The notes beneath the pieces are model-generated. The model was not told the origin of the DNA. It searched no databases and saw only the letters and a program-made list of their open reading frames with translations. Source: a virus. Taken from it: a stretch of DNA of 46,054 nt. Where the stretch lies: positions 1 through 46,054 of IMG/VR virus record IMGVR_UViG_3300048927_000499; one strand, 5' to 3'. Each line of letters starts with the position of its first letter. The first letter of the stretch is position 1. Shown here in pieces: positions 1 to 46,054 of this stretch. The position numbers were made by a program, and so were the translations under genes.

Positions 1-2262
1 GCGCGCCTCGTTTCCATCCTGGGCGAGGCCAAGGGGCCGGAACCCAAGCTGGCGGATACCTGGCAGGAAGCCCTCGGCCTTGCCGTGCAGGGCCGCTCCG
101 CCGCGCTGGTGCTGCCGCTGGAAACCGGCTTCACCAACGATGCCGTCGAAGTCGTCACCGAGCAGGACATCCTTGGCGACCGCCTTGTCCGCCGGAAGAA
201 AAAGAAGAAGGATTCCGACGCCTTCCTCGCCGAACTGGCGGCGCTGACGCCGGGCGACATGATCGTCCACATGGACCATGGCATCGGTCGCTACGAGGGC
301 CTCCAGTCGATCCCGGTCGGCAAGTCGCCTCACGACTGCGTGATGCTGACCTATGCGGGCGGCGACAAGCTCTACATCCCGGTCGAAAACCTCGACGTGC
401 TCTCGCGCTACGGCAGCGAGGCGGAAGGCGTCGCGCTCGACAAACTGGGCGGCGAGGCGTGGCAGAAGCGCCGCGCCAAGCTCAAGGAACGCATCCGCGA
501 AATCGCGGGCGAACTGATGAAGACCGCCGCCGCGCGCGCCCTGCGCACGGCGCCTGCCCTGCTGCCCGAAAAGTCCTCCTACGACCAGTTCGTCGATCGT
601 TTCCCCTGGCAGGAAACCGAGGACCAGGAACACGCCATCGACGACGTGCTGGGCGACCTTTCCGAAGGCAAGCCGATGGACCGCCTCGTCTGCGGCGACG
701 TGGGCTTCGGCAAGACCGAAGTGGCCCTGCGCGCCGCGTTCGTCGCCGCCATGGCGGGCCAGCAGGTTGCCGTGGTCGCACCGACCACCCTGCTCGCGCG
801 CCAGCACTATTCGAGCTTTGCCGATCGCTTCAACGGCTTCCCGCTCGAAGTCGGCCGCCTCTCGCGCCTCGTGCCCGAGAAGGAAGCCAAGGCCACCCGC
901 GACGGCCTGACCACCGGCACCATGGACGTGGTCTGCGGCACCCATGCGATCCTCTCGAAAACGGTCAATTTCAAGCGCCTCGGCCTTGTCATCGTCGATG
1001 AGGAACAGCGCTTCGGCGTCAACCACAAGGAGCGCCTCAAGCAGCTGCGCACCGACGTGCATGTGCTGACGCTCACCGCCACGCCGATCCCGCGCACGCT
1101 GCAAATGGCGATGAGCGGTCTGCGCGAACTCTCGACCATCCAGACCCCGCCGGTCGACCGCCTTGCGGTGCGCACTTACGTGATGGAATGGGACGAGATG
1201 GTGATGCGCGAGGCCCTGCTGCGCGAGCACCATCGCGGCGGCCAGAGCTTCATCGTCGTGCCGCGCATCTCGGACATGGCCGAAGTCGAGGAATGGCTGG
1301 CCAAGAGCGTGCCCGAAGTGAAGGTCATCTCCGCCCACGGCCAGATGAGCGCGGGCGAAGTGGAAGAGCGCATGAGCGCCTTCTACGAGGGCAAGTACGA
1401 AGTGCTGCTTTCAACGACCATCGTCGAAAGCGGCATCGACATTCCGCGCGCCAACACGATCATCATCCACCGCGCCGACCGCTTCGGCCTCGCCCAGCTC
1501 TATCAGCTGCGCGGGCGCGTGGGCCGTTCGAAGCTACGCGCCTATGCCTATCTGACCACCCCGGCCGGACGTGCGCTATCCGAAGTCGCGGAAAAGCGCC
1601 TCAAGGTATTGAGCGACCTCGATTCGCTCGGCGCGGGCTTCCAGCTTGCCAGCCACGATCTCGACATTCGCGGCGCGGGCAACCTGCTCGGTGACGAACA
1701 GTCGGGCCATATCCGCGAGGTCGGCTTCGAACTCTACCAGTCGATGCTGGAGGACGCGATCCTCGAAGCCCGCGCGGGCGGCGTCGGGCTGGAGAAGAAC
1801 ACCTCGGGCCTGTCCCCGCAGATCACGGTGGAAGCGCCGATCATGATCCCGGAGGACTACGTTCCCGATCTGGCCGTCCGCATGGCGCTCTATCGCCGCC
1901 TCAACGACGCCGACAGCAAGGACGAGATCGAATCGCTCTCGGCCGAGATGATCGACCGCTTCGGCCCCCTGCCCTCCGCGACCTCGAACCTCATCAAGCT
2001 CATCCAGATCAAGCGCCAGGCGATCGAGGCGCATATCGCCAAGATCGACGTCGGCCCGCGCGGCACGCTGGTCAGCTTCCACAACGACAGCTTCCCGAAC
2101 CCGCTCGGCCTCATCGCCTATGCCGAGCGCCTGCAAGGTGCGGTCAAGCTGCGTCCGGACAACAAGCTGGTGCTGCAACGCGCCTGGGGCGATCCCAAGT
2201 CGCGGCTCAACGGCCTGCTGCAATTGACGAAGGGGCTGGCGTCGGTAGCGCGAAAAGGCTGA
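1..2262 (+). CDS. mfd: Transcription-repair coupling factor Mfd, 5'-truncated by the window
   Basis: Mfd is an ATP-dependent DNA translocase that removes RNA polymerase stalled at lesions and recruits UvrA. The frame is open from base 1, giving 753 visible residues. Family members are about 1150 long, so the UvrB-like N-terminus lies outside the window. Visible in order: the RNA polymerase-interaction domain (PGDMIVHMDHGIGRYEGL), Walker A-type GDVGFGKTEVALRAAF, the DEEQRFGV helicase box, TATPIPRTLQ, the second RecA-like lobe with STTIVESGIDIPRANT and QLRGRVGRS, and the C-terminal TRCF domain. It is an intact chromosomal housekeeping gene upstream of the prophage. Confidence 0.96.
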   Translation, partial: ARLVSILGEAKGPEPKLADTWQEALGLAVQGRSAALVLPLETGFTNDAVEVVTEQDILGDRLVRRKKKKKDSDAFLAELAALTPGDMIVHMDHGIGRYEGLQSIPVGKSPHDCVMLTYAGGDKLYIPVENLDVLSRYGSEAEGVALDKLGGEAWQKRRAKLKERIREIAGELMKTAAARALRTAPALLPEKSSYDQFVDRFPWQETEDQEHAIDDVLGDLSEGKPMDRLVCGDVGFGKTEVALRAAFVAAMAGQQVAVVAPTTLLARQHYSSFADRFNGFPLEVGRLSRLVPEKEAKATRDGLTTGTMDVVCGTHAILSKTVNFKRLGLVIVDEEQRFGVNHKERLKQLRTDVHVLTLTATPIPRTLQMAMSGLRELSTIQTPPVDRLAVRTYVMEWDEMVMREALLREHHRGGQSFIVVPRISDMAEVEEWLAKSVPEVKVISAHGQMSAGEVEERMSAFYEGKYEVLLSTTIVESGIDIPRANTIIIHRADRFGLAQLYQLRGRVGRSKLRAYAYLTTPAGRALSEVAEKRLKVLSDLDSLGAGFQLASHDLDIRGAGNLLGDEQSGHIREVGFELYQSMLEDAILEARAGGVGLEKNTSGLSPQITVEAPIMIPEDYVPDLAVRMALYRRLNDADSKDEIESLSAEMIDRFGPLPSATSNLIKLIQIKRQAIEAHIAKIDVGPRGTLVSFHNDSFPNPLGLIAYAERLQGAVKLRPDNKLVLQRAWGDPKSRLNGLLQLTKGLASVARKG

Positions 2263-2280
2263 CCCAGTACAAAGCTCAAC

Positions 2281-2368
2281 GTCATCCTGAACTTGTTTCA
2301 GGATCCATTTCTGACCATCAGCGGCCACTTAATCGGCAAGATGGATCCTGAAACAAGTTCAGGATGAC
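2281..2368. repeat. REP-like perfect 28-bp inverted repeat
   Basis: Bases 2281-2308 (beginning GTCATCCTGAACTTG) are exactly reverse-complemented at 2341-2368, around a 32-nt loop. It lies between the convergent 3' ends of mfd and the histidine kinase gene, so it can act as a bidirectional terminator or mRNA-stabilising hairpin. From memory, this sequence recurs in many sphingomonad genomes as an intergenic palindrome; that was not checked here. Confidence 0.85.
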
Positions 2369-2393
2369 GGGGGCTACGGGCAAGGCCCCTCGC

Positions 2394-3686
2394 CTACATC
2401 AACGGCACCCTGATCCGCGCGATCAGCCCGCCGCAGGGCGACGTCGCGAAGGAAAGCTGCCCGCCGAACCGCATCATCAGCCGGTGCGCCGTCGGGATGC
2501 CGAGGCCGAAGCCCGGCGTGTCCCGCGTTCGCGCCTCGTCGAGGCGGAAGAACGGCGTCAGCACGTCCTCGAAATGGCTCGGCGGAATGCCCGGGCCGGT
2601 ATCCTCGACGTCGATGAACCAGTCCGCCCCTTCATGGCGCACCGACACTTCCGCGCGCCCACCAAAGCGAATGGCGTTCTCGACCAGTGCACCAGTCGCC
2701 AGGGCCAGCGGCTCGGGGAAACTCTCGACCACGGCCTTGCCCGCCCCCGTCAGCCGCGCCCGGTCCTCATAAGGCGCAATGACGCCCGCCACGAGTTCGC
2801 CGAGATCGACCTTCTCCGCCTCCGAAGACAGGTGCTGGGCGCGCAGATAGCCTTGCAGCGAAGCGAGCAGACCTTCCATCTCGTCGATGCTGGTCTGCAT
2901 GATCTCGGAAATTTCCGGGTCTTCGATCAGGTCGGTGGCAATCTGCTGGCGCGAGAGCGGCGTGCGCAAGTCATGGCTGATCGCCTCGAACGAGCGCGCC
3001 TGGTCCTCCAGCAGCCGCGCGATGCGCTCCTGCATGACGTTCATCGAATGGGCGAGGTTGCGCAGGTCTTCCGGCCCGCTTTCGCGGATCTCCACGCGCT
3101 GGCCGTGACCGATGGCATCGGCGGCCTGGGTAAGGCGGCGTAGCGGATTGGTCAGCAGGCGCAGCAGGATCAGCCCGATGGCGATGCAGGCCAGCGCCGT
3201 ACAGAGCATGAGCATGCTGGCGCGCAAGGCGATCGGCCACATCGACGTGATGTCGCGCGACCGGAAATTCAGCCATTTGCCGTCCGCCAGCCGCACCGAA
3301 CCCACGAGATCGCTCTTCCCGCCCGTCGCGTCGGCCGTGGCGAGATTGAGCGGACGGGTGGCCAGAGATGGCTCCCATTCGATCACCTGCCCGGCAATCC
3401 GGCGCAGCGATTCGGAATCGGCCATGCCCCGCACGGCGGGCTCGGGTGAAAATTCCGCCTTGAGATGGCCCGTCGTCATGATCGGTGCGGCGAGATTCGG
3501 CTGGAGCGTGTGGATGCGATCGCTGACGACGATCAGTTCGGCGATTCGCCGCGCGTGATCGGCACGAATCGTCTGACGGTCGATGGATTGGTAGAACAGC
3601 AGGCTGCCGGTCAGCTGCGCCACGCAGAGCGCAAGAAAAACGACCGCAGCCAGGACTGCCAGACGCGGGATACTGATTCGGGTCAC
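2394..3686 (-). CDS. Sensor histidine kinase, EnvZ-like, HAMP domain
   Basis: Inner-membrane two-component sensor kinase. Numbered from the GTG at 3686 it has TM1 at about residues 8-31, a periplasmic region, TM2 at about 149-177, a HAMP linker, and an H-box with the phospho-acceptor His near residue 238 (AISHDLRTPLSRQQ). The catalytic domain shows an N-box (ALVENAIRFGG), a G1 box (DTGPGIPPSHFEDVLTPFFR) and a G2 box (GFGLGIPTAH). The GTG start follows GAGAGGA and gives a normal short cytoplasmic N-terminus; a TTG at 3773 would add 29 residues. No response regulator gene is in the window, although the partner is often adjacent. The stimulus is unknown. Confidence 0.88.
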   Translation of the reverse strand: MTRISIPRLAVLAAVVFLALCVAQLTGSLLFYQSIDRQTIRADHARRIAELIVVSDRIHTLQPNLAAPIMTTGHLKAEFSPEPAVRGMADSESLRRIAGQVIEWEPSLATRPLNLATADATGGKSDLVGSVRLADGKWLNFRSRDITSMWPIALRASMLMLCTALACIAIGLILLRLLTNPLRRLTQAADAIGHGQRVEIRESGPEDLRNLAHSMNVMQERIARLLEDQARSFEAISHDLRTPLSRQQIATDLIEDPEISEIMQTSIDEMEGLLASLQGYLRAQHLSSEAEKVDLGELVAGVIAPYEDRARLTGAGKAVVESFPEPLALATGALVENAIRFGGRAEVSVRHEGADWFIDVEDTGPGIPPSHFEDVLTPFFRLDEARTRDTPGFGLGIPTAHRLMMRFGGQLSFATSPCGGLIARIRVPLM

Positions 3687-3870
3687 ATGTCCTCTCGCGG
3701 GATGCCCGATTGTTCTGCGCGATATGCCGGGGCGTCCTGAAAGAGCGCTCTCACCGGATGAGGCGTTCGTCAATGTACTGTCTGTTTGGGAAACATTTTG
3801 ACACTTACGGAATGTGTCAGGGCTCTCGCATCATGTGCGGAGCGACTTTCTCCTTCCGTTTCGGAAGGAA

Positions 3871-3890
3871 GAAAGTGGCTCCCCGAGTAG
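3871..3890. other. Left attachment core (attL side)
   Basis: GAAAGTGGCTCCCCGAGTAG is identical to 44808-44827, which covers the last bases of tRNA-Asn plus five flanking bases. The left copy has no tRNA body, so it is the displaced 3' tRNA fragment expected after site-specific integration. Confidence 0.92.
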
Positions 3891-3955
3891 ATGTCACATT
3901 TCATCGTGTTGACCCGCTGTTTTTTGTCGTTTTCAGGTTTGCGTACTTGGGCGGA

Positions 3956-3975
3956 TGCCCCCTGAAGTGCCCCCT
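3956..3975. repeat. Candidate integrase arm-type sites, left end
   Basis: TGCCCCCT occurs twice as a direct repeat (3956-3963 and 3968-3975, 12-bp period), just inside the left core. The same TGCCCC word in the same orientation occurs three times inside the right core, which fits arm sites for the tRNA-proximal integrase. Confidence 0.5.
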
Positions 3976-4004
3976 CAGGGATCAGCAATTTGACCGGCAC
4001 TTTT

Positions 4005-4253
4005 TTAATCTTGGCGATTCGCAAACGGGCGCTGGCGCTTCCATTCCTCAATTTCGGAAGACCACCAGCCCACGGCCTGGATGCCGATTCGGACTTGTTT
4101 CGGAAACGTCCCGCGGGCCATCGCCCGGTAGATCGTGGGCCTGCTCAGCCCAGTCTCCTGCTCGACTTCCTTGCGCCGCATGAACCTGCCCATGCCCCCT
4201 TCGCTCACCAGGTGCGCTCCCGCGCTTGAAGTGGATGTCGGATAGGTGTTCAT
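4005..4253 (-). CDS. AlpA-family DNA-binding protein / excisionase
   Basis: An 82-residue protein with a MerR-like winged HTH typical of AlpA: MRRKEVEQETGLSRPTIYRAMARG, then FPKQVRIGIQAVGWWSSEIEEW. AlpA proteins activate or assist excision of prophages and islands. The ATG overlaps the stop of the upstream ASCH-like gene by 4 nt (ATGA), which fixes the start and shows translational coupling. It is the last gene of the leftward early operon, about 115 bp from the left core, the usual place for a recombination directionality factor. Confident for the family; the excisionase role is inferred from position. Confidence 0.85.
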   Translation of the reverse strand: MNTYPTSTSSAGAHLVSEGGMGRFMRRKEVEQETGLSRPTIYRAMARGTFPKQVRIGIQAVGWWSSEIEEWKRQRPFANRQD

Positions 4254-4813
4254 GCGCGCGCCCCGGCGATTGCGAGTGGTTGGGAGGGTCGAACGCCGGC
4301 GCTGTGCGCACTTGGCGTAGGCAGCGGTGCTGCAATGAGGTGGAAGTCGATCACGAGGACCTCGGGATTTTTCTCCCAGAGCTGGTCGCCCTTCGTGAGG
4401 GAGAGGTTCTTGTCCCAGGCCCGCGAAAATGCGGTGCGGTGGGTGAAGCCCTGAGCCTTGATCTCGTCGATCGTGATGGACTGAAGCGGCGCGCGGCCGA
4501 TGTACGCGACCTGCAGATGCTGGCGATGCCACACGCGCAGCAGCTCGCCCGCGAACCGGCGTCGGCCGAGCGTCGGCGCCGGTTCGGGCTCCTCGATGTC
4601 GGTGACGAAAGTCGGTCGCGCGCCGCGCAGCTCGGCCTGCACGGGCGACTTGTGCTCGAACTCGCGTGGCAGGTGGAAAGGCTCGCGGACCCACAGTAGA
4701 TCACCCGGCCGGATGGCTTGGAGCCTTCCGACCGGGCGATAGAGGCGAGAGAGGCAACCATCGACGAGCCGCTCTATTTGCGGCTCGACGATCGTGAAGG
4801 GCTGGGATTTCAC
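4250..4813 (-). CDS. ASCH/PUA-like phage protein
   Basis: 187 residues. The motif RPGDLLWVREPFHLP, followed by spaced segments with LGRRRFAGELLRV, ITIDEIKAQGF, the AFSRAWD segment and a final VLVIDFHLI strand, resembles the ASCH-like proteins of phage early regions. ASCH folds are thought to bind RNA or modified bases; no precise activity is known for this type. It starts at a GTG whose GTGA overlaps the stop of the ParB-like gene. The family call is by motif memory, so moderate confidence. Confidence 0.6.
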   Translation of the reverse strand: MKSQPFTIVEPQIERLVDGCLSRLYRPVGRLQAIRPGDLLWVREPFHLPREFEHKSPVQAELRGARPTFVTDIEEPEPAPTLGRRRFAGELLRVWHRQHLQVAYIGRAPLQSITIDEIKAQGFTHRTAFSRAWDKNLSLTKGDQLWEKNPEVLVIDFHLIAAPLPTPSAHSAGVRPSQPLAIAGARA

Positions 4814-6711
4814 TCCGCTGCCTCCCTACTTCCGCTCTGTTCGGATGCCCCGTTTTCGGGGCTTTGTGCGACACCGAAGGACAGCAACGGATGGACCCAG
4901 CCCGCAGCTTGCGCGAGCACTCCGACCGTGGCGCCGGTCAGCACTTGGTCGTTGAGCTTGTTCCAGGAACGGAATTCTTCTTCGCCGACGTGCGGCTGGG
5001 CGAGGCCGAGCCGGTTCAACTTGGGGAAGAGGCTGACGAAGCGCGCGGTCGGCGACCAGTAGCGCCGCACTTCCTCTCCAGTAGCGGCGAAAAGTTCGGC
5101 AATGACATCGTGGGCACCGATGCGCCAACCTGGGGTGTTCGCCGATCGTAGCAGAGCGAACCCTGCCAGCACGGCACCGGCGCGACGCTTCGTTTTTTCC
5201 AGCGCAAAGTAGAACGCCCTGAAGGCCTCCGCCGGATCCTCGATCGTCATGAACAGCTCAGCGCGGATCTTCTCGAGCGCGGACAGCCACACCGTCTGTG
5301 CGGCAGTCTCCTCGAGCAGCGGCGCCACGAAATCGACCGGCTCAGCATCTTCCGCGCCGTCCCATTCGGACGATAGGCCGCGCGCACCGACGTGTTTCGG
5401 CCGGACGCCCTTCTCCAACGCCATGCGAAGTTGCGTCCACACCAGGTAATCGCGGCCGATGGTTCCGCCCTCATCAGCGTCATCGGCGAGCATCGCGCGG
5501 AGGACTTCGCGCCGGATCAAGCGCATGGCCTGCAATCCGTCGGCCGTCAAACCGTGGATGTCCTTGACCGCAGCACGGGCCGCCTGGGCCGTAAAGTTGG
5601 CCGAGGTATCGAAGGCTTCCCCGGCGGCCACCGTCACTCCGACCGACGTCGTCACCTTCACCGCCGCCTTCTCTGGCGCGAGGCTCCGTTCCGCCTCCCG
5701 CTTGGCCTTGCGGCTTGCCCACCAGAACCGAGACTCAGCCTTGCCGCCCTGGTCGACGACAAGAGTCACGACGATATCACCGGATGGGAGGTCCAAGTCA
5801 GCGCCCCTCCCTGCCGAGCTTGGAACCACCTCAAGCGCATTATCCGTGAAACCGTGTGCCTTCGGCGGTTCGGCCACGAAGCGAAGATCCGCGCGGCCAG
5901 TGCGCTGACGCAGATCCTTCCGCATATAATCCAGCTTGCTCTCGGCGAGCTGACGCAACGTGCCCTCGTCCAGCACGCGGCCTTGCTCCGGGCCTTCCGC
6001 AAATAGATCAAGCTCGATCCGTCCACCGGCACGCCGATATTGTTCAGGATCGACGAAGCGCAGCAGGCGCTCGTTCTCCGCATCACCGATCTTCAGGTAG
6101 GCGCGGATCTTGCCCGGCGTGCGGTCATACGGCTGGAGGGCCGAGAAATGCTTCCACGCCGCGCGCTGAAGATCTGCATCTGCCGTCGCGGCAAAGGCCC
6201 TGATTTCCTCGCGGTCGATCTCCTGGGCGACATAGGCTTCGAAGATTTCCGGAACGAGCCTACCGAGCCGAAGGTGCTGCGAGACCCAGATCGGACGCTG
6301 GCCCAAGTTCGTCGAGATCTGCTCGATCGAGGCGCCCTGCTCGTGCGCGCGCGCGATCGCTGCGTGCACCTCGTAGGGGCGAAGTCCGCGCCTCAGCAGG
6401 TTTTCTGCCAAGGAAAGCTCGGTGATTTCCGCTGGCGACAGATCGCGGATTACCACCGGGATCTCGTAATCCCGCGGCAGGCGGCCTTCATCGATAAGGC
6501 GCGCGATTGCGCGCAAGCGGCGGCCGCCAGCAAGGACCCCGTATGGCGCGATCTCGCCGTCCGGAAGCGGGTGCGCGAGCAAGGGGAGCATGAGCCCGAT
6601 TTCCAGGATCGACTGCTCGAGACCGCTTGTCGCCTCTGCGTCTTCCTCATTCGTCCGCACGTTCAGCGGCGAAACGACCAGGTCGTCGATCGTGAGCATG
6701 GCCATCGTCAT
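4810..6711 (-). CDS. ParB/Spo0J-like nuclease-domain protein
   Basis: 633 residues from the ATG at 6711, preceded by CGGAG and overlapping the upstream stop by 4 nt. The N-terminus is ParB-like: LTIDDLVVSPLNVRT, the GVLAGGRRLRAIARL box that binds CTP in this family, then SLAENLLRRGLRPYEVHAAI and a central HTH (SIEQISTNLGQRPIWVSQHLRLGRL). A long C-terminal extension of about 400 residues matches no domain I recognise. Such proteins on phages and plasmids may serve partitioning, transcription regulation or DNA processing. No ParA partner is in the window, so a classical partition role is unlikely. A longer in-frame reading from 6843 runs over the neighbouring gene and is rejected. Confidence 0.82.
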   Translation of the reverse strand: MTMAMLTIDDLVVSPLNVRTNEEDAEATSGLEQSILEIGLMLPLLAHPLPDGEIAPYGVLAGGRRLRAIARLIDEGRLPRDYEIPVVIRDLSPAEITELSLAENLLRRGLRPYEVHAAIARAHEQGASIEQISTNLGQRPIWVSQHLRLGRLVPEIFEAYVAQEIDREEIRAFAATADADLQRAAWKHFSALQPYDRTPGKIRAYLKIGDAENERLLRFVDPEQYRRAGGRIELDLFAEGPEQGRVLDEGTLRQLAESKLDYMRKDLRQRTGRADLRFVAEPPKAHGFTDNALEVVPSSAGRGADLDLPSGDIVVTLVVDQGGKAESRFWWASRKAKREAERSLAPEKAAVKVTTSVGVTVAAGEAFDTSANFTAQAARAAVKDIHGLTADGLQAMRLIRREVLRAMLADDADEGGTIGRDYLVWTQLRMALEKGVRPKHVGARGLSSEWDGAEDAEPVDFVAPLLEETAAQTVWLSALEKIRAELFMTIEDPAEAFRAFYFALEKTKRRAGAVLAGFALLRSANTPGWRIGAHDVIAELFAATGEEVRRYWSPTARFVSLFPKLNRLGLAQPHVGEEEFRSWNKLNDQVLTGATVGVLAQAAGWVHPLLSFGVAQSPENGASEQSGSREAAE

Positions 6712-6875
6712 GACAGAGCACTCCGTTGAGTGGCGCTCTTCGCGCGCCGGGCGGCCTTGCGCCGCGAGTTGAGCTTGATCGGGAAGGCGAGCTGGGTGCC
6801 CTCGCCCGGATGAGCGGCATCGAGCGCCTGGCACTGGGCGCATTTGCAGCGCGTCGAGCGCGGGCGAGAGGTCAC
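6708..6875 (-). CDS. Small basic phage protein with a CxxC motif
   Basis: 55 residues, Arg/Lys-rich, with one KCAQC pair near residues 10-15 and a basic tail. The GTG start overlaps the previous stop by 4 nt (GTGA at 6872-6875), and its stop overlaps the ParB-like start by 4 nt (ATGA). This chained overlap is the main evidence that it is translated. Function unknown; the single CxxC could bind a metal only as a dimer. Confidence 0.6.
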   Translation of the reverse strand: MTSRPRSTRCKCAQCQALDAAHPGEGTQLAFPIKLNSRRKAARRAKSATQRSALS

Positions 6876-7003
6876 GATTGCACCTCGGTTTCGGCGCGTT
6901 CGTTGCGGCGACGGCGCAGTTCGTCCAGGAACTGCAGATCGTCGGCCGACATGGGGATGACGCGGGCGGCCGGGCGGCGGCGCAAGGCTTTCAGGATGCG
7001 CAT
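6872..7003 (-). CDS. Small phage protein, 43 aa
   Basis: Begins MRILKALRRRPAARVIPMSA and continues with a charged helix (DDLQFLDELRRRRNERAE). It sits between two small genes in the coupled leftward operon: 2 nt after the upstream stop, with a 4-nt overlap downstream. No family recognised. Confidence 0.55.
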   Translation of the reverse strand: MRILKALRRRPAARVIPMSADDLQFLDELRRRRNERAETEVQS

Positions 7004-7005
7004 GA

Positions 7006-7161
7006 TCACCGGCCCGCTCCCGACAGTGCCGCGATGAGCGCGGGCACCATGATGCAGAGGCCCGTAGCGACCAGCGCCGCCCACATGCCGGCGAGCGGCT
7101 GCTCTGACCGGATTGCCCGGCCGAGTTGGCTGCTGATCCACGAGGCCCCCCGCGCAAACAT
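7006..7161 (-). CDS. Small single-pass membrane protein, 51 aa
   Basis: Translation gives MFARGASWISSQLGRAIRSE, then one hydrophobic segment (residues about 24-48, LAGMWAALVATGLCIMVPAL). The ATG shares one base with the stop of the GapR-like gene (TGATG), which sets the start. Too small for a homology call. It could be an early membrane effector, but nothing in the sequence shows a function. Confidence 0.55.
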   Translation of the reverse strand: MFARGASWISSQLGRAIRSEQPLAGMWAALVATGLCIMVPALIAALSGAGR

Positions 7162-7397
7162 CAGTCGATCCCGAGCGCCGTCTTGTAGGTGTCGAGGAGC
7201 ATGTCCATTTCGCGGCGATCGTCCGGCTTCATCTTCCGTATCCGGATGATCTGCCGCATGATCTTGACGTCGTAACCGACCGCCTTGGCCTCATTGTAGA
7301 CATCGGCGATATCGTCGCTCAGGCCCTTTTTCTCTTCCTCGAGGCGCTCGACGCGCTCGACGAGCAGGCGGAGGCGGTCGTCGGTGGTTTCAGCCAT
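7161..7397 (-). CDS. GapR-like DNA-binding protein (DUF2312)
   Basis: 78 residues with a long N-terminal coiled coil (RLRLLVERVERLEEEKKGLSD) and the hallmark DIADVYNEAKAVGYDVKIMR, then QIIRIRKMKPDDRREMDMLLDTYKTALG. This matches the alphaproteobacterial DUF2312/GapR family, nucleoid proteins that bind overtwisted DNA ahead of replication and transcription forks. In a prophage early operon it could aid phage DNA replication or compete with host GapR. Its start lies inside the end of the preceding gene (8-nt overlap). Confidence 0.9.
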   Translation of the reverse strand: MAETTDDRLRLLVERVERLEEEKKGLSDDIADVYNEAKAVGYDVKIMRQIIRIRKMKPDDRREMDMLLDTYKTALGID

Positions 7398-7692
7398 TGG
7401 TCGACGCTTTGGCGCTGACCCGAGTGAAGCCGAACAGGTTGCTCAGGTGTCGCAGGTCCTTCAGCAGGAAGTCGAGGCGATCGTGAGCCAGCTGGAGCGC
7501 AAGTTCGGTTGCCACCAGCCTGACGCCGCTAGTCGCCGCGCCTTCTGTCAACCTGAGCAGCGCCGCAACGCATTCATCCGCCGCGTGGCAGGCAACGTCG
7601 ACAACCTCAGAGGTTTGGGAAGTGGTCCCCCCGCCCTTGCTCACGAGCGCGCGAAGCTCGCGACGGAAGGCTTCATCGTACAGACTTTTCAC
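7390..7692 (-). CDS. Hypothetical phage protein, 100 aa
   Basis: Begins MKSLYDEAFRRELRALVSKG and is helix-rich, with LALQLAHDRLDFLLKDLRHL near the end. The GTG start overlaps the upstream stop by 4 nt and is preceded by GGGAGA. Its 3' end overlaps the GapR-like gene. No family recognised. Confidence 0.6.
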   Translation of the reverse strand: MKSLYDEAFRRELRALVSKGGGTTSQTSEVVDVACHAADECVAALLRLTEGAATSGVRLVATELALQLAHDRLDFLLKDLRHLSNLFGFTRVSAKASTNG

Positions 7693-8033
7693 GCGAACTC
7701 TCCCTGGAGCGAGTTGTCGGGCAGATGACGGGCAAGCCAGCCCGCGCCCGCGCGGCGATCGCTTCGGAGCGCGGCAGGCGTCGGCAGGTGGCGCACGTGC
7801 ATTATCTTTTCGAGGAAGCCGAAATGGCCGTAGACGACGTCGTCGTCGAACGGGTCGAAGTCTGCCCCGGCGCGCATGGCGTACTCGGCGCAGAGCGGCG
7901 TTTCCTCGCAGTCAATCCAGGACTCGCCGGAGACGCGGTCCCACCAATCCTCGATCGTGAAGGCGTGGCCTTCATAGGTGCCGCTGGCGATGACGACGGT
8001 CTGTCCCGCGAGCGGGTGCGGCTTCCGATGCAT
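7689..8033 (-). CDS. Hypothetical phage protein, 114 aa
   Basis: Starts MHRKPHPLAGQTVVIASG; a GTG six bases upstream (8039) overlaps the previous stop by 4 nt and is an equally plausible start. The opening LAGQTVVIASGTYEGHAFTI could form a small beta-barrel of KOW type, followed by an acidic, aromatic middle (DWWDRV, DFDPFDDDVVYGHFG). No established family name is known to me; that fold suggestion is inference. Confidence 0.6.
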   Translation of the reverse strand: MHRKPHPLAGQTVVIASGTYEGHAFTIEDWWDRVSGESWIDCEETPLCAEYAMRAGADFDPFDDDVVYGHFGFLEKIMHVRHLPTPAALRSDRRAGAGWLARHLPDNSLQGEFA

Positions 8034-8035
8034 GG

Positions 8036-8473
8036 TCACGCGAATTCTCCCTGTCGGGTGGATCGCACCTGGTCGTCGCCGAGACAGCCGGTGCAGAGAT
8101 TCGAGGTTGCGCTGGTCCAGCGGCACGGGCCGGAGCTCGTCCGGCAGGCATCGAGCCAGGAGCAGCCGCAGTCGCGGCAGATCTGCGGCACAGGCAGCGA
8201 ATTGCCCTCGCCCGCGTAATGCCGCAGGAACAGCAGCTCGTAGACGCTGGCGTCGAAAGCGAAGATCCGGCGCAGCAGGCTGGCTTCCAGCGGCGGCAGG
8301 CACGGCTCGTTTTCCTCGGCCGCGAAAAGCCGGTGTTCGAGATTGAGGACGTCTGTGTCCGTTATCGGGCGGATCGGGCCGCCGAATGCGAGAAGCGCCG
8401 CAGCGACCTCAGCCACGTCCAGGCCCGCCGCAACGCGACGCTTCTGAAGGTAGGCTCCGGGCGACATGGGCAT
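8036..8473 (-). CDS. HTH protein with C-terminal cysteine cluster
   Basis: 145 residues. The N-terminus MSPGAYLQKRRVAAGLDVAE resembles an XRE-type HTH. The C-terminal half has six or seven cysteines in a Cx2CxCx5Cx6C...Cx2C arrangement (ICRDCGCSW, DACR, GPCRW, NLCTGC), a likely zinc-binding module that recurs in alphaproteobacterial prophages. A transcription-regulatory role is likely by analogy. Two start codons, at 8473 and 8467, are possible. Confidence 0.65.
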   Translation of the reverse strand: MPMSPGAYLQKRRVAAGLDVAEVAAALLAFGGPIRPITDTDVLNLEHRLFAAEENEPCLPPLEASLLRRIFAFDASVYELLFLRHYAGEGNSLPVPQICRDCGCSWLDACRTSSGPCRWTSATSNLCTGCLGDDQVRSTRQGEFA

Positions 8474-8567
8474 GGTTCACCGTTTCACTGGACAGCAGAA
8501 AGGCGCTTCGAAAGGCGCGATGCCGATCGAGCGCGGGGAAACTTCGAGGTGTTGATGGAGGGTGCCT

Positions 8568-9143
8568 CTACCCCTCGGCCAATGGCGGCCCCGTCGCGCG
8601 GGGAACGCCCACCAGATCGTCCATCATCGAAGGGCCGGTCAGACGGCCGCCGTTGGCCATCGCTGTCACGAAGACGCGGGCCGTCTGGTAGTCTTCCTGC
8701 GCGTCATCCAGGCGGATGAGCGCTTCGCGATAGTGCTCACGCCCGGCGCCCGGCTGGGAGGCCAGCACCAGGGCAGCGTGCGCTTCGCTGCTTTCGACAA
8801 TCAGCTCGGCGACAATGCGGCCAAGTCCGAGATTGTCGGCAGCGTGGAAAGTGCCCGCCTGGTCCAGGCGGTAGGCGAAATGCTCCAGCAACGGCGCGCC
8901 GTCGCCGCCCGATCGGCGGAACAGCAGGTCGAGCTTGATCGCGCATTCGAGCGGGATCTCTTCGCGCCGGTCAGGATCGCCCCAGGCGCGAACGATGCTC
9001 GGCTTGCGCGGCGCCAGCTCGGCCGCCATCGCGGCCCAACCGCCCGGCACCGCGTCGGCGATGTCCTCAAGGGCGGCATGGAGCGAGAGTGGCGGGCGGC
9101 GCTCGGTCACCGCGCGCACCGCATAAAGGGCGCCCGGCGGCAT
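8568..9143 (-). CDS. Phage regulatory CII-like protein
   Basis: 191 residues. Matches the phage regulatory CII family pattern: LHAALEDIADAVPGGWAAMA, then SIVRAWGDPDRREEIPLECA (HTH) and the AIKLDLLFRRSGGDGAPLLE segment typical of the family. CII proteins activate repressor and integrase transcription to favour lysogeny. It lies downstream of the Cro/YdaS-like gene in the early leftward operon, as in other temperate phages. The exact start in the 9143-9375 interval is uncertain because the frame stays open upstream. Confidence 0.75.
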   Translation of the reverse strand: MPPGALYAVRAVTERRPPLSLHAALEDIADAVPGGWAAMAAELAPRKPSIVRAWGDPDRREEIPLECAIKLDLLFRRSGGDGAPLLEHFAYRLDQAGTFHAADNLGLGRIVAELIVESSEAHAALVLASQPGAGREHYREALIRLDDAQEDYQTARVFVTAMANGGRLTGPSMMDDLVGVPRATGPPLAEG

Positions 9144-9375
9144 CCGGTATGCTGCCGCCGGGCTATCGTCGGGCGTCCACCTACCGACGAATTCGAATGG
9201 GTACCGGCTCGCAGCAGCTGTTGGGACACGGAACTGGCGCGTTCAGCGCTGCGGCTCGGCCAGGAGCGCGCGGCGCGGGCGGCGCCGGCGGACGCCTGGT
9301 CAGCTGAAAAAAGGGCGCGCGATTGCAGCTTTGCAGTCGACCGCGCACCGATATGTCCTGCCCCCATGGACGAGA

Positions 9376-9684
9376 TCATGACTGTAGGCCTTGGACCGGG
9401 TCTTGGACGCCGGCGGCAGCGGGGGGAAGGGATGCTGCCGCCGACGATCCGCCCGCATGCTCATCGGGCATCTCAATTGGATAGATGTCAGGTCGAAGGT
9501 CGTGACGGGAAATGCCCGTGGCGGCCTCGACAGCCAGAACATACTGTGGAGGGAGCTCGCTTCCGCGCTTCACCCATCCCGAAACCGCCTGCTGACTGAT
9601 GCTCAGCACTCGAGCGAGCGCGCTCTGCGAGCCCGCTCGATCAATAGCTGCCTTGAGGGCAACAAGAGATGCTGATTCCTTCAT
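9376..9684 (-). CDS. YdaS/Cro-like antirepressor
   Basis: 102 residues from the ATG at 9684. The HTH is VALKAAIDRAGSQSALARVL followed by SISQQAVSGWVKRG, the YdaS/Cro pattern, then a region with PPQYVLAVEAATGISRHDLRPDIYP, a recurrent C-terminal extension of these proteins. It is divergent from the repressor gene at 9766 across an 81-bp interval with palindromes, so it should be the lytic-side regulator binding the shared operators. An upstream in-frame extension to 9864 would run through the repressor gene and is rejected. Confidence 0.85.
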   Translation of the reverse strand: MKESASLVALKAAIDRAGSQSALARVLSISQQAVSGWVKRGSELPPQYVLAVEAATGISRHDLRPDIYPIEMPDEHAGGSSAAASLPPAAAGVQDPVQGLQS

Positions 9685-9727
9685 AACAGGATGCGTTGTT
9701 ACAACACCCGCTGTTATCGAGTCAACA
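9683..9727. promoter_or_regulatory. Divergent repressor/Cro operator region
   Basis: ATAACAG (9683-9689) and CTGTTAT (9711-9717) form a perfect inverted repeat. Between them lies the palindrome GTTGTTACAAC (9695-9705), and TCAACAG follows at 9721-9727. The first half-site overlaps the start codon of the leftward HTH gene. The arrangement fits competing Cro and CI-like binding; promoter boxes were not assigned. Confidence 0.65.
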
Positions 9728-9765
9728 GCCTCTTGCACGTATCCCTTCCACAGCGGAAGTTGTAG

Positions 9766-10131
9766 GTGGAGAGAATGCTGATCACCGAGCGGCTCCGTAA
9801 TCAGATGAAGGCGCAGGGCTTGTCTCAAGCTGCGCTTGCTCGCCGTGTTGGCATCAGTCAGCAATCGATCGGTAGGCTTGTTTCCGGCGAGTCATTCGGC
9901 TCCAGATATTTGCACAAGATAGCGCGCGAGCTGCACACCACCGCAGCCTACCTTTCGGGCGAGACCGACGATCCGGTTTCCGAACTTCCCGACGATGATT
10001 TCCTCGTGAGTGCAGAAGAACGCGACTGGGTGGAACTCCTGCGAGCCATTCCCCCGAAGGAAAGAGCTGCGGCTCTAACCTTGGTCAGAACGATTGCTTC
10101 CAGCGCGCAGTCACCTCGAGTGCATGAGTAG
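9766..10131 (+). CDS. CI-like repressor, XRE family, without peptidase domain
   Basis: 121 residues. HTH at about 10-60 (LRNQMKAQGLSQAALARRVG, then ISQQSIGRLVSGESFGSRYL), followed by the LHTTAAYLSGETDD segment common in CI-like repressors, and a short C-terminus. There is no Ser/Lys (S24) autoproteolysis domain, so RecA-stimulated self-cleavage is not expected. The GTG at 9766 is favoured because GGAAG lies 6 nt upstream; an ATG at 9775 is the alternative. It should hold the early leftward operon off through the operators at 9683-9727. Confidence 0.85.
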   Translation: MERMLITERLRNQMKAQGLSQAALARRVGISQQSIGRLVSGESFGSRYLHKIARELHTTAAYLSGETDDPVSELPDDDFLVSAEERDWVELLRAIPPKERAAALTLVRTIASSAQSPRVHE

Positions 10132-10164
10132 GGGCAATTTTGCCGTGGGGGCGGGGACAGTTAG

Positions 10165-10713
10165 ATGAAATCAACGATTACAATTCGCGGCGCCGTGATG
10201 GCGGCGGGCGCGCTGCTTCTTCATGGCTGCAACAGCTCTGACGCGAATGATCCCGGCATCTACAAGGCTGAGTGGTCTCGTCTCGAGGATGGGAGTTCCT
10301 TCGCCACGAAGAGTGACGGCGAGAATAGAGCGGCTTATCGGTGCTGGCCGCACCAGGGGCGCTTCGAATGCTTGGTGGCTGGCCAAGGCGTCATGGGATC
10401 AATCCAAGTAGCTCGGACGAGCTATGGAGAACTCCCCGGTATTCTCATCCCGTTTGCGGCGGGCGATCCGGGTTACAAATGCAGCACGGTTCTCGGTCGG
10501 GAGGAGGAGGCAATCTCGGCCCCCGATGGGGATCTAATTACCAACGATAACACCCCGCGATGGAGCCAGCGTTTCGTCAAGGACTACATGACGAAAAACA
10601 AAGTCGATGGCCAGTTATGGTTCCCTTGCTTGAAGACTCTCAAACTCGTGCAGCAAGGCAGCTTGGCGACACTTCGCACCACGTCAGTGACGGAAGATTT
10701 ACTCGGAAATTGA
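10165..10713 (+). CDS. Putative prophage lipoprotein
   Basis: 182 residues. Signal peptide with basic start (MKSTITIRG), hydrophobic core AVMAAGALLLHGC and a lipobox-like LLHGC, so Cys22 would be lipidated. The mature part has several more cysteines and no domain I recognise. It is transcribed with or after the repressor, a typical position for a lysogenic-conversion gene expressed from the prophage. Function unknown; surface modification or superinfection exclusion is possible but unproven. Confidence 0.7.
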   Translation: MKSTITIRGAVMAAGALLLHGCNSSDANDPGIYKAEWSRLEDGSSFATKSDGENRAAYRCWPHQGRFECLVAGQGVMGSIQVARTSYGELPGILIPFAAGDPGYKCSTVLGREEEAISAPDGDLITNDNTPRWSQRFVKDYMTKNKVDGQLWFPCLKTLKLVQQGSLATLRTTSVTEDLLGN

Positions 10714-10984
10714 GCCATCCCGGCGCATTTTCATGGTTCCGGATTGGGGGCATCGCCGGGGGTATCGACCTTGTTCCCCGACCGGGGAAATTGCCAAATA
10801 GCGCCATTTCGCAATCTGACCCGGGCGGAGGGTATATCCGCCGTGATACGTCCAACGAGTTCCAACTCTCTCACCTGATTTTACCATCCTCGGTAAAAAT
10901 TGCCATTGATGCGATTTACCAAATGCGGTAAATCTCTCTTTGTTGATCGCTGTATGGGGGCGATCACGTCACAGGAGAATTAGC
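10714..10984. promoter_or_regulatory. Control region upstream of the XRE/ImmA pair
   Basis: A 271-bp gap without a convincing gene. It holds the dispersed palindrome GGCGGAGGGTATATCCGCC (10824-10842) and two inverted repeats: TTTTACC-N6-GGTAAAA (10880-10899) and GATTTACC-N6-GGTAAATC (10914-10935), centred 35 bp apart. These are the likely operators of the XRE regulator that starts 50 bp downstream. AGGAGA lies just before its ATG. Confidence 0.75.
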
Positions 10985-11386
10985 ATGGCTACCGATTTGG
11001 GTGCCGTGGGGCAGTTAGAAGGAGCAGGGAAGTGGACACCATTCGGCGAGAAGCTGCGCGCAATCCGTAGAACTAAAGGTATTTTGCTGATTGATATGGC
11101 GCACCTTGCCGGTGTCACGCCCGGTTTCCTCAGCCTAGTAGAGACCGGAAAGAAACCTATTCCTGACCGGCTTATCGCTGCCGTTGTGGCAGGCTTGGAC
11201 TTGGGCGCTGATGATGAGGCAGATTTGCGAGAAGCCGCTGCATGGTCCGTCAAAGAGTTCAAAATCCGCCTTGAGGCTGGTGCCGGACACTTTGATAGGA
11301 AGGTGGCACACGCGCTCGAAACTGGCTTCGCGAAAATGTCCGGAAAGAATAAGGCGAAGATTCTTAAGCTGTTGGAAGAGGGCTGA
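10985..11386 (+). CDS. XRE-family regulator paired with ImmA/IrrE protease
   Basis: 133 residues with an HTH at about 25-60: FGEKLRAIRRTKGILLIDMA, then HLAGVTPGFLSLVETGKKPI. The C-terminus is helical and basic (KMSGKNKAKILKLLEEG). It starts at ATG 10985 after AGGAGA and ends 5 nt before the metalloprotease gene. The pair matches the ImmR/ImmA arrangement, in which the protease cleaves the repressor on induction. Paired TTTACC-N6-GGTAAA operators upstream suggest autoregulation. Whether it also controls other prophage genes is unknown. Confidence 0.82.
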   Translation: MATDLGAVGQLEGAGKWTPFGEKLRAIRRTKGILLIDMAHLAGVTPGFLSLVETGKKPIPDRLIAAVVAGLDLGADDEADLREAAAWSVKEFKIRLEAGAGHFDRKVAHALETGFAKMSGKNKAKILKLLEEG

Positions 11387-11391
11387 AGTAA

Positions 11392-11940
11392 ATGGGTAGG
11401 TTCTTCCAGGCAGTTGACCCGATGACCATCCGAGAGATCGAGTCGCACGCAGACACTCTGCGGCATGCGTTCAGACTCGGCACAAAAAACGTGCAGATGG
11501 TCAACCTTCTCGAGCTGGTCCTGCCGGAAGTCCTCCCTGGGTTTGATTTCTACGTGTTGCCAGATGAAGAAATGCCGGGGATGGCAGGTGTGACGGCCAC
11601 CGGCGGCCAACAAACAATCATCCTTTCCGAAAGCACCTACGTTGGTCTCTGTCATGGAGATCGAGAGGCTCGGCACGTGGCAGCACACGAGCTTGGCCAC
11701 CTAGTTCTGCACTCGGCTCAGACGCCCATGCTTGCCAAACGAACGCGAAATGACACGCGTGTTGACCCCGAGTGGCAAGCTGATCGCTTTGCTGACTTGT
11801 GGTTGGTACCGAGTGACGGGGTCCGAAAGTGCCGAAGCGCCAAGCACGTAGCGGCGAAATACAACGTTTCGGATGAACTGGCCGAACGTCGGTGGACAGA
11901 AGTAAAAATTGAAGGAATCCAGGGAGAGCTGTTCGAATGA
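11392..11940 (+). CDS. ImmA/IrrE-family metallopeptidase
   Basis: 182 residues. Zincin motif HVAAHELGHLVLH (H99-E-L-G-H103), with a downstream acidic ligand in DPEWQADRFADLWLVP, the standard ImmA/IrrE signature. In ICEBs1 and in deinococcal IrrE/DdrO, such proteases inactivate a partner XRE repressor after a stress signal. It is adjacent to exactly such a regulator, so that is the likely substrate. The catalytic residues look intact. The signal that activates it is not visible. Confidence 0.87.
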   Translation: MGRFFQAVDPMTIREIESHADTLRHAFRLGTKNVQMVNLLELVLPEVLPGFDFYVLPDEEMPGMAGVTATGGQQTIILSESTYVGLCHGDREARHVAAHELGHLVLHSAQTPMLAKRTRNDTRVDPEWQADRFADLWLVPSDGVRKCRSAKHVAAKYNVSDELAERRWTEVKIEGIQGELFE

Positions 11941-12011
11941 TCAACTCTCCCTGATCCTGTCACAGAACCGCGGCCCCTGTGCAGGTGAGCGGTCTGATCG
12001 AGTGGTGAGAA

Positions 12012-12028
12012 CTCATGCATAGCATGAG
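12012..12028. repeat. Short perfect palindrome CTCATGC-ATA-GCATGAG
   Basis: Two 7-bp arms around a 3-nt centre, between the protease gene and the 41-aa gene. Could be a regulator site for the downstream small genes; no more can be said. Confidence 0.5.
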
Positions 12029-12075
12029 CACGAGACAGACGCAAAGACCATCGGGCTGCGAAAAACGAGGTCCAT

Positions 12076-12201
12076 ATGACCCACACTTCCGTGCCTGACG
12101 GCAAGCGCGTGATCTGGCGTCCTTGGATCACGAAGAACGGGAAGCGCATCTACGCTCGCCAGTATGGCAAGCGTGCTTTCCCGATCATCGTGGACGAGTA
12201 A
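12076..12201 (+). CDS. Small basic protein, 41 aa
   Basis: ATG preceded by GAGG at a 7-nt spacing. Translation starts MTHTSVPDGKRVIWRPWITK and continues NGKRIYARQYGKRAFPIIVDE. The pattern of aromatic and basic residues in beta-strand-like alternation resembles a conserved mini-protein, and I judge it real from the ribosome binding site and codon use. A strong hairpin follows the stop. Function unknown. Confidence 0.6.
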   Translation: MTHTSVPDGKRVIWRPWITKNGKRIYARQYGKRAFPIIVDE

Positions 12202-12210
12202 GCAGACCAC

Positions 12211-12247
12211 ATCCTCCGACCTTCCTTCTAAAGGGGGGTCGGAGGAT
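12211..12247. terminator. Strong hairpin after the 41-aa gene
   Basis: ATCCTCCGACC (12211-12221) pairs perfectly with GGTCGGAGGAT (12237-12247). No T-run follows, so it may be a factor-dependent terminator, an mRNA-processing site or a structured small RNA. Confidence 0.55.
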
Positions 12248-12298
12248 CCATCGTGTGGAGACTGTGGCGAATAGGACCATGCAGATAAGGTGGTTCTT

Positions 12299-12583
12299 AT
12301 GAGTGTTTTTGTTGTCAGCTGGAATTTGAACAAGGAAAAGTCGAATTATAACGCCGCACGCGCAGCGTTCATTACTCACCTTCAGCGCTATCCCTTCATT
12401 CGAGACCCACAACTTGAGACTGTATGGTTTTTGCAGTCAGCGGCCACAGCCGCGTCCGTGGATATCGATTTGCGCGTCAAGCTGGATGACGATGACCGTT
12501 TGGTCGTATCGAAGATGAACAGGGGTGAGCACGCGGGCTGGCTGAATAAGGACGTCTGGGCATGGATCGAAGCCAGGCTCTAA
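12299..12583 (+). CDS. Cas2/VapD-like (SinR-annotated) small protein
   Basis: 94 residues. The pattern MSVFVVSWNLNKEKSNYNAA, then LETVWFLQSAATAASVDIDL and DDRLVVSKMNRGEHAGWLNKD, matches small proteins often annotated SinR or Cas2-like. These share a ferredoxin-like fold with Cas2 and VapD. The first strand ends SWNL where Cas2 nucleases have YD, so the catalytic Asp position reads Asn. No cas1 or CRISPR array is present. The ATG is at 12299 with an AAGG element upstream. Possible roles are an interferase-like toxin or a defence accessory for the TIR gene downstream; both are inference. Confidence 0.6.
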   Translation: MSVFVVSWNLNKEKSNYNAARAAFITHLQRYPFIRDPQLETVWFLQSAATAASVDIDLRVKLDDDDRLVVSKMNRGEHAGWLNKDVWAWIEARL

Positions 12584-12606
12584 TCACTTTCAAGCAGTCT
12601 TGACGG

Positions 12607-12638
12607 GGCGCGCGGTAGCAAATGCTGTCGCGCGCGCC
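12607..12638. terminator. GC-rich hairpin between the Cas2-like and TIR genes
   Basis: GGCGCGCG (12607-12614) and CGCGCGCC (12631-12638) form a perfect stem with a 16-nt loop. No T-run. It separates the two accessory genes, so they may be separate transcripts. Confidence 0.5.
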
Positions 12639-12660
12639 AGCTTCATAGCGTGGCGAACAC

Positions 12661-12679
12661 GGCGGAGGGTGTATCCGCC
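12661..12679. repeat. Dispersed palindrome, copy 2
   Basis: GGCGGAGGGTGTATCCGCC, matching 10824-10842 (GGCGGAGGGTATATCCGCC) and 39044-39062 (GGCGGAGGGATCATCCGCC). Each forms GGCGGA/TCCGCC with a 7-nt loop, and this copy has extended pairing on both sides (AACA/TGTT). It lies 40 bp before the TIR gene. Confidence 0.75.
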
Positions 12680-12719
12680 TTGTTCAGGTGTTTCATCCAA
12701 CATAGCCAGAGGAGCTGGA

Positions 12720-13496
12720 ATGGAAAAGAAGACCATATTTCTGTCTCACATTAGCGAGGAAGGCGCACTGGGGACGATTTTCAAAGATCGTCTCGAAAAG
12801 GATTTTCTCTCGCTCATCGACGTTTTCGTTTCCTCGGACGCTCGTAGCATCCCACCAGGAGATGCTTGGCTGAAGGCAGTTGACACTAACCTTGAAGGGG
12901 CCGCCGCGCTTATCGTGCTGGCGAGTCCTGAATCAATTGCGCGGCCTTGGATCACGTTCGAGGCCGGTGCCGGTTGGGCAAAGCGCGTCCCGACGATGAT
13001 CGTCTGTCACAGCGGCATTACACCTGGCGGATTGCCGCTGCCGCTTGGCCAGCTTCAGGCTTTTCAGGCGAACGACATCAAGAGAATGGAGGCAATGTAC
13101 CAGGTTGTGGCAAAGGTGCTGGGAAGCGCGGTTCCTGAGCCGGACTTTACCAAATTCATTGCAAGCATAACTGATTTTGAGAGGTCCCATACCGAGGAAC
13201 GCGATGTCCGAAGTGCGCTTCGTGAGATCCATGCAGCCGACCCTAAAGTGCTGCGGTCGTTCAGACAGGTGGCCGTCGGCCAACCCACTCGGATAGGAAA
13301 TTTCCCTGAAAGTCTCGTGCGCAAGACGGAGACAGCCCTCAACCAGCTCATGAATCGTGGCTTCTTGAATTGGAGCTACGGCGTAACCGGACTAGCTTTC
13401 GCAGGCACATCTGGAGGTGGTGGAAACTTCGGCGACATGAATGTCACCATAACGCCGGTGTTGGCCAAATACTTAGCCGAGAGCGAGTTCGCTTAA
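12720..13496 (+). CDS. TIR-domain protein, putative antiviral effector
   Basis: 258 residues, ATG preceded by GAGGAG. The N-terminal TIR domain (about 1-135) shows the opening strand KTIFLSHISEE, VFVSSDARSIPPGDAWLKAV, an AALIVLASPESIARPW strand and helix, and the Glu-containing helix WITFEAGAGWA, where E81 would be the NADase catalytic residue. The C-terminal 120 residues match no domain I know. Bacterial TIR proteins usually deplete NAD+ or make cyclic-ADPR-type signals once a sensor domain detects phage. A prophage copy could block superinfection. No partner gene of a named TIR system (Thoeris ThsA, SIR2, STING, Ago) is next to it. Confidence 0.82.
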   Translation: MEKKTIFLSHISEEGALGTIFKDRLEKDFLSLIDVFVSSDARSIPPGDAWLKAVDTNLEGAAALIVLASPESIARPWITFEAGAGWAKRVPTMIVCHSGITPGGLPLPLGQLQAFQANDIKRMEAMYQVVAKVLGSAVPEPDFTKFIASITDFERSHTEERDVRSALREIHAADPKVLRSFRQVAVGQPTRIGNFPESLVRKTETALNQLMNRGFLNWSYGVTGLAFAGTSGGGGNFGDMNVTITPVLAKYLAESEFA

Positions 13497-13677
13497 GGCG
13501 TCCGGCTCGCAAACTGCAGATCGCGTGGCGGCCATGAATTGGCGCGCGTATAGGTGATCACACCAGAACGCCGATCGGATAAGACCTGAATCAGCGGGGG
13601 CTGTAATATAAATATTTTCCCGCTATGTTCTCCCTGGGGGACCTGGGGGCGAACAGGTGCGAACTGGAAACTCGACG

Positions 13678-14091
13678 ATGATCAGCGAGGCGGCCTCCGA
13701 CGCCTCGCTTCGACTTCACCCAGCGATGACAAGCCGCCGGCTACTCGTCCTCAGCTTCGTCCGCGACTACATCCTGCGATATGGCGGGAGCCCGTCCTAT
13801 GGCGAGATTGCTAACGGCCTGGGCATCAGTCCGACCCGTGCGCGGCAGCTTGTCCAGGCGCTGGTGAAGTCCGGGCAGTTGCTGCGCACGCCAGGCCCGC
13901 GCGGCTTAGCGCTGCCAGCGCTGCGAGACGAAGCTGTGCGTCAGCTTCGCGAACTGGGGTGGGAGGTCTACGCCCCCTGCGCAGATTCAGCTCTGCAATC
14001 GCTACCCCCGCTCGATTACGTCCCGAACGATCAATCGGAGACTGCGGGGCAATGGGAACACCGACGAGCCGGCGCTCGAGGGAGCGCCTGA
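13678..14091 (+). CDS. LexA-like winged-HTH regulator
   Basis: 137 residues from the ATG at 13678; a GTG at 13657 would add 7. The segment LLVLSFVRDYILRYGGSPSY, then GEIANGLGISPTRARQLVQALVKSGQL, is the LexA DNA-binding-domain pattern. The C-terminus lacks the Ser/Lys peptidase, so it cannot self-cleave. It opens the rightward gene block leading to packaging, and it overlaps the next gene by 40 bp. Likely a transcription regulator; target unknown. Confidence 0.75.
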   Translation: MISEAASDASLRLHPAMTSRRLLVLSFVRDYILRYGGSPSYGEIANGLGISPTRARQLVQALVKSGQLLRTPGPRGLALPALRDEAVRQLRELGWEVYAPCADSALQSLPPLDYVPNDQSETAGQWEHRRAGARGSA

Positions 14092-14687
14092 AAGAACAGG
14101 CGCGGGCGCAAGACGAAAACCATCGGAAGTGGGCCGCGCGGCATCCTGCCCGCGCTCGTGACGAGCGCCAGCTCCGGAAGTTCAACGCTGCCGTGCGGAA
14201 GGACTTCGGTCACAAGGTCAACGGCACTCCGGAAACTTGCGCCCGCGCGTCGGTGACACGCCAGGGCGCCGTTGCGCGCCTCTTCGAAGCCGGCGACATC
14301 GATGCCGAGCAACTGGGCGCCGCCCAATCCATCGCGCAGACGCACGCCCGCATCACCGGCGATGTCACCATCAACACCAGCAGCTTCGAAACGCGCGTCG
14401 ACCAGAGCGGCCGGTTCGGCGACGTCTTCTACGAGAAGCTCGGCGCCGTCAGGGCGGAAGTCGCCTACAGCGGGTGGCGCCAGGCGCTGCCGCACCCTGC
14501 CCTCGTCCTGGCGGTGATCGTCGAAGATCAGGGCATCAGCATAATCGCCAAACGCTTCGGCATGCGGAACGCGCGGGCGAAAAAGATCCTCATCGACGCG
14601 CTAGATCTCTGGCGCAGCTTTTCGATTGATGCCTGCAAGACGATAGACGACGCGACGCTCGCGGCCGCGCAAGCTGGCTTTCTTTGA
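14052..14687 (+). CDS. Hypothetical phage protein with C-terminal HTH
   Basis: 211 residues. Basic N-terminus (MGTPTSRRSRERLKEQARAQ). The C-terminal part reads LVLAVIVEDQGISIIAKRFG then MRNARAKKILIDALDLW, which looks like an HTH with a sigma-like turn (GISIIAKRFGMRNARAKKIL). It could be an antiterminator or late-gene activator given its place before the structural genes; no family is certain. Confidence 0.65.
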   Translation: MGTPTSRRSRERLKEQARAQDENHRKWAARHPARARDERQLRKFNAAVRKDFGHKVNGTPETCARASVTRQGAVARLFEAGDIDAEQLGAAQSIAQTHARITGDVTINTSSFETRVDQSGRFGDVFYEKLGAVRAEVAYSGWRQALPHPALVLAVIVEDQGISIIAKRFGMRNARAKKILIDALDLWRSFSIDACKTIDDATLAAAQAGFL

Positions 14688-14716
14688 GTTTTCGCTTCGT
14701 CTAACAACATCTCGCA

Positions 14717-14830
14717 ATGTTGAAGAACTGGCTTACCATCGAGCGGGTTTTGTGGACGGCTGTCGGGATGGCGTTCGCAATCCCATTCCTTTGCTTCGTC
14801 GTCGTAGTTTACGTGCTCGCCCAGCCTTAA
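14717..14830 (+). CDS. Possible single-pass membrane mini-protein, 37 aa
   Basis: Translation MLKNWLTIERVLWTAVGMAF then AIPFLCFVVVVYVLAQP. One hydrophobic helix covers most of it. No clear ribosome binding site is seen, so this is a weak call. Confidence 0.4.
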   Translation: MLKNWLTIERVLWTAVGMAFAIPFLCFVVVVYVLAQP

Positions 14831-14989
14831 CCGATTGACGAGCGTGTCGATCGCTTGGCGGCTGGCTTACATGGGAAAGCCACCCCCTGCGCAAAATAGA
14901 CACTGCCATTTCGTCACCTGAAGCGGCAAATCGCACCCCGCGATAGCTGCGTCTGCGAATCTCGGCGCCGCGATCTGGAAACCGAAACA

Positions 14990-15021
14990 GCCCGTCTGCC
15001 CACCCGGCCGGCGGGCTTTTT
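14990..15021 (+). terminator. Rho-independent terminator
   Basis: GCCCG (14990-14994) pairs with CGGGC (15012-15016) around a GC-rich interior containing CCGGCCGG, followed by TTTTT. It closes the regulatory block before the next small genes. The 205-bp gap 14831-15035 holds nothing else evident. Confidence 0.65.
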
Positions 15022-15035
15022 GCATGCGCGGAGCC

Positions 15036-15341
15036 ATGATGAACCGAACGCCCTCCCTCACCGTTGTCGACGAGCTCGATAGCGGCAGCACGCAGCGTAA
15101 TTCCCGCCTGCCCCTTGGGTTCACCCCGATGCGGAACAAGCGCATCGAGGCGGCAATCGCAATGGTTGCGATGCGGTTGCTCGAGGAAGGCAAGATCTCG
15201 CCGAACCAGGTACGGAGCCATGCCGTGCAGCAGGTTGCCCGCTCGCTGCCGGCTTTGCCGTTCCGCCGTCTGCTCCGGCTCCCGCAGCAGTCGAAGAACG
15301 ACTGCCCGATCTATCGCAAACAGGCATGCCGCGCCGGCTGA
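15036..15341 (+). CDS. Hypothetical phage protein, 101 aa
   Basis: Starts MMNRTPSLTVVDELDSGSTQ after GGAG. Contains a predicted helix (RNKRIEAAIAMVAMRLLEEG) and a basic C-terminus. Overlaps the next gene by 16 bp. No family recognised. Confidence 0.5.
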   Translation: MMNRTPSLTVVDELDSGSTQRNSRLPLGFTPMRNKRIEAAIAMVAMRLLEEGKISPNQVRSHAVQQVARSLPALPFRRLLRLPQQSKNDCPIYRKQACRAG

Positions 15342-15535
15342 CGGAGAGGCCCGAGAGCCTCGAAATCCTGCTCGATCGAGAACAGGCTTCCTTTGACCAG
15401 GTCATGGCCGAGATCCACTCCGGCATCCAAGGCCCGGCCCACTATGACGAGCTCGAGGAGCGCGTCGACGAGATCGGCCGTAACATGCGCGCCGCATTCC
15501 GTAGTTGCAGAAAGACGGCACGATGCTTGATCTAG
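15326..15535 (+). CDS. Hypothetical phage protein, 69 aa
   Basis: Starts MPRRLTERPESLEILLDREQ and continues with an acidic helical stretch (YDELEERVDEIGRNMRAAF). Overlaps both neighbours, as expected in a compact phage operon. No family recognised. Confidence 0.5.
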   Translation: MPRRLTERPESLEILLDREQASFDQVMAEIHSGIQGPAHYDELEERVDEIGRNMRAAFRSCRKTARCLI

Positions 15536-15774
15536 AACAGACCCGTGCTCGGGCCGCGATGCTGTCCGATAACAGCACCACCACCGTCACCGGCAGCTGG
15601 CTGCGCCAGGTCATCCGCGAACTTTCGGCGGCGCGGGAGACTCAGCCGCTTCACTTCAAGCAACCCGAACCGAGCCACGTTATCGGCATCGACCTTGCTG
15701 GTCCTTCCGGATCATTCACAGCCTTCACGGCGGTGCGTAAGCACAATGAGCAGGCTCGACGGAGCATTCCATAA
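15523..15774 (+). CDS. Hypothetical phage protein, 83 aa
   Basis: Starts MLDLEQTRARAAMLSDNSTT. The TAA stop shares a base with the ATG of the DUF3164 gene (TAATG), so the pair is translationally coupled. A TTG at 15505 is an alternative start. No family recognised. Confidence 0.5.
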   Translation: MLDLEQTRARAAMLSDNSTTTVTGSWLRQVIRELSAARETQPLHFKQPEPSHVIGIDLAGPSGSFTAFTAVRKHNEQARRSIP

Positions 15775-16412
15775 TGGCGGCAGATCTTCCCTCGGGGCGT
15801 CGCGATATCGACGGTGTGATCTACTTCATCAACGGCGATGGCGGGCTGATCCCGGAAAGCGCCGTGAAGGTGGTCGACAAGCTGCAGGACGAGATCGTCC
15901 GTAAGATCATCGGCGCCGCGCTGCCGATCTCGGCCGTGGTGTCTGCGTTCCGCCAGCAGACGCTCAGTGACATGGACGAGTTCGTTGCCCTGCTCGAACA
16001 GGAATACGGCGCGCGGCGCGGTGGATCGAAGGGCAACCTCACGTTCACTAGCTTCGACGGCACGCTAAAGATCTGCGTGCAGGTCAGCGAGAACATCAGC
16101 TTCGGCCCCGAGCTTCAGGTCGCCAAAACCCTGGTGGACGAATGTCTGCGCGAATGGTCCGCAGGAAGTCGCACAGAGATCCAAGCGATCATCAACCGCG
16201 CCTTCGATGTCGACAACCAAGGCCGGATCAATCGCAACGATCTGCTCGGCCTGTTACGCCTGGATATCGAGGACGAGCGTTGGCTCGAAGCCATGCGGGC
16301 GATCCGCGACAGCATGCGGGTAGTCGGCTCGAAGCGGTACGTTCGGATGTACCAGCGGGCCAATGCCCAAGCGCCATGGTCGCCGATCACGATCGACGTC
16401 GCCGTCGGCTGA
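15774..16412 (+). CDS. DUF3164 family phage protein
   Basis: 212 residues. The sequence resembles DUF3164, a family found in Mu-like and other temperate phages, often beside transposition or recombination genes. Visible features: SAVVSAFRQQTLSDMDEFVA LLEQEYG, then GTLKICVQVSENISFGPELQ and AFDVDNQGRINRNDLLGLLR, near the end IRDSMRVVGSKRYVRMYQR. The biochemical role is unknown. Coupled to genes on both sides (TAATG and TGATG). Confidence 0.8.
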   Translation: MAADLPSGRRDIDGVIYFINGDGGLIPESAVKVVDKLQDEIVRKIIGAALPISAVVSAFRQQTLSDMDEFVALLEQEYGARRGGSKGNLTFTSFDGTLKICVQVSENISFGPELQVAKTLVDECLREWSAGSRTEIQAIINRAFDVDNQGRINRNDLLGLLRLDIEDERWLEAMRAIRDSMRVVGSKRYVRMYQRANAQAPWSPITIDVAVG

Positions 16413-16744
16413 TGCCGACGCAGAACCCGCGCTTCAGACCGCCGGGCTGGCGGGAGCCTCAGCCCTGGGAACGTCCCATGCTCCATCGTGACCAGCGCAA
16501 GCGTGGCCGCGCCGGTCAGCGCGATCGGGAGCAGGTCCGTCGCGAGGAGCCGTTCTGCAGGCGCTGCCTCGAGGACGGCAAGTACGTCGCCACGGACGTC
16601 GTCGACCACATCGTACCGCTCGCCGAGGGCGGCAGCGACGACCGAGAGAACAAACAGGGCCTCTGTGACCCGTGCCACGACGCGAAAACCCGCGAAGAGG
16701 CGCGACGAGGCCGCTCCCGTTCAGGATCGCCACGCGAAACCTGA
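16412..16744 (+). CDS. HNH endonuclease
   Basis: 110 residues. Zinc-finger HNH core: FCRRCLEDGKYVATDVVDHI, then VPLAEGGSDDRENKQGLCDP and CHDAKTREEARR. The DH pair, the Asn and the CxxC pairs are all present. HNH enzymes next to terminase in HK97-type phages stimulate cos cleavage during packaging. The ATG overlaps the upstream stop by one base. A longer reading in the same frame from 16142 lies inside the DUF3164 gene and is rejected. Confidence 0.88.
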   Translation: MPTQNPRFRPPGWREPQPWERPMLHRDQRKRGRAGQRDREQVRREEPFCRRCLEDGKYVATDVVDHIVPLAEGGSDDRENKQGLCDPCHDAKTREEARRGRSRSGSPRET

Positions 16745-16891
16745 ACCGGGAGGGGGAGGGGTCGGACCGGCGGCCGAACGGGCCGGACACCGACGCCCTC
16801 CCCAAATTTTCACGCGGGCAAATTCAAAGGGTAAAAAGTTTCGGGGCGCTCGCCTCGCAGCCAATACCCCCAGCGACAATCGGAGGTGTCG

Positions 16892-17395
16892 GTGTCGAGA
16901 GGTGGATCCCGGCCTGGCGCCGGTCGGCCGCGCAAGGCCCCCGAGCTCAAAGCCCTCGCTGGCACCGAACGGCCGGACCGCGAACTCGCGATCGGCGAAG
17001 AGCCGAAAGCCGGCGCCATGATTTGCCCGCTGCACCTGTCCGACCTGGCGCAGCTGCATTTCGCGTCGATCGCGCTGATCCTCGAAGAGCAAGGCCGATC
17101 GAGCCCGCACTTCGCGGAGCACGTCGCCCTGCTCGCTCAGCGTTTGGAGCAGATCCAGCGGTATCAGGCTGTCATCGAAGTGGAGGGCGACACCTTCACA
17201 TCTGAATCGGCAAAGAAGGTCGACGGCGACACAGTCATTACCCGTATGGTCCGGGCCAGGCCGGAGGTGGCGATGCTGAATGAAGCAATGCGCCACACCC
17301 AGTCCCTGCTCACCGACCTGATGCTCACACCTGCCGCCGCGCTGCGGATCGTCAGCGGCGCGAAGGCGGAAGCCGGCGACTTCGACGACTTCTAA
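16892..17395 (+). CDS. Terminase small subunit, P27 family
   Basis: 167 residues from the GTG at 16892, five bases after GGAGG (an in-frame GTG at 16886 overlaps that ribosome binding site). Opens with SRGGSRPGAGRPRKAPELKA, the basic start seen in P27-type small terminases, then a body containing DLAQLHFASIALILEEQGR and PEVAMLNEAMRHTQSLLTDL. It recognises the packaging site and recruits the large subunit encoded directly downstream. Confidence 0.85.
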   Translation: MSRGGSRPGAGRPRKAPELKALAGTERPDRELAIGEEPKAGAMICPLHLSDLAQLHFASIALILEEQGRSSPHFAEHVALLAQRLEQIQRYQAVIEVEGDTFTSESAKKVDGDTVITRMVRARPEVAMLNEAMRHTQSLLTDLMLTPAAALRIVSGAKAEAGDFDDF

Positions 17396-17396
17396 T

Positions 17397-19163
17397 GTGG
17401 AGCAGCGCGACTACGCGGCGATCGCTCGCCAGTACGCCGGCGACGTCATCGCCGGCCGCATACCTGCTTGCCTGTCCATCAGGCTACAATGCGCACGGTT
17501 CATTGATGACCTGAAGGCCCAGGCCACCGACGCCTTTCCCTTCCAGTTCGACGAGGACAAAGCTGCCCGGCCCTGCCGGTTCATCGAACGCCTGCCCCAC
17601 TCCAAGGGGAAATGGGCGCGCAAGAAGGAGACTCTCCGCCTCGAGCCGTGGCAGGTTTGGGTCATCGCCTGCACGTTCGGCTGGCTCCATAAGGAGACCA
17701 GTCTCCGCCGGTTCCGCCGGTTGTTCGTGGTGGTGCCGCGTAAAAACGGCAAATCGGCGCTGTCGGCCGGCATCGGCCTGTACATGTTCTGCGCCGATGG
17801 TGAGTTCGGCGCAGAAGTCTACTCGGGTGCCACGAACGAGAAGCAGGCATGGGAAGTCTTCGGCCCTGCCCGGCTCATGGCATCGCGCACTCCGGCGCTG
17901 GTTAAGCGCTTCGGCATCAGCGTCAATGCCAAGAACCTGACGCGCGTCGACGACGCCTCGAAGTTTGAAACCATTATCGGGGATCCGGGCGATGGGCAGT
18001 CGCCCAGCTGCTCGATCCACGACGAATATCACGAGCATGCTGACGACGGCCAGGTCGACACCATGCAGACCGGCATGGGCGCGCGCGATCAACCGCTCCA
18101 GGTTCTGATCACCACCGCCGGCGATAACCTGGCCGGCCCTTGTTACGCCTCAATCCAGGACGAGCGAAAAAAGCTGGCTGGCATCGGTCACAATGGCGGC
18201 CCGCCGCTGGACGACGAAACCTTCTTCGTCGAATACACGATCGACCAGGACGACGACTGGAAGTCCGACACCGCCCTTCACAAGGCAAATCCGAACTACG
18301 ACGTCTCCGTTTCAGGCGACTTCCTGAAGGCCCGCCAGCGCGACGCGATCGCTACGCCGCGCAAGGCGGGTGTCTTCAAGACTAAGCACCTCAACCTGTG
18401 GGTGTCGGCGAAAGCCGCCTATTTCGACGTCGAAGCCTGGCGCAAGTGTGCCCGGCCGGTGATCCCAGCGGATCCGCGTGAGGCGCTGAAGCTGGATTGG
18501 CTACAGGGCCGCCGTGTCATCCTCGGCTTGGATCTCGCGTCCAAAATAGACATTGCCGCCTTGGAATACCTTTTCCTACCCCTCGGCGAGAAAGCCACGA
18601 TTGACGATCCGTACATCCGGATCGGCCGATACTTCCTCCCGGCAGACACCGTTGCGGACGTCGCGGCCTATCAGGGTTGGGACGCACAGGGACTGCTGGA
18701 CGTCACCGAGGGCAACATCGTCGATTACGACGAGATCGAGCTCGCGATTGAAGAGGCAAGCAGCTGCTTCCAGGTCGAGCATGTGCCTTACGACCCGTTC
18801 CAGGCAACGCAGCTGTCGACCCGGCTGCAGAAAAAGGGTGTTCCGGTCATCGAGTACCGCCCGGTCGTCCTGAACTTCAGCGAGCCGATGAAGGAACTGG
18901 ACGCGCTCATGCGCTCCCAGCGGATGATCCATGGCGGCGACCCCGTGATGGAGTGGGAAATCTCCAACGTGGTCGGCGCCCCCGACAAGAAGGACAACGT
19001 CTACCCCAACAAGCCGGAGGGGCAGGCACACCTCAAGATCGACAACCCGGTCGCGCTGATGAGCGCGCTGGGCGTCGCCATGGGCGGGAAGGAACCAGAG
19101 GAGGAGCCGAGCTCGCCCTGGGACGACCCCAACTTCAGTATGAACGGGGAGAACGAACCGTGA
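17397..19163 (+). CDS. Terminase large subunit
   Basis: 588 residues. ATPase with a Walker A-like VVVPRKNGKSALSAG (about 111-125) and Walker B PSCSIHDEYHEH (catalytic Glu near 210), followed by the LITTAGDN motif. The C-terminal nuclease begins RRVILGLDLASKIDIAAL, with its metal-binding Asp. This is the P27/HK97-type large terminase that translocates DNA into the prohead and cuts it. GTG start 2 bp after the small-subunit stop. Confidence 0.95.
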   Translation: MEQRDYAAIARQYAGDVIAGRIPACLSIRLQCARFIDDLKAQATDAFPFQFDEDKAARPCRFIERLPHSKGKWARKKETLRLEPWQVWVIACTFGWLHKETSLRRFRRLFVVVPRKNGKSALSAGIGLYMFCADGEFGAEVYSGATNEKQAWEVFGPARLMASRTPALVKRFGISVNAKNLTRVDDASKFETIIGDPGDGQSPSCSIHDEYHEHADDGQVDTMQTGMGARDQPLQVLITTAGDNLAGPCYASIQDERKKLAGIGHNGGPPLDDETFFVEYTIDQDDDWKSDTALHKANPNYDVSVSGDFLKARQRDAIATPRKAGVFKTKHLNLWVSAKAAYFDVEAWRKCARPVIPADPREALKLDWLQGRRVILGLDLASKIDIAALEYLFLPLGEKATIDDPYIRIGRYFLPADTVADVAAYQGWDAQGLLDVTEGNIVDYDEIELAIEEASSCFQVEHVPYDPFQATQLSTRLQKKGVPVIEYRPVVLNFSEPMKELDALMRSQRMIHGGDPVMEWEISNVVGAPDKKDNVYPNKPEGQAHLKIDNPVALMSALGVAMGGKEPEEEPSSPWDDPNFSMNGENEP

Positions 19164-20461
19164 TGTCGCCCGACGACTACATCCACCGGTCGGCGGCGCA
19201 ACGCGCAAGCGAAGTCCGGTCGATCGAGGATCCCACCCATCGCCTGAGCGAGAACCCCGAGGCGCTCCTGGCAATGCTGGGTGCCCTCGACAGCAGGAGC
19301 GCTCTGCCGCCGGTGTCCATCGACGCCGCGCTGGGCGTTCCTGCTGTCATGTGCGCCGTCGGTTTCCTGTCGCGCGCTCTCGCCAGCCTGCCTCTGCAAG
19401 CCTTCAAGGGGGGCAACGGCGGCGAGAAGGTCGATGATGGCCTTGCCATGCTGCTCAACGAAGCTCCGAACGAGGAGACATCGAGCTTCGAGTGGCGCCG
19501 GCACATGTGGCAACAGGTGTTCACCGGTGGCCGCGGTATGAGCTGGATCGAGCGCGCGGGCGTCCGCCCCGTCGCGATCTGGCCGCTCGATCCGAAGGAA
19601 ACCTCGATCCAGCGTCGGAATGGACGCAAGATCTTCATCTCCGAGGGCCGCGAGTATCCGGCACGCGACATCATCGACGTGTCGTTCATGCCGAAATCCG
19701 ACTTGGTCGGGCACTACAGCCCGATCTTCCTGGCTCGAAAGGCGATCTCGCTCGCCATCGCCATGAACGATTTCGCGGGCAGCTTCTTCGCCAGCGGCGG
19801 CGTTCCCCCCCTGGCACTCGAAGGACCGCTCCCGCAGGGTGCCGATGCCTTCAAACGCGCACAGGCAGATATCAAGCGCGCGATCGACCTCGCGAAACAG
19901 GCCGGAACCCCGTTCTTCGGAATGCCGCCCGGCCATGCGCTGAAGGCCATCGGCATTGATCCCGCCAAGGGTCAGATGACGGAACAGCGGCTCTTCCAGA
20001 TTCAGGAAGTCGCGCGGATCTGGGGCGTGCCGCCCGTGTTCCTGCACGATCTGTCCAAGGGCACGTTTTCAAACACGGAGCAGCAGGACCTCCATCTGGT
20101 GAAGCACGTCATCGGCCAGTGGGCGAAGGCTTTCGAAGACGAGCTAAACCTAAAGCTGTTCGGCCAGCGCCAGCGCAGCCGCAAGGCGAAGCACAACCTC
20201 GACGGCATGCAGCGCGGCGCCTTCAAGGATCGTATTGAGGGCATCGCCCGGGCCATCCAGACCGCCCAGATGACCCCGGATGAAGCCCGCGCACTCGAAA
20301 ACCGGCCACCGGACCCCTCCGGCGCCGGCGCAAAACTCTACATTCAGGGCGCGACCGTCGAGCTGGGAACTTCGCCCGGTCAGGGCCACAACGGCGGCCC
20401 GCCGCTCAACGACAACGAGGAGAACGGCGGCGATGCCGGCGACGACCAAACCGAAAACTGA
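19163..20461 (+). CDS. Portal protein, HK97 family
   Basis: 432 residues. Typical segments: VSIDAALGVPAVMCAVGFLS, RALASLPLQAFK, FEWRRHMWQQVFTGGRGMSW, then VARIWGVPPVFLHDLSKGTF and SNTEQQDLHLVKHVIGQWAK. The portal forms the dodecameric DNA gate at one capsid vertex. The ATG overlaps the terminase stop by one base; a GTG at 19160 (GTGA overlap) is also possible. Confidence 0.95.
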   Translation: MSPDDYIHRSAAQRASEVRSIEDPTHRLSENPEALLAMLGALDSRSALPPVSIDAALGVPAVMCAVGFLSRALASLPLQAFKGGNGGEKVDDGLAMLLNEAPNEETSSFEWRRHMWQQVFTGGRGMSWIERAGVRPVAIWPLDPKETSIQRRNGRKIFISEGREYPARDIIDVSFMPKSDLVGHYSPIFLARKAISLAIAMNDFAGSFFASGGVPPLALEGPLPQGADAFKRAQADIKRAIDLAKQAGTPFFGMPPGHALKAIGIDPAKGQMTEQRLFQIQEVARIWGVPPVFLHDLSKGTFSNTEQQDLHLVKHVIGQWAKAFEDELNLKLFGQRQRSRKAKHNLDGMQRGAFKDRIEGIARAIQTAQMTPDEARALENRPPDPSGAGAKLYIQGATVELGTSPGQGHNGGPPLNDNEENGGDAGDDQTEN

Positions 20462-21056
20462 CGAGCGCGAGTTCCGCGCCCTCACCGATGGCCTCGAGCT
20501 TCGCTCCGCCGGCGCCGCTGGCGAGATGCGGACCGCCACCGGCTATGCCGTGCTCTACAATCAGGAAGCCAGCGTCGCTGGATACTGGATCGAAACGATC
20601 GCACCCGGCGCATTCGACAAGTCCCTCCAGGAGCGCGACGTGCTCGCGGTGCACAGCCACGATACCGGGCGCGTTCTGGGTCGCAAGGATGCCGGCACGT
20701 TGACCTTGCGGTCTGACAGCAAGGGCCTTTCCTTCGAAAACCCGCTTCCCGACACGAACGACGGGCGGGATCTCGCGGTGCAGATCGATCGTGGAGATAT
20801 TCCCGGCATGTCGTTCGGTTTCCGCTCGCTGAAGGAGGAGTGGGACGACACGCGGGATCCGCCGAAGCGGACCATTCTCGAGGGAGAGCTCTTCGAGATC
20901 ACCTACAGTCCGATGCCCGTCTACAAGCAGACGGAAGTCGGCCTGCGATCGCTCGACGCGGCCCGCCAGGAGCGCCGCGCGCACAACCGCGCCGGGGCGA
21001 CCGGCCGGATCGCTGCCAAGCGCATGAAGCTGGCGCAGTCCGAACGAAAAATCTGA
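20433..21056 (+). CDS. Prohead serine protease, HK97 family (S78)
   Basis: 207 residues. Opening EMRTATGYAVLYNQEA and IETIAPGAFDKSL are family hallmarks. The catalytic His lies in DVLAVHSHDTGRVLG (H74 or H76) and the nucleophile in GDIPGMSFGF (S127). It cleaves the scaffold part of the capsid protein during maturation. The ATG follows GAGGAG and overlaps the portal gene end by 29 bp in another frame. Confidence 0.93.
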   Translation: MPATTKPKTDEREFRALTDGLELRSAGAAGEMRTATGYAVLYNQEASVAGYWIETIAPGAFDKSLQERDVLAVHSHDTGRVLGRKDAGTLTLRSDSKGLSFENPLPDTNDGRDLAVQIDRGDIPGMSFGFRSLKEEWDDTRDPPKRTILEGELFEITYSPMPVYKQTEVGLRSLDAARQERRAHNRAGATGRIAAKRMKLAQSERKI

Positions 21057-21106
21057 GTTCCCGGCCAAGCCGGAGGTGGCGAAAGCACCCGCTTCTCGCC
21101 CTGATC

Positions 21107-21129
21107 GCCCCGCCATGGCGGGGCTTTTT
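21107..21129 (+). terminator. Hairpin terminator between protease and capsid genes
   Basis: GCCCCGCC (21107-21114) pairs with GGCGGGGC (21117-21124), followed by TTTTT. Partial termination here would tune protease against capsid output; the capsid ribosome binding site AGGAG follows. Confidence 0.7.
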
Positions 21130-21146
21130 CATTCCAGGAGCATGAG

Positions 21147-22436
21147 ATGACCATTCTCACCCAGTATTACGAGGAGCGGGGCCAGCTCGTCACGGAGGCG
21201 CGCGACCTCCTTGGCCAGGCCGAAAAGGAAACCGACACCACCAAGGCGGCGGAGCTCGAGCAGCGCCATGACCAGGTGATGGGCAAGGTCGATGCGCTCG
21301 ATCTGAAGATCAAGCGCGAAGAGCGCACCGCCGCCGCCGAAACTGCCGAGGAAGAGCGTCGTTCGCGCAACCGCCCGGGCCGCAGCAACGTCGAACATCG
21401 CGGCCAGGAAGGTGGCGAAGGCGAGGAGCGCTCGACCGAGCAGCTGCAGACCGAATATCGAGACGCTTTCTACGCGGTCCTCGCGGAAGGCGGCGACATC
21501 AGCGCCGTTACCCCAGAGCAGCGATCGCTGCTGCGCAGCGGTTTCGTCGAAAACCGCACTCAGACTGCCGGTACGCCGGCCGCTGGCGGCTATACCGTGC
21601 CGCGCGAAATGGCGAACCGCATCGTCGAGACCATGCTCGACTGGGGGCCGATGTACGATCCAGGCATCACGGACGAGATCGTCACCAGTTCGGGCAATCC
21701 GTTCGACATCCCGACGAACGATGACACCGCCAACACGTCGGGGCCGCTCGACGAGGGCGACGATGTGGTCGACGACAACAGCGGCGACCTCGAGTTCGGC
21801 CAGGCCAACCTGAGCGCCTACGTCGAAGCGACGCCCTGGCTGAAGATCAGCATGGAGCTGCTCCAGGACTCGGCGTTCAACATCGAGCAGTTCGTCGGCC
21901 GCAAGCTGGGCGAACGTCTCGGGCGCGGTGCGAACCGCAAGCTGACCGTCGGCACCGGCAATAACGAGGCCCGCGGCATTGTCGTAGCATCGCTGCAGGG
22001 CAAACTGGCAGCTGCCGTGGCGGCCCTCACCGCAGAAGAGCTGATCGACCTTCAGCACTCGGTCAACGCCGCCTACCGCCGCAGCCCGTCCTGCCGCTGG
22101 ATGTTCGCCGACACCACCCTCGCCGCCATCCGCAAGCTTAAGGACGGCGAAGGCCGTTTCCTGTGGACCATGGGCGACGTCCGTGTGGACGTTCCCGACC
22201 AGATCCTCGGCAAGCCCTACTCGATCAACGACGATGTGCCCGCGATCGCCGCCGGCAATCGTTCGGTCCTCTTCGGCGACTTCAGCCGCTACACCGTTCG
22301 CAAGGTCGGTTCGCCGCTGATCGGCACCGTCCGCGAGCGCTTCTGGCCCAAGGTCGGTCTGGCCGGCATCATCCGTTACGACGGTGATCTGCTGGACAGC
22401 GCGGCAGTGAAGCATCTCCGCCAGGCTGCTGCCTGA
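21147..22436 (+). CDS. Major capsid protein, HK97 fold
   Basis: 429 residues. The N-terminal approximately 110 residues are charged and coiled-coil (LVTEARDLLGQAEKETDTTK and on), the delta domain acting as internal scaffold. The fold proper begins around FYAVLAEGGDISAVTPEQRS, then TPAAGGYTVPREMANRIVET. The C-terminal part shows LGKPYSINDDVPAIAAGNRS and FGDFSRYTVRKVGSPLIGTV, standard HK97 gp5 features. The protease encoded upstream should remove the delta domain. Confidence 0.95.
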   Translation: MTILTQYYEERGQLVTEARDLLGQAEKETDTTKAAELEQRHDQVMGKVDALDLKIKREERTAAAETAEEERRSRNRPGRSNVEHRGQEGGEGEERSTEQLQTEYRDAFYAVLAEGGDISAVTPEQRSLLRSGFVENRTQTAGTPAAGGYTVPREMANRIVETMLDWGPMYDPGITDEIVTSSGNPFDIPTNDDTANTSGPLDEGDDVVDDNSGDLEFGQANLSAYVEATPWLKISMELLQDSAFNIEQFVGRKLGERLGRGANRKLTVGTGNNEARGIVVASLQGKLAAAVAALTAEELIDLQHSVNAAYRRSPSCRWMFADTTLAAIRKLKDGEGRFLWTMGDVRVDVPDQILGKPYSINDDVPAIAAGNRSVLFGDFSRYTVRKVGSPLIGTVRERFWPKVGLAGIIRYDGDLLDSAAVKHLRQAAA

Positions 22437-22444
22437 CAGGTTCT

Positions 22445-22475
22445 CCGGGCGGGGTCACTCCCGCCCGGGCCTTTT
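22445..22475 (+). terminator. Terminator after the capsid gene
   Basis: CCGGGCGGG (22445-22453) and CCCGCCCGG (22460-22468) form a perfect 9-bp stem with a 6-nt loop, followed by GCCTTTT. It sits 9 bp past the capsid stop and probably sets capsid-rich transcript ratios. Confidence 0.75.
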
Positions 22476-22526
22476 CCTGCCGCCGGTGCGCCGGTGGCAC
22501 GGAAAGGCAAGTTCCAGGAGTTCACC

Positions 22527-22793
22527 ATGAAAATCAAAATGACCGCAGGCCTTTCGGGGCCGAAGGTTTCGCTCGCCCCCGGCGATATCAAGGACTTCGC
22601 GGACGAAAAGGAAGCGCAGCGCCTGATCGACGCCGAATTCGCCGAATTGGTGATCGACGATACCGCAGCGCCGGCGCCGATCAACGAGACGACCGGTGAA
22701 CGCGTCGCCCGCCTTGAGTCCGAGCTGAAGGATGCCAAAGCGGCCCAGAAGGCCGAGGCTGCAGCGGCCAAGACCGCTGGCGCGCAGGCCTGA
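22527..22793 (+). CDS. Small head-region protein, 88 aa
   Basis: Starts MKIKMTAGLSGPKVSLAPGD after CAGGAG. Has a beta-rich start, then EAQRLIDAEFAELVID and an Ala/Lys coiled coil (VARLESELKDAKAAQKAEAA). Similar small proteins follow the capsid gene in many HK97-like prophages; their role is unknown. Confidence 0.7.
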   Translation: MKIKMTAGLSGPKVSLAPGDIKDFADEKEAQRLIDAEFAELVIDDTAAPAPINETTGERVARLESELKDAKAAQKAEAAAAKTAGAQA

Positions 22794-22795
22794 TC

Positions 22796-23341
22796 ATGTG
22801 GCAGTCACCGGTCATCGTTACGCCGCCAGCGGAGGAGCCGGTGACGCTCGCCCAGGCGAAAGAGTTCCTGCGCATCGATGATGGCGATGATACCTTCGAT
22901 ACGGAGATCGGGCTCTCGATCGCCGGCGCCCGCAATCACATCGAGTCCATGACCGGTACCAGGCTGATAAGCCAGGTGGTGGATCTGCGCGGGGATGCAT
23001 TCGAAGATCTGGCGCTGTTCAAGGTGGGGCCAGTCCTCTCGATCAACGAAATCACCTATCTCGATCGCGACGGCACCGCGCAGACGCTCTCGGCCGACAG
23101 CTTCGAGCTCACCGGCGCAGGCCTCGAGCGCGGTGTCCGACCGGCCGCGTCCACACGGTGGCCGATCGCGTCCACCGTCGGTGGTGCAATCACCGTCCGC
23201 GCAACGGTCGGCTATGGCGATGACGGTGCCGCCATTCCGGAGGCCGTTCGCCTTGCAATCCTGCTTAAGCTCCGCGGTCTGTTCGAGGACTCGGCGTCCA
23301 TCATCGACTATCTCTTGGTCAACGATCGGATCTGGTTGTGA
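22796..23341 (+). CDS. Head-tail connector protein (gp6-like)
   Basis: 181 residues. VTLAQAKEFLRIDDGDDTFD, then IGLSIAGARNHIESMTGTRL is the signature of the HK97 gp6/YqbG-like adaptor that binds beneath the portal. The C-terminal helix reads IPEAVRLAILLKLRGLFEDS. Its stop overlaps the GTG of the next gene (GTGA). Confidence 0.85.
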   Translation: MWQSPVIVTPPAEEPVTLAQAKEFLRIDDGDDTFDTEIGLSIAGARNHIESMTGTRLISQVVDLRGDAFEDLALFKVGPVLSINEITYLDRDGTAQTLSADSFELTGAGLERGVRPAASTRWPIASTVGGAITVRATVGYGDDGAAIPEAVRLAILLKLRGLFEDSASIIDYLLVNDRIWL

Positions 23342-23661
23342 CCAAGGTGACGAAGCGCACCACGCGTATCTCGATCGAGCGCGCGGCGGTTGCCCAGGAT
23401 GACTATGGCGAGGAAATCGCCAGTTGGGCGCCGATCGCCAGGCCGTGGGCCGCCATGTTCTACGGCACCGGCCAGGAGCGGCGCCAGGCGGCGGCCGAAA
23501 TGGGTCAGCAGTCCATCACGCTCAACGTCCTGGCATCCGCCCTCACCCGTGCAGTCACCCTGAAGGACCGGATCGTCGTCGGCGCCGAGACCTGGGACAT
23601 CGTCGGGATCTCGCCGATCGGCCGCCGAGAGATCGACTTTACCGCCGTGCGATCGCAATGA
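23338..23661 (+). CDS. Head closure protein (SPP1 gp16 / HK97 gp9-type)
   Basis: 107 residues. Pattern ISIERAAVAQDDYGEEIASW, WAAMFYGTGQERRQAAAEMG, VTLKDRIVVGAETWDIVGIS matches the phage head-tail joining family that seals the connector. GTG start within a GTGA overlap; its own stop overlaps the next ATG. Confidence 0.85.
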   Translation: MTKVTKRTTRISIERAAVAQDDYGEEIASWAPIARPWAAMFYGTGQERRQAAAEMGQQSITLNVLASALTRAVTLKDRIVVGAETWDIVGISPIGRREIDFTAVRSQ

Positions 23662-24053
23662 GCTTCGAACTAGACCTGCGAACCCGGCTCATCGATGACG
23701 CCGCGGTCGGCGCGCGGGTCGGCACGGCCGTCTATTGGCGGATCCGGCCGCAGAACGGGACGATCCCGGCGATCGTCCTCACCATCATCTCAGATCCGCG
23801 CCCCCAGCACCTCGAGGGCTTCCACGCGCTGCGCGACACGCGGGTCCAGCTCGACTGCTACGGCAGGACCTACGACGAGACGGTCGCGCTGCGCGAAGAC
23901 GTCATCACCGCGATCGCGCCCTACGCGCGCGTCGGCGACACCCGGTTCGACCATGCCGAAATCGAAAACGTGCTCGACCGCGGCGACGATACCGCCACCG
24001 CCTTCCAGCACTGCCACGCCATCGATGCCACGATCTGGCACGGAAAGGAGTAA
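23658..24053 (+). CDS. Tail completion protein (DUF3168)
   Basis: 131 residues. Order of features: FELDLRTRLIDDAAVGARVG, VYWRIRPQNGTIPAIVLTII, VQLDCYGRTYDETVALREDV, and the terminal CHAIDATIWHG. This fits DUF3168 (HK97 gp10-neighbour/YqbJ-like) proteins that cap the tail tube at the head interface. Confidence 0.82.
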   Translation: MSFELDLRTRLIDDAAVGARVGTAVYWRIRPQNGTIPAIVLTIISDPRPQHLEGFHALRDTRVQLDCYGRTYDETVALREDVITAIAPYARVGDTRFDHAEIENVLDRGDDTATAFQHCHAIDATIWHGKE

Positions 24054-24056
24054 CCC

Positions 24057-24494
24057 ATGCCCATTTCTGAAGTGACCACCGGTCACGGCTCTCAGCTGCA
24101 CCTCAATCCCAGCGGCGTCCTGACCAAGGTCGCCGAGGTCGACGACATCCCCGAGCTGCCCTCTTTCACCACCACGCTGTACGAGGTCTCGAGCTTCGAC
24201 ACCGAGGAGGCGAAGGAGTTCAAGAAGCAGCCGCTGAAGGAAGGCGTCGAATACACGATCGCCGGCAACTTCGTGCTCGGTTCGACCTCGACCACCCTGC
24301 TCGATGCCGCCGAGGCAAACAACGAGCCGATCCCGTACGAGATCCACCTGCCGCAGGGCGAGGACACCTACGTCGTGAGCGGCACCGCGCTGTTCTACAA
24401 CCTCAAGTACCTGAACGTCGCGAACGAAAAGCGGAAGTTCAACATCACCATGAAGCCGACGTCGAAAGCGGCGCGTGAGAAGGAGACGCCGTAA
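24057..24494 (+). CDS. Tail tube protein
   Basis: 145 residues. Small beta-rich protein: GHGSQLHLNPSGVLTKVAEV, then LPSFTTTLYEVSSFDTEEAK and YTIAGNFVLGSTSTTLLDAA, the pattern of the lambda gpV-like tube subunits in alphaproteobacterial siphophages. It stacks into the tail tube. The next gene starts within its stop codon. Confidence 0.85.
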   Translation: MPISEVTTGHGSQLHLNPSGVLTKVAEVDDIPELPSFTTTLYEVSSFDTEEAKEFKKQPLKEGVEYTIAGNFVLGSTSTTLLDAAEANNEPIPYEIHLPQGEDTYVVSGTALFYNLKYLNVANEKRKFNITMKPTSKAAREKETP

Positions 24495-24856
24495 TGGTCG
24501 CTCCGGTAGACGCGAAAAGCGTCATCACAGTCGACGGTGAGGAATTCACTTTCCGCCTCGGCTTCCGCGCGATCGCCCTGGGCGAGCACCTGGGCGTGGA
24601 CCTGTTCTCCGAAAACGGGATCGACTTCACGATCTCGAAGATCGCGCTTTTGGTGAAGTGCCTGACGGTCGCCGATCACCCCGAGCTTACCGAGGAAGAC
24701 GGGCTGGCGATCGCCTTCCGCTATGGCATCGAGAACATGGCCCCGCTGATCCTCGACCTGCTGAACCGCTTCGGCGGTCGGGCCGACGAGCCGAGTGCCG
24801 AGGGAAAGGCAAAGCCGGCAGCGAAGCGGACGAGGAAGCCGACACCGGCCCCGTAA
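24494..24856 (+). CDS. Tail assembly chaperone, short form (gpG-like)
   Basis: 120 residues. VITVDGEEFTFRLGFRAIAL, GEHLGVDLF, then GLAIAFRYGIENMAPLILDL LNRFGG: the usual first tail-assembly chaperone, which coats the tape measure with a longer frameshift product. The tail end (residues 100-120) is Lys/Pro-rich. GGGAAAG is in the correct frame at codons 104-105 (see the fusion entry). Confidence 0.85.
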   Translation: MVAPVDAKSVITVDGEEFTFRLGFRAIALGEHLGVDLFSENGIDFTISKIALLVKCLTVADHPELTEEDGLAIAFRYGIENMAPLILDLLNRFGGRADEPSAEGKAKPAAKRTRKPTPAP

Positions 24857-25206
24857 CCACCGAGCGTTTCTTCGTCATGTGGTGCCAGTCCGGTTTCGAT
24901 CCCGACAGCTTCTGGCATCAGACGCCCCTGCACTTCCAGCTCGCCATGCGCGGTGTGCGCAAGCGCCTGACGGCCGCGGCGGAAGCGAGCCTCCGAGAGG
25001 CCTGGTGGGGCGGAGCCTTTGCGGGCCTCGCCCAGTCGAAGGGCGGCCTGAAACCGCTCGACCACTACCTGCGCAAGAACAGCGATCGCCGTATGTCGCC
25101 GGACGCGATGCTCGCCGCCTTCCAGTCCATGGAAGCCCGCGGTGCCCCGATGTCGATCCGGAAATTCACCCGCGCAGAACTGGAGGCGAGGAATCGCGAT
25201 GGCTGA
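24494..25206 (+). CDS. Tail assembly chaperone, -1 frameshift fusion (gpGT-like)
   Basis: Predicted product of -1 ribosomal slippage at 24802-24808. The second part is read in the -1 frame to 25206 and contains TTERFFVMWCQSGFDPDSFW, LAMRGVRKRLTAAAEASLRE and AWWGGAFAGLAQSKGG, a T-like domain with no good start of its own close to the stop of the short form. Total about 237 residues. The fusion presumably binds the tail tube subunit while the G part coats the tape measure, as known for lambda. Frameshift efficiency cannot be read from sequence. Confidence 0.78.
24802..24808 (+). promoter_or_regulatory. Programmed -1 frameshift site GGGAAAG
   Basis: Read in the zero frame as G-GGA-AAG, the X-XXY-YYZ heptamer, identical to the lambda G-T slip site. 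It lies 49 bp before the short-form stop. The downstream GC-rich run contains GCCGG and CCGGC, which could pair as a stimulatory stem. Confidence 0.75.
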
Positions 25207-25645
25207 CGAAGCAATCTCGCTCGACGGTTTCGCCGACCTGGACGCGGCACTGTCAGCCCTGGCCGACGAGGCGCTCGAGCGCCAGACGCTCATCAATGCC
25301 GGCATGCGCGCGCTTCAGCCCGTCCAGGCCGAAGCGCGCCGCCTAGTTCCGGTCCATGAGGGCAAGCTGCGCGATTCCCTGCTCATCGCCACCAACGGCT
25401 TGACCCGTGACGCGGCCCGGGACGAGATCATCGACAAGGGAGCGGTTCGGATCTTCTTCGGCACGGCGAACCGCAACGGCGTGCCGCGCGAGTTCGGCAC
25501 GTTCCGCTCGGTCGCCAAGCCTTTTGCCCGACCGGCATGGGATGCGAACGTCGATAGCATGCTGGATACCCTCGGGGCCGAAATTGGTCCGGGCGTGGAA
25601 GCGGCCGCCGAACGCCTCTCGAAACGGCGCGGCCGCAAGGGTTGA
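25199..25645 (+). CDS. HK97 gp10-like tail protein
   Basis: 148 residues. SLDGFADLDAALSALADEAL, AEARRLVPVHEGKLRDSLLI, FFGTANRNGVPREFGTFRSV and AKPFARPAWDAN form the HK97 gp10 family signature (head-tail or tail terminator component). Here the gene is placed after the tail chaperones rather than before the tube gene, a small order change. Overlaps the fusion frame by 8 bp. Confidence 0.85.
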   Translation: MADEAISLDGFADLDAALSALADEALERQTLINAGMRALQPVQAEARRLVPVHEGKLRDSLLIATNGLTRDAARDEIIDKGAVRIFFGTANRNGVPREFGTFRSVAKPFARPAWDANVDSMLDTLGAEIGPGVEAAAERLSKRRGRKG

Positions 25646-25831
25646 TCAGGCCTCGAGGCCCTTTTCGACCAGGCGGCGGATCGCTTCAGACTTCGTCATG
25701 CCAGCGCCAATTGCGTAAGCATCCACCTTGGCGACAAGATCCGCCGGCGCACGGAAGGTCATGTGCGGATCCTTGCCCGTTGCAGGGCGGCCCCGCTTTT
25801 TAGGTGTTACCTTTTCATTTGACGCGCTCAT
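25646..25831 (-). CDS. Ribbon-helix-helix regulator, antisense to the tail operon
   Basis: 61 residues. Basic N-terminus (SNEKVTPKKRGRPATGKD), then MTFRAPADLVAKVDAYAIGA and GMTKSEAIRRLVEKGLEA, a clear CopG/Arc-type ribbon-helix-helix fold. It is the only leftward gene inside the structural operon and abuts the gp10-like stop. Paired 13-bp repeats at its 5' end suggest autoregulation and control of the diverging small genes at 25913. It could be an antitoxin whose partner is one of those genes; that is inference. Confidence 0.8.
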   Translation of the reverse strand: MSASNEKVTPKKRGRPATGKDPHMTFRAPADLVAKVDAYAIGAGMTKSEAIRRLVEKGLEA

Positions 25832-25847
25832 AAATTTAGGTGTAACC
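25799..25847. promoter_or_regulatory. Paired repeats TTTAGGTGTTACC / TTTAGGTGTAACC
   Basis: Two near-identical 13-bp repeats at 25799-25811 and 25835-25847, 36 bp apart. Each contains a near-palindromic GGTGTWACC. One overlaps the start of the ribbon-helix-helix gene and the other lies just upstream of it, the layout expected for an autorepressor operator. Confidence 0.6.
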
Positions 25848-25912
25848 CCAAATTCGAACCGGAGCAAGGTTGCACCCTCGCCCCGGTTCTGACCATCAAC
25901 ATGGAGGACACC

Positions 25913-26290
25913 ATGTATCAGGCTGCGGCCGCTTCTAGCATTCCAAACCTTCCCGCCAACCCGTTCCGTCGTCTGTTCGACCGCCTCACCGGCGATCGCC
26001 CGCTGACGGCCGATTGCACCATGGAAATCAGCCTGGTCCAGCGCCGGCTTGTTGCCCTGCGCGGATCCGCTCCGACTTGGCACCCGCTGCACCTTCAGCG
26101 CACTGTCACCCGGACAGTCGTGGAACCGCTCCGGTCCATCCTGCCCCAGCTCCGCGGTTCCGCCGCGCGTCAGGTGGCAGCGGCGATCGCTGCACTGGTT
26201 GGCGTAGATATAAGCGATATCTCGATCGAGGACCTCGACCGCGCCGCGCTGCTCCTTGTCGGCCCTGCCGGGGAACGCCGCGGTGCATAG
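25913..26290 (+). CDS. Unknown prophage protein, 125 aa
   Basis: The ATG at 25913 follows GGAGG by 5 nt; the in-frame ATG at 25901 overlaps that site and is less likely. Starts MYQAAAASSIPNLPANPFRR. Later segments are helix-rich: TVTRTVVEPLRSILPQLRGS, then AAAIAALVGVDISDISIEDL. It lies divergently from the ribbon-helix-helix gene. No family recognised. Confidence 0.6.
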   Translation: MYQAAAASSIPNLPANPFRRLFDRLTGDRPLTADCTMEISLVQRRLVALRGSAPTWHPLHLQRTVTRTVVEPLRSILPQLRGSAARQVAAAIAALVGVDISDISIEDLDRAALLLVGPAGERRGA

Positions 26291-26486
26291 CGGCACCGCA
26301 ATCGCAGTCGGCGCCAGCGTCGCAACGGCCTTAGAGATGGCTCGCCAGCATCAGGCCGCGCTCGATCAGCTCGAGGAGCTGCTCTCCGGCGCCAATCGGC
26401 CGACCATGGACGATGCGGCGGCCGCCGTAATCATGCTTGGCGCGCAGTTCCAGCTGCTCGTCCAGGAACTCGAGAAACTGACCTGA
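26283..26486 (+). CDS. Small prophage protein, 67 aa
   Basis: GTG start overlapping the previous stop by 8 bp. Starts MHSGTAIAVGASVATALEMA and is largely helical (HQAALDQLEELLSGANRPTM). A rho-independent terminator follows. No family recognised; it forms a unit with the 125-aa gene. Confidence 0.5.
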   Translation: MHSGTAIAVGASVATALEMARQHQAALDQLEELLSGANRPTMDDAAAAVIMLGAQFQLLVQELEKLT

Positions 26487-26518
26487 CCGCCTAACCGGTC
26501 AGCCCATAGCTCCCATCA

Positions 26519-26549
26519 GGGGCGGTCCTTCGCAGGGCCGCCCCTTTTT
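26519..26549 (+). terminator. Terminator before the tape measure gene
   Basis: GGGGCGG (26519-26525) pairs with CCGCCCC (26538-26544) around an inner CC/GG pair and a small loop, followed by TTTTT. Confidence 0.75.
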
Positions 26550-26578
26550 CGTGGCCGGATGGCCGGAAGGAACACGCG

Positions 26579-29155
26579 ATGGCCGCCAAAATCGGTTCGC
26601 TTCGCGCGGACCTGACGCTTGAGACCGCGCGCTTCAGGGCGGGCGCCGCCGACGCGCAGGCCAAGATGGCGGCGCTGAAGAACAGCATCAACGTCGGGTC
26701 TCGCGAGATCCGCAAGGCCGCGAACGACATGGGCACGAGCATGGCCGGCTTCAGCCGCCAGCTCGCCGACCTGAAGGCGCGCCTCGACCCTCTCTCCGCT
26801 GCCCAGGCGCAGTACCGGCAGGAAGTGGATCTCGCGCGGAAGGCGCTGAGCCTCGGTGCGATCTCCGGCAAGCAATACGGCCAGGCCATGGTGGAGGCCG
26901 GGCAAAAGCTGACCAAGTTCCGCAATGACTTAAAGGCGCTCAGTGAGGGTGCGGGCGCCACTACGGCGCTGTCCGCCGAGATGGCCGCCCTGAAAGCCCG
27001 CCTCGACCCCGCCAGCGCCGCCCTCGCCGCCTACCGCAACGAGACCAAGCTGTTGCGCCAGGCGCAACGCGAAGGCGTAATCTCGACCGAGCAGTTCATC
27101 ACCGGGATGAAGGGGGCTACCGCCGCCTATCGCCAATCGTCCTCGGGTTTGGTCGCTGCCAACGGCGCCGCCCGCGCGGGCATGCAGCAGCTCCAATTCC
27201 AGATCAACGACGTCGCCACGATGTGGGCGATGGGCGCGAAGCCCATGCAAATCTTTGCCTCGCAGGCTGGGCAAGTTGTCCAGGCGATCTCGCTGATGAC
27301 GAACGGTGCCGGGAAGTTCGGAGCGTTCATGGCTGGACCGTGGGGATTGGCAATCACCTCGGCTGTGATCGTGTTGTCGACGCTCGTCCCGAAACTCCTT
27401 GAAACCGACAAAGCGATGAAGAGCGTCGAACTGGCCTCCAGTGGTCTGGCTGACGCACAATCTGTCCTCGGAGAAATCTTCGACCTCACGACCGGAAAGC
27501 TGAAAAGCCAGAACGAGATGCTGCGCCTGAATGCGCAGATCATGGCGATTAACCTGCGCGCACAAGCGAGCATGAATCGCTCCAAAGCGCAGGAGACGTT
27601 CGGTTTCCTAGACAGCGGGCTTGGCCTTTCCATGGGTAAGCGCGCTTTGGGTATGCTGGGTGTCCCGGTCAGCGGCGATTTCGGTCGCGCCCAATTGGTC
27701 AATGACCTTGCGAAGCAGGTGAAAGCGATCGACCCATTGAAAGAGGGGTCCGGTGATGCCTTGGGAGCGTTGGCGAGGAAGGCCGAAAAGCTCAACTTCG
27801 AGGGGCTCAGCATAACTCAGAAAGGCTTCATAGAAGCCATCACAGCGTATGCGTCAGCACCTTACCAAGATCGGACCGCTTCGAAGATCGATAGCGATGT
27901 AAAAACGCGATCCCTCGATTCCGAGTTTCGACAGGAAGGGCGCGGCCGCAAATTGCGCACTCCCACCATGGCGACGGACGCGCAGCAAGACGAGGAGCTT
28001 GCTGCCCTCAATCGCGAATATCTGCAGGCGAAGCTCGATGTCACCAGCGATGCGGAAGAGCGCGCCAAGATCGAGGACGAACTGCTCGCCGCTGATCGTA
28101 AAAAGCGCCTCCTTGAAGTCGACGCCAATAAAAAATTAACCGACGCGCAGAAGGCCGAGCGCAAGGCCGCGATCGAGCGGATATACGGGCCGGAAAGCGC
28201 CTCTGGCGAAATCGGCGTCACGCTCGCCCCGGCCCGGCTCAGGCTGGCCCGCGAGCGCGCCGATCGCGCCGTCCAGCTCGACAACGACATGCTGTCCCGT
28301 CAGGCCGAAACCCTGCAGGCCATGGCCGACATCGAGCCGAACACGCGCAAACGCGCAGAGCTCGAAGGCAAGGCGTTGGAGATCCAGCAGGAGATCCAGC
28401 GCAACCTGCTCGACCAGCAGATCGCCAACGGCGACATTGCAGATGCCGACAAGGCTCGATCGGAGCTGGCCGCGCAGCAGACCGCGCAGCGCCAGCGCCT
28501 CGCGATTCAGAACATGTCGCCGGGCCAGCAGTACGTCTACCAGCTGCGCAGCCAGGTCTCGAATATCAACGACGCGATCGAGGGCATCAAGGTCGACGGC
28601 ATCGACGCCATGATCAACGGCTTCGCAGACGCGACGGTCGGCGTCCGCAAGTTCGGCGACGTGTTCAAGAACGTGGCTCAGCAGGTGATCTCGGACCTGG
28701 TGCGGATCCAAATCCGCAAGGCAATGGTCGGCGCCCTGGGGAACATCTTTGGCGGCGGGCTTTCGCTCGGCGGCGGCGGATCCTCCAACATCTCCAGCGC
28801 CGGCGCGTCCTACGACTTCAGCGCGTTCAGCGGGATCTCGCTCGCCGGCGCGCGCGCCGATGGCGGCCCCACTGCAGCCGGCCTGCCTTACCTGGTCGGC
28901 GAGCGCGGGCCGGAGATCTTCCTGCCCAGCTCCTCCGGCCAGGTCATCCCGAACCACGAGCTATCGAACCTTGGCGGCGGCAACGGCATCGGGACGCAGA
29001 ACAACTACTACGGCCCCGGCGCCGAGCTGTTCTGGAGCCAGGTGGACCAACGCGCCGCCGGCGTCGCCGGGCCCATGTCCGTCGCGTCTGGCGTCCAGGC
29101 CCGATCGGCCGCCGGCGCCGACATGTCGCGCCAGGCCCGCCGACGCATCCCATAA
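26579..29155 (+). CDS. Tail tape measure protein
   Basis: 858 residues. Long helical protein: an N-terminal repeat region (LTLETARFRAGAADAQAKMA, LKARLDPLSAAQAQYRQEVD, and again LKARLDPASAALAAYRNETK). A hydrophobic stretch (AGPWGLAITSAVIVLSTLVP) follows near residue 260, then more coiled coil, and a glycine-rich C-terminus (GLSLGGGGSSN) with LPYLVGERGPEIFLPSSSGQ, a segment typical of tape measure C-termini. It sets tail length and helps DNA ejection; 858 residues would fit a tail near 130 nm by the usual ratio. Confidence 0.92.
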   Translation: MAAKIGSLRADLTLETARFRAGAADAQAKMAALKNSINVGSREIRKAANDMGTSMAGFSRQLADLKARLDPLSAAQAQYRQEVDLARKALSLGAISGKQYGQAMVEAGQKLTKFRNDLKALSEGAGATTALSAEMAALKARLDPASAALAAYRNETKLLRQAQREGVISTEQFITGMKGATAAYRQSSSGLVAANGAARAGMQQLQFQINDVATMWAMGAKPMQIFASQAGQVVQAISLMTNGAGKFGAFMAGPWGLAITSAVIVLSTLVPKLLETDKAMKSVELASSGLADAQSVLGEIFDLTTGKLKSQNEMLRLNAQIMAINLRAQASMNRSKAQETFGFLDSGLGLSMGKRALGMLGVPVSGDFGRAQLVNDLAKQVKAIDPLKEGSGDALGALARKAEKLNFEGLSITQKGFIEAITAYASAPYQDRTASKIDSDVKTRSLDSEFRQEGRGRKLRTPTMATDAQQDEELAALNREYLQAKLDVTSDAEERAKIEDELLAADRKKRLLEVDANKKLTDAQKAERKAAIERIYGPESASGEIGVTLAPARLRLARERADRAVQLDNDMLSRQAETLQAMADIEPNTRKRAELEGKALEIQQEIQRNLLDQQIANGDIADADKARSELAAQQTAQRQRLAIQNMSPGQQYVYQLRSQVSNINDAIEGIKVDGIDAMINGFADATVGVRKFGDVFKNVAQQVISDLVRIQIRKAMVGALGNIFGGGLSLGGGGSSNISSAGASYDFSAFSGISLAGARADGGPTAAGLPYLVGERGPEIFLPSSSGQVIPNHELSNLGGGNGIGTQNNYYGPGAELFWSQVDQRAAGVAGPMSVASGVQARSAAGADMSRQARRRIP

Positions 29156-29167
29156 GGAAAAGCACCT

Positions 29168-29770
29168 GTGGCAGCGATTGCTATGCCGGCGGAGGTCGTC
29201 CCGAACTCCGCCACCGTATTCCTGCGCGAATTCGGCGCGGTCCTGACGCCATTCCTTGGCGGCCCCGAGCAGCTGATCGACCGGTTCGGCACCCGGTTCG
29301 GCGTTCGCCTTCAGCTTCCGTCGAAGCGGACCGAGACCGAGGCGATGGTCATCCAGTCCCGCCTCCTTCAGGCGCGCAAACAGCGGCTGATCATGCCCTT
29401 CCCGCAGCCGGGCTTCGATACCGGCAATCCGGGCGCGCCCGTACTCGCGAGCGCCGTGCTTGCGGGCAGTTCCATTCCCCTCACCGGCCTCACGCCCGGT
29501 TACGTCGCCGCCGAGGGCCAATTTTTCTCCATCATCCGCGCCGGGCGCCGCTACCTGCACATGTTCCGGAGTCGCGGGACAGCGGCCGCCAATGGATCGC
29601 TGACCGCGAACATCTTCCCGATGCTTCGCGTGCAGCTCGGCGCTGGCGACGTCGTCGAAATTGCCCAGCCCGTGATCGAAGGCCTCGTCAGCCCGGGCGA
29701 CGAGCTGAACTGGCAGATTTCTGTCTCCCGCCTGACCGCTTTCAGCTTCACGATTTCCGAAGGGGCCTGA
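29168..29770 (+). CDS. Distal tail protein, unnamed family
   Basis: 200 residues, GTG start after AAGGAA. Contains FGVRLQLPSKRTETEAMVIQ, FPQPGFDTGNPGAPVLASAV and LNWQISVSRLTAFSFTISEG. The position directly after the tape measure is that of the distal tail (Dit-like) protein in this prophage type. I do not recognise a family beyond that. Confidence 0.65.
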   Translation: MAAIAMPAEVVPNSATVFLREFGAVLTPFLGGPEQLIDRFGTRFGVRLQLPSKRTETEAMVIQSRLLQARKQRLIMPFPQPGFDTGNPGAPVLASAVLAGSSIPLTGLTPGYVAAEGQFFSIIRAGRRYLHMFRSRGTAAANGSLTANIFPMLRVQLGAGDVVEIAQPVIEGLVSPGDELNWQISVSRLTAFSFTISEGA

Positions 29771-29773
29771 CCA

Positions 29774-30409
29774 GTGGATCCCACGCTACAGAGCGCGCTG
29801 GCGCAATCGTCAGTGCTGCTGTTCGGCGCCGTGCGCATCGAACTGCCGAACTACACCCTGCGCCTGCTCGACGGCGCGGGCACCGTCCTGATCGACGGGG
29901 AGGCCTATTCCGGGATCGATCCGACCTTCGGCACCCTGTCCACGATCTCCGAGCTTTCGGAGGAAATCGGCGACGAAGCGCCGGAAGTGACGATCGGCCT
30001 GATGCCGCCGGACATGAGCGCCATGGCCGTGCTGGCTGATTCCTCCATGCAGGGATCCGTCGTCAGAATCATGGTCGGCGCCGCGGATCCGATTACCGGC
30101 ATGGCTATTGGCCAGCCCGAAACCCTGTTCCTCGGCGAGATCGACGTGCCGACGCCCGGCCTCGATGCGAACGGCGCTCGCACCCTGGAATACACCGTCG
30201 TCAGCGTCTTCGAGCGCCTGTTCGAGGTCGAGGAAGGCCAGCGCGCCTCCAACGCCTGGCACCAGTCCATCTGGCCTGGTGAGCGCGGCCTCGAATTCAT
30301 GACCGGCACCGACAAGAACCTCTATTGGGGCGTCAAACCACCGAAGAGCAGCTCGACCGCGAAGTCGGGCGTCTCGGTGATCACTGGCGCCAGGCAGGTA
30401 ATCGCATGA
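29774..30409 (+). CDS. Baseplate/tail tip protein (hub-like)
   Basis: 211 residues, GTG start. Beta-rich: LFGAVRIELPNYTLRLLDGA, YSGIDPTFGTLSTISELSEE, VTIGLMPPDMSAMAVLADSS, then TLFLGEIDVPTPGLDANGAR and LEYTVVSVFERLFEVEEGQR. Resembles tail tip proteins of the DUF2163 neighbourhood in gene-transfer-agent-like phages. The stop overlaps the next ATG (ATGA). Confidence 0.65.
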   Translation: MDPTLQSALAQSSVLLFGAVRIELPNYTLRLLDGAGTVLIDGEAYSGIDPTFGTLSTISELSEEIGDEAPEVTIGLMPPDMSAMAVLADSSMQGSVVRIMVGAADPITGMAIGQPETLFLGEIDVPTPGLDANGARTLEYTVVSVFERLFEVEEGQRASNAWHQSIWPGERGLEFMTGTDKNLYWGVKPPKSSSTAKSGVSVITGARQVIA

Positions 30410-30828
30410 CCCCGCTTGAACGGCGCCACGCCGCGACCGAAGCCACCCTCGCCCGCTATCGCGGCCGCGCGTTCAAATGGGGCTCGGTCGATTGTGCCAA
30501 GGTTGCCGCGTTTCACCTGAAGAAGCTCGGCCACAAGATAGCGATCAGCAAAGCTGGAACCTACAAAACCGACTTCGGCGCGGCCCGCGCTCTAAAGCGC
30601 CTAGGCTTCTCCACGCTTCCTGAAATGGCCGACGGCATTGGGCTGGTCCCTATCACGCCTGCGCGGATGATCCTGGGCGATATCGCGTTGATCCCGTCGG
30701 AGGGCGCGATCGGCGCGCTGGGGATCTACGCCGGCAACGGCAACGTGTTCTGCTTCCATGAAGATCACGAGGGGCTTGTAACCTTCAAGCCGACCGAGAT
30801 CCTCCGCGCCTGGAGTGTGCTGGCATGA
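30406..30828 (+). CDS. NlpC/P60-like tail tip peptidase (DUF6950-like)
   Basis: 140 residues. YRGRAFKWGSVDCAKVAAFH gives the W-G-x-x-DC block with the catalytic Cys. The GALGIYAGNGNVFCFHEDHE strand matches the usual second half, although the His position is less clear. Such tail-tip enzymes open the peptidoglycan during DNA entry. The ATG is inside the upstream stop (ATGA), and its own stop overlaps the next gene. Confidence 0.72.
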   Translation: MTPLERRHAATEATLARYRGRAFKWGSVDCAKVAAFHLKKLGHKIAISKAGTYKTDFGAARALKRLGFSTLPEMADGIGLVPITPARMILGDIALIPSEGAIGALGIYAGNGNVFCFHEDHEGLVTFKPTEILRAWSVLA

Positions 30829-33800
30829 AGACGCTTCGCACGGCCGGCATGGTCGTCGCCGCCGTGGCGCTCGTTGCGACCGGGGTCGGCGCGCTCGCGG
30901 GCGCTGGCGTTCTCGGCGCGGCCGCCATGGGCTCGGCTGGCGTCGTCGCCGGCATCTCGACAGCGACGATCACCGCCGTAGGCATGTACGCGAGCATCGC
31001 TACGGGCGTAATCGGCTTGATCGGCGCAGCCGCAGCGCCGAAGGTTTCGAACCAGGGCAGTGCGACCAGCTTCACGACGAACCCGCAGAGCGGCCTTCCC
31101 TACGCGATGGGCCGAACCCGCATGTCCGGCTTGCGCTTCTTCGCCGACACCAACACGCGGCCCGGCTACACTAAGTTCAATGACCTACTCTGGTTCGGCG
31201 CACTGCTGACGATCGGCGGCCAGATCGAGGGCATCGAGAGGTTCACCGGCGACAACGAAGCCGTGACGTTCGCGGCCGATGGCAACGCGATCGGGACCTA
31301 TCACGATTACCAGGCGCAGAAGGTGCACACCGGCGGCCCAATGGCGTCTGCCCTGGCCGTCTCGCTAGGCGGCGGTACCGCGCCAGGCTGGACCTCGGCG
31401 CACAGGCTTTCCGGCATCGCCCATGCCATGTGGTGCCTTCGCTACAACAAGCAGGGCGAGATGTACGGCGCCGGTGCCCCGGAGCCAGCCTGGATCGGCA
31501 AGTGGGTCAAGGTCTACGATCCGCGCCTGGACAGCACCTATCCCGGCGGCTCGGGCAGCTGCCGTGCCCTGGACGAAACGACCTACGTCTGGTCGGAAAA
31601 TCCCGGCCTCCATGCTCTCACTTGGTCGCTCGGCCGTTGGCAGAACGGCAAGCGCACCTGCGGCATCGGCGCGCCGATCGCGAACATCCGCGTGGAAGAG
31701 TTCGTGGAATGCGCGAACGTCTGCGATGCGAACGCTTGGAAGGTCGGTGGTGTCGAATGGACCACGGATAGCAAGTGGGACACGCTGAAGCGGATCCTGC
31801 AGGCCGGCGGCGCGGTGCCTACTCAGACCGGAGCTATGATCGGCTGCCTGGTCCACATGCCGCGCGTTGCCATCGCCACGATCGAGAGCTGGCATCTGCA
31901 CGATGGCGCTTCGTTCCCGATGACGAAGAGCCGGCGGGACCGATTCAACACCGTCATTCCTCGTTACGTCGACGAGGCCAGCGAATGGTCCGTCATCTCG
32001 GGCACCGCCGTAACCGAGCCTACCTACGTCGCGGCCGATAAGGGACAGCGCACCAAGGAAATCGACTTCCCGCTGGTGCAGGTGTTCTCTGGCCAGCAGG
32101 CGAAGCAACCCGGGCAGCTCGCCGCCTACGAAATCGTCAACAGCCGTGAAGCCGGACCGTGGACGATCACGACGGGCCCGCAGTGGATCGGCCTCAAGAC
32201 CGGCGACGTCGTCAACTTGAACGTCCCTGACGAAGGCATTGTGAATCAGCCTGTGCTGATCACCAGGCGCTCGATCGACCCCGCGACTGGCAAGGTGTCG
32301 TTCACGGTCCAGACCGAGACCCCGACGAAGCATGCGTACGCGCTCGGGCAGACCACGACGCCGCCGGCACCCTTCTCCCTCGCGGCTCCCGATCTGAAGG
32401 CACCGGCGCCAGCGGCCACCGCCTGGTCGGTTTCAGGAACGACCTCCGGCGAAGGCTTTCCGGCTCTTCTGATCGCCGGCGAGAGCGAAATGCCCTCGGC
32501 CGACGCGATCGTGATCGACTATCGCCTGAACGGCGCTACAGATTGGATCAATTCCGCCGTCGTTTCGGCGGCCGAGCCTGTCCGTCACATCATCGCACCG
32601 CTCCAAAGTGAGGTCCGGTACGATGTTCGCATCGGCTACCGGGTGGGCGACATCGCCGGCGCTTTCACAATTTTCGAGAACGTCCTGACGGGCGTCGGCA
32701 AGATCACGACGATCGAGAGCCAGCTCGATGATCTCGCCCAAGCGGGGAAGGTAACGGCTCACCTCAGCGTGCCGGCTGTAAGTCTATTCGCCTACGCCAA
32801 CGGCGGCATCCTCGATTACTCGGCCGCCACCGGCAAGTTCGTCGTACTTCGCGGGACTGACGACGTCAGTTCGAGCTTCGGATTCGCGATCACCGACAAC
32901 CCGGCAAACCTCGAAGTCTCGTTGGTCGGCAACACCTACAAGGTGACGAATGGGCTCAATGCGGACAGTGCCTCGCTTACGATGCGAGCTTCGGGATCCG
33001 GGGCTTTCGCCGGGACGAACTTCGACCTGGTGTTCACCGTTTCGCGGATGATCGGCGGCTACGAGATCGTTGCAACCCTGCCGACGACGAACCTGTTTGA
33101 AGGCCGGATCGTCTACAACAGCACGGACGGCAAGCTCTACACCTATAGTAGCGGCGCCTGGAAGACGGGCGTGAACGCGGCGGACATCGCCGGGGACATC
33201 GTCGCAGACCAGTTCGCTCCGGGCATCGAACCAGTCTCGCTGGTGACGTCTGTGCCTTCGGTGAAGAGCACCAGCGTCATCTTCAACCAGACTGACGGCA
33301 AGACGTACCGCTGGAATGGAAGCGCCTACGTCGCCACCGTGGCGGCGGCCGACATCGCTGGCGGCCTGACGGCAACCCAGTTCGCCTCCGGCATCGAGCC
33401 GGTCACGCTAGTGTCTGGTGCCCTGCCGACCACGCGCATCACCAACGTGATCACTTATGGCGGTAAGCTCTACCGCTGGAACGGCTCGGCATATGTCGCC
33501 ACCACCGCCGCGGCCGATGTTACCGGAACGCTGACCAGCGCCCAGATAGTCTCCCTCGATGCCGCCAAGCTGGCTGGCCAGATCGTCGGCACCCAGATCA
33601 CGGACGGGGCGATCTCGACCGCAAAGCTGGCGGCCGGATCGGTCACCGCCGGACAGATTGCGGCCGGCTCGATCCTCGCCTCCAAGATGGCGATCACCGG
33701 CGAAAACCTCTGGCCTGATCCGCAATGCCAGGACATCGACTGGTGGAAAGGTCCTTCGCAGGGGGCGCTGACTTCAGCGTTCGGCTACGTGAATCCGGCT

Positions 33801-35810
33801 AATCCCAGCAACAACCAGAGCGCGGGCTGGCAGTTCGTGCCCTCCGGCCTTTCTGCGTTCTCCGATCGCGTTGGCGGTTCGAAGGGAATGTGGCAGCTCT
33901 GGTCGGGTAACAACAACGACCAGTTCACATCCGCTGCCATCGCGCAGGTAGTCCCGCCCTCGATCTGGGCCAAGCCGAGCACAACCTACGAAATAGGCAT
34001 CGGCTGCTTCAACTCGTCGAACAAGCCGGTCAATTTTACGGTGAACATGATCAACGCTGCGGGCGCGATCATCAACACCGTGACGCCGATCGTCTGGTCC
34101 GCTGGTGACACCAGCACGCGGTATTACAAGGCCAAGATCAAGACGACTGCAGATACCGTCTCGATTCGCCTGTATTTCGAGGTGCCTGCTGGTGCAGCGT
34201 TCTCCGGTGCGGTGAACGTTGGCAACATCAGCGTCCGCGAGGCCGCTGGCGGCACCATGATCGTGGACGGCAGCATCACCGCCGGTCATATCGCTGCCGA
34301 TACCATCACGGCGGCGCAGATCGCAGCGGGCGCCATCAGCACGTCGGAACTGGCCGCCGGGGCCGTGACCACCGCGAAACTGGCGGTCGTTCCAAACAAC
34401 CTCATACCGGACCCCTACTTCGCCGACACCGTTTGGTGGACCGCGACGCGCCTGGACGCGGGTGGATGGTATTTCGAGGACAATAGCAACCCGGGCGGCG
34501 CCGCTCTTGGCATGGGTGTGCCGAAAATCCTGGTGCTCGGGCCGCAGAACAGCCTGCGCAAGCATTGCTGGTCGGCCAGCGTGCCATTTTCTGGTCAGGG
34601 CCAAGTCGTTCGGCTGCGTGCAATGGGGTCCAACTCCACGTCCGATCGCATGTATCTCACTGTCCGTTTCCGCGGTCCCGCTGGCGACCTCGGCGACCTG
34701 GGCGTTAACTGGGAGCCGGGGGCAGGAACAAACATCCTGCGATCGGCACAGATGGCAGTGCCGACCGGAACCACGCACTACCAGGTGATCGCCTTCAACG
34801 AGGGCAACACCAACACCAGCGGTTGGATGTGGGTCGGCGCACCGAAGCTGGACATCGCAGCGTCGGCCGACCTTCTGGTCGATGGCTCGATCACCGCCAG
34901 CAAGATTGCGGCCGACACAATCACCGCCGGGCAGATCGCAGCGGGCGCGATCTCCTCCTCCGAGATCGCCGCCGGAGCGGTCACGGCCGCGAAGATGACC
35001 GTGGCGGAATTCGAGAATCTGTTGCTCAATGGAGACCTTGCCTCCGGCAACCTGGACGGTTGGTCGCGCAACTACAACGGCGTGGATGGCATGATCATCC
35101 AATGCGAAGACGGCGGGATCGGCACCGGCTGGCCGTCTCGCTATGTTCTCCACATGCTGCGCAACGGCAGGACGGGGGTCAACGAACTCAGCATCACGAA
35201 CGGCTTGGGCACCTGGGACAACAACGACAAGCGCTACGGCATCCCGGTAAGTCCTGGGGACGAGTTCGCTTTCGAAACGACCTGCTGGTGCTCCAACGGC
35301 GCAAACGTCCAATTCGACATGATCATGTTGGATACTAGCGGCCAGCTGCAATGGATGGCCTGCGAGGCGGTGTATAACACCTATCTGAACAGCACCACCA
35401 ATCTCGGCGCTTCGCCTGGCGAGGGCTACGTCGTTCTCAAGGGCACGTTCAAAAATGTCAGCGGCAGGCAGGGCCGGGCAAACCTCCGGTTCATCGGGCC
35501 TCTGGCGTCCACGCCCAACGCGCACTGCTACTTCTGGAACAGCAAGATGCGGCGGCGAAACGCGGCGGAGCTGATCGTTGACGGTAACATCACGGCCGCC
35601 AAGCTCGCTGCCAGCGCGGTCACGGCCGACAAGATCAGCGCCGGCGCGGTGACGGCGGCCAAGCTCGCAGTGACCGAGCTTTCAGCAATCACCGGCAACA
35701 TCGGCCTGCTCCGCACCGCAACTTCGGGTCAGCGGTCTGAACTCGATAACAATGGCCTCCGGGCATATCACCCCAACAGCGCTCTGGCCGGTCGAATGGG
35801 GGTTTGGTGA
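30825..35810 (+). CDS. Host-specificity / tail tip protein with repeated receptor-binding modules
   Basis: 1661 residues. N-terminal Ala/Gly-rich hydrophobic segment (MKTLRTAGMVVAAVALVATG), then the hub region with LPYAMGRTRMSGLRFFADTN and WFGALLTIGGQIEGIERFTG, as in gpJ-like tail proteins. The C-terminal half (from about residue 780) is modular. There are repeats around KTYRWNGSAYVATVAAADIA, then three blocks opening NLWPDPQC, NLIPDPYF and NLLLNGDL, each ending in a jelly-roll-like region and joined by linkers of the form VDGSITAxxIAADTITAxQI. This is the likely adhesin that selects the host receptor. Uninterrupted frame. Confidence 0.88.
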   Translation: MKTLRTAGMVVAAVALVATGVGALAGAGVLGAAAMGSAGVVAGISTATITAVGMYASIATGVIGLIGAAAAPKVSNQGSATSFTTNPQSGLPYAMGRTRMSGLRFFADTNTRPGYTKFNDLLWFGALLTIGGQIEGIERFTGDNEAVTFAADGNAIGTYHDYQAQKVHTGGPMASALAVSLGGGTAPGWTSAHRLSGIAHAMWCLRYNKQGEMYGAGAPEPAWIGKWVKVYDPRLDSTYPGGSGSCRALDETTYVWSENPGLHALTWSLGRWQNGKRTCGIGAPIANIRVEEFVECANVCDANAWKVGGVEWTTDSKWDTLKRILQAGGAVPTQTGAMIGCLVHMPRVAIATIESWHLHDGASFPMTKSRRDRFNTVIPRYVDEASEWSVISGTAVTEPTYVAADKGQRTKEIDFPLVQVFSGQQAKQPGQLAAYEIVNSREAGPWTITTGPQWIGLKTGDVVNLNVPDEGIVNQPVLITRRSIDPATGKVSFTVQTETPTKHAYALGQTTTPPAPFSLAAPDLKAPAPAATAWSVSGTTSGEGFPALLIAGESEMPSADAIVIDYRLNGATDWINSAVVSAAEPVRHIIAPLQSEVRYDVRIGYRVGDIAGAFTIFENVLTGVGKITTIESQLDDLAQAGKVTAHLSVPAVSLFAYANGGILDYSAATGKFVVLRGTDDVSSSFGFAITDNPANLEVSLVGNTYKVTNGLNADSASLTMRASGSGAFAGTNFDLVFTVSRMIGGYEIVATLPTTNLFEGRIVYNSTDGKLYTYSSGAWKTGVNAADIAGDIVADQFAPGIEPVSLVTSVPSVKSTSVIFNQTDGKTYRWNGSAYVATVAAADIAGGLTATQFASGIEPVTLVSGALPTTRITNVITYGGKLYRWNGSAYVATTAAADVTGTLTSAQIVSLDAAKLAGQIVGTQITDGAISTAKLAAGSVTAGQIAAGSILASKMAITGENLWPDPQCQDIDWWKGPSQGALTSAFGYVNPANPSNNQSAGWQFVPSGLSAFSDRVGGSKGMWQLWSGNNNDQFTSAAIAQVVPPSIWAKPSTTYEIGIGCFNSSNKPVNFTVNMINAAGAIINTVTPIVWSAGDTSTRYYKAKIKTTADTVSIRLYFEVPAGAAFSGAVNVGNISVREAAGGTMIVDGSITAGHIAADTITAAQIAAGAISTSELAAGAVTTAKLAVVPNNLIPDPYFADTVWWTATRLDAGGWYFEDNSNPGGAALGMGVPKILVLGPQNSLRKHCWSASVPFSGQGQVVRLRAMGSNSTSDRMYLTVRFRGPAGDLGDLGVNWEPGAGTNILRSAQMAVPTGTTHYQVIAFNEGNTNTSGWMWVGAPKLDIAASADLLVDGSITASKIAADTITAGQIAAGAISSSEIAAGAVTAAKMTVAEFENLLLNGDLASGNLDGWSRNYNGVDGMIIQCEDGGIGTGWPSRYVLHMLRNGRTGVNELSITNGLGTWDNNDKRYGIPVSPGDEFAFETTCWCSNGANVQFDMIMLDTSGQLQWMACEAVYNTYLNSTTNLGASPGEGYVVLKGTFKNVSGRQGRANLRFIGPLASTPNAHCYFWNSKMRRRNAAELIVDGNITAAKLAASAVTADKISAGAVTAAKLAVTELSAITGNIGLLRTATSGQRSELDNNGLRAYHPNSALAGRMGVW
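34258..35700 (+). repeat. Repeated linker modules inside the tail tip gene
   Basis: VDGSITAGHIAADTITAAQI (about 34261-34320), VDGSITASKIAADTITAGQI (about 34879-34938) and VDGNITAAKLAASAVTADKI (about 35577-35636) are three copies of one linker. The DNA is similar but diverged. A related stretch (DGAISTAKLAAGSVTAGQIA) lies near 33604. Confidence 0.8.
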
Positions 35811-35811
35811 C

Positions 35812-36120
35812 ATGCCTGCCGGAATGGAGTTCTACTACCCCGACGGCCGGGTGAAGATCGCATACTCGGACTACTTCGCAGCGGTCCGATCGTCGTTCAC
35901 GACGACAGCGGGCGCCACCTCAGGCACGTTCACCGACACCGCACTTATAGGCAAGGCGCTCGTCCACTTCGTGTCGTCGACGACCGGCAACTATGGCGGC
36001 CCGACAGTCACGCTCGACTCCAGCACTGGGCTCATCTCCTGGTCGTTCAATGTGTCGACGAGCGGCGGCGCAAGCGCTGGCGGCACGCCGGCGACGACCG
36101 TCTATTACGGAGGCTACTGA
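35812..36120 (+). CDS. Small tail-associated protein
   Basis: 102 residues from the ATG at 35812, one base after the tail tip stop. Starts MPAGMEFYYPDGRVKIAYSD. The first 20 residues resemble those of the next gene (MPAGIEMNTPDGRVQLLTGQ), so the two share a capping or anchoring domain. The rest is Thr/Ser/Gly-rich and probably beta-structured. No family recognised. Confidence 0.65.
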   Translation: MPAGMEFYYPDGRVKIAYSDYFAAVRSSFTTTAGATSGTFTDTALIGKALVHFVSSTTGNYGGPTVTLDSSTGLISWSFNVSTSGGASAGGTPATTVYYGGY

Positions 36121-36893
36121 TGCCGGCCGGCATCGAAATGAATACGCCGGACGGCCGCGTGCAACTGCTCACCGGTCAGATCTACTTCCGCCTTGAGCAG
36201 AAGATAGAAATACCCGCAGGCTCTGCGGGGTGGGGCCAGTTCGGCAACAACTCGGGACAGCGGGACGTCTTTGTCGCCGGGTTGACGCCATCCGACATAC
36301 CAATGCTCGCATTAGCTTCACCGTCCTATACCTGGGCCGATATAGTCTCGACCGCGAACGGCGGCATAACCTGGCGGATCTACGCAACGGGCACGAGCTC
36401 GAACCCGATCACCCTGTACGTTTTCTCGCAGCGCCGGCCTCCCGTCAGTGAGCACATGGCGGGTGCCGAACTGTTCGCGCCGGACGGGTCGATTGTCTGG
36501 TCTTCGGACTACCCCATTTGCCGGCCGCTGGGCCGTCTCGCGAATCCGTCACCGGGCACCTACACGGGGGTCTCGCTATCCGGGCGCAGTGTTGCCCACG
36601 TCCCGCAGAAGCAGGAGGTCACGAGCGCCGCCAGCTATACCTCTGGCGGCCTGGGGTCCTGCTACTACAGCAGCAACATTCAGGGCTATCAGGTATTCCG
36701 GCGCGACCAATGGGCCCGCCTGGGCGTCGCGGCGTGGGGCAGTTCTGTTTCTGGCTCCGGCAACGCATTCTTCCAGGACAGCGGCAGCTACCAATACGCG
36801 TGTGTGCCATCTCAGGCGTCGATCCCCGCCACTCAGCAGATCGGCACTACGGGGGGCTGGAGCAGCCTCATCATCGACGTCACCAACATCTAA
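36120..36893 (+). CDS. Tail-associated protein, paralogous N-terminus
   Basis: 257 residues, ATG within the upstream stop (TGATG). After the shared start (MPAGIEMNTPDGRVQLLTGQ) come beta-rich segments (SYTWADIVSTANGGITWRIY, GAELFAPDGSIVWSSDYPIC). Likely a tail fibre accessory or receptor-binding subunit because of its position; function unproven. Confidence 0.65.
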   Translation: MPAGIEMNTPDGRVQLLTGQIYFRLEQKIEIPAGSAGWGQFGNNSGQRDVFVAGLTPSDIPMLALASPSYTWADIVSTANGGITWRIYATGTSSNPITLYVFSQRRPPVSEHMAGAELFAPDGSIVWSSDYPICRPLGRLANPSPGTYTGVSLSGRSVAHVPQKQEVTSAASYTSGGLGSCYYSSNIQGYQVFRRDQWARLGVAAWGSSVSGSGNAFFQDSGSYQYACVPSQASIPATQQIGTTGGWSSLIIDVTNI

Positions 36894-36905
36894 GGAACCC
36901 GATCC

Positions 36906-37586
36906 ATGTACATCATCCAGGACATTCCTGGGGCGACCCCGCTGTTCCACAAGATCGGAGCGGTGACCATCAACGGCCCAGCCATCATGGTCGCGATCGA
37001 CACCCGCAGCGCCGAGCCGCAGCCCGTCCCGGGGGGCACATCCACTACGTTCTTCGGCGGCCAGACCTTCACCCTGCCGGAAGGGACGATCCCGGAGGAG
37101 AACGTTTCGCAGCGCGCCGTCAGCGAGTGGATGGTCTCGTCTGCGGGCCCTTTTCCCGGATCGCAGCTCTCCAGCGATACGGATTTCATCTATGTCTCGA
37201 AGCGCGCGCTGCTCTTGGCCAAGGTTCGCAACCGGCGCGACCAGGTGCGCGACGGCGGGTGCCTCGTCGAGATCCAGGGCGAGACCCGCCGAGTGGAAAC
37301 CGATGCTACGAGCCGCGTCAACATTTCCGGTTCGGTCGTCGTAGCGATGCTCACCCTTCAAACGGGCGACGAGTTCTCCACCGACTGGCGCATGGCCGAT
37401 AACGCCATCGTCACGCTCAGCGCCGCCGAAATGATTCAGCTGGGCAAGACGGTCGCTGCCTTTGTGGAGGCTGGGCAGCGTCGCAAGAATGCACTGGACG
37501 CGCTGATCACGACGATCGCGCAAGGCACGACCGAAGAAGAGATCGCAGCCATCGAGGCGCAGATCCTCGAAGGCTGGCCCAACTAA
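36906..37586 (+). CDS. DUF4376 tail fibre-associated protein
   Basis: 226 residues. The C-terminal third matches DUF4376: RNRRDQVRDGGCLVEIQGET, then TDATSRVNISGSVVVAMLTL and NAIVTLSAAEMIQLGKTVAA FVEAGQ. This domain is common at the end of phage tail operons, near fibre genes. The N-terminal part is unassigned. Confidence 0.8.
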   Translation: MYIIQDIPGATPLFHKIGAVTINGPAIMVAIDTRSAEPQPVPGGTSTTFFGGQTFTLPEGTIPEENVSQRAVSEWMVSSAGPFPGSQLSSDTDFIYVSKRALLLAKVRNRRDQVRDGGCLVEIQGETRRVETDATSRVNISGSVVVAMLTLQTGDEFSTDWRMADNAIVTLSAAEMIQLGKTVAAFVEAGQRRKNALDALITTIAQGTTEEEIAAIEAQILEGWPN

Positions 37587-37603
37587 CCTTTCGGAGAAAA
37601 ACG

Positions 37604-37798
37604 ATGTTCGAGCACACGCAAGGTGCCGGCGAATACGCCGGCGCCGTGGGGAAGGCTGCGCCCCCGATCGCGGTCAGCACCGCAGCTATGGCTGGCCTGA
37701 GCCTGCAGGATTGGGTGCTGATCGCCACCCTCGCCTACACGCTTTTGCAGATTGCGCTTTTGGTCTGGAAGTTCGTCCGGGATCAGCGCCGTGGCTGA
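37604..37798 (+). CDS. Holin
   Basis: 64 residues. One hydrophobic helix (DWVLIATLAYTLLQIALLVW) followed by a basic tail (KFVRDQRRG), preceded by a weak Ala-rich hydrophobic stretch. It resembles T7-type small holins, and the downstream endolysin overlaps it by 8 bp. It would form or trigger the membrane lesion; with a signal-anchor endolysin it may act as a pinholin. Confidence 0.75.
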   Translation: MFEHTQGAGEYAGAVGKAAPPIAVSTAAMAGLSLQDWVLIATLAYTLLQIALLVWKFVRDQRRG

Positions 37799-38411
37799 CA
37801 CCGGGAAGAAGCTGGTCGGCTTGGCCGCTGTCGTCGGCACCGCAGCGGCCGCCATGCTGCTGACTGTCATCCCGGAAGATGAGAGCGGCCGAACGGTTCA
37901 GGTCTCGATCGCGGAGGACGGCAAGGCAACGATAACCCACGTCGCCGGCCGGCAGTACCTGAAGGCCTATCTGGACATTGCTGGTGTCGCCACCGCCTGT
38001 GACGGCCTGACCAGGTACAAGGGCAAGCCGATCCGGATGGGCATGAACTTCACCGAGGCGCAGTGCTCTTCGATGCTCGAGGAAGAGCTGGTCGCCCATG
38101 GCAAAATCGTCATGGCTTGCACCCGCTGGGACAAGGAGCGACAGCCGCACCAGATCTTCGCAAGCGTAAGCATGAACTACAACACCGGCGGATGGTGCGG
38201 ATCCACTGCAGCAAAGCGCGTCGCCACAGGCAACGTGGCTGGCGGCTGCGAGGCGCTGCTGATGTGGAACAAGGCCACCGTCAACGGCCGCAAGGTTGCG
38301 GTGCCCGGTCTGACGAAGCGCCGCCACCGCGAGCTCGAGTATTGCCGTACCAACGTCGTGCCCGGCGCAACGCCCGCGAACCTTCAGGAGCGGCTGAAGC
38401 CATGGCGATGA
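37791..38411 (+). CDS. Endolysin, GH24-like lysozyme with signal-anchor N-terminus
   Basis: 206 residues from the GTG at 37791. N-terminal Ala/Gly-rich membrane segment (KKLVGLAAVVGTAAAAMLLT) without a cleavage motif fits a signal-arrest-release anchor. The catalytic domain matches GH24: YLKAYLDIAGVATACDGLT, with D62 and T68 where T4 lysozyme has D20 and T26. The position of T4 E11 reads Gly (G53), so the usual general acid is not apparent. Six or so Cys could form activating disulfides. A longer in-frame reading from 37752 is rejected because it lies in the holin gene. Confidence 0.8.
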   Translation: MADTGKKLVGLAAVVGTAAAAMLLTVIPEDESGRTVQVSIAEDGKATITHVAGRQYLKAYLDIAGVATACDGLTRYKGKPIRMGMNFTEAQCSSMLEEELVAHGKIVMACTRWDKERQPHQIFASVSMNYNTGGWCGSTAAKRVATGNVAGGCEALLMWNKATVNGRKVAVPGLTKRRHRELEYCRTNVVPGATPANLQERLKPWR

Positions 38412-38944
38412 ACCCGTTCTCGGCATTGGCCGCGAAGATCTACGCCGGACTGTTCGGCGCCGCGCTTGCCCTGGTCGCGGTGCAGACCGTCCGTATCAAC
38501 GGGCTTTGGTTAATCACCGGCCTGGAGGAGAAGCTCGAGTCCGTCCGCACCGACCTTGCCACCGAGCGGACCGGCCGCGCCGATGACCGCAGCGAGTGGG
38601 CGCGCCAGATTGCCACCGCTACTGCCGCGCGAGAGGCGGCAGAACAGACCTCGAAGGAGATCGCCACCGATGCCCAAGCCTCCCATGAATCGCTGCTGGC
38701 GGCTAATGTTGGCCTGCGCGAGTACATCGCTTCTCATCGCCTGCAGCAGGGTGACCCCGTCAGTGCCGCGGCTTCCACCAGCGCCGCCGGAGATCTCGCT
38801 GCCCACCTTCCTGAAGCAACCGCCTCCGGTGCCATCGTGGCGACGTCCGAATCCGACCTCCGCGCCTGTGACGCCGATTACGCCTACGCCTTCAGCGCCT
38901 ACGAGTTCGGTCAGCAGCTGATCGCCGAAAAGCTCGCCAAGTAG
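38402..38944 (+). CDS. Rz-like inner-membrane spanin
   Basis: 180 residues. N-terminal membrane helix (YAGLFGAALALVAVQTVRI), then a long coiled coil (LEEKLESVRTDLATERTGRA DDRSEW). It spans the periplasm and with Rz1 fuses the inner and outer membranes. The ATG overlaps the endolysin end by 10 bp; a second ATG at 38408 is possible. It hosts an embedded Rz1 gene in another frame. Confidence 0.8.
   Translation: MAMNPFSALAAKIYAGLFGAALALVAVQTVRINGLWLITGLEEKLESVRTDLATERTGRADDRSEWARQIATATAAREAAEQTSKEIATDAQASHESLLAANVGLREYIASHRLQQGDPVSAAASTSAAGDLAAHLPEATASGAIVATSESDLRACDADYAYAFSAYEFGQQLIAEKLAK
38670..38921 (+). CDS. Rz1-like outer-membrane lipoprotein, embedded in Rz
   Basis: 83 residues read in a different frame wholly within the Rz gene. 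Starts MPKPPMNRCWRLMLACASTS and continues LLIAC, a lipobox with Cys25, then a Pro-rich mature part (VPRLPPAPPEISLPTFLKQP). AGGAG lies nine bases upstream of the ATG. Proline-rich lipoproteins nested in Rz are exactly the lambda/P2-type o-spanin arrangement. Confidence 0.85.
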   Translation: MPKPPMNRCWRLMLACASTSLLIACSRVTPSVPRLPPAPPEISLPTFLKQPPPVPSWRRPNPTSAPVTPITPTPSAPTSSVSS

Positions 38945-38966
38945 GCCGAAACCGCCCCTGAAATTG

Positions 38967-38988
38967 GGGGTATCGGTTGGGGTATCGG
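38967..38988. repeat. Tandem 10-bp repeat GGGGTATCGG (12-bp period)
   Basis: GGGGTATCGG at 38967-38976 and 38979-38988. The 12-bp spacing mirrors the TGCCCCCT pair at the left prophage end, so these may be arm-type sites for the second integrase encoded at 39805. Confidence 0.45.
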
Positions 38989-39011
38989 AATCTGCCCGCC
39001 CCTTTACGAAA

Positions 39012-39066
39012 GGCGGAAATCCGCCAGATCAGCGCTTGACCAAGGCGGAGGGATCATCCGCCTTGG
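39012..39066. terminator. Two palindromes after the lysis genes (repeat copy 3)
   Basis: GGCGGA-AA-TCCGCC (39012-39025) and a 12-bp stem GACCAAGGCGGA/TCCGCCTTGGTC (39039-39065) containing GGCGGAGGGATCATCCGCC (39044-39062). They separate the rightward lysis genes from the leftward hicB gene and probably end both transcripts. Confidence 0.65.
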
Positions 39067-39070
39067 TCGC

Positions 39071-39466
39071 TCAGCGATGTAGGCCATTGATCTCGTTTCG
39101 AGCCGCTTGTGCAATGAACGCGCTTCGCGTCAGACGACGCTCGGCAGCAACCCTGTCGATCGCGTCCAGAATGCCGCGCTCGATCGACAGATTCACTCGG
39201 GCCACCCGGTGCTCGTTGACGATGTAGGGCACGGCAATCAGCGATGCGCCAGCTGCGAGCTCCTCAGCGCACTTTGCTCGCACCTGGTCCAGGCGCATAG
39301 GCTCGACCTCCGCCTGATCCTCGAACCACAGCTCGAGTGCTTCGGCAGCGTTGGGCACGACGTCCTCAATCTGATCGGCAGCAGAATAGCAGCCCGGCAG
39401 ATCCGGGAAGGTCACGCCGTAGGCGCTGTCCTCGTCCTGCTCGATGATTGCATAGAAGTACTTCAC
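39071..39466 (-). CDS. hicB: HicB antitoxin
   Basis: 131 residues from the GTG at 39466, six bases after AAAGGA (ATG 39481 is the alternative). The N-terminal HicB domain reads YFYAIIEQDEDSAYGVTFPD, LPGCYSAADQIEDVVPNAAE, with the partial RNase H fold; the C-terminal ribbon-helix-helix is VARVNLSIERGILDAIDRVA, ERRLTRSAFIAQAARNEI. It should neutralise HicA and repress the operon. Gene order is toxin first, then antitoxin, which is usual for hicAB. Confidence 0.92.
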   Translation of the reverse strand: MKYFYAIIEQDEDSAYGVTFPDLPGCYSAADQIEDVVPNAAEALELWFEDQAEVEPMRLDQVRAKCAEELAAGASLIAVPYIVNEHRVARVNLSIERGILDAIDRVAAERRLTRSAFIAQAARNEINGLHR

Positions 39467-39534
39467 GGTTTTTCCTTTCATCCCAGAGCATCTGCGCGGC
39501 GTGTCGGCGCGCCGTGGTGGGTGCACGGACTGGA

Positions 39535-39717
39535 TCAAATCCAGCCCGCGACTTTTGCTATCGACCGGGCCGTCCCGGTTGGCAGTCCCTTCTTGGGGTG
39601 CGGAACGATGATCGTCTGACCATTTTTCCGGAACTTGGCATGTGAACCCTTCTGCGAAATGAAGGTCCATCCCTCGGCTTGGAGGCGCTTGACGATCTCT
39701 TTGCTGTCCCGTTCCAT
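39535..39717 (-). CDS. hicA: HicA mRNA-interferase toxin
   Basis: 60 residues. MERDSKEIVKRLQAEGWTFI, then SQKGSHAKFRKNGQTIIVPH and PKKGLPTGTARSIAKVAG: a full-length HicA double-stranded-RNA-binding-like fold, with the catalytic His in GSHAKF (H26). It cleaves mRNA when unbound. A longer frame from 39753 adds only low-quality sequence. Confidence 0.92.
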   Translation of the reverse strand: MERDSKEIVKRLQAEGWTFISQKGSHAKFRKNGQTIIVPHPKKGLPTGTARSIAKVAGWI

Positions 39718-39779
39718 GCGCAAATAAATACACACCGATCGGCATGAAGTCAATGCATCGTGCGCAAATATTTACACAC
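39717..39779. promoter_or_regulatory. 19-bp direct repeats upstream of hicA
   Basis: TGCGCAAATAAATACACAC (39717-39735) and TGCGCAAATATTTACACAC (39761-39779) differ at two bases and lie 44 bp apart, about four helical turns. They flank the hicAB promoter region and are shared with the divergent integrase gene, so HicB may also control that integrase. Confidence 0.65.
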
Positions 39780-39804
39780 TCGGAAAATTTAGAGGATAGA
39801 CCCG

Positions 39805-41016
39805 ATGCTTACCAACGGTGCCGTAAAGGCCGCCGCGGCTCAGTCGCGCCCCTACAAGATGAGCGATGCTGGCGGGCTCTACCTCTACGTCACACCCGCC
39901 GGGACGAAGTCCTGGCGCCTGAAGTACCGCTGGCAAGGCAAGGAAAAGCTGCTGGTGATCGGCCGCTTCCCCGGCATCTCGCTCGCCGAAGCTCGCCAGC
40001 GCCGAGAGGATGCAAAGGCGAAGATCCGCCAAGGCATGGATCCGTCGTCCAACGAGGAGAAGCTCGAGACCTTCGAACAGGTCGCGCGCGCTTGGTATCG
40101 ACATAACGAGAACGGTTGGTCGCCGGCGCATGCCGGCGATGTTTTGGCGAGCCTGGAGCGCGACGTCTTCCCGGCGATCGGCGCGCGGGCGATCGCTTCG
40201 ATCGAGCCGCCCGAGCTGCTCGAAGTCCTGCGCCTGGTTGAAAGCCGCGGCCGGATCGAAACAGCGCGCCGCCAGCGCCAGCGCCTCTCTGCCATCTTCG
40301 GCTACGGAATCGCACGCGGCCTCACCGATCGCGACCCTGCCGAGCATGTCGGTCGCGCCATGAGCACCGCGCGCCCGGTACGCCCGCAGCCGGCGCTGAC
40401 GATCGCCGAGGAATGTCGCGAGCTGCTCGCGGCCGCCGATCGCCAGTCCGGCCGGCCGGCGACGAAACTTGCCTCTCGGTTCCTGGCACTGACGGCCGTC
40501 CGTCTGGAGGCGGTGCGCGGCATGCGTTGGAGCGAGATCGAGGACCTGGACGGCGACGCGCCGGTCTGGCGCGTGCCGCCGGTGCGGATGAAGCTCAAGA
40601 AATCGAAGAAGAACGATCCGCGTTTCGCCCAGCTCGTGCCTCTTTCGAGTCAGGCTGTGGCCGTACTGCGCGAGGCCGCGCAGGAATTCGGTTACGGTGC
40701 TGACCTTCCCCAGGACGACGATCTGGTTTTCCCGAGGCGGGATCGGAGCCGGCCGATTGGTGAGAGCGCGATCGGCGCGCTTTATGATCGAGCCGGCTTT
40801 TCGGGTCGCCATGTTCCGCATGGCTGGCGCTCGAGCTTCTCCACGATCCTGAACGAGACGCTGGGACCGGACGCCGCCAGCGACATCGATCGCGCGCTTG
40901 CTCATAGCCCGAAAGACAAGGTGGAAGCCGCGTATAACCGCGCCGAGCTGCTCGGCCGTCGGCGCGCACTCTTTGAAAGTTGGGGCGAACTTCTGTCGCC
41001 GGATCTCATGAGCTGA
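39805..41016 (+). CDS. Tyrosine integrase 1 (DUF4102 / SAM-like type)
   Basis: 403 residues. N-terminal DUF4102 (SDAGGLYLYVTPAGTKSWRL, KYRWQGKEKLLVIGRFPGIS), a core-binding domain, then the catalytic domain with Arg I in LTAVRLEAVRGMRW, the HxxR box HVPHGWRSSF, and the terminal LAHSPKDKVEAAYNRAELL with the nucleophile Tyr. All active residues look intact. It is divergent from hicAB and far (3.8 kb) from the tRNA attachment core. Confidence 0.92.
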   Translation: MLTNGAVKAAAAQSRPYKMSDAGGLYLYVTPAGTKSWRLKYRWQGKEKLLVIGRFPGISLAEARQRREDAKAKIRQGMDPSSNEEKLETFEQVARAWYRHNENGWSPAHAGDVLASLERDVFPAIGARAIASIEPPELLEVLRLVESRGRIETARRQRQRLSAIFGYGIARGLTDRDPAEHVGRAMSTARPVRPQPALTIAEECRELLAAADRQSGRPATKLASRFLALTAVRLEAVRGMRWSEIEDLDGDAPVWRVPPVRMKLKKSKKNDPRFAQLVPLSSQAVAVLREAAQEFGYGADLPQDDDLVFPRRDRSRPIGESAIGALYDRAGFSGRHVPHGWRSSFSTILNETLGPDAASDIDRALAHSPKDKVEAAYNRAELLGRRRALFESWGELLSPDLMS

Positions 41017-41314
41017 GCAACAGACTTGCGGTCTATGATATGGAGATCGTTCCCCGCAATGGGTTCGCCAACCCCATTAGCCTTGTCCAAAATCCATAAG
41101 GCCCTGATGTTACGCCAACAAGCACTTCATGCCAAAGCCATCCGATCAATTAAGTTACAGGAAGACGTTTAATAATTTGGCTTTGTGTCCGCCTTATTAT
41201 TTAGCCCTCCTGTTGAAACTGCTTGTGAACCCTCCATATAGGATTCATCGTCATCTCCATTTTTGAGCAAGAGGCGACCGAGAGTTGAGTGCTCCCGCTC
41301 AAGCGGTGACTCCA
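41017..41314. other. Intergenic stretch after integrase 1
   Basis: A 298-bp AT-richer stretch with no convincing gene and no further copy of the 20-bp attachment core. It may be a remnant of earlier insertions. A run resembling a terminator follows at 41342-41363, inside the start of the next gene. Confidence 0.6.
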
Positions 41315-42034
41315 ATGACCAGCGAATCTGGAAACCAAAGCAGCCCATTTTCGGCTTTTTTTTCCGCAAGGGATGAGGCTGAGAAATTTACACGCGCTAC
41401 GCGCCAGAAAGCTGGCTTAGCGGAATCGACTGAGCGCGGTGCTAATGCCAAACCAAGTGAGGAAACCACGCTGGAGCGGCGCGTTCTTGCTCATGAACGC
41501 ATCCTACATGCGCTCATCTGCGATTTGGCCGACGACGATCCTGCAATTTTCGAGCGATTAAACGTACGCTTCGGAGATGGACATGACCTTGGAAGTTACG
41601 AGCAAGATTACGTAACAACAGGCCACTACTGCGAACACTTTCTCCATAGTATCGCACAGCGACACGCGTCGCGAACTTTGACCCCACCTGAAGTTACCTC
41701 AGCTTCGAAATCACATGTAGTCGATTCCTTGGATAATCTGGGCGCGCTACAAATATCGTCGGATCGTGGCCAATGGGAGGAGTGGGAGAATGAAGGCGGC
41801 TCCTTCACACTTCCTTTGACGCCCCCGAGAAACGCCTGCTTCAGTATTTTCCGAACTGATCGCGTCATGCTAACCTCTACTCGGCTCACTGGCGGTGATT
41901 GGCGTTGGCGTCTTACAGCAAGCACCGGCGCACTGATAGCCAAGGGATCTGGCTTCCAAACCGAGACAGAGTGCCTCGCAGCCGTAAAATTTCTGAAAGA
42001 GAACTGCCAAAACGCAAGAATATTCATAGAATGA
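41315..42034 (+). CDS. YegP/DUF1508-domain protein
   Basis: 239 residues. The N-terminal approximately 165 residues are hydrophilic and unassigned. The C-terminal 65 residues (CFSIFRTDRVMLTSTRLTGG, DWRWRLTASTGALIAKGSGF, and LAAVKFLKENCQNARIF) fit the YegP-like DUF1508 repeat. Codon use is AT-richer than the flanking phage genes, pointing to separate acquisition. Function of the family is unknown. The start is uncertain; no good ribosome binding site is seen. Confidence 0.65.
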   Translation: MTSESGNQSSPFSAFFSARDEAEKFTRATRQKAGLAESTERGANAKPSEETTLERRVLAHERILHALICDLADDDPAIFERLNVRFGDGHDLGSYEQDYVTTGHYCEHFLHSIAQRHASRTLTPPEVTSASKSHVVDSLDNLGALQISSDRGQWEEWENEGGSFTLPLTPPRNACFSIFRTDRVMLTSTRLTGGDWRWRLTASTGALIAKGSGFQTETECLAAVKFLKENCQNARIFIE

Positions 42035-42105
42035 TGTCTTGCATATAATTTAACTTTAGAGGCCGCCGCGTTCGACAGCTCGACGTCCGATACTATCGTC
42101 CGGGC

Positions 42106-42366
42106 ATGCTGTTCTATCTCGATCCGCCCTATTTCAGCTGCGAGACCGACTATGGCGCCGGCGCGTTCGATCGTGGTGACCTCGAGCGCCTGGCGGGGAC
42201 CCTTGCCACCGCGCGCGGCAAGTTCCTTCTCTCGATCAACGATACGCCGGAGGTGCGGGAGATCTTCTCGGCATTCGAGATCAGGGACATTGAGACGACT
42301 TGGACGATCTCCAGCGAAGCGAAGAAGGTGAACGAGCTGATCATCAGCAATTTCGCGCCCGTTTGA
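42106..42366 (+). pseudogene. DNA adenine methylase remnant (C-terminal part)
   Basis: Codes for GMLFYLDPPYFSCETDYG, the DPPY catalytic motif of Dam-type N6-adenine methylases, then AGTLATARGKFLLSINDTPE and VNELIISNFAPV, the C-terminus. The usual N-terminal SAM-binding FxGG motif and target-recognition region are missing; the same frame meets a stop about 60 bp upstream. An inactive fragment. Confidence 0.75.
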
Positions 42367-42379
42367 CAGAGCAACCGAA

Positions 42380-42569
42380 GGGGCCGGGGCTACGATTCAG
42401 AATGGCACGGCCATTGCTCCCGGCCCCCTGGGACACCCTGGGCGGCGCAGCCGCCCTCACGCGCCGGTGCGTCCGGCGCTTCGTTTCTGGTCAGAGCTGC
42501 CCTAAAGGCCTCGGGGGACGGAACAAACCGAGGCGAAGCCGGCTCCATAGGGCGCCGAAGCGCCCTATG
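42380..42569. repeat. Two strong inverted repeats downstream of the Rep-like gene
   Basis: GGGGCCGGG (42380-42388) pairs with CCCGGCCCC (42419-42427). CATAGGGCGC (42546-42555) pairs with GCGCCCTATG (42560-42569); on the minus strand the second has a C(TTCG)G tetraloop, very stable, and lies just past the minus-strand Rep-like gene, so it is a probable terminator. The gap 42367-42580 has no gene. Confidence 0.7.
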
Positions 42570-42580
42570 CCCTTATCGGA

Positions 42581-43402
42581 TTAGGATAATCCCCCGGTCT
42601 CTCCGCTTCTGGAGGATTCGCCGTCTCGGATATCGCGCGTGTCGATGCTGGCCGCGAGCGACCGCAGCGTCTCACCTAGAAGGCGATCGCCGTTCCAGGT
42701 TACGTTGTGGCGCTCCTCGGCCGTCATGGAGGCAAGCATTGCCTCGTAGGCCTCTTTCTCAGCCTTGCGACGGTCCTGCTCGCATTCGGGCGCTGGCCCG
42801 CGCTTGAACAGCGTCCGCAGCCAGTCCTTCATTTCGGCTGGCACCAACAGCGCGTAAGCGTTCTGGATTTGTTTCACCTGCGGACCACCTGGCTCCGGGT
42901 TTTCAACCGGGCGTGAGCGTCGCATCCAATGCAGGAAGCCTTCGTTGCGCAGCCTGCAAAGTGCCTCGTGCACAGCACCATAGGCACGGCCGATATTGTC
43001 GGCGATCGTCTTAATAGCCGGCTCGAGGCGCCCGGTGGAGAAATCGACCAGATTGTAGAGGTACTCGAGTACTTCGATGCCGATCTCGCCAAGCACACCA
43101 TTACGTGCTCCTGGCTCGGTCTTACGACGGTCGAGGCGAGTTTTGTATTCGAGCGCCTTTGCCGCCTTCAAGAGAGCGCCAGCCCAGCGTTTACCGCCGC
43201 GCGGCGTACCATCATGAATCGGCTTCCAGACGCGATCCTCGATCGTGCCCTCGGTGTAAGAGTTGCGCCAGACCTTCTCGCCACTGCGGGGGCTGTCTCC
43301 ACGCTCCAGGAGCGCTCGGGTCTTTCGGCCGAGGGCCGTCTTCGTGACCTTCGCCGCGATCAGGCCGAAAGGCGAGGCGTCGTTGTATGTGGCGGCCGTC
43401 AT
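42581..43402 (-). CDS. Plasmid-type replication initiator-like protein (RepA-like)
   Basis: 273 residues. A winged-helix replication protein pattern: GVLGEIGIEVLEYLYNLVDF, RLEPAIKTIADNIGRAYGAV HEALCRLRNEGFLHWMRRSR, and GGPQVKQIQNAYALLVPAEM. It resembles proteins annotated replication protein A on sphingomonad plasmids and islands. The gene is co-directional with integrase 2 and starts 16 bp beyond its stop, so they form one operon. It implies the right end came from a replicating mobile element. Replication activity is inference. Confidence 0.6.
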   Translation of the reverse strand: MTAATYNDASPFGLIAAKVTKTALGRKTRALLERGDSPRSGEKVWRNSYTEGTIEDRVWKPIHDGTPRGGKRWAGALLKAAKALEYKTRLDRRKTEPGARNGVLGEIGIEVLEYLYNLVDFSTGRLEPAIKTIADNIGRAYGAVHEALCRLRNEGFLHWMRRSRPVENPEPGGPQVKQIQNAYALLVPAEMKDWLRTLFKRGPAPECEQDRRKAEKEAYEAMLASMTAEERHNVTWNGDRLLGETLRSLAASIDTRDIRDGESSRSGETGGLS

Positions 43403-43418
43403 GCGCGGCCGCCTTTCG

Positions 43419-44654
43419 TCAGCGGCGAGGACCGATCAGCAAGGTCTCGGGATGAGGCACTCCATCCAGAAGCAGATCTGCCCATTCCTGCGCGAGTTGC
43501 CGGCGCCGCAGCATGTACGCCGCGCGATTGTAGTGCGCCTCGACGCCTTCTGGCTGATGTGCCAGCATAAGATCGATGATCGCCCGGTCGCCGGGTCGAT
43601 CGAGATCCATCGCGCGCTCGTTCATGATGGTCGAGAACGACGATCGCCAACCATGAGGGACGTGCCGACCTGCGAACCCCGAGCGCCGATATGCGCTGCT
43701 CAGCGCATTTTCGCTGATGGGCAGGTGCGACTTCGAGGCCGATGCAAAAACGTACTTCCGATTGCCGGTCATCTGCCGAACCGCGCGGATTGTTTCGACC
43801 GCTTGCCGAGATAGCGGCAACACGAATTCGAAGGCCGCCTGCTCGCTCTCCTCGCGCTCCAGCTTCATCTTCTCCGCCGGTGCGCGCCAGATCGGCGAAG
43901 GTCCGTCCAGGTCCTCGAACTCGTGATGCTCGACGAATCGAATCATCCCCGGCCGGGCTGCTGTCAGCGCCAAGAGCCGCGACGCGAGCTTCACCGCGGG
44001 GAAGCCAGGCTCGCTCTCGACCTTCAGCAGGCATTGCCGAGCTGACCGCAGGTCCAGTAGCGCCGGATGCTTGCGCTTCACGATTGGCTTCAGTGCCTTG
44101 GACAGCGAGGCTGCAGGATCGGTGCTGATCAACTCCGCGACCACGGCCATCTGGAAGATAGATGAGAGCCTGGACCTGATTCGGTGCGCGGCTTCCGTCG
44201 CGCCGCGATCCTGAATCTCGGTCAGCAGCTCGAGGACGTCCGCCGCGCTGATCTGATCCAGTGGCCGCTCGCCGAGCGCCGGATAGACCTCCTTCTCCAG
44301 GCTCTGCTCGACATCCTTGGCATGTTTCGGTTTCCAGACGTCCGCTTGCAGCGCCATCCAACGCAATGCCATCTGCCGCATTGTGGGCACCGCCTCGGCT
44401 ATCTTCACAGCTCCGGGGTCGAGGCCATCGCGTAGCGTGCGCCGCGCTTCGTCGCGCCGATCGCGCGCTTCCTTCAGCGACACCTCCGGCCAAGGCCCAA
44501 AGGTGATTCGTTTTTCCTTGCCCGCGAATCGATATTTGTAACGCCAGCTCTTGAAGCCGGTCGTCGTGACGAAGAGGTGTAAGCCCTTCTCGTCCGTGAG
44601 CTTGTAGGCTTTGTCTTTCGCAGCGGCCTTGCGGCACTGCAACTCGGTCAACAT
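43419..44654 (-). CDS. Tyrosine integrase 2 (tRNA-proximal)
   Basis: 411 residues. DUF4102 N-terminus (LTDEKGLHLFVTTTGFKSWR, YKYRFAGKEKRITFGPWPEV), core-binding domain (VWKPKHAKDVEQSLEKEVYP), then Arg I in LTAARPGMIRFVEH, the HxxR box HVPHGWRSSF and the terminal LAHQPEGVEAHYNRAAYM with the nucleophile Tyr. Active residues look complete. It starts 153 bp from the right core and close to TGCCCC repeats, so it is the integrase responsible for the tRNA-Asn site. The stretch GRHVPHGWRSSFSTI is identical in integrase 1. Confidence 0.93.
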   Translation of the reverse strand: MLTELQCRKAAAKDKAYKLTDEKGLHLFVTTTGFKSWRYKYRFAGKEKRITFGPWPEVSLKEARDRRDEARRTLRDGLDPGAVKIAEAVPTMRQMALRWMALQADVWKPKHAKDVEQSLEKEVYPALGERPLDQISAADVLELLTEIQDRGATEAAHRIRSRLSSIFQMAVVAELISTDPAASLSKALKPIVKRKHPALLDLRSARQCLLKVESEPGFPAVKLASRLLALTAARPGMIRFVEHHEFEDLDGPSPIWRAPAEKMKLEREESEQAAFEFVLPLSRQAVETIRAVRQMTGNRKYVFASASKSHLPISENALSSAYRRSGFAGRHVPHGWRSSFSTIMNERAMDLDRPGDRAIIDLMLAHQPEGVEAHYNRAAYMLRRRQLAQEWADLLLDGVPHPETLLIGPRR

Positions 44655-44658
44655 TGGG

Positions 44659-44698
44659 TGCCCCCACTTCCGAAAACCGGTGCCCCGGGAATGCCCCC
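44659..44698. repeat. Candidate integrase arm-type sites, right end
   Basis: TGCCCC at 44659, 44681 and 44692 (TGCCCCC at the first and last), same word and orientation as at the left end. Additional imperfect direct repeats GAGCTTCCATGAGAA (44708-44722) and GAGCTTCCTTGAGAA (44791-44805) lie between these and the core. Confidence 0.5.
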
Positions 44699-44807
44699 GC
44701 TATGCGTGAGCTTCCATGAGAACGGTTGAACTTGGTTGAGCACCCGGTAGGGCCAAAAAGCTCGACATTACAAGGCTTGTGAGCCTGCTGGAGCTTCCTT
44801 GAGAAAG

Positions 44808-44827
44808 GAAAGTGGCTCCCCGAGTAG
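44808..44827. other. Right attachment core (attR side)
   Basis: Same 20 bases as 3871-3890. It covers the tRNA-Asn 3' end including CCA plus five bases beyond, so the tRNA stays intact after integration. Confidence 0.92.
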
Positions 44828-44887
44828 GATTCGAACCTACGGCCATTCGATTAACAGTCGAATGCTCTACCGCTGAGCTATCGGGGA
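44813..44887 (-). tRNA. tRNA-Asn (anticodon GTT)
   Basis: 75 nt including an encoded CCA. Acceptor arms TCCCCGA and TCGGGGA pair exactly, the D-arm reads TAGCTCAGCGGTAGAGC, the anticodon stem-loop is TTCGA-CTGTTAA-TCGAA with anticodon GTT, and the T-arm is GTAGGTTCGAATCCTAC. The discriminator base is G, usual for Asn. It is the prophage attachment target. Confidence 0.97.
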
Positions 44888-45020
44888 GCAGCCTGTCAGT
44901 GTTACCACCGCCGGGCAGGAGTGCGCCTATAAAAGGGGTCCTCAGGGTTGGCAAGCACTCTGTTATGAAAATGATGCAAAAACTTTTCCACAGGGCAAAG
45001 TCTTCGCATGGCGCCTTTCC

Positions 45021-45800
45021 TCAGACCTGGAACTGCTCGGCGAAGATGCGCTCCTCCAGGGTGAAGCCCGGATCGAACAGCAAGGTCAGTTCCTTCTCGG
45101 CATTGGCGACGATGCGCACGGTCTTCACATCGCGCACTTCCTTCTGGTCGGCCACTGCGGCCACCGGGCGCTTGCCGGGTTCGCGGATGCGGAACTCGAC
45201 TTCGGCGCTCTCGGGCAGGATCGCGCCTTTCCACCGGCGCGGGCGGAACGGGCTGAGCGGCGTCAGCGCCAGCATCCGCGAGCCGAGCGGCAGGATCGGA
45301 CCGTTGGCCGAAAGGTTGTAGGCCGTGGAACCGACCGGGGTGGCAACCAGCACGCCGTCGCCCACCAGTTCCTCCATCCGCACTTTGCCGTTGATCGTCA
45401 CTTCCAGCTTGGCGGTCTGGCGCGTCTCGCGCAGCAGCGAAACTTCGTTGATCGCGTAATAGACGAAGCTGCGGCCATCGTGGCTGGTGGCGTACATCTG
45501 GAGCGGGCGCACCGGCACCGGATGCGCCTCGGCAATGCGCTCGGCGATGGGCACGCCGTCATGCGGGCCGTTCATCAGGAAGCCTACGGTGCCGAGGTTC
45601 ATGCCATAGACCGGCTTGATCACGCCCCGGTCCAGCATCTCGTGCAGGACGTGCAGCAGGAAACCGTCCCCGCCGACGACGACCAGCACATCGGCCTCCG
45701 CAGGATCGACCCAGCGATGCGCACGGCGCAGCTCCGCCGCCCCGTCCTGCGCCTTGGCGCTGTCGGAGACGATGAGGCCCAGCTTGGGTTCGTCAGTCAT
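45021..45800 (-). CDS. nadK: NAD kinase
   Basis: 259 residues. Phosphorylates NAD to NADP with ATP. The family motif ADVLVVVGGDGFLLHVLHEM contains GGDG, then YGMNLGTVGFLMNG, and later GDGVLVATPVGSTAYNLSAN GP, the NAD-binding segment. Normal length for the family. Chromosomal gene beyond the prophage, downstream of tRNA-Asn. Confidence 0.95.
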   Translation of the reverse strand: MTDEPKLGLIVSDSAKAQDGAAELRRAHRWVDPAEADVLVVVGGDGFLLHVLHEMLDRGVIKPVYGMNLGTVGFLMNGPHDGVPIAERIAEAHPVPVRPLQMYATSHDGRSFVYYAINEVSLLRETRQTAKLEVTINGKVRMEELVGDGVLVATPVGSTAYNLSANGPILPLGSRMLALTPLSPFRPRRWKGAILPESAEVEFRIREPGKRPVAAVADQKEVRDVKTVRIVANAEKELTLLFDPGFTLEERIFAEQFQV

Positions 45801-45951
45801 TGCAATTCCCGATGTGAAGAGGTGCGCACGCCGGATCGGAGCGCGAATGGGAACATTTCATGAGATCCCGTCTCATTTTGAAGCCCTTTTCATGCCGCGG
45901 ACCTTTCGAATTTTGCATCGTTTGGCAAGGCCTTTGGCTATAGCAAAGGCG

Positions 45952-46054
45952 ATGGGCGAACGACGCAAAGGTTTACCGCGGGAACATGCCCGCGGGCTGG
46001 AAGACAGATTGACCGGGATTCCCGGCCTCGACGCCGTGCGCGAACGCATCGCCG
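45952..46054 (+). CDS. Unidentified gene, cut by the window end
   Basis: ATG followed by an open frame (MGERRKGLPREHARGLEDRL TGIPGLDAVRERIA) to the last base. GC content and codon use look like coding DNA. Too short to identify. Confidence 0.45.
   Translation, partial: MGERRKGLPREHARGLEDRLTGIPGLDAVRERIA

Follow-up and report, generated by a model that had tools for sequence, protein, structure and literature searches.

The window analysed here, a 46-kb virus record, carries between its major tail protein and tape measure genes a short open reading frame, referred to as G, which is followed by an overlapping open reading frame in the -1 frame, referred to as T. The features on which our analysis depends are as follows:

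24057 to 24494, plus strand: major tail protein gene (PHROG 158 major tail protein, E=2.8e-8), the likely partner of T
24494 to 24856, plus strand: G-like tail assembly chaperone gene of 120 codons (PHROG 2115 tail protein, E=7.4e-6)
24802 to 24808, plus strand: putative slippery heptamer G_GGA_AAG at G codons 104-105 (from its sequence, phase and conservation in homologues)
24808 to 25206, plus strand: T-like region in the -1 frame, 132 codons and stop (PHROG 19318, E=1.3e-13; codon use)
24809 to 24856, plus strand: segment open in both the G and T frames, coding-like in T and not in G
24877 to 24879, plus strand: T-frame ATG, a rival start (weak ribosome-binding energy; inside a helix of the T model)
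26579 to 29155, plus strand: tape measure protein gene (PHROG 24 and 1538, E about 1e-15; Pfam TMP_2, E=8e-7), the likely partner of G

The stop of the major tail protein gene overlaps the ATG of G (TAATG), and G begins with a strong ribosome-binding site (-7.1 kcal/mol). A preliminary description of this locus had placed GGGAAAG near the end of a G-like open reading frame, at codons 104-105 and in the phase G_GGA_AAG, and the sequence agrees on coordinates and phase alike: the heptamer is at 24802-24808, with GGA and AAG as codons 104 and 105 of the frame that opens at 24494, and it lies 52 nt upstream of the G stop. The -1 frame, which had been described as open for about 130 codons, is uninterrupted from the heptamer to the TGA ending at 25206 and comprises 132 codons counted from 24808, which gives a predicted G-T fusion of 237 aa. 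In contrast, the claim that no start codon is found near the junction has to be corrected, as an ATG in the T frame is present at 24877, 68 nt past the heptamer and 20 nt past the G stop. Four other open reading frames separate T from the tape measure gene. Downstream of T lies an HK97-gp10-like tail completion gene (25199-25645), whose own ATG overlaps the T end and whose homologue in four related loci (L005, L006, L007 and L025) is instead located upstream of the tail terminator gene. The tail block also includes a minus-strand gene (25646-25831) for a small ribbon-helix-helix protein (RHH_1, CopG family; Pfam E=3.6e-6), and Paracoccus phage Pthi1 likewise has a minus-strand gene, unrelated in appearance, between T and the tape measure gene.

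First, codon usage places the change of coding frame at the heptamer. Using log-odds built on the codon frequencies of nine other genes in the same record, we found that the G frame scores +41.9 over the 105 codons up to the heptamer, while the T frame upstream of the heptamer scores -46. Past the heptamer the 15 remaining G codons score -2.25, which falls in the lowest 1.3% of in-frame segments of equal length, and the 23 T-frame codons between the heptamer and ATG 24877 score +8.9, a value matched by 0 of 1479 -1-frame segments of known genes and to be compared with an in-frame segment mean of 7.5. Within the stretch that is open in both frames (24809-24856) the G frame reaches -2.25 over 15 codons versus +5.55 over 16 codons for T, and after ATG 24877 the T frame scores +28.6. 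The log-odds in the two frames thus argue that the coding frame changes at the heptamer and not at ATG 24877. Part of the T-frame sequence upstream of this ATG, at 24814-24867, encodes the peptide AGSEADEEADTGPVTTER. A GTG at 24658 was also considered as a T start and ruled out, since the T frame is strongly non-coding over that stretch.

Second, the arrangement recurs in diverged homologues. The preliminary description had proposed comparing homologues for conservation of the heptamer, and we carried out this comparison. No close relatives of this G or T were found in phage records, and in viral contigs there was a single near-identical contig and no others. Relatives were gathered through the terminase (viral contigs), searches with PHROG 19318 and clade-specific scans, together with two phage records; the alignment of all T sequences was too diverse for scanning the collections, so clade alignments were used. 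The resulting sample consists of 39 non-redundant G/T pairs drawn from viral contigs and from genomes of Alphaproteobacteria, chiefly Sphingomonadales. A G-frame open reading frame precedes T, and T is in the -1 frame, in all 39. We defined the site zone as the stretch from 40 to 110 nt ahead of the conserved T core (WCxAG...FWxxTP), where an in-phase XXXYYYZ is present in 32/39 pairs, compared with 2/39 and 0/39 in the remaining phases and with 8 of 316 (2.5%) in-phase control windows inside G genes; because the 39 pairs are mutually related, these counts represent neither independent events nor a formal probability. Some of the 32 in-phase matches are TTTCCCG, a sequence that is probably fixed by the underlying protein sequence A-F-P-E, and 29/39 pairs have another classical heptamer at the junction. 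TTTCCCG was accordingly dropped as a shift site in L005, L006 and L115, where it follows the protein sequence AFPEAAK or AFPGAAK. The likely site is a classical heptamer in 29 of the 39 pairs and a relaxed form, [GGA/CGA/CGG]CCCT, in eight, and no recognisable site was found at the junction of the other two (L134 and L135). GGGAAAC is the most frequent (11 pairs), followed by AAACCCT and GGACCCT (six each), GGGCCCT (five) and GGGAAAG (four), with AAAAAAC, GGGAAAA, GGGCCCG, CGACCCT and CGGCCCT seen once each. These likely sites lie 45-90 nt (median 60) upstream of the T core, and an ATG, GTG or TTG in the T frame within 110 nt upstream of the core is missing in 36/39 pairs. The nearest relative of our G (L132, at 44% identity) shares the GGGAAAG heptamer and lacks a T-frame start in the 110 nt that precede the core. 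That the letters of the site vary while its slipperiness is kept argues for selection on slippage.

As a separate observation, L134 and L135 share with L096, L097, L098 and L101, in none of which a classical heptamer occurs, a GGG GAA read in the G frame close to where the shift would be expected, which encodes the peptide SGE in four of these six loci and may be either a different slip site or merely a conserved peptide.

The bare heptamer proves nothing by itself, since GGGAAAG is not rare in the 46-kb record (4 observed versus 5.8 expected). What is beyond chance is the phase and position of the slippery site, not its mere presence.

We believe that a -1 slip at GGGAAAG, yielding a common short G and a rarer long G-T chaperone, is the highly probable explanation for this locus, one to which the coding switch at the heptamer, the in-phase sites across diverged homologues, the T homologues that lack a start and the gene order all point. 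The open reading frames, the phase, the coding-frame switch and the conserved in-phase sites can be read directly in the sequence; the slippage itself, its frequency and the binding partners of the products are inferred. Most ribosomes translating the G-like gene would terminate at 24854 and release gpG (120 aa), and a small fraction would slip back one base at G_GGA_AAG (24802-24808) and read the -1 frame to 25206, producing the 237-aa G-T protein. If lambda is a guide, the tape measure protein would be bound by gpG and by the G part of the fusion, the T part would recruit the major tail protein, and the efficiency of slippage would set the ratio of G to G-T. ATG 24877 and the two homologues without a recognisable site speak against this explanation, as does the finding that no significant RNA structure was detected downstream of the heptamer in this record. 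An Rfam search returned no match, and downstream structure among the homologues is weak on average (mean z -0.50 versus 0.25 at +200 nt). Sites of the lambda type may not need downstream RNA structure. G_GGA_AAG is reported to be highly shift-prone in E. coli and to act as a G-T shift site (PMC5009743).

The main alternatives concern ATG 24877. Both kinds of product could be made, the G-T fusion by frameshifting and some free T from ATG 24877; low-level initiation there would be compatible with all of our evidence, and two homologous loci (L024 and L126) combine a heptamer with an ATG 12-18 nt before the core. We nevertheless consider this improbable, as ATG 24877 has no ribosome-binding site to speak of and is not conserved. 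More improbable still is that T is a separate 109-aa protein produced by re-initiation at ATG 24877 after the G stop, with an incidental heptamer. Here the ATG is in frame and only 20 nt from the G stop, and in distant TAC_6 relatives (L145, L147, L150, L152 and L155) a T-frame ATG overlaps the G stop, as it overlaps or touches it in the more distant phages L097 and L101, so that coupled starts do exist in this lineage. However, the ribosome-binding energy at ATG 24877 (-3.3 kcal/mol) is near the median of all 606 ATGs and weak beside the -5.7 to -9.7 kcal/mol at the starts of the major tail protein, G, gp10-like and tape measure genes, the T-frame coding signal begins 23 codons before this ATG, and a comparable start is missing in 36/39 homologues. 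Moreover, ATG 24877 corresponds to residue 26 of the predicted T model (mean pLDDT 78), in which the first helix spans residues 20-29, so that a T protein beginning at this ATG would be missing more than half of the helix. On these observations and the structural model, ATG 24877 is unlikely to be the main T start. Finally, a sequencing error or a decayed gene deserves next to no credence: one inserted or deleted base would likewise produce a -1 transition, but a second contig has the same frames (2 substitutions in 11 kb, otherwise identical, and maybe not an independent sample) and the -1 relation is common to all 39 diverged pairs, so that the homologues effectively refute this account.

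The -1 frameshift thus remains our preferred reading, and it invites comparison with phage lambda, whose G and G-T proteins arise by -1 frameshifting (Levin 1993; Xu 2004, 2013, 2014, all cited in PMC5009743). As reviewed in PMC5009743, most ribosomes make G and a few make G-T; G binds the tape measure protein, and the partner of T is the major tail protein. The two systems have in common the G_GGA_AAG heptamer, the -1 direction, the position of the site near the 3' end of G and the placement of G/T between the major tail protein and tape measure genes; unlike in lambda, four other open reading frames here intervene between T and the tape measure gene. The proteins themselves also differ, in that neither those of this record nor the aligned homologues matched the Pfam families of lambda G or T at E<=0.1. 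The lambda-type reading in the preliminary description therefore holds for the frameshift arrangement and not for the proteins, which lie near TAC_11/TAC_6 and show no recognisable kinship with lambda G or T. Phage_TAC_11 (PF11836, GTA gp10) and Phage_TAC_6 (PF09550) form a pair in gene transfer agents and prophages of Alphaproteobacteria. Among the aligned homologues, nine of 17 G proteins match TAC_11 (down to 4.6e-5) and eight of 19 T proteins match TAC_6 (down to 1.9e-6), with the same G-then-T order and T in -1, whereas the proteins of this record score below cut-off: G had no match to TAC_11 or TAC_6 in Pfam, and T reached 15.6 bits against TAC_6, for which the curated cut-off is 23.4. 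T is also longer here, with 132 post-slip codons compared with the 58-position model, and in place of a heptamer several TAC_6 relatives have an ATG that overlaps the stop codon of G. By sequence, our pair appears to be related to the TAC_11/TAC_6 (GTA gp10) lineage, in it or near it. The G model shows a beta hairpin followed by helices and a low-confidence tail from about residue 98 which contains the shift site. Neither the G nor the T model had a significant fold match in the PDB, so that the fold provides no independent identification; comparison with viral structure models gave no significant match (the best, at E=0.008, was an uncharacterised siphovirus protein), and profile searches against PDB sequences gave no convincing one. 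G-T frameshifts are also known in the haloarchaeal siphoviruses HCTV-1, -2 and -5 (PMC5009743), whose three heptamers recur among our homologues; their hosts are archaeal, and the likeness is one of site sequences.

Our survey further suggests variety in how T is expressed in the alphaproteobacterial lineage, a modestly new side observation. The relaxed sites (GGACCCT in L005, L006, L007, L115, L128 and L129, CGACCCT in L028 and CGGCCCT in L117) align with the GGGCCCT or AAACCCT of sister loci and retain only the A-site CCCT, and at such sites re-pairing in the P site would be poor after a -1 slip. We found no paper in the literature describing GGACCCT as a shift site; a comparable relaxed site is the G_GAU_UUU of pea enation mosaic virus (PMC5009743). 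In the relatives mentioned above whose T-frame ATG overlaps or touches the G stop, this sequence arrangement suggests coupled re-initiation in place of frameshifting. L146, L149 and L153 have no T start and carry CCCTTTC or AAACCCT. We tentatively propose, as a possibility that we hold with more doubt than conviction, that the mode of T expression keeps changing in this lineage, between tandem heptamers, relaxed sites and an ATG at the G stop, and that the relaxed sites may be natural G-T shift sites working mainly by one-tRNA slippage.

The mechanism is well known, and judged from its sequence this phage is almost certainly a new, well-supported example of it. In the records of Paracoccus phage Pthi1, which carries GGGAAAC in phase, and Agrobacterium phage Rivra, G and T are entered as a CDS each, with no product joining them, which fits the remark in the preliminary description that gene callers usually miss the arrangement and is consistent with the suggestion from PRFect that many frameshifts in tail chaperone genes go unjoined when genomes are annotated (PMC10885494). 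Our results suggest that, where this pair is annotated as two genes in alphaproteobacterial phages, the annotation is incomplete. In addition, PHROG 19318, which is listed as of unknown function, probably serves as the T portion of a chaperone fusion in tail assembly. Ten different site sequences occur among the 39 pairs, which represent a natural panel for determining which heptamers slip.
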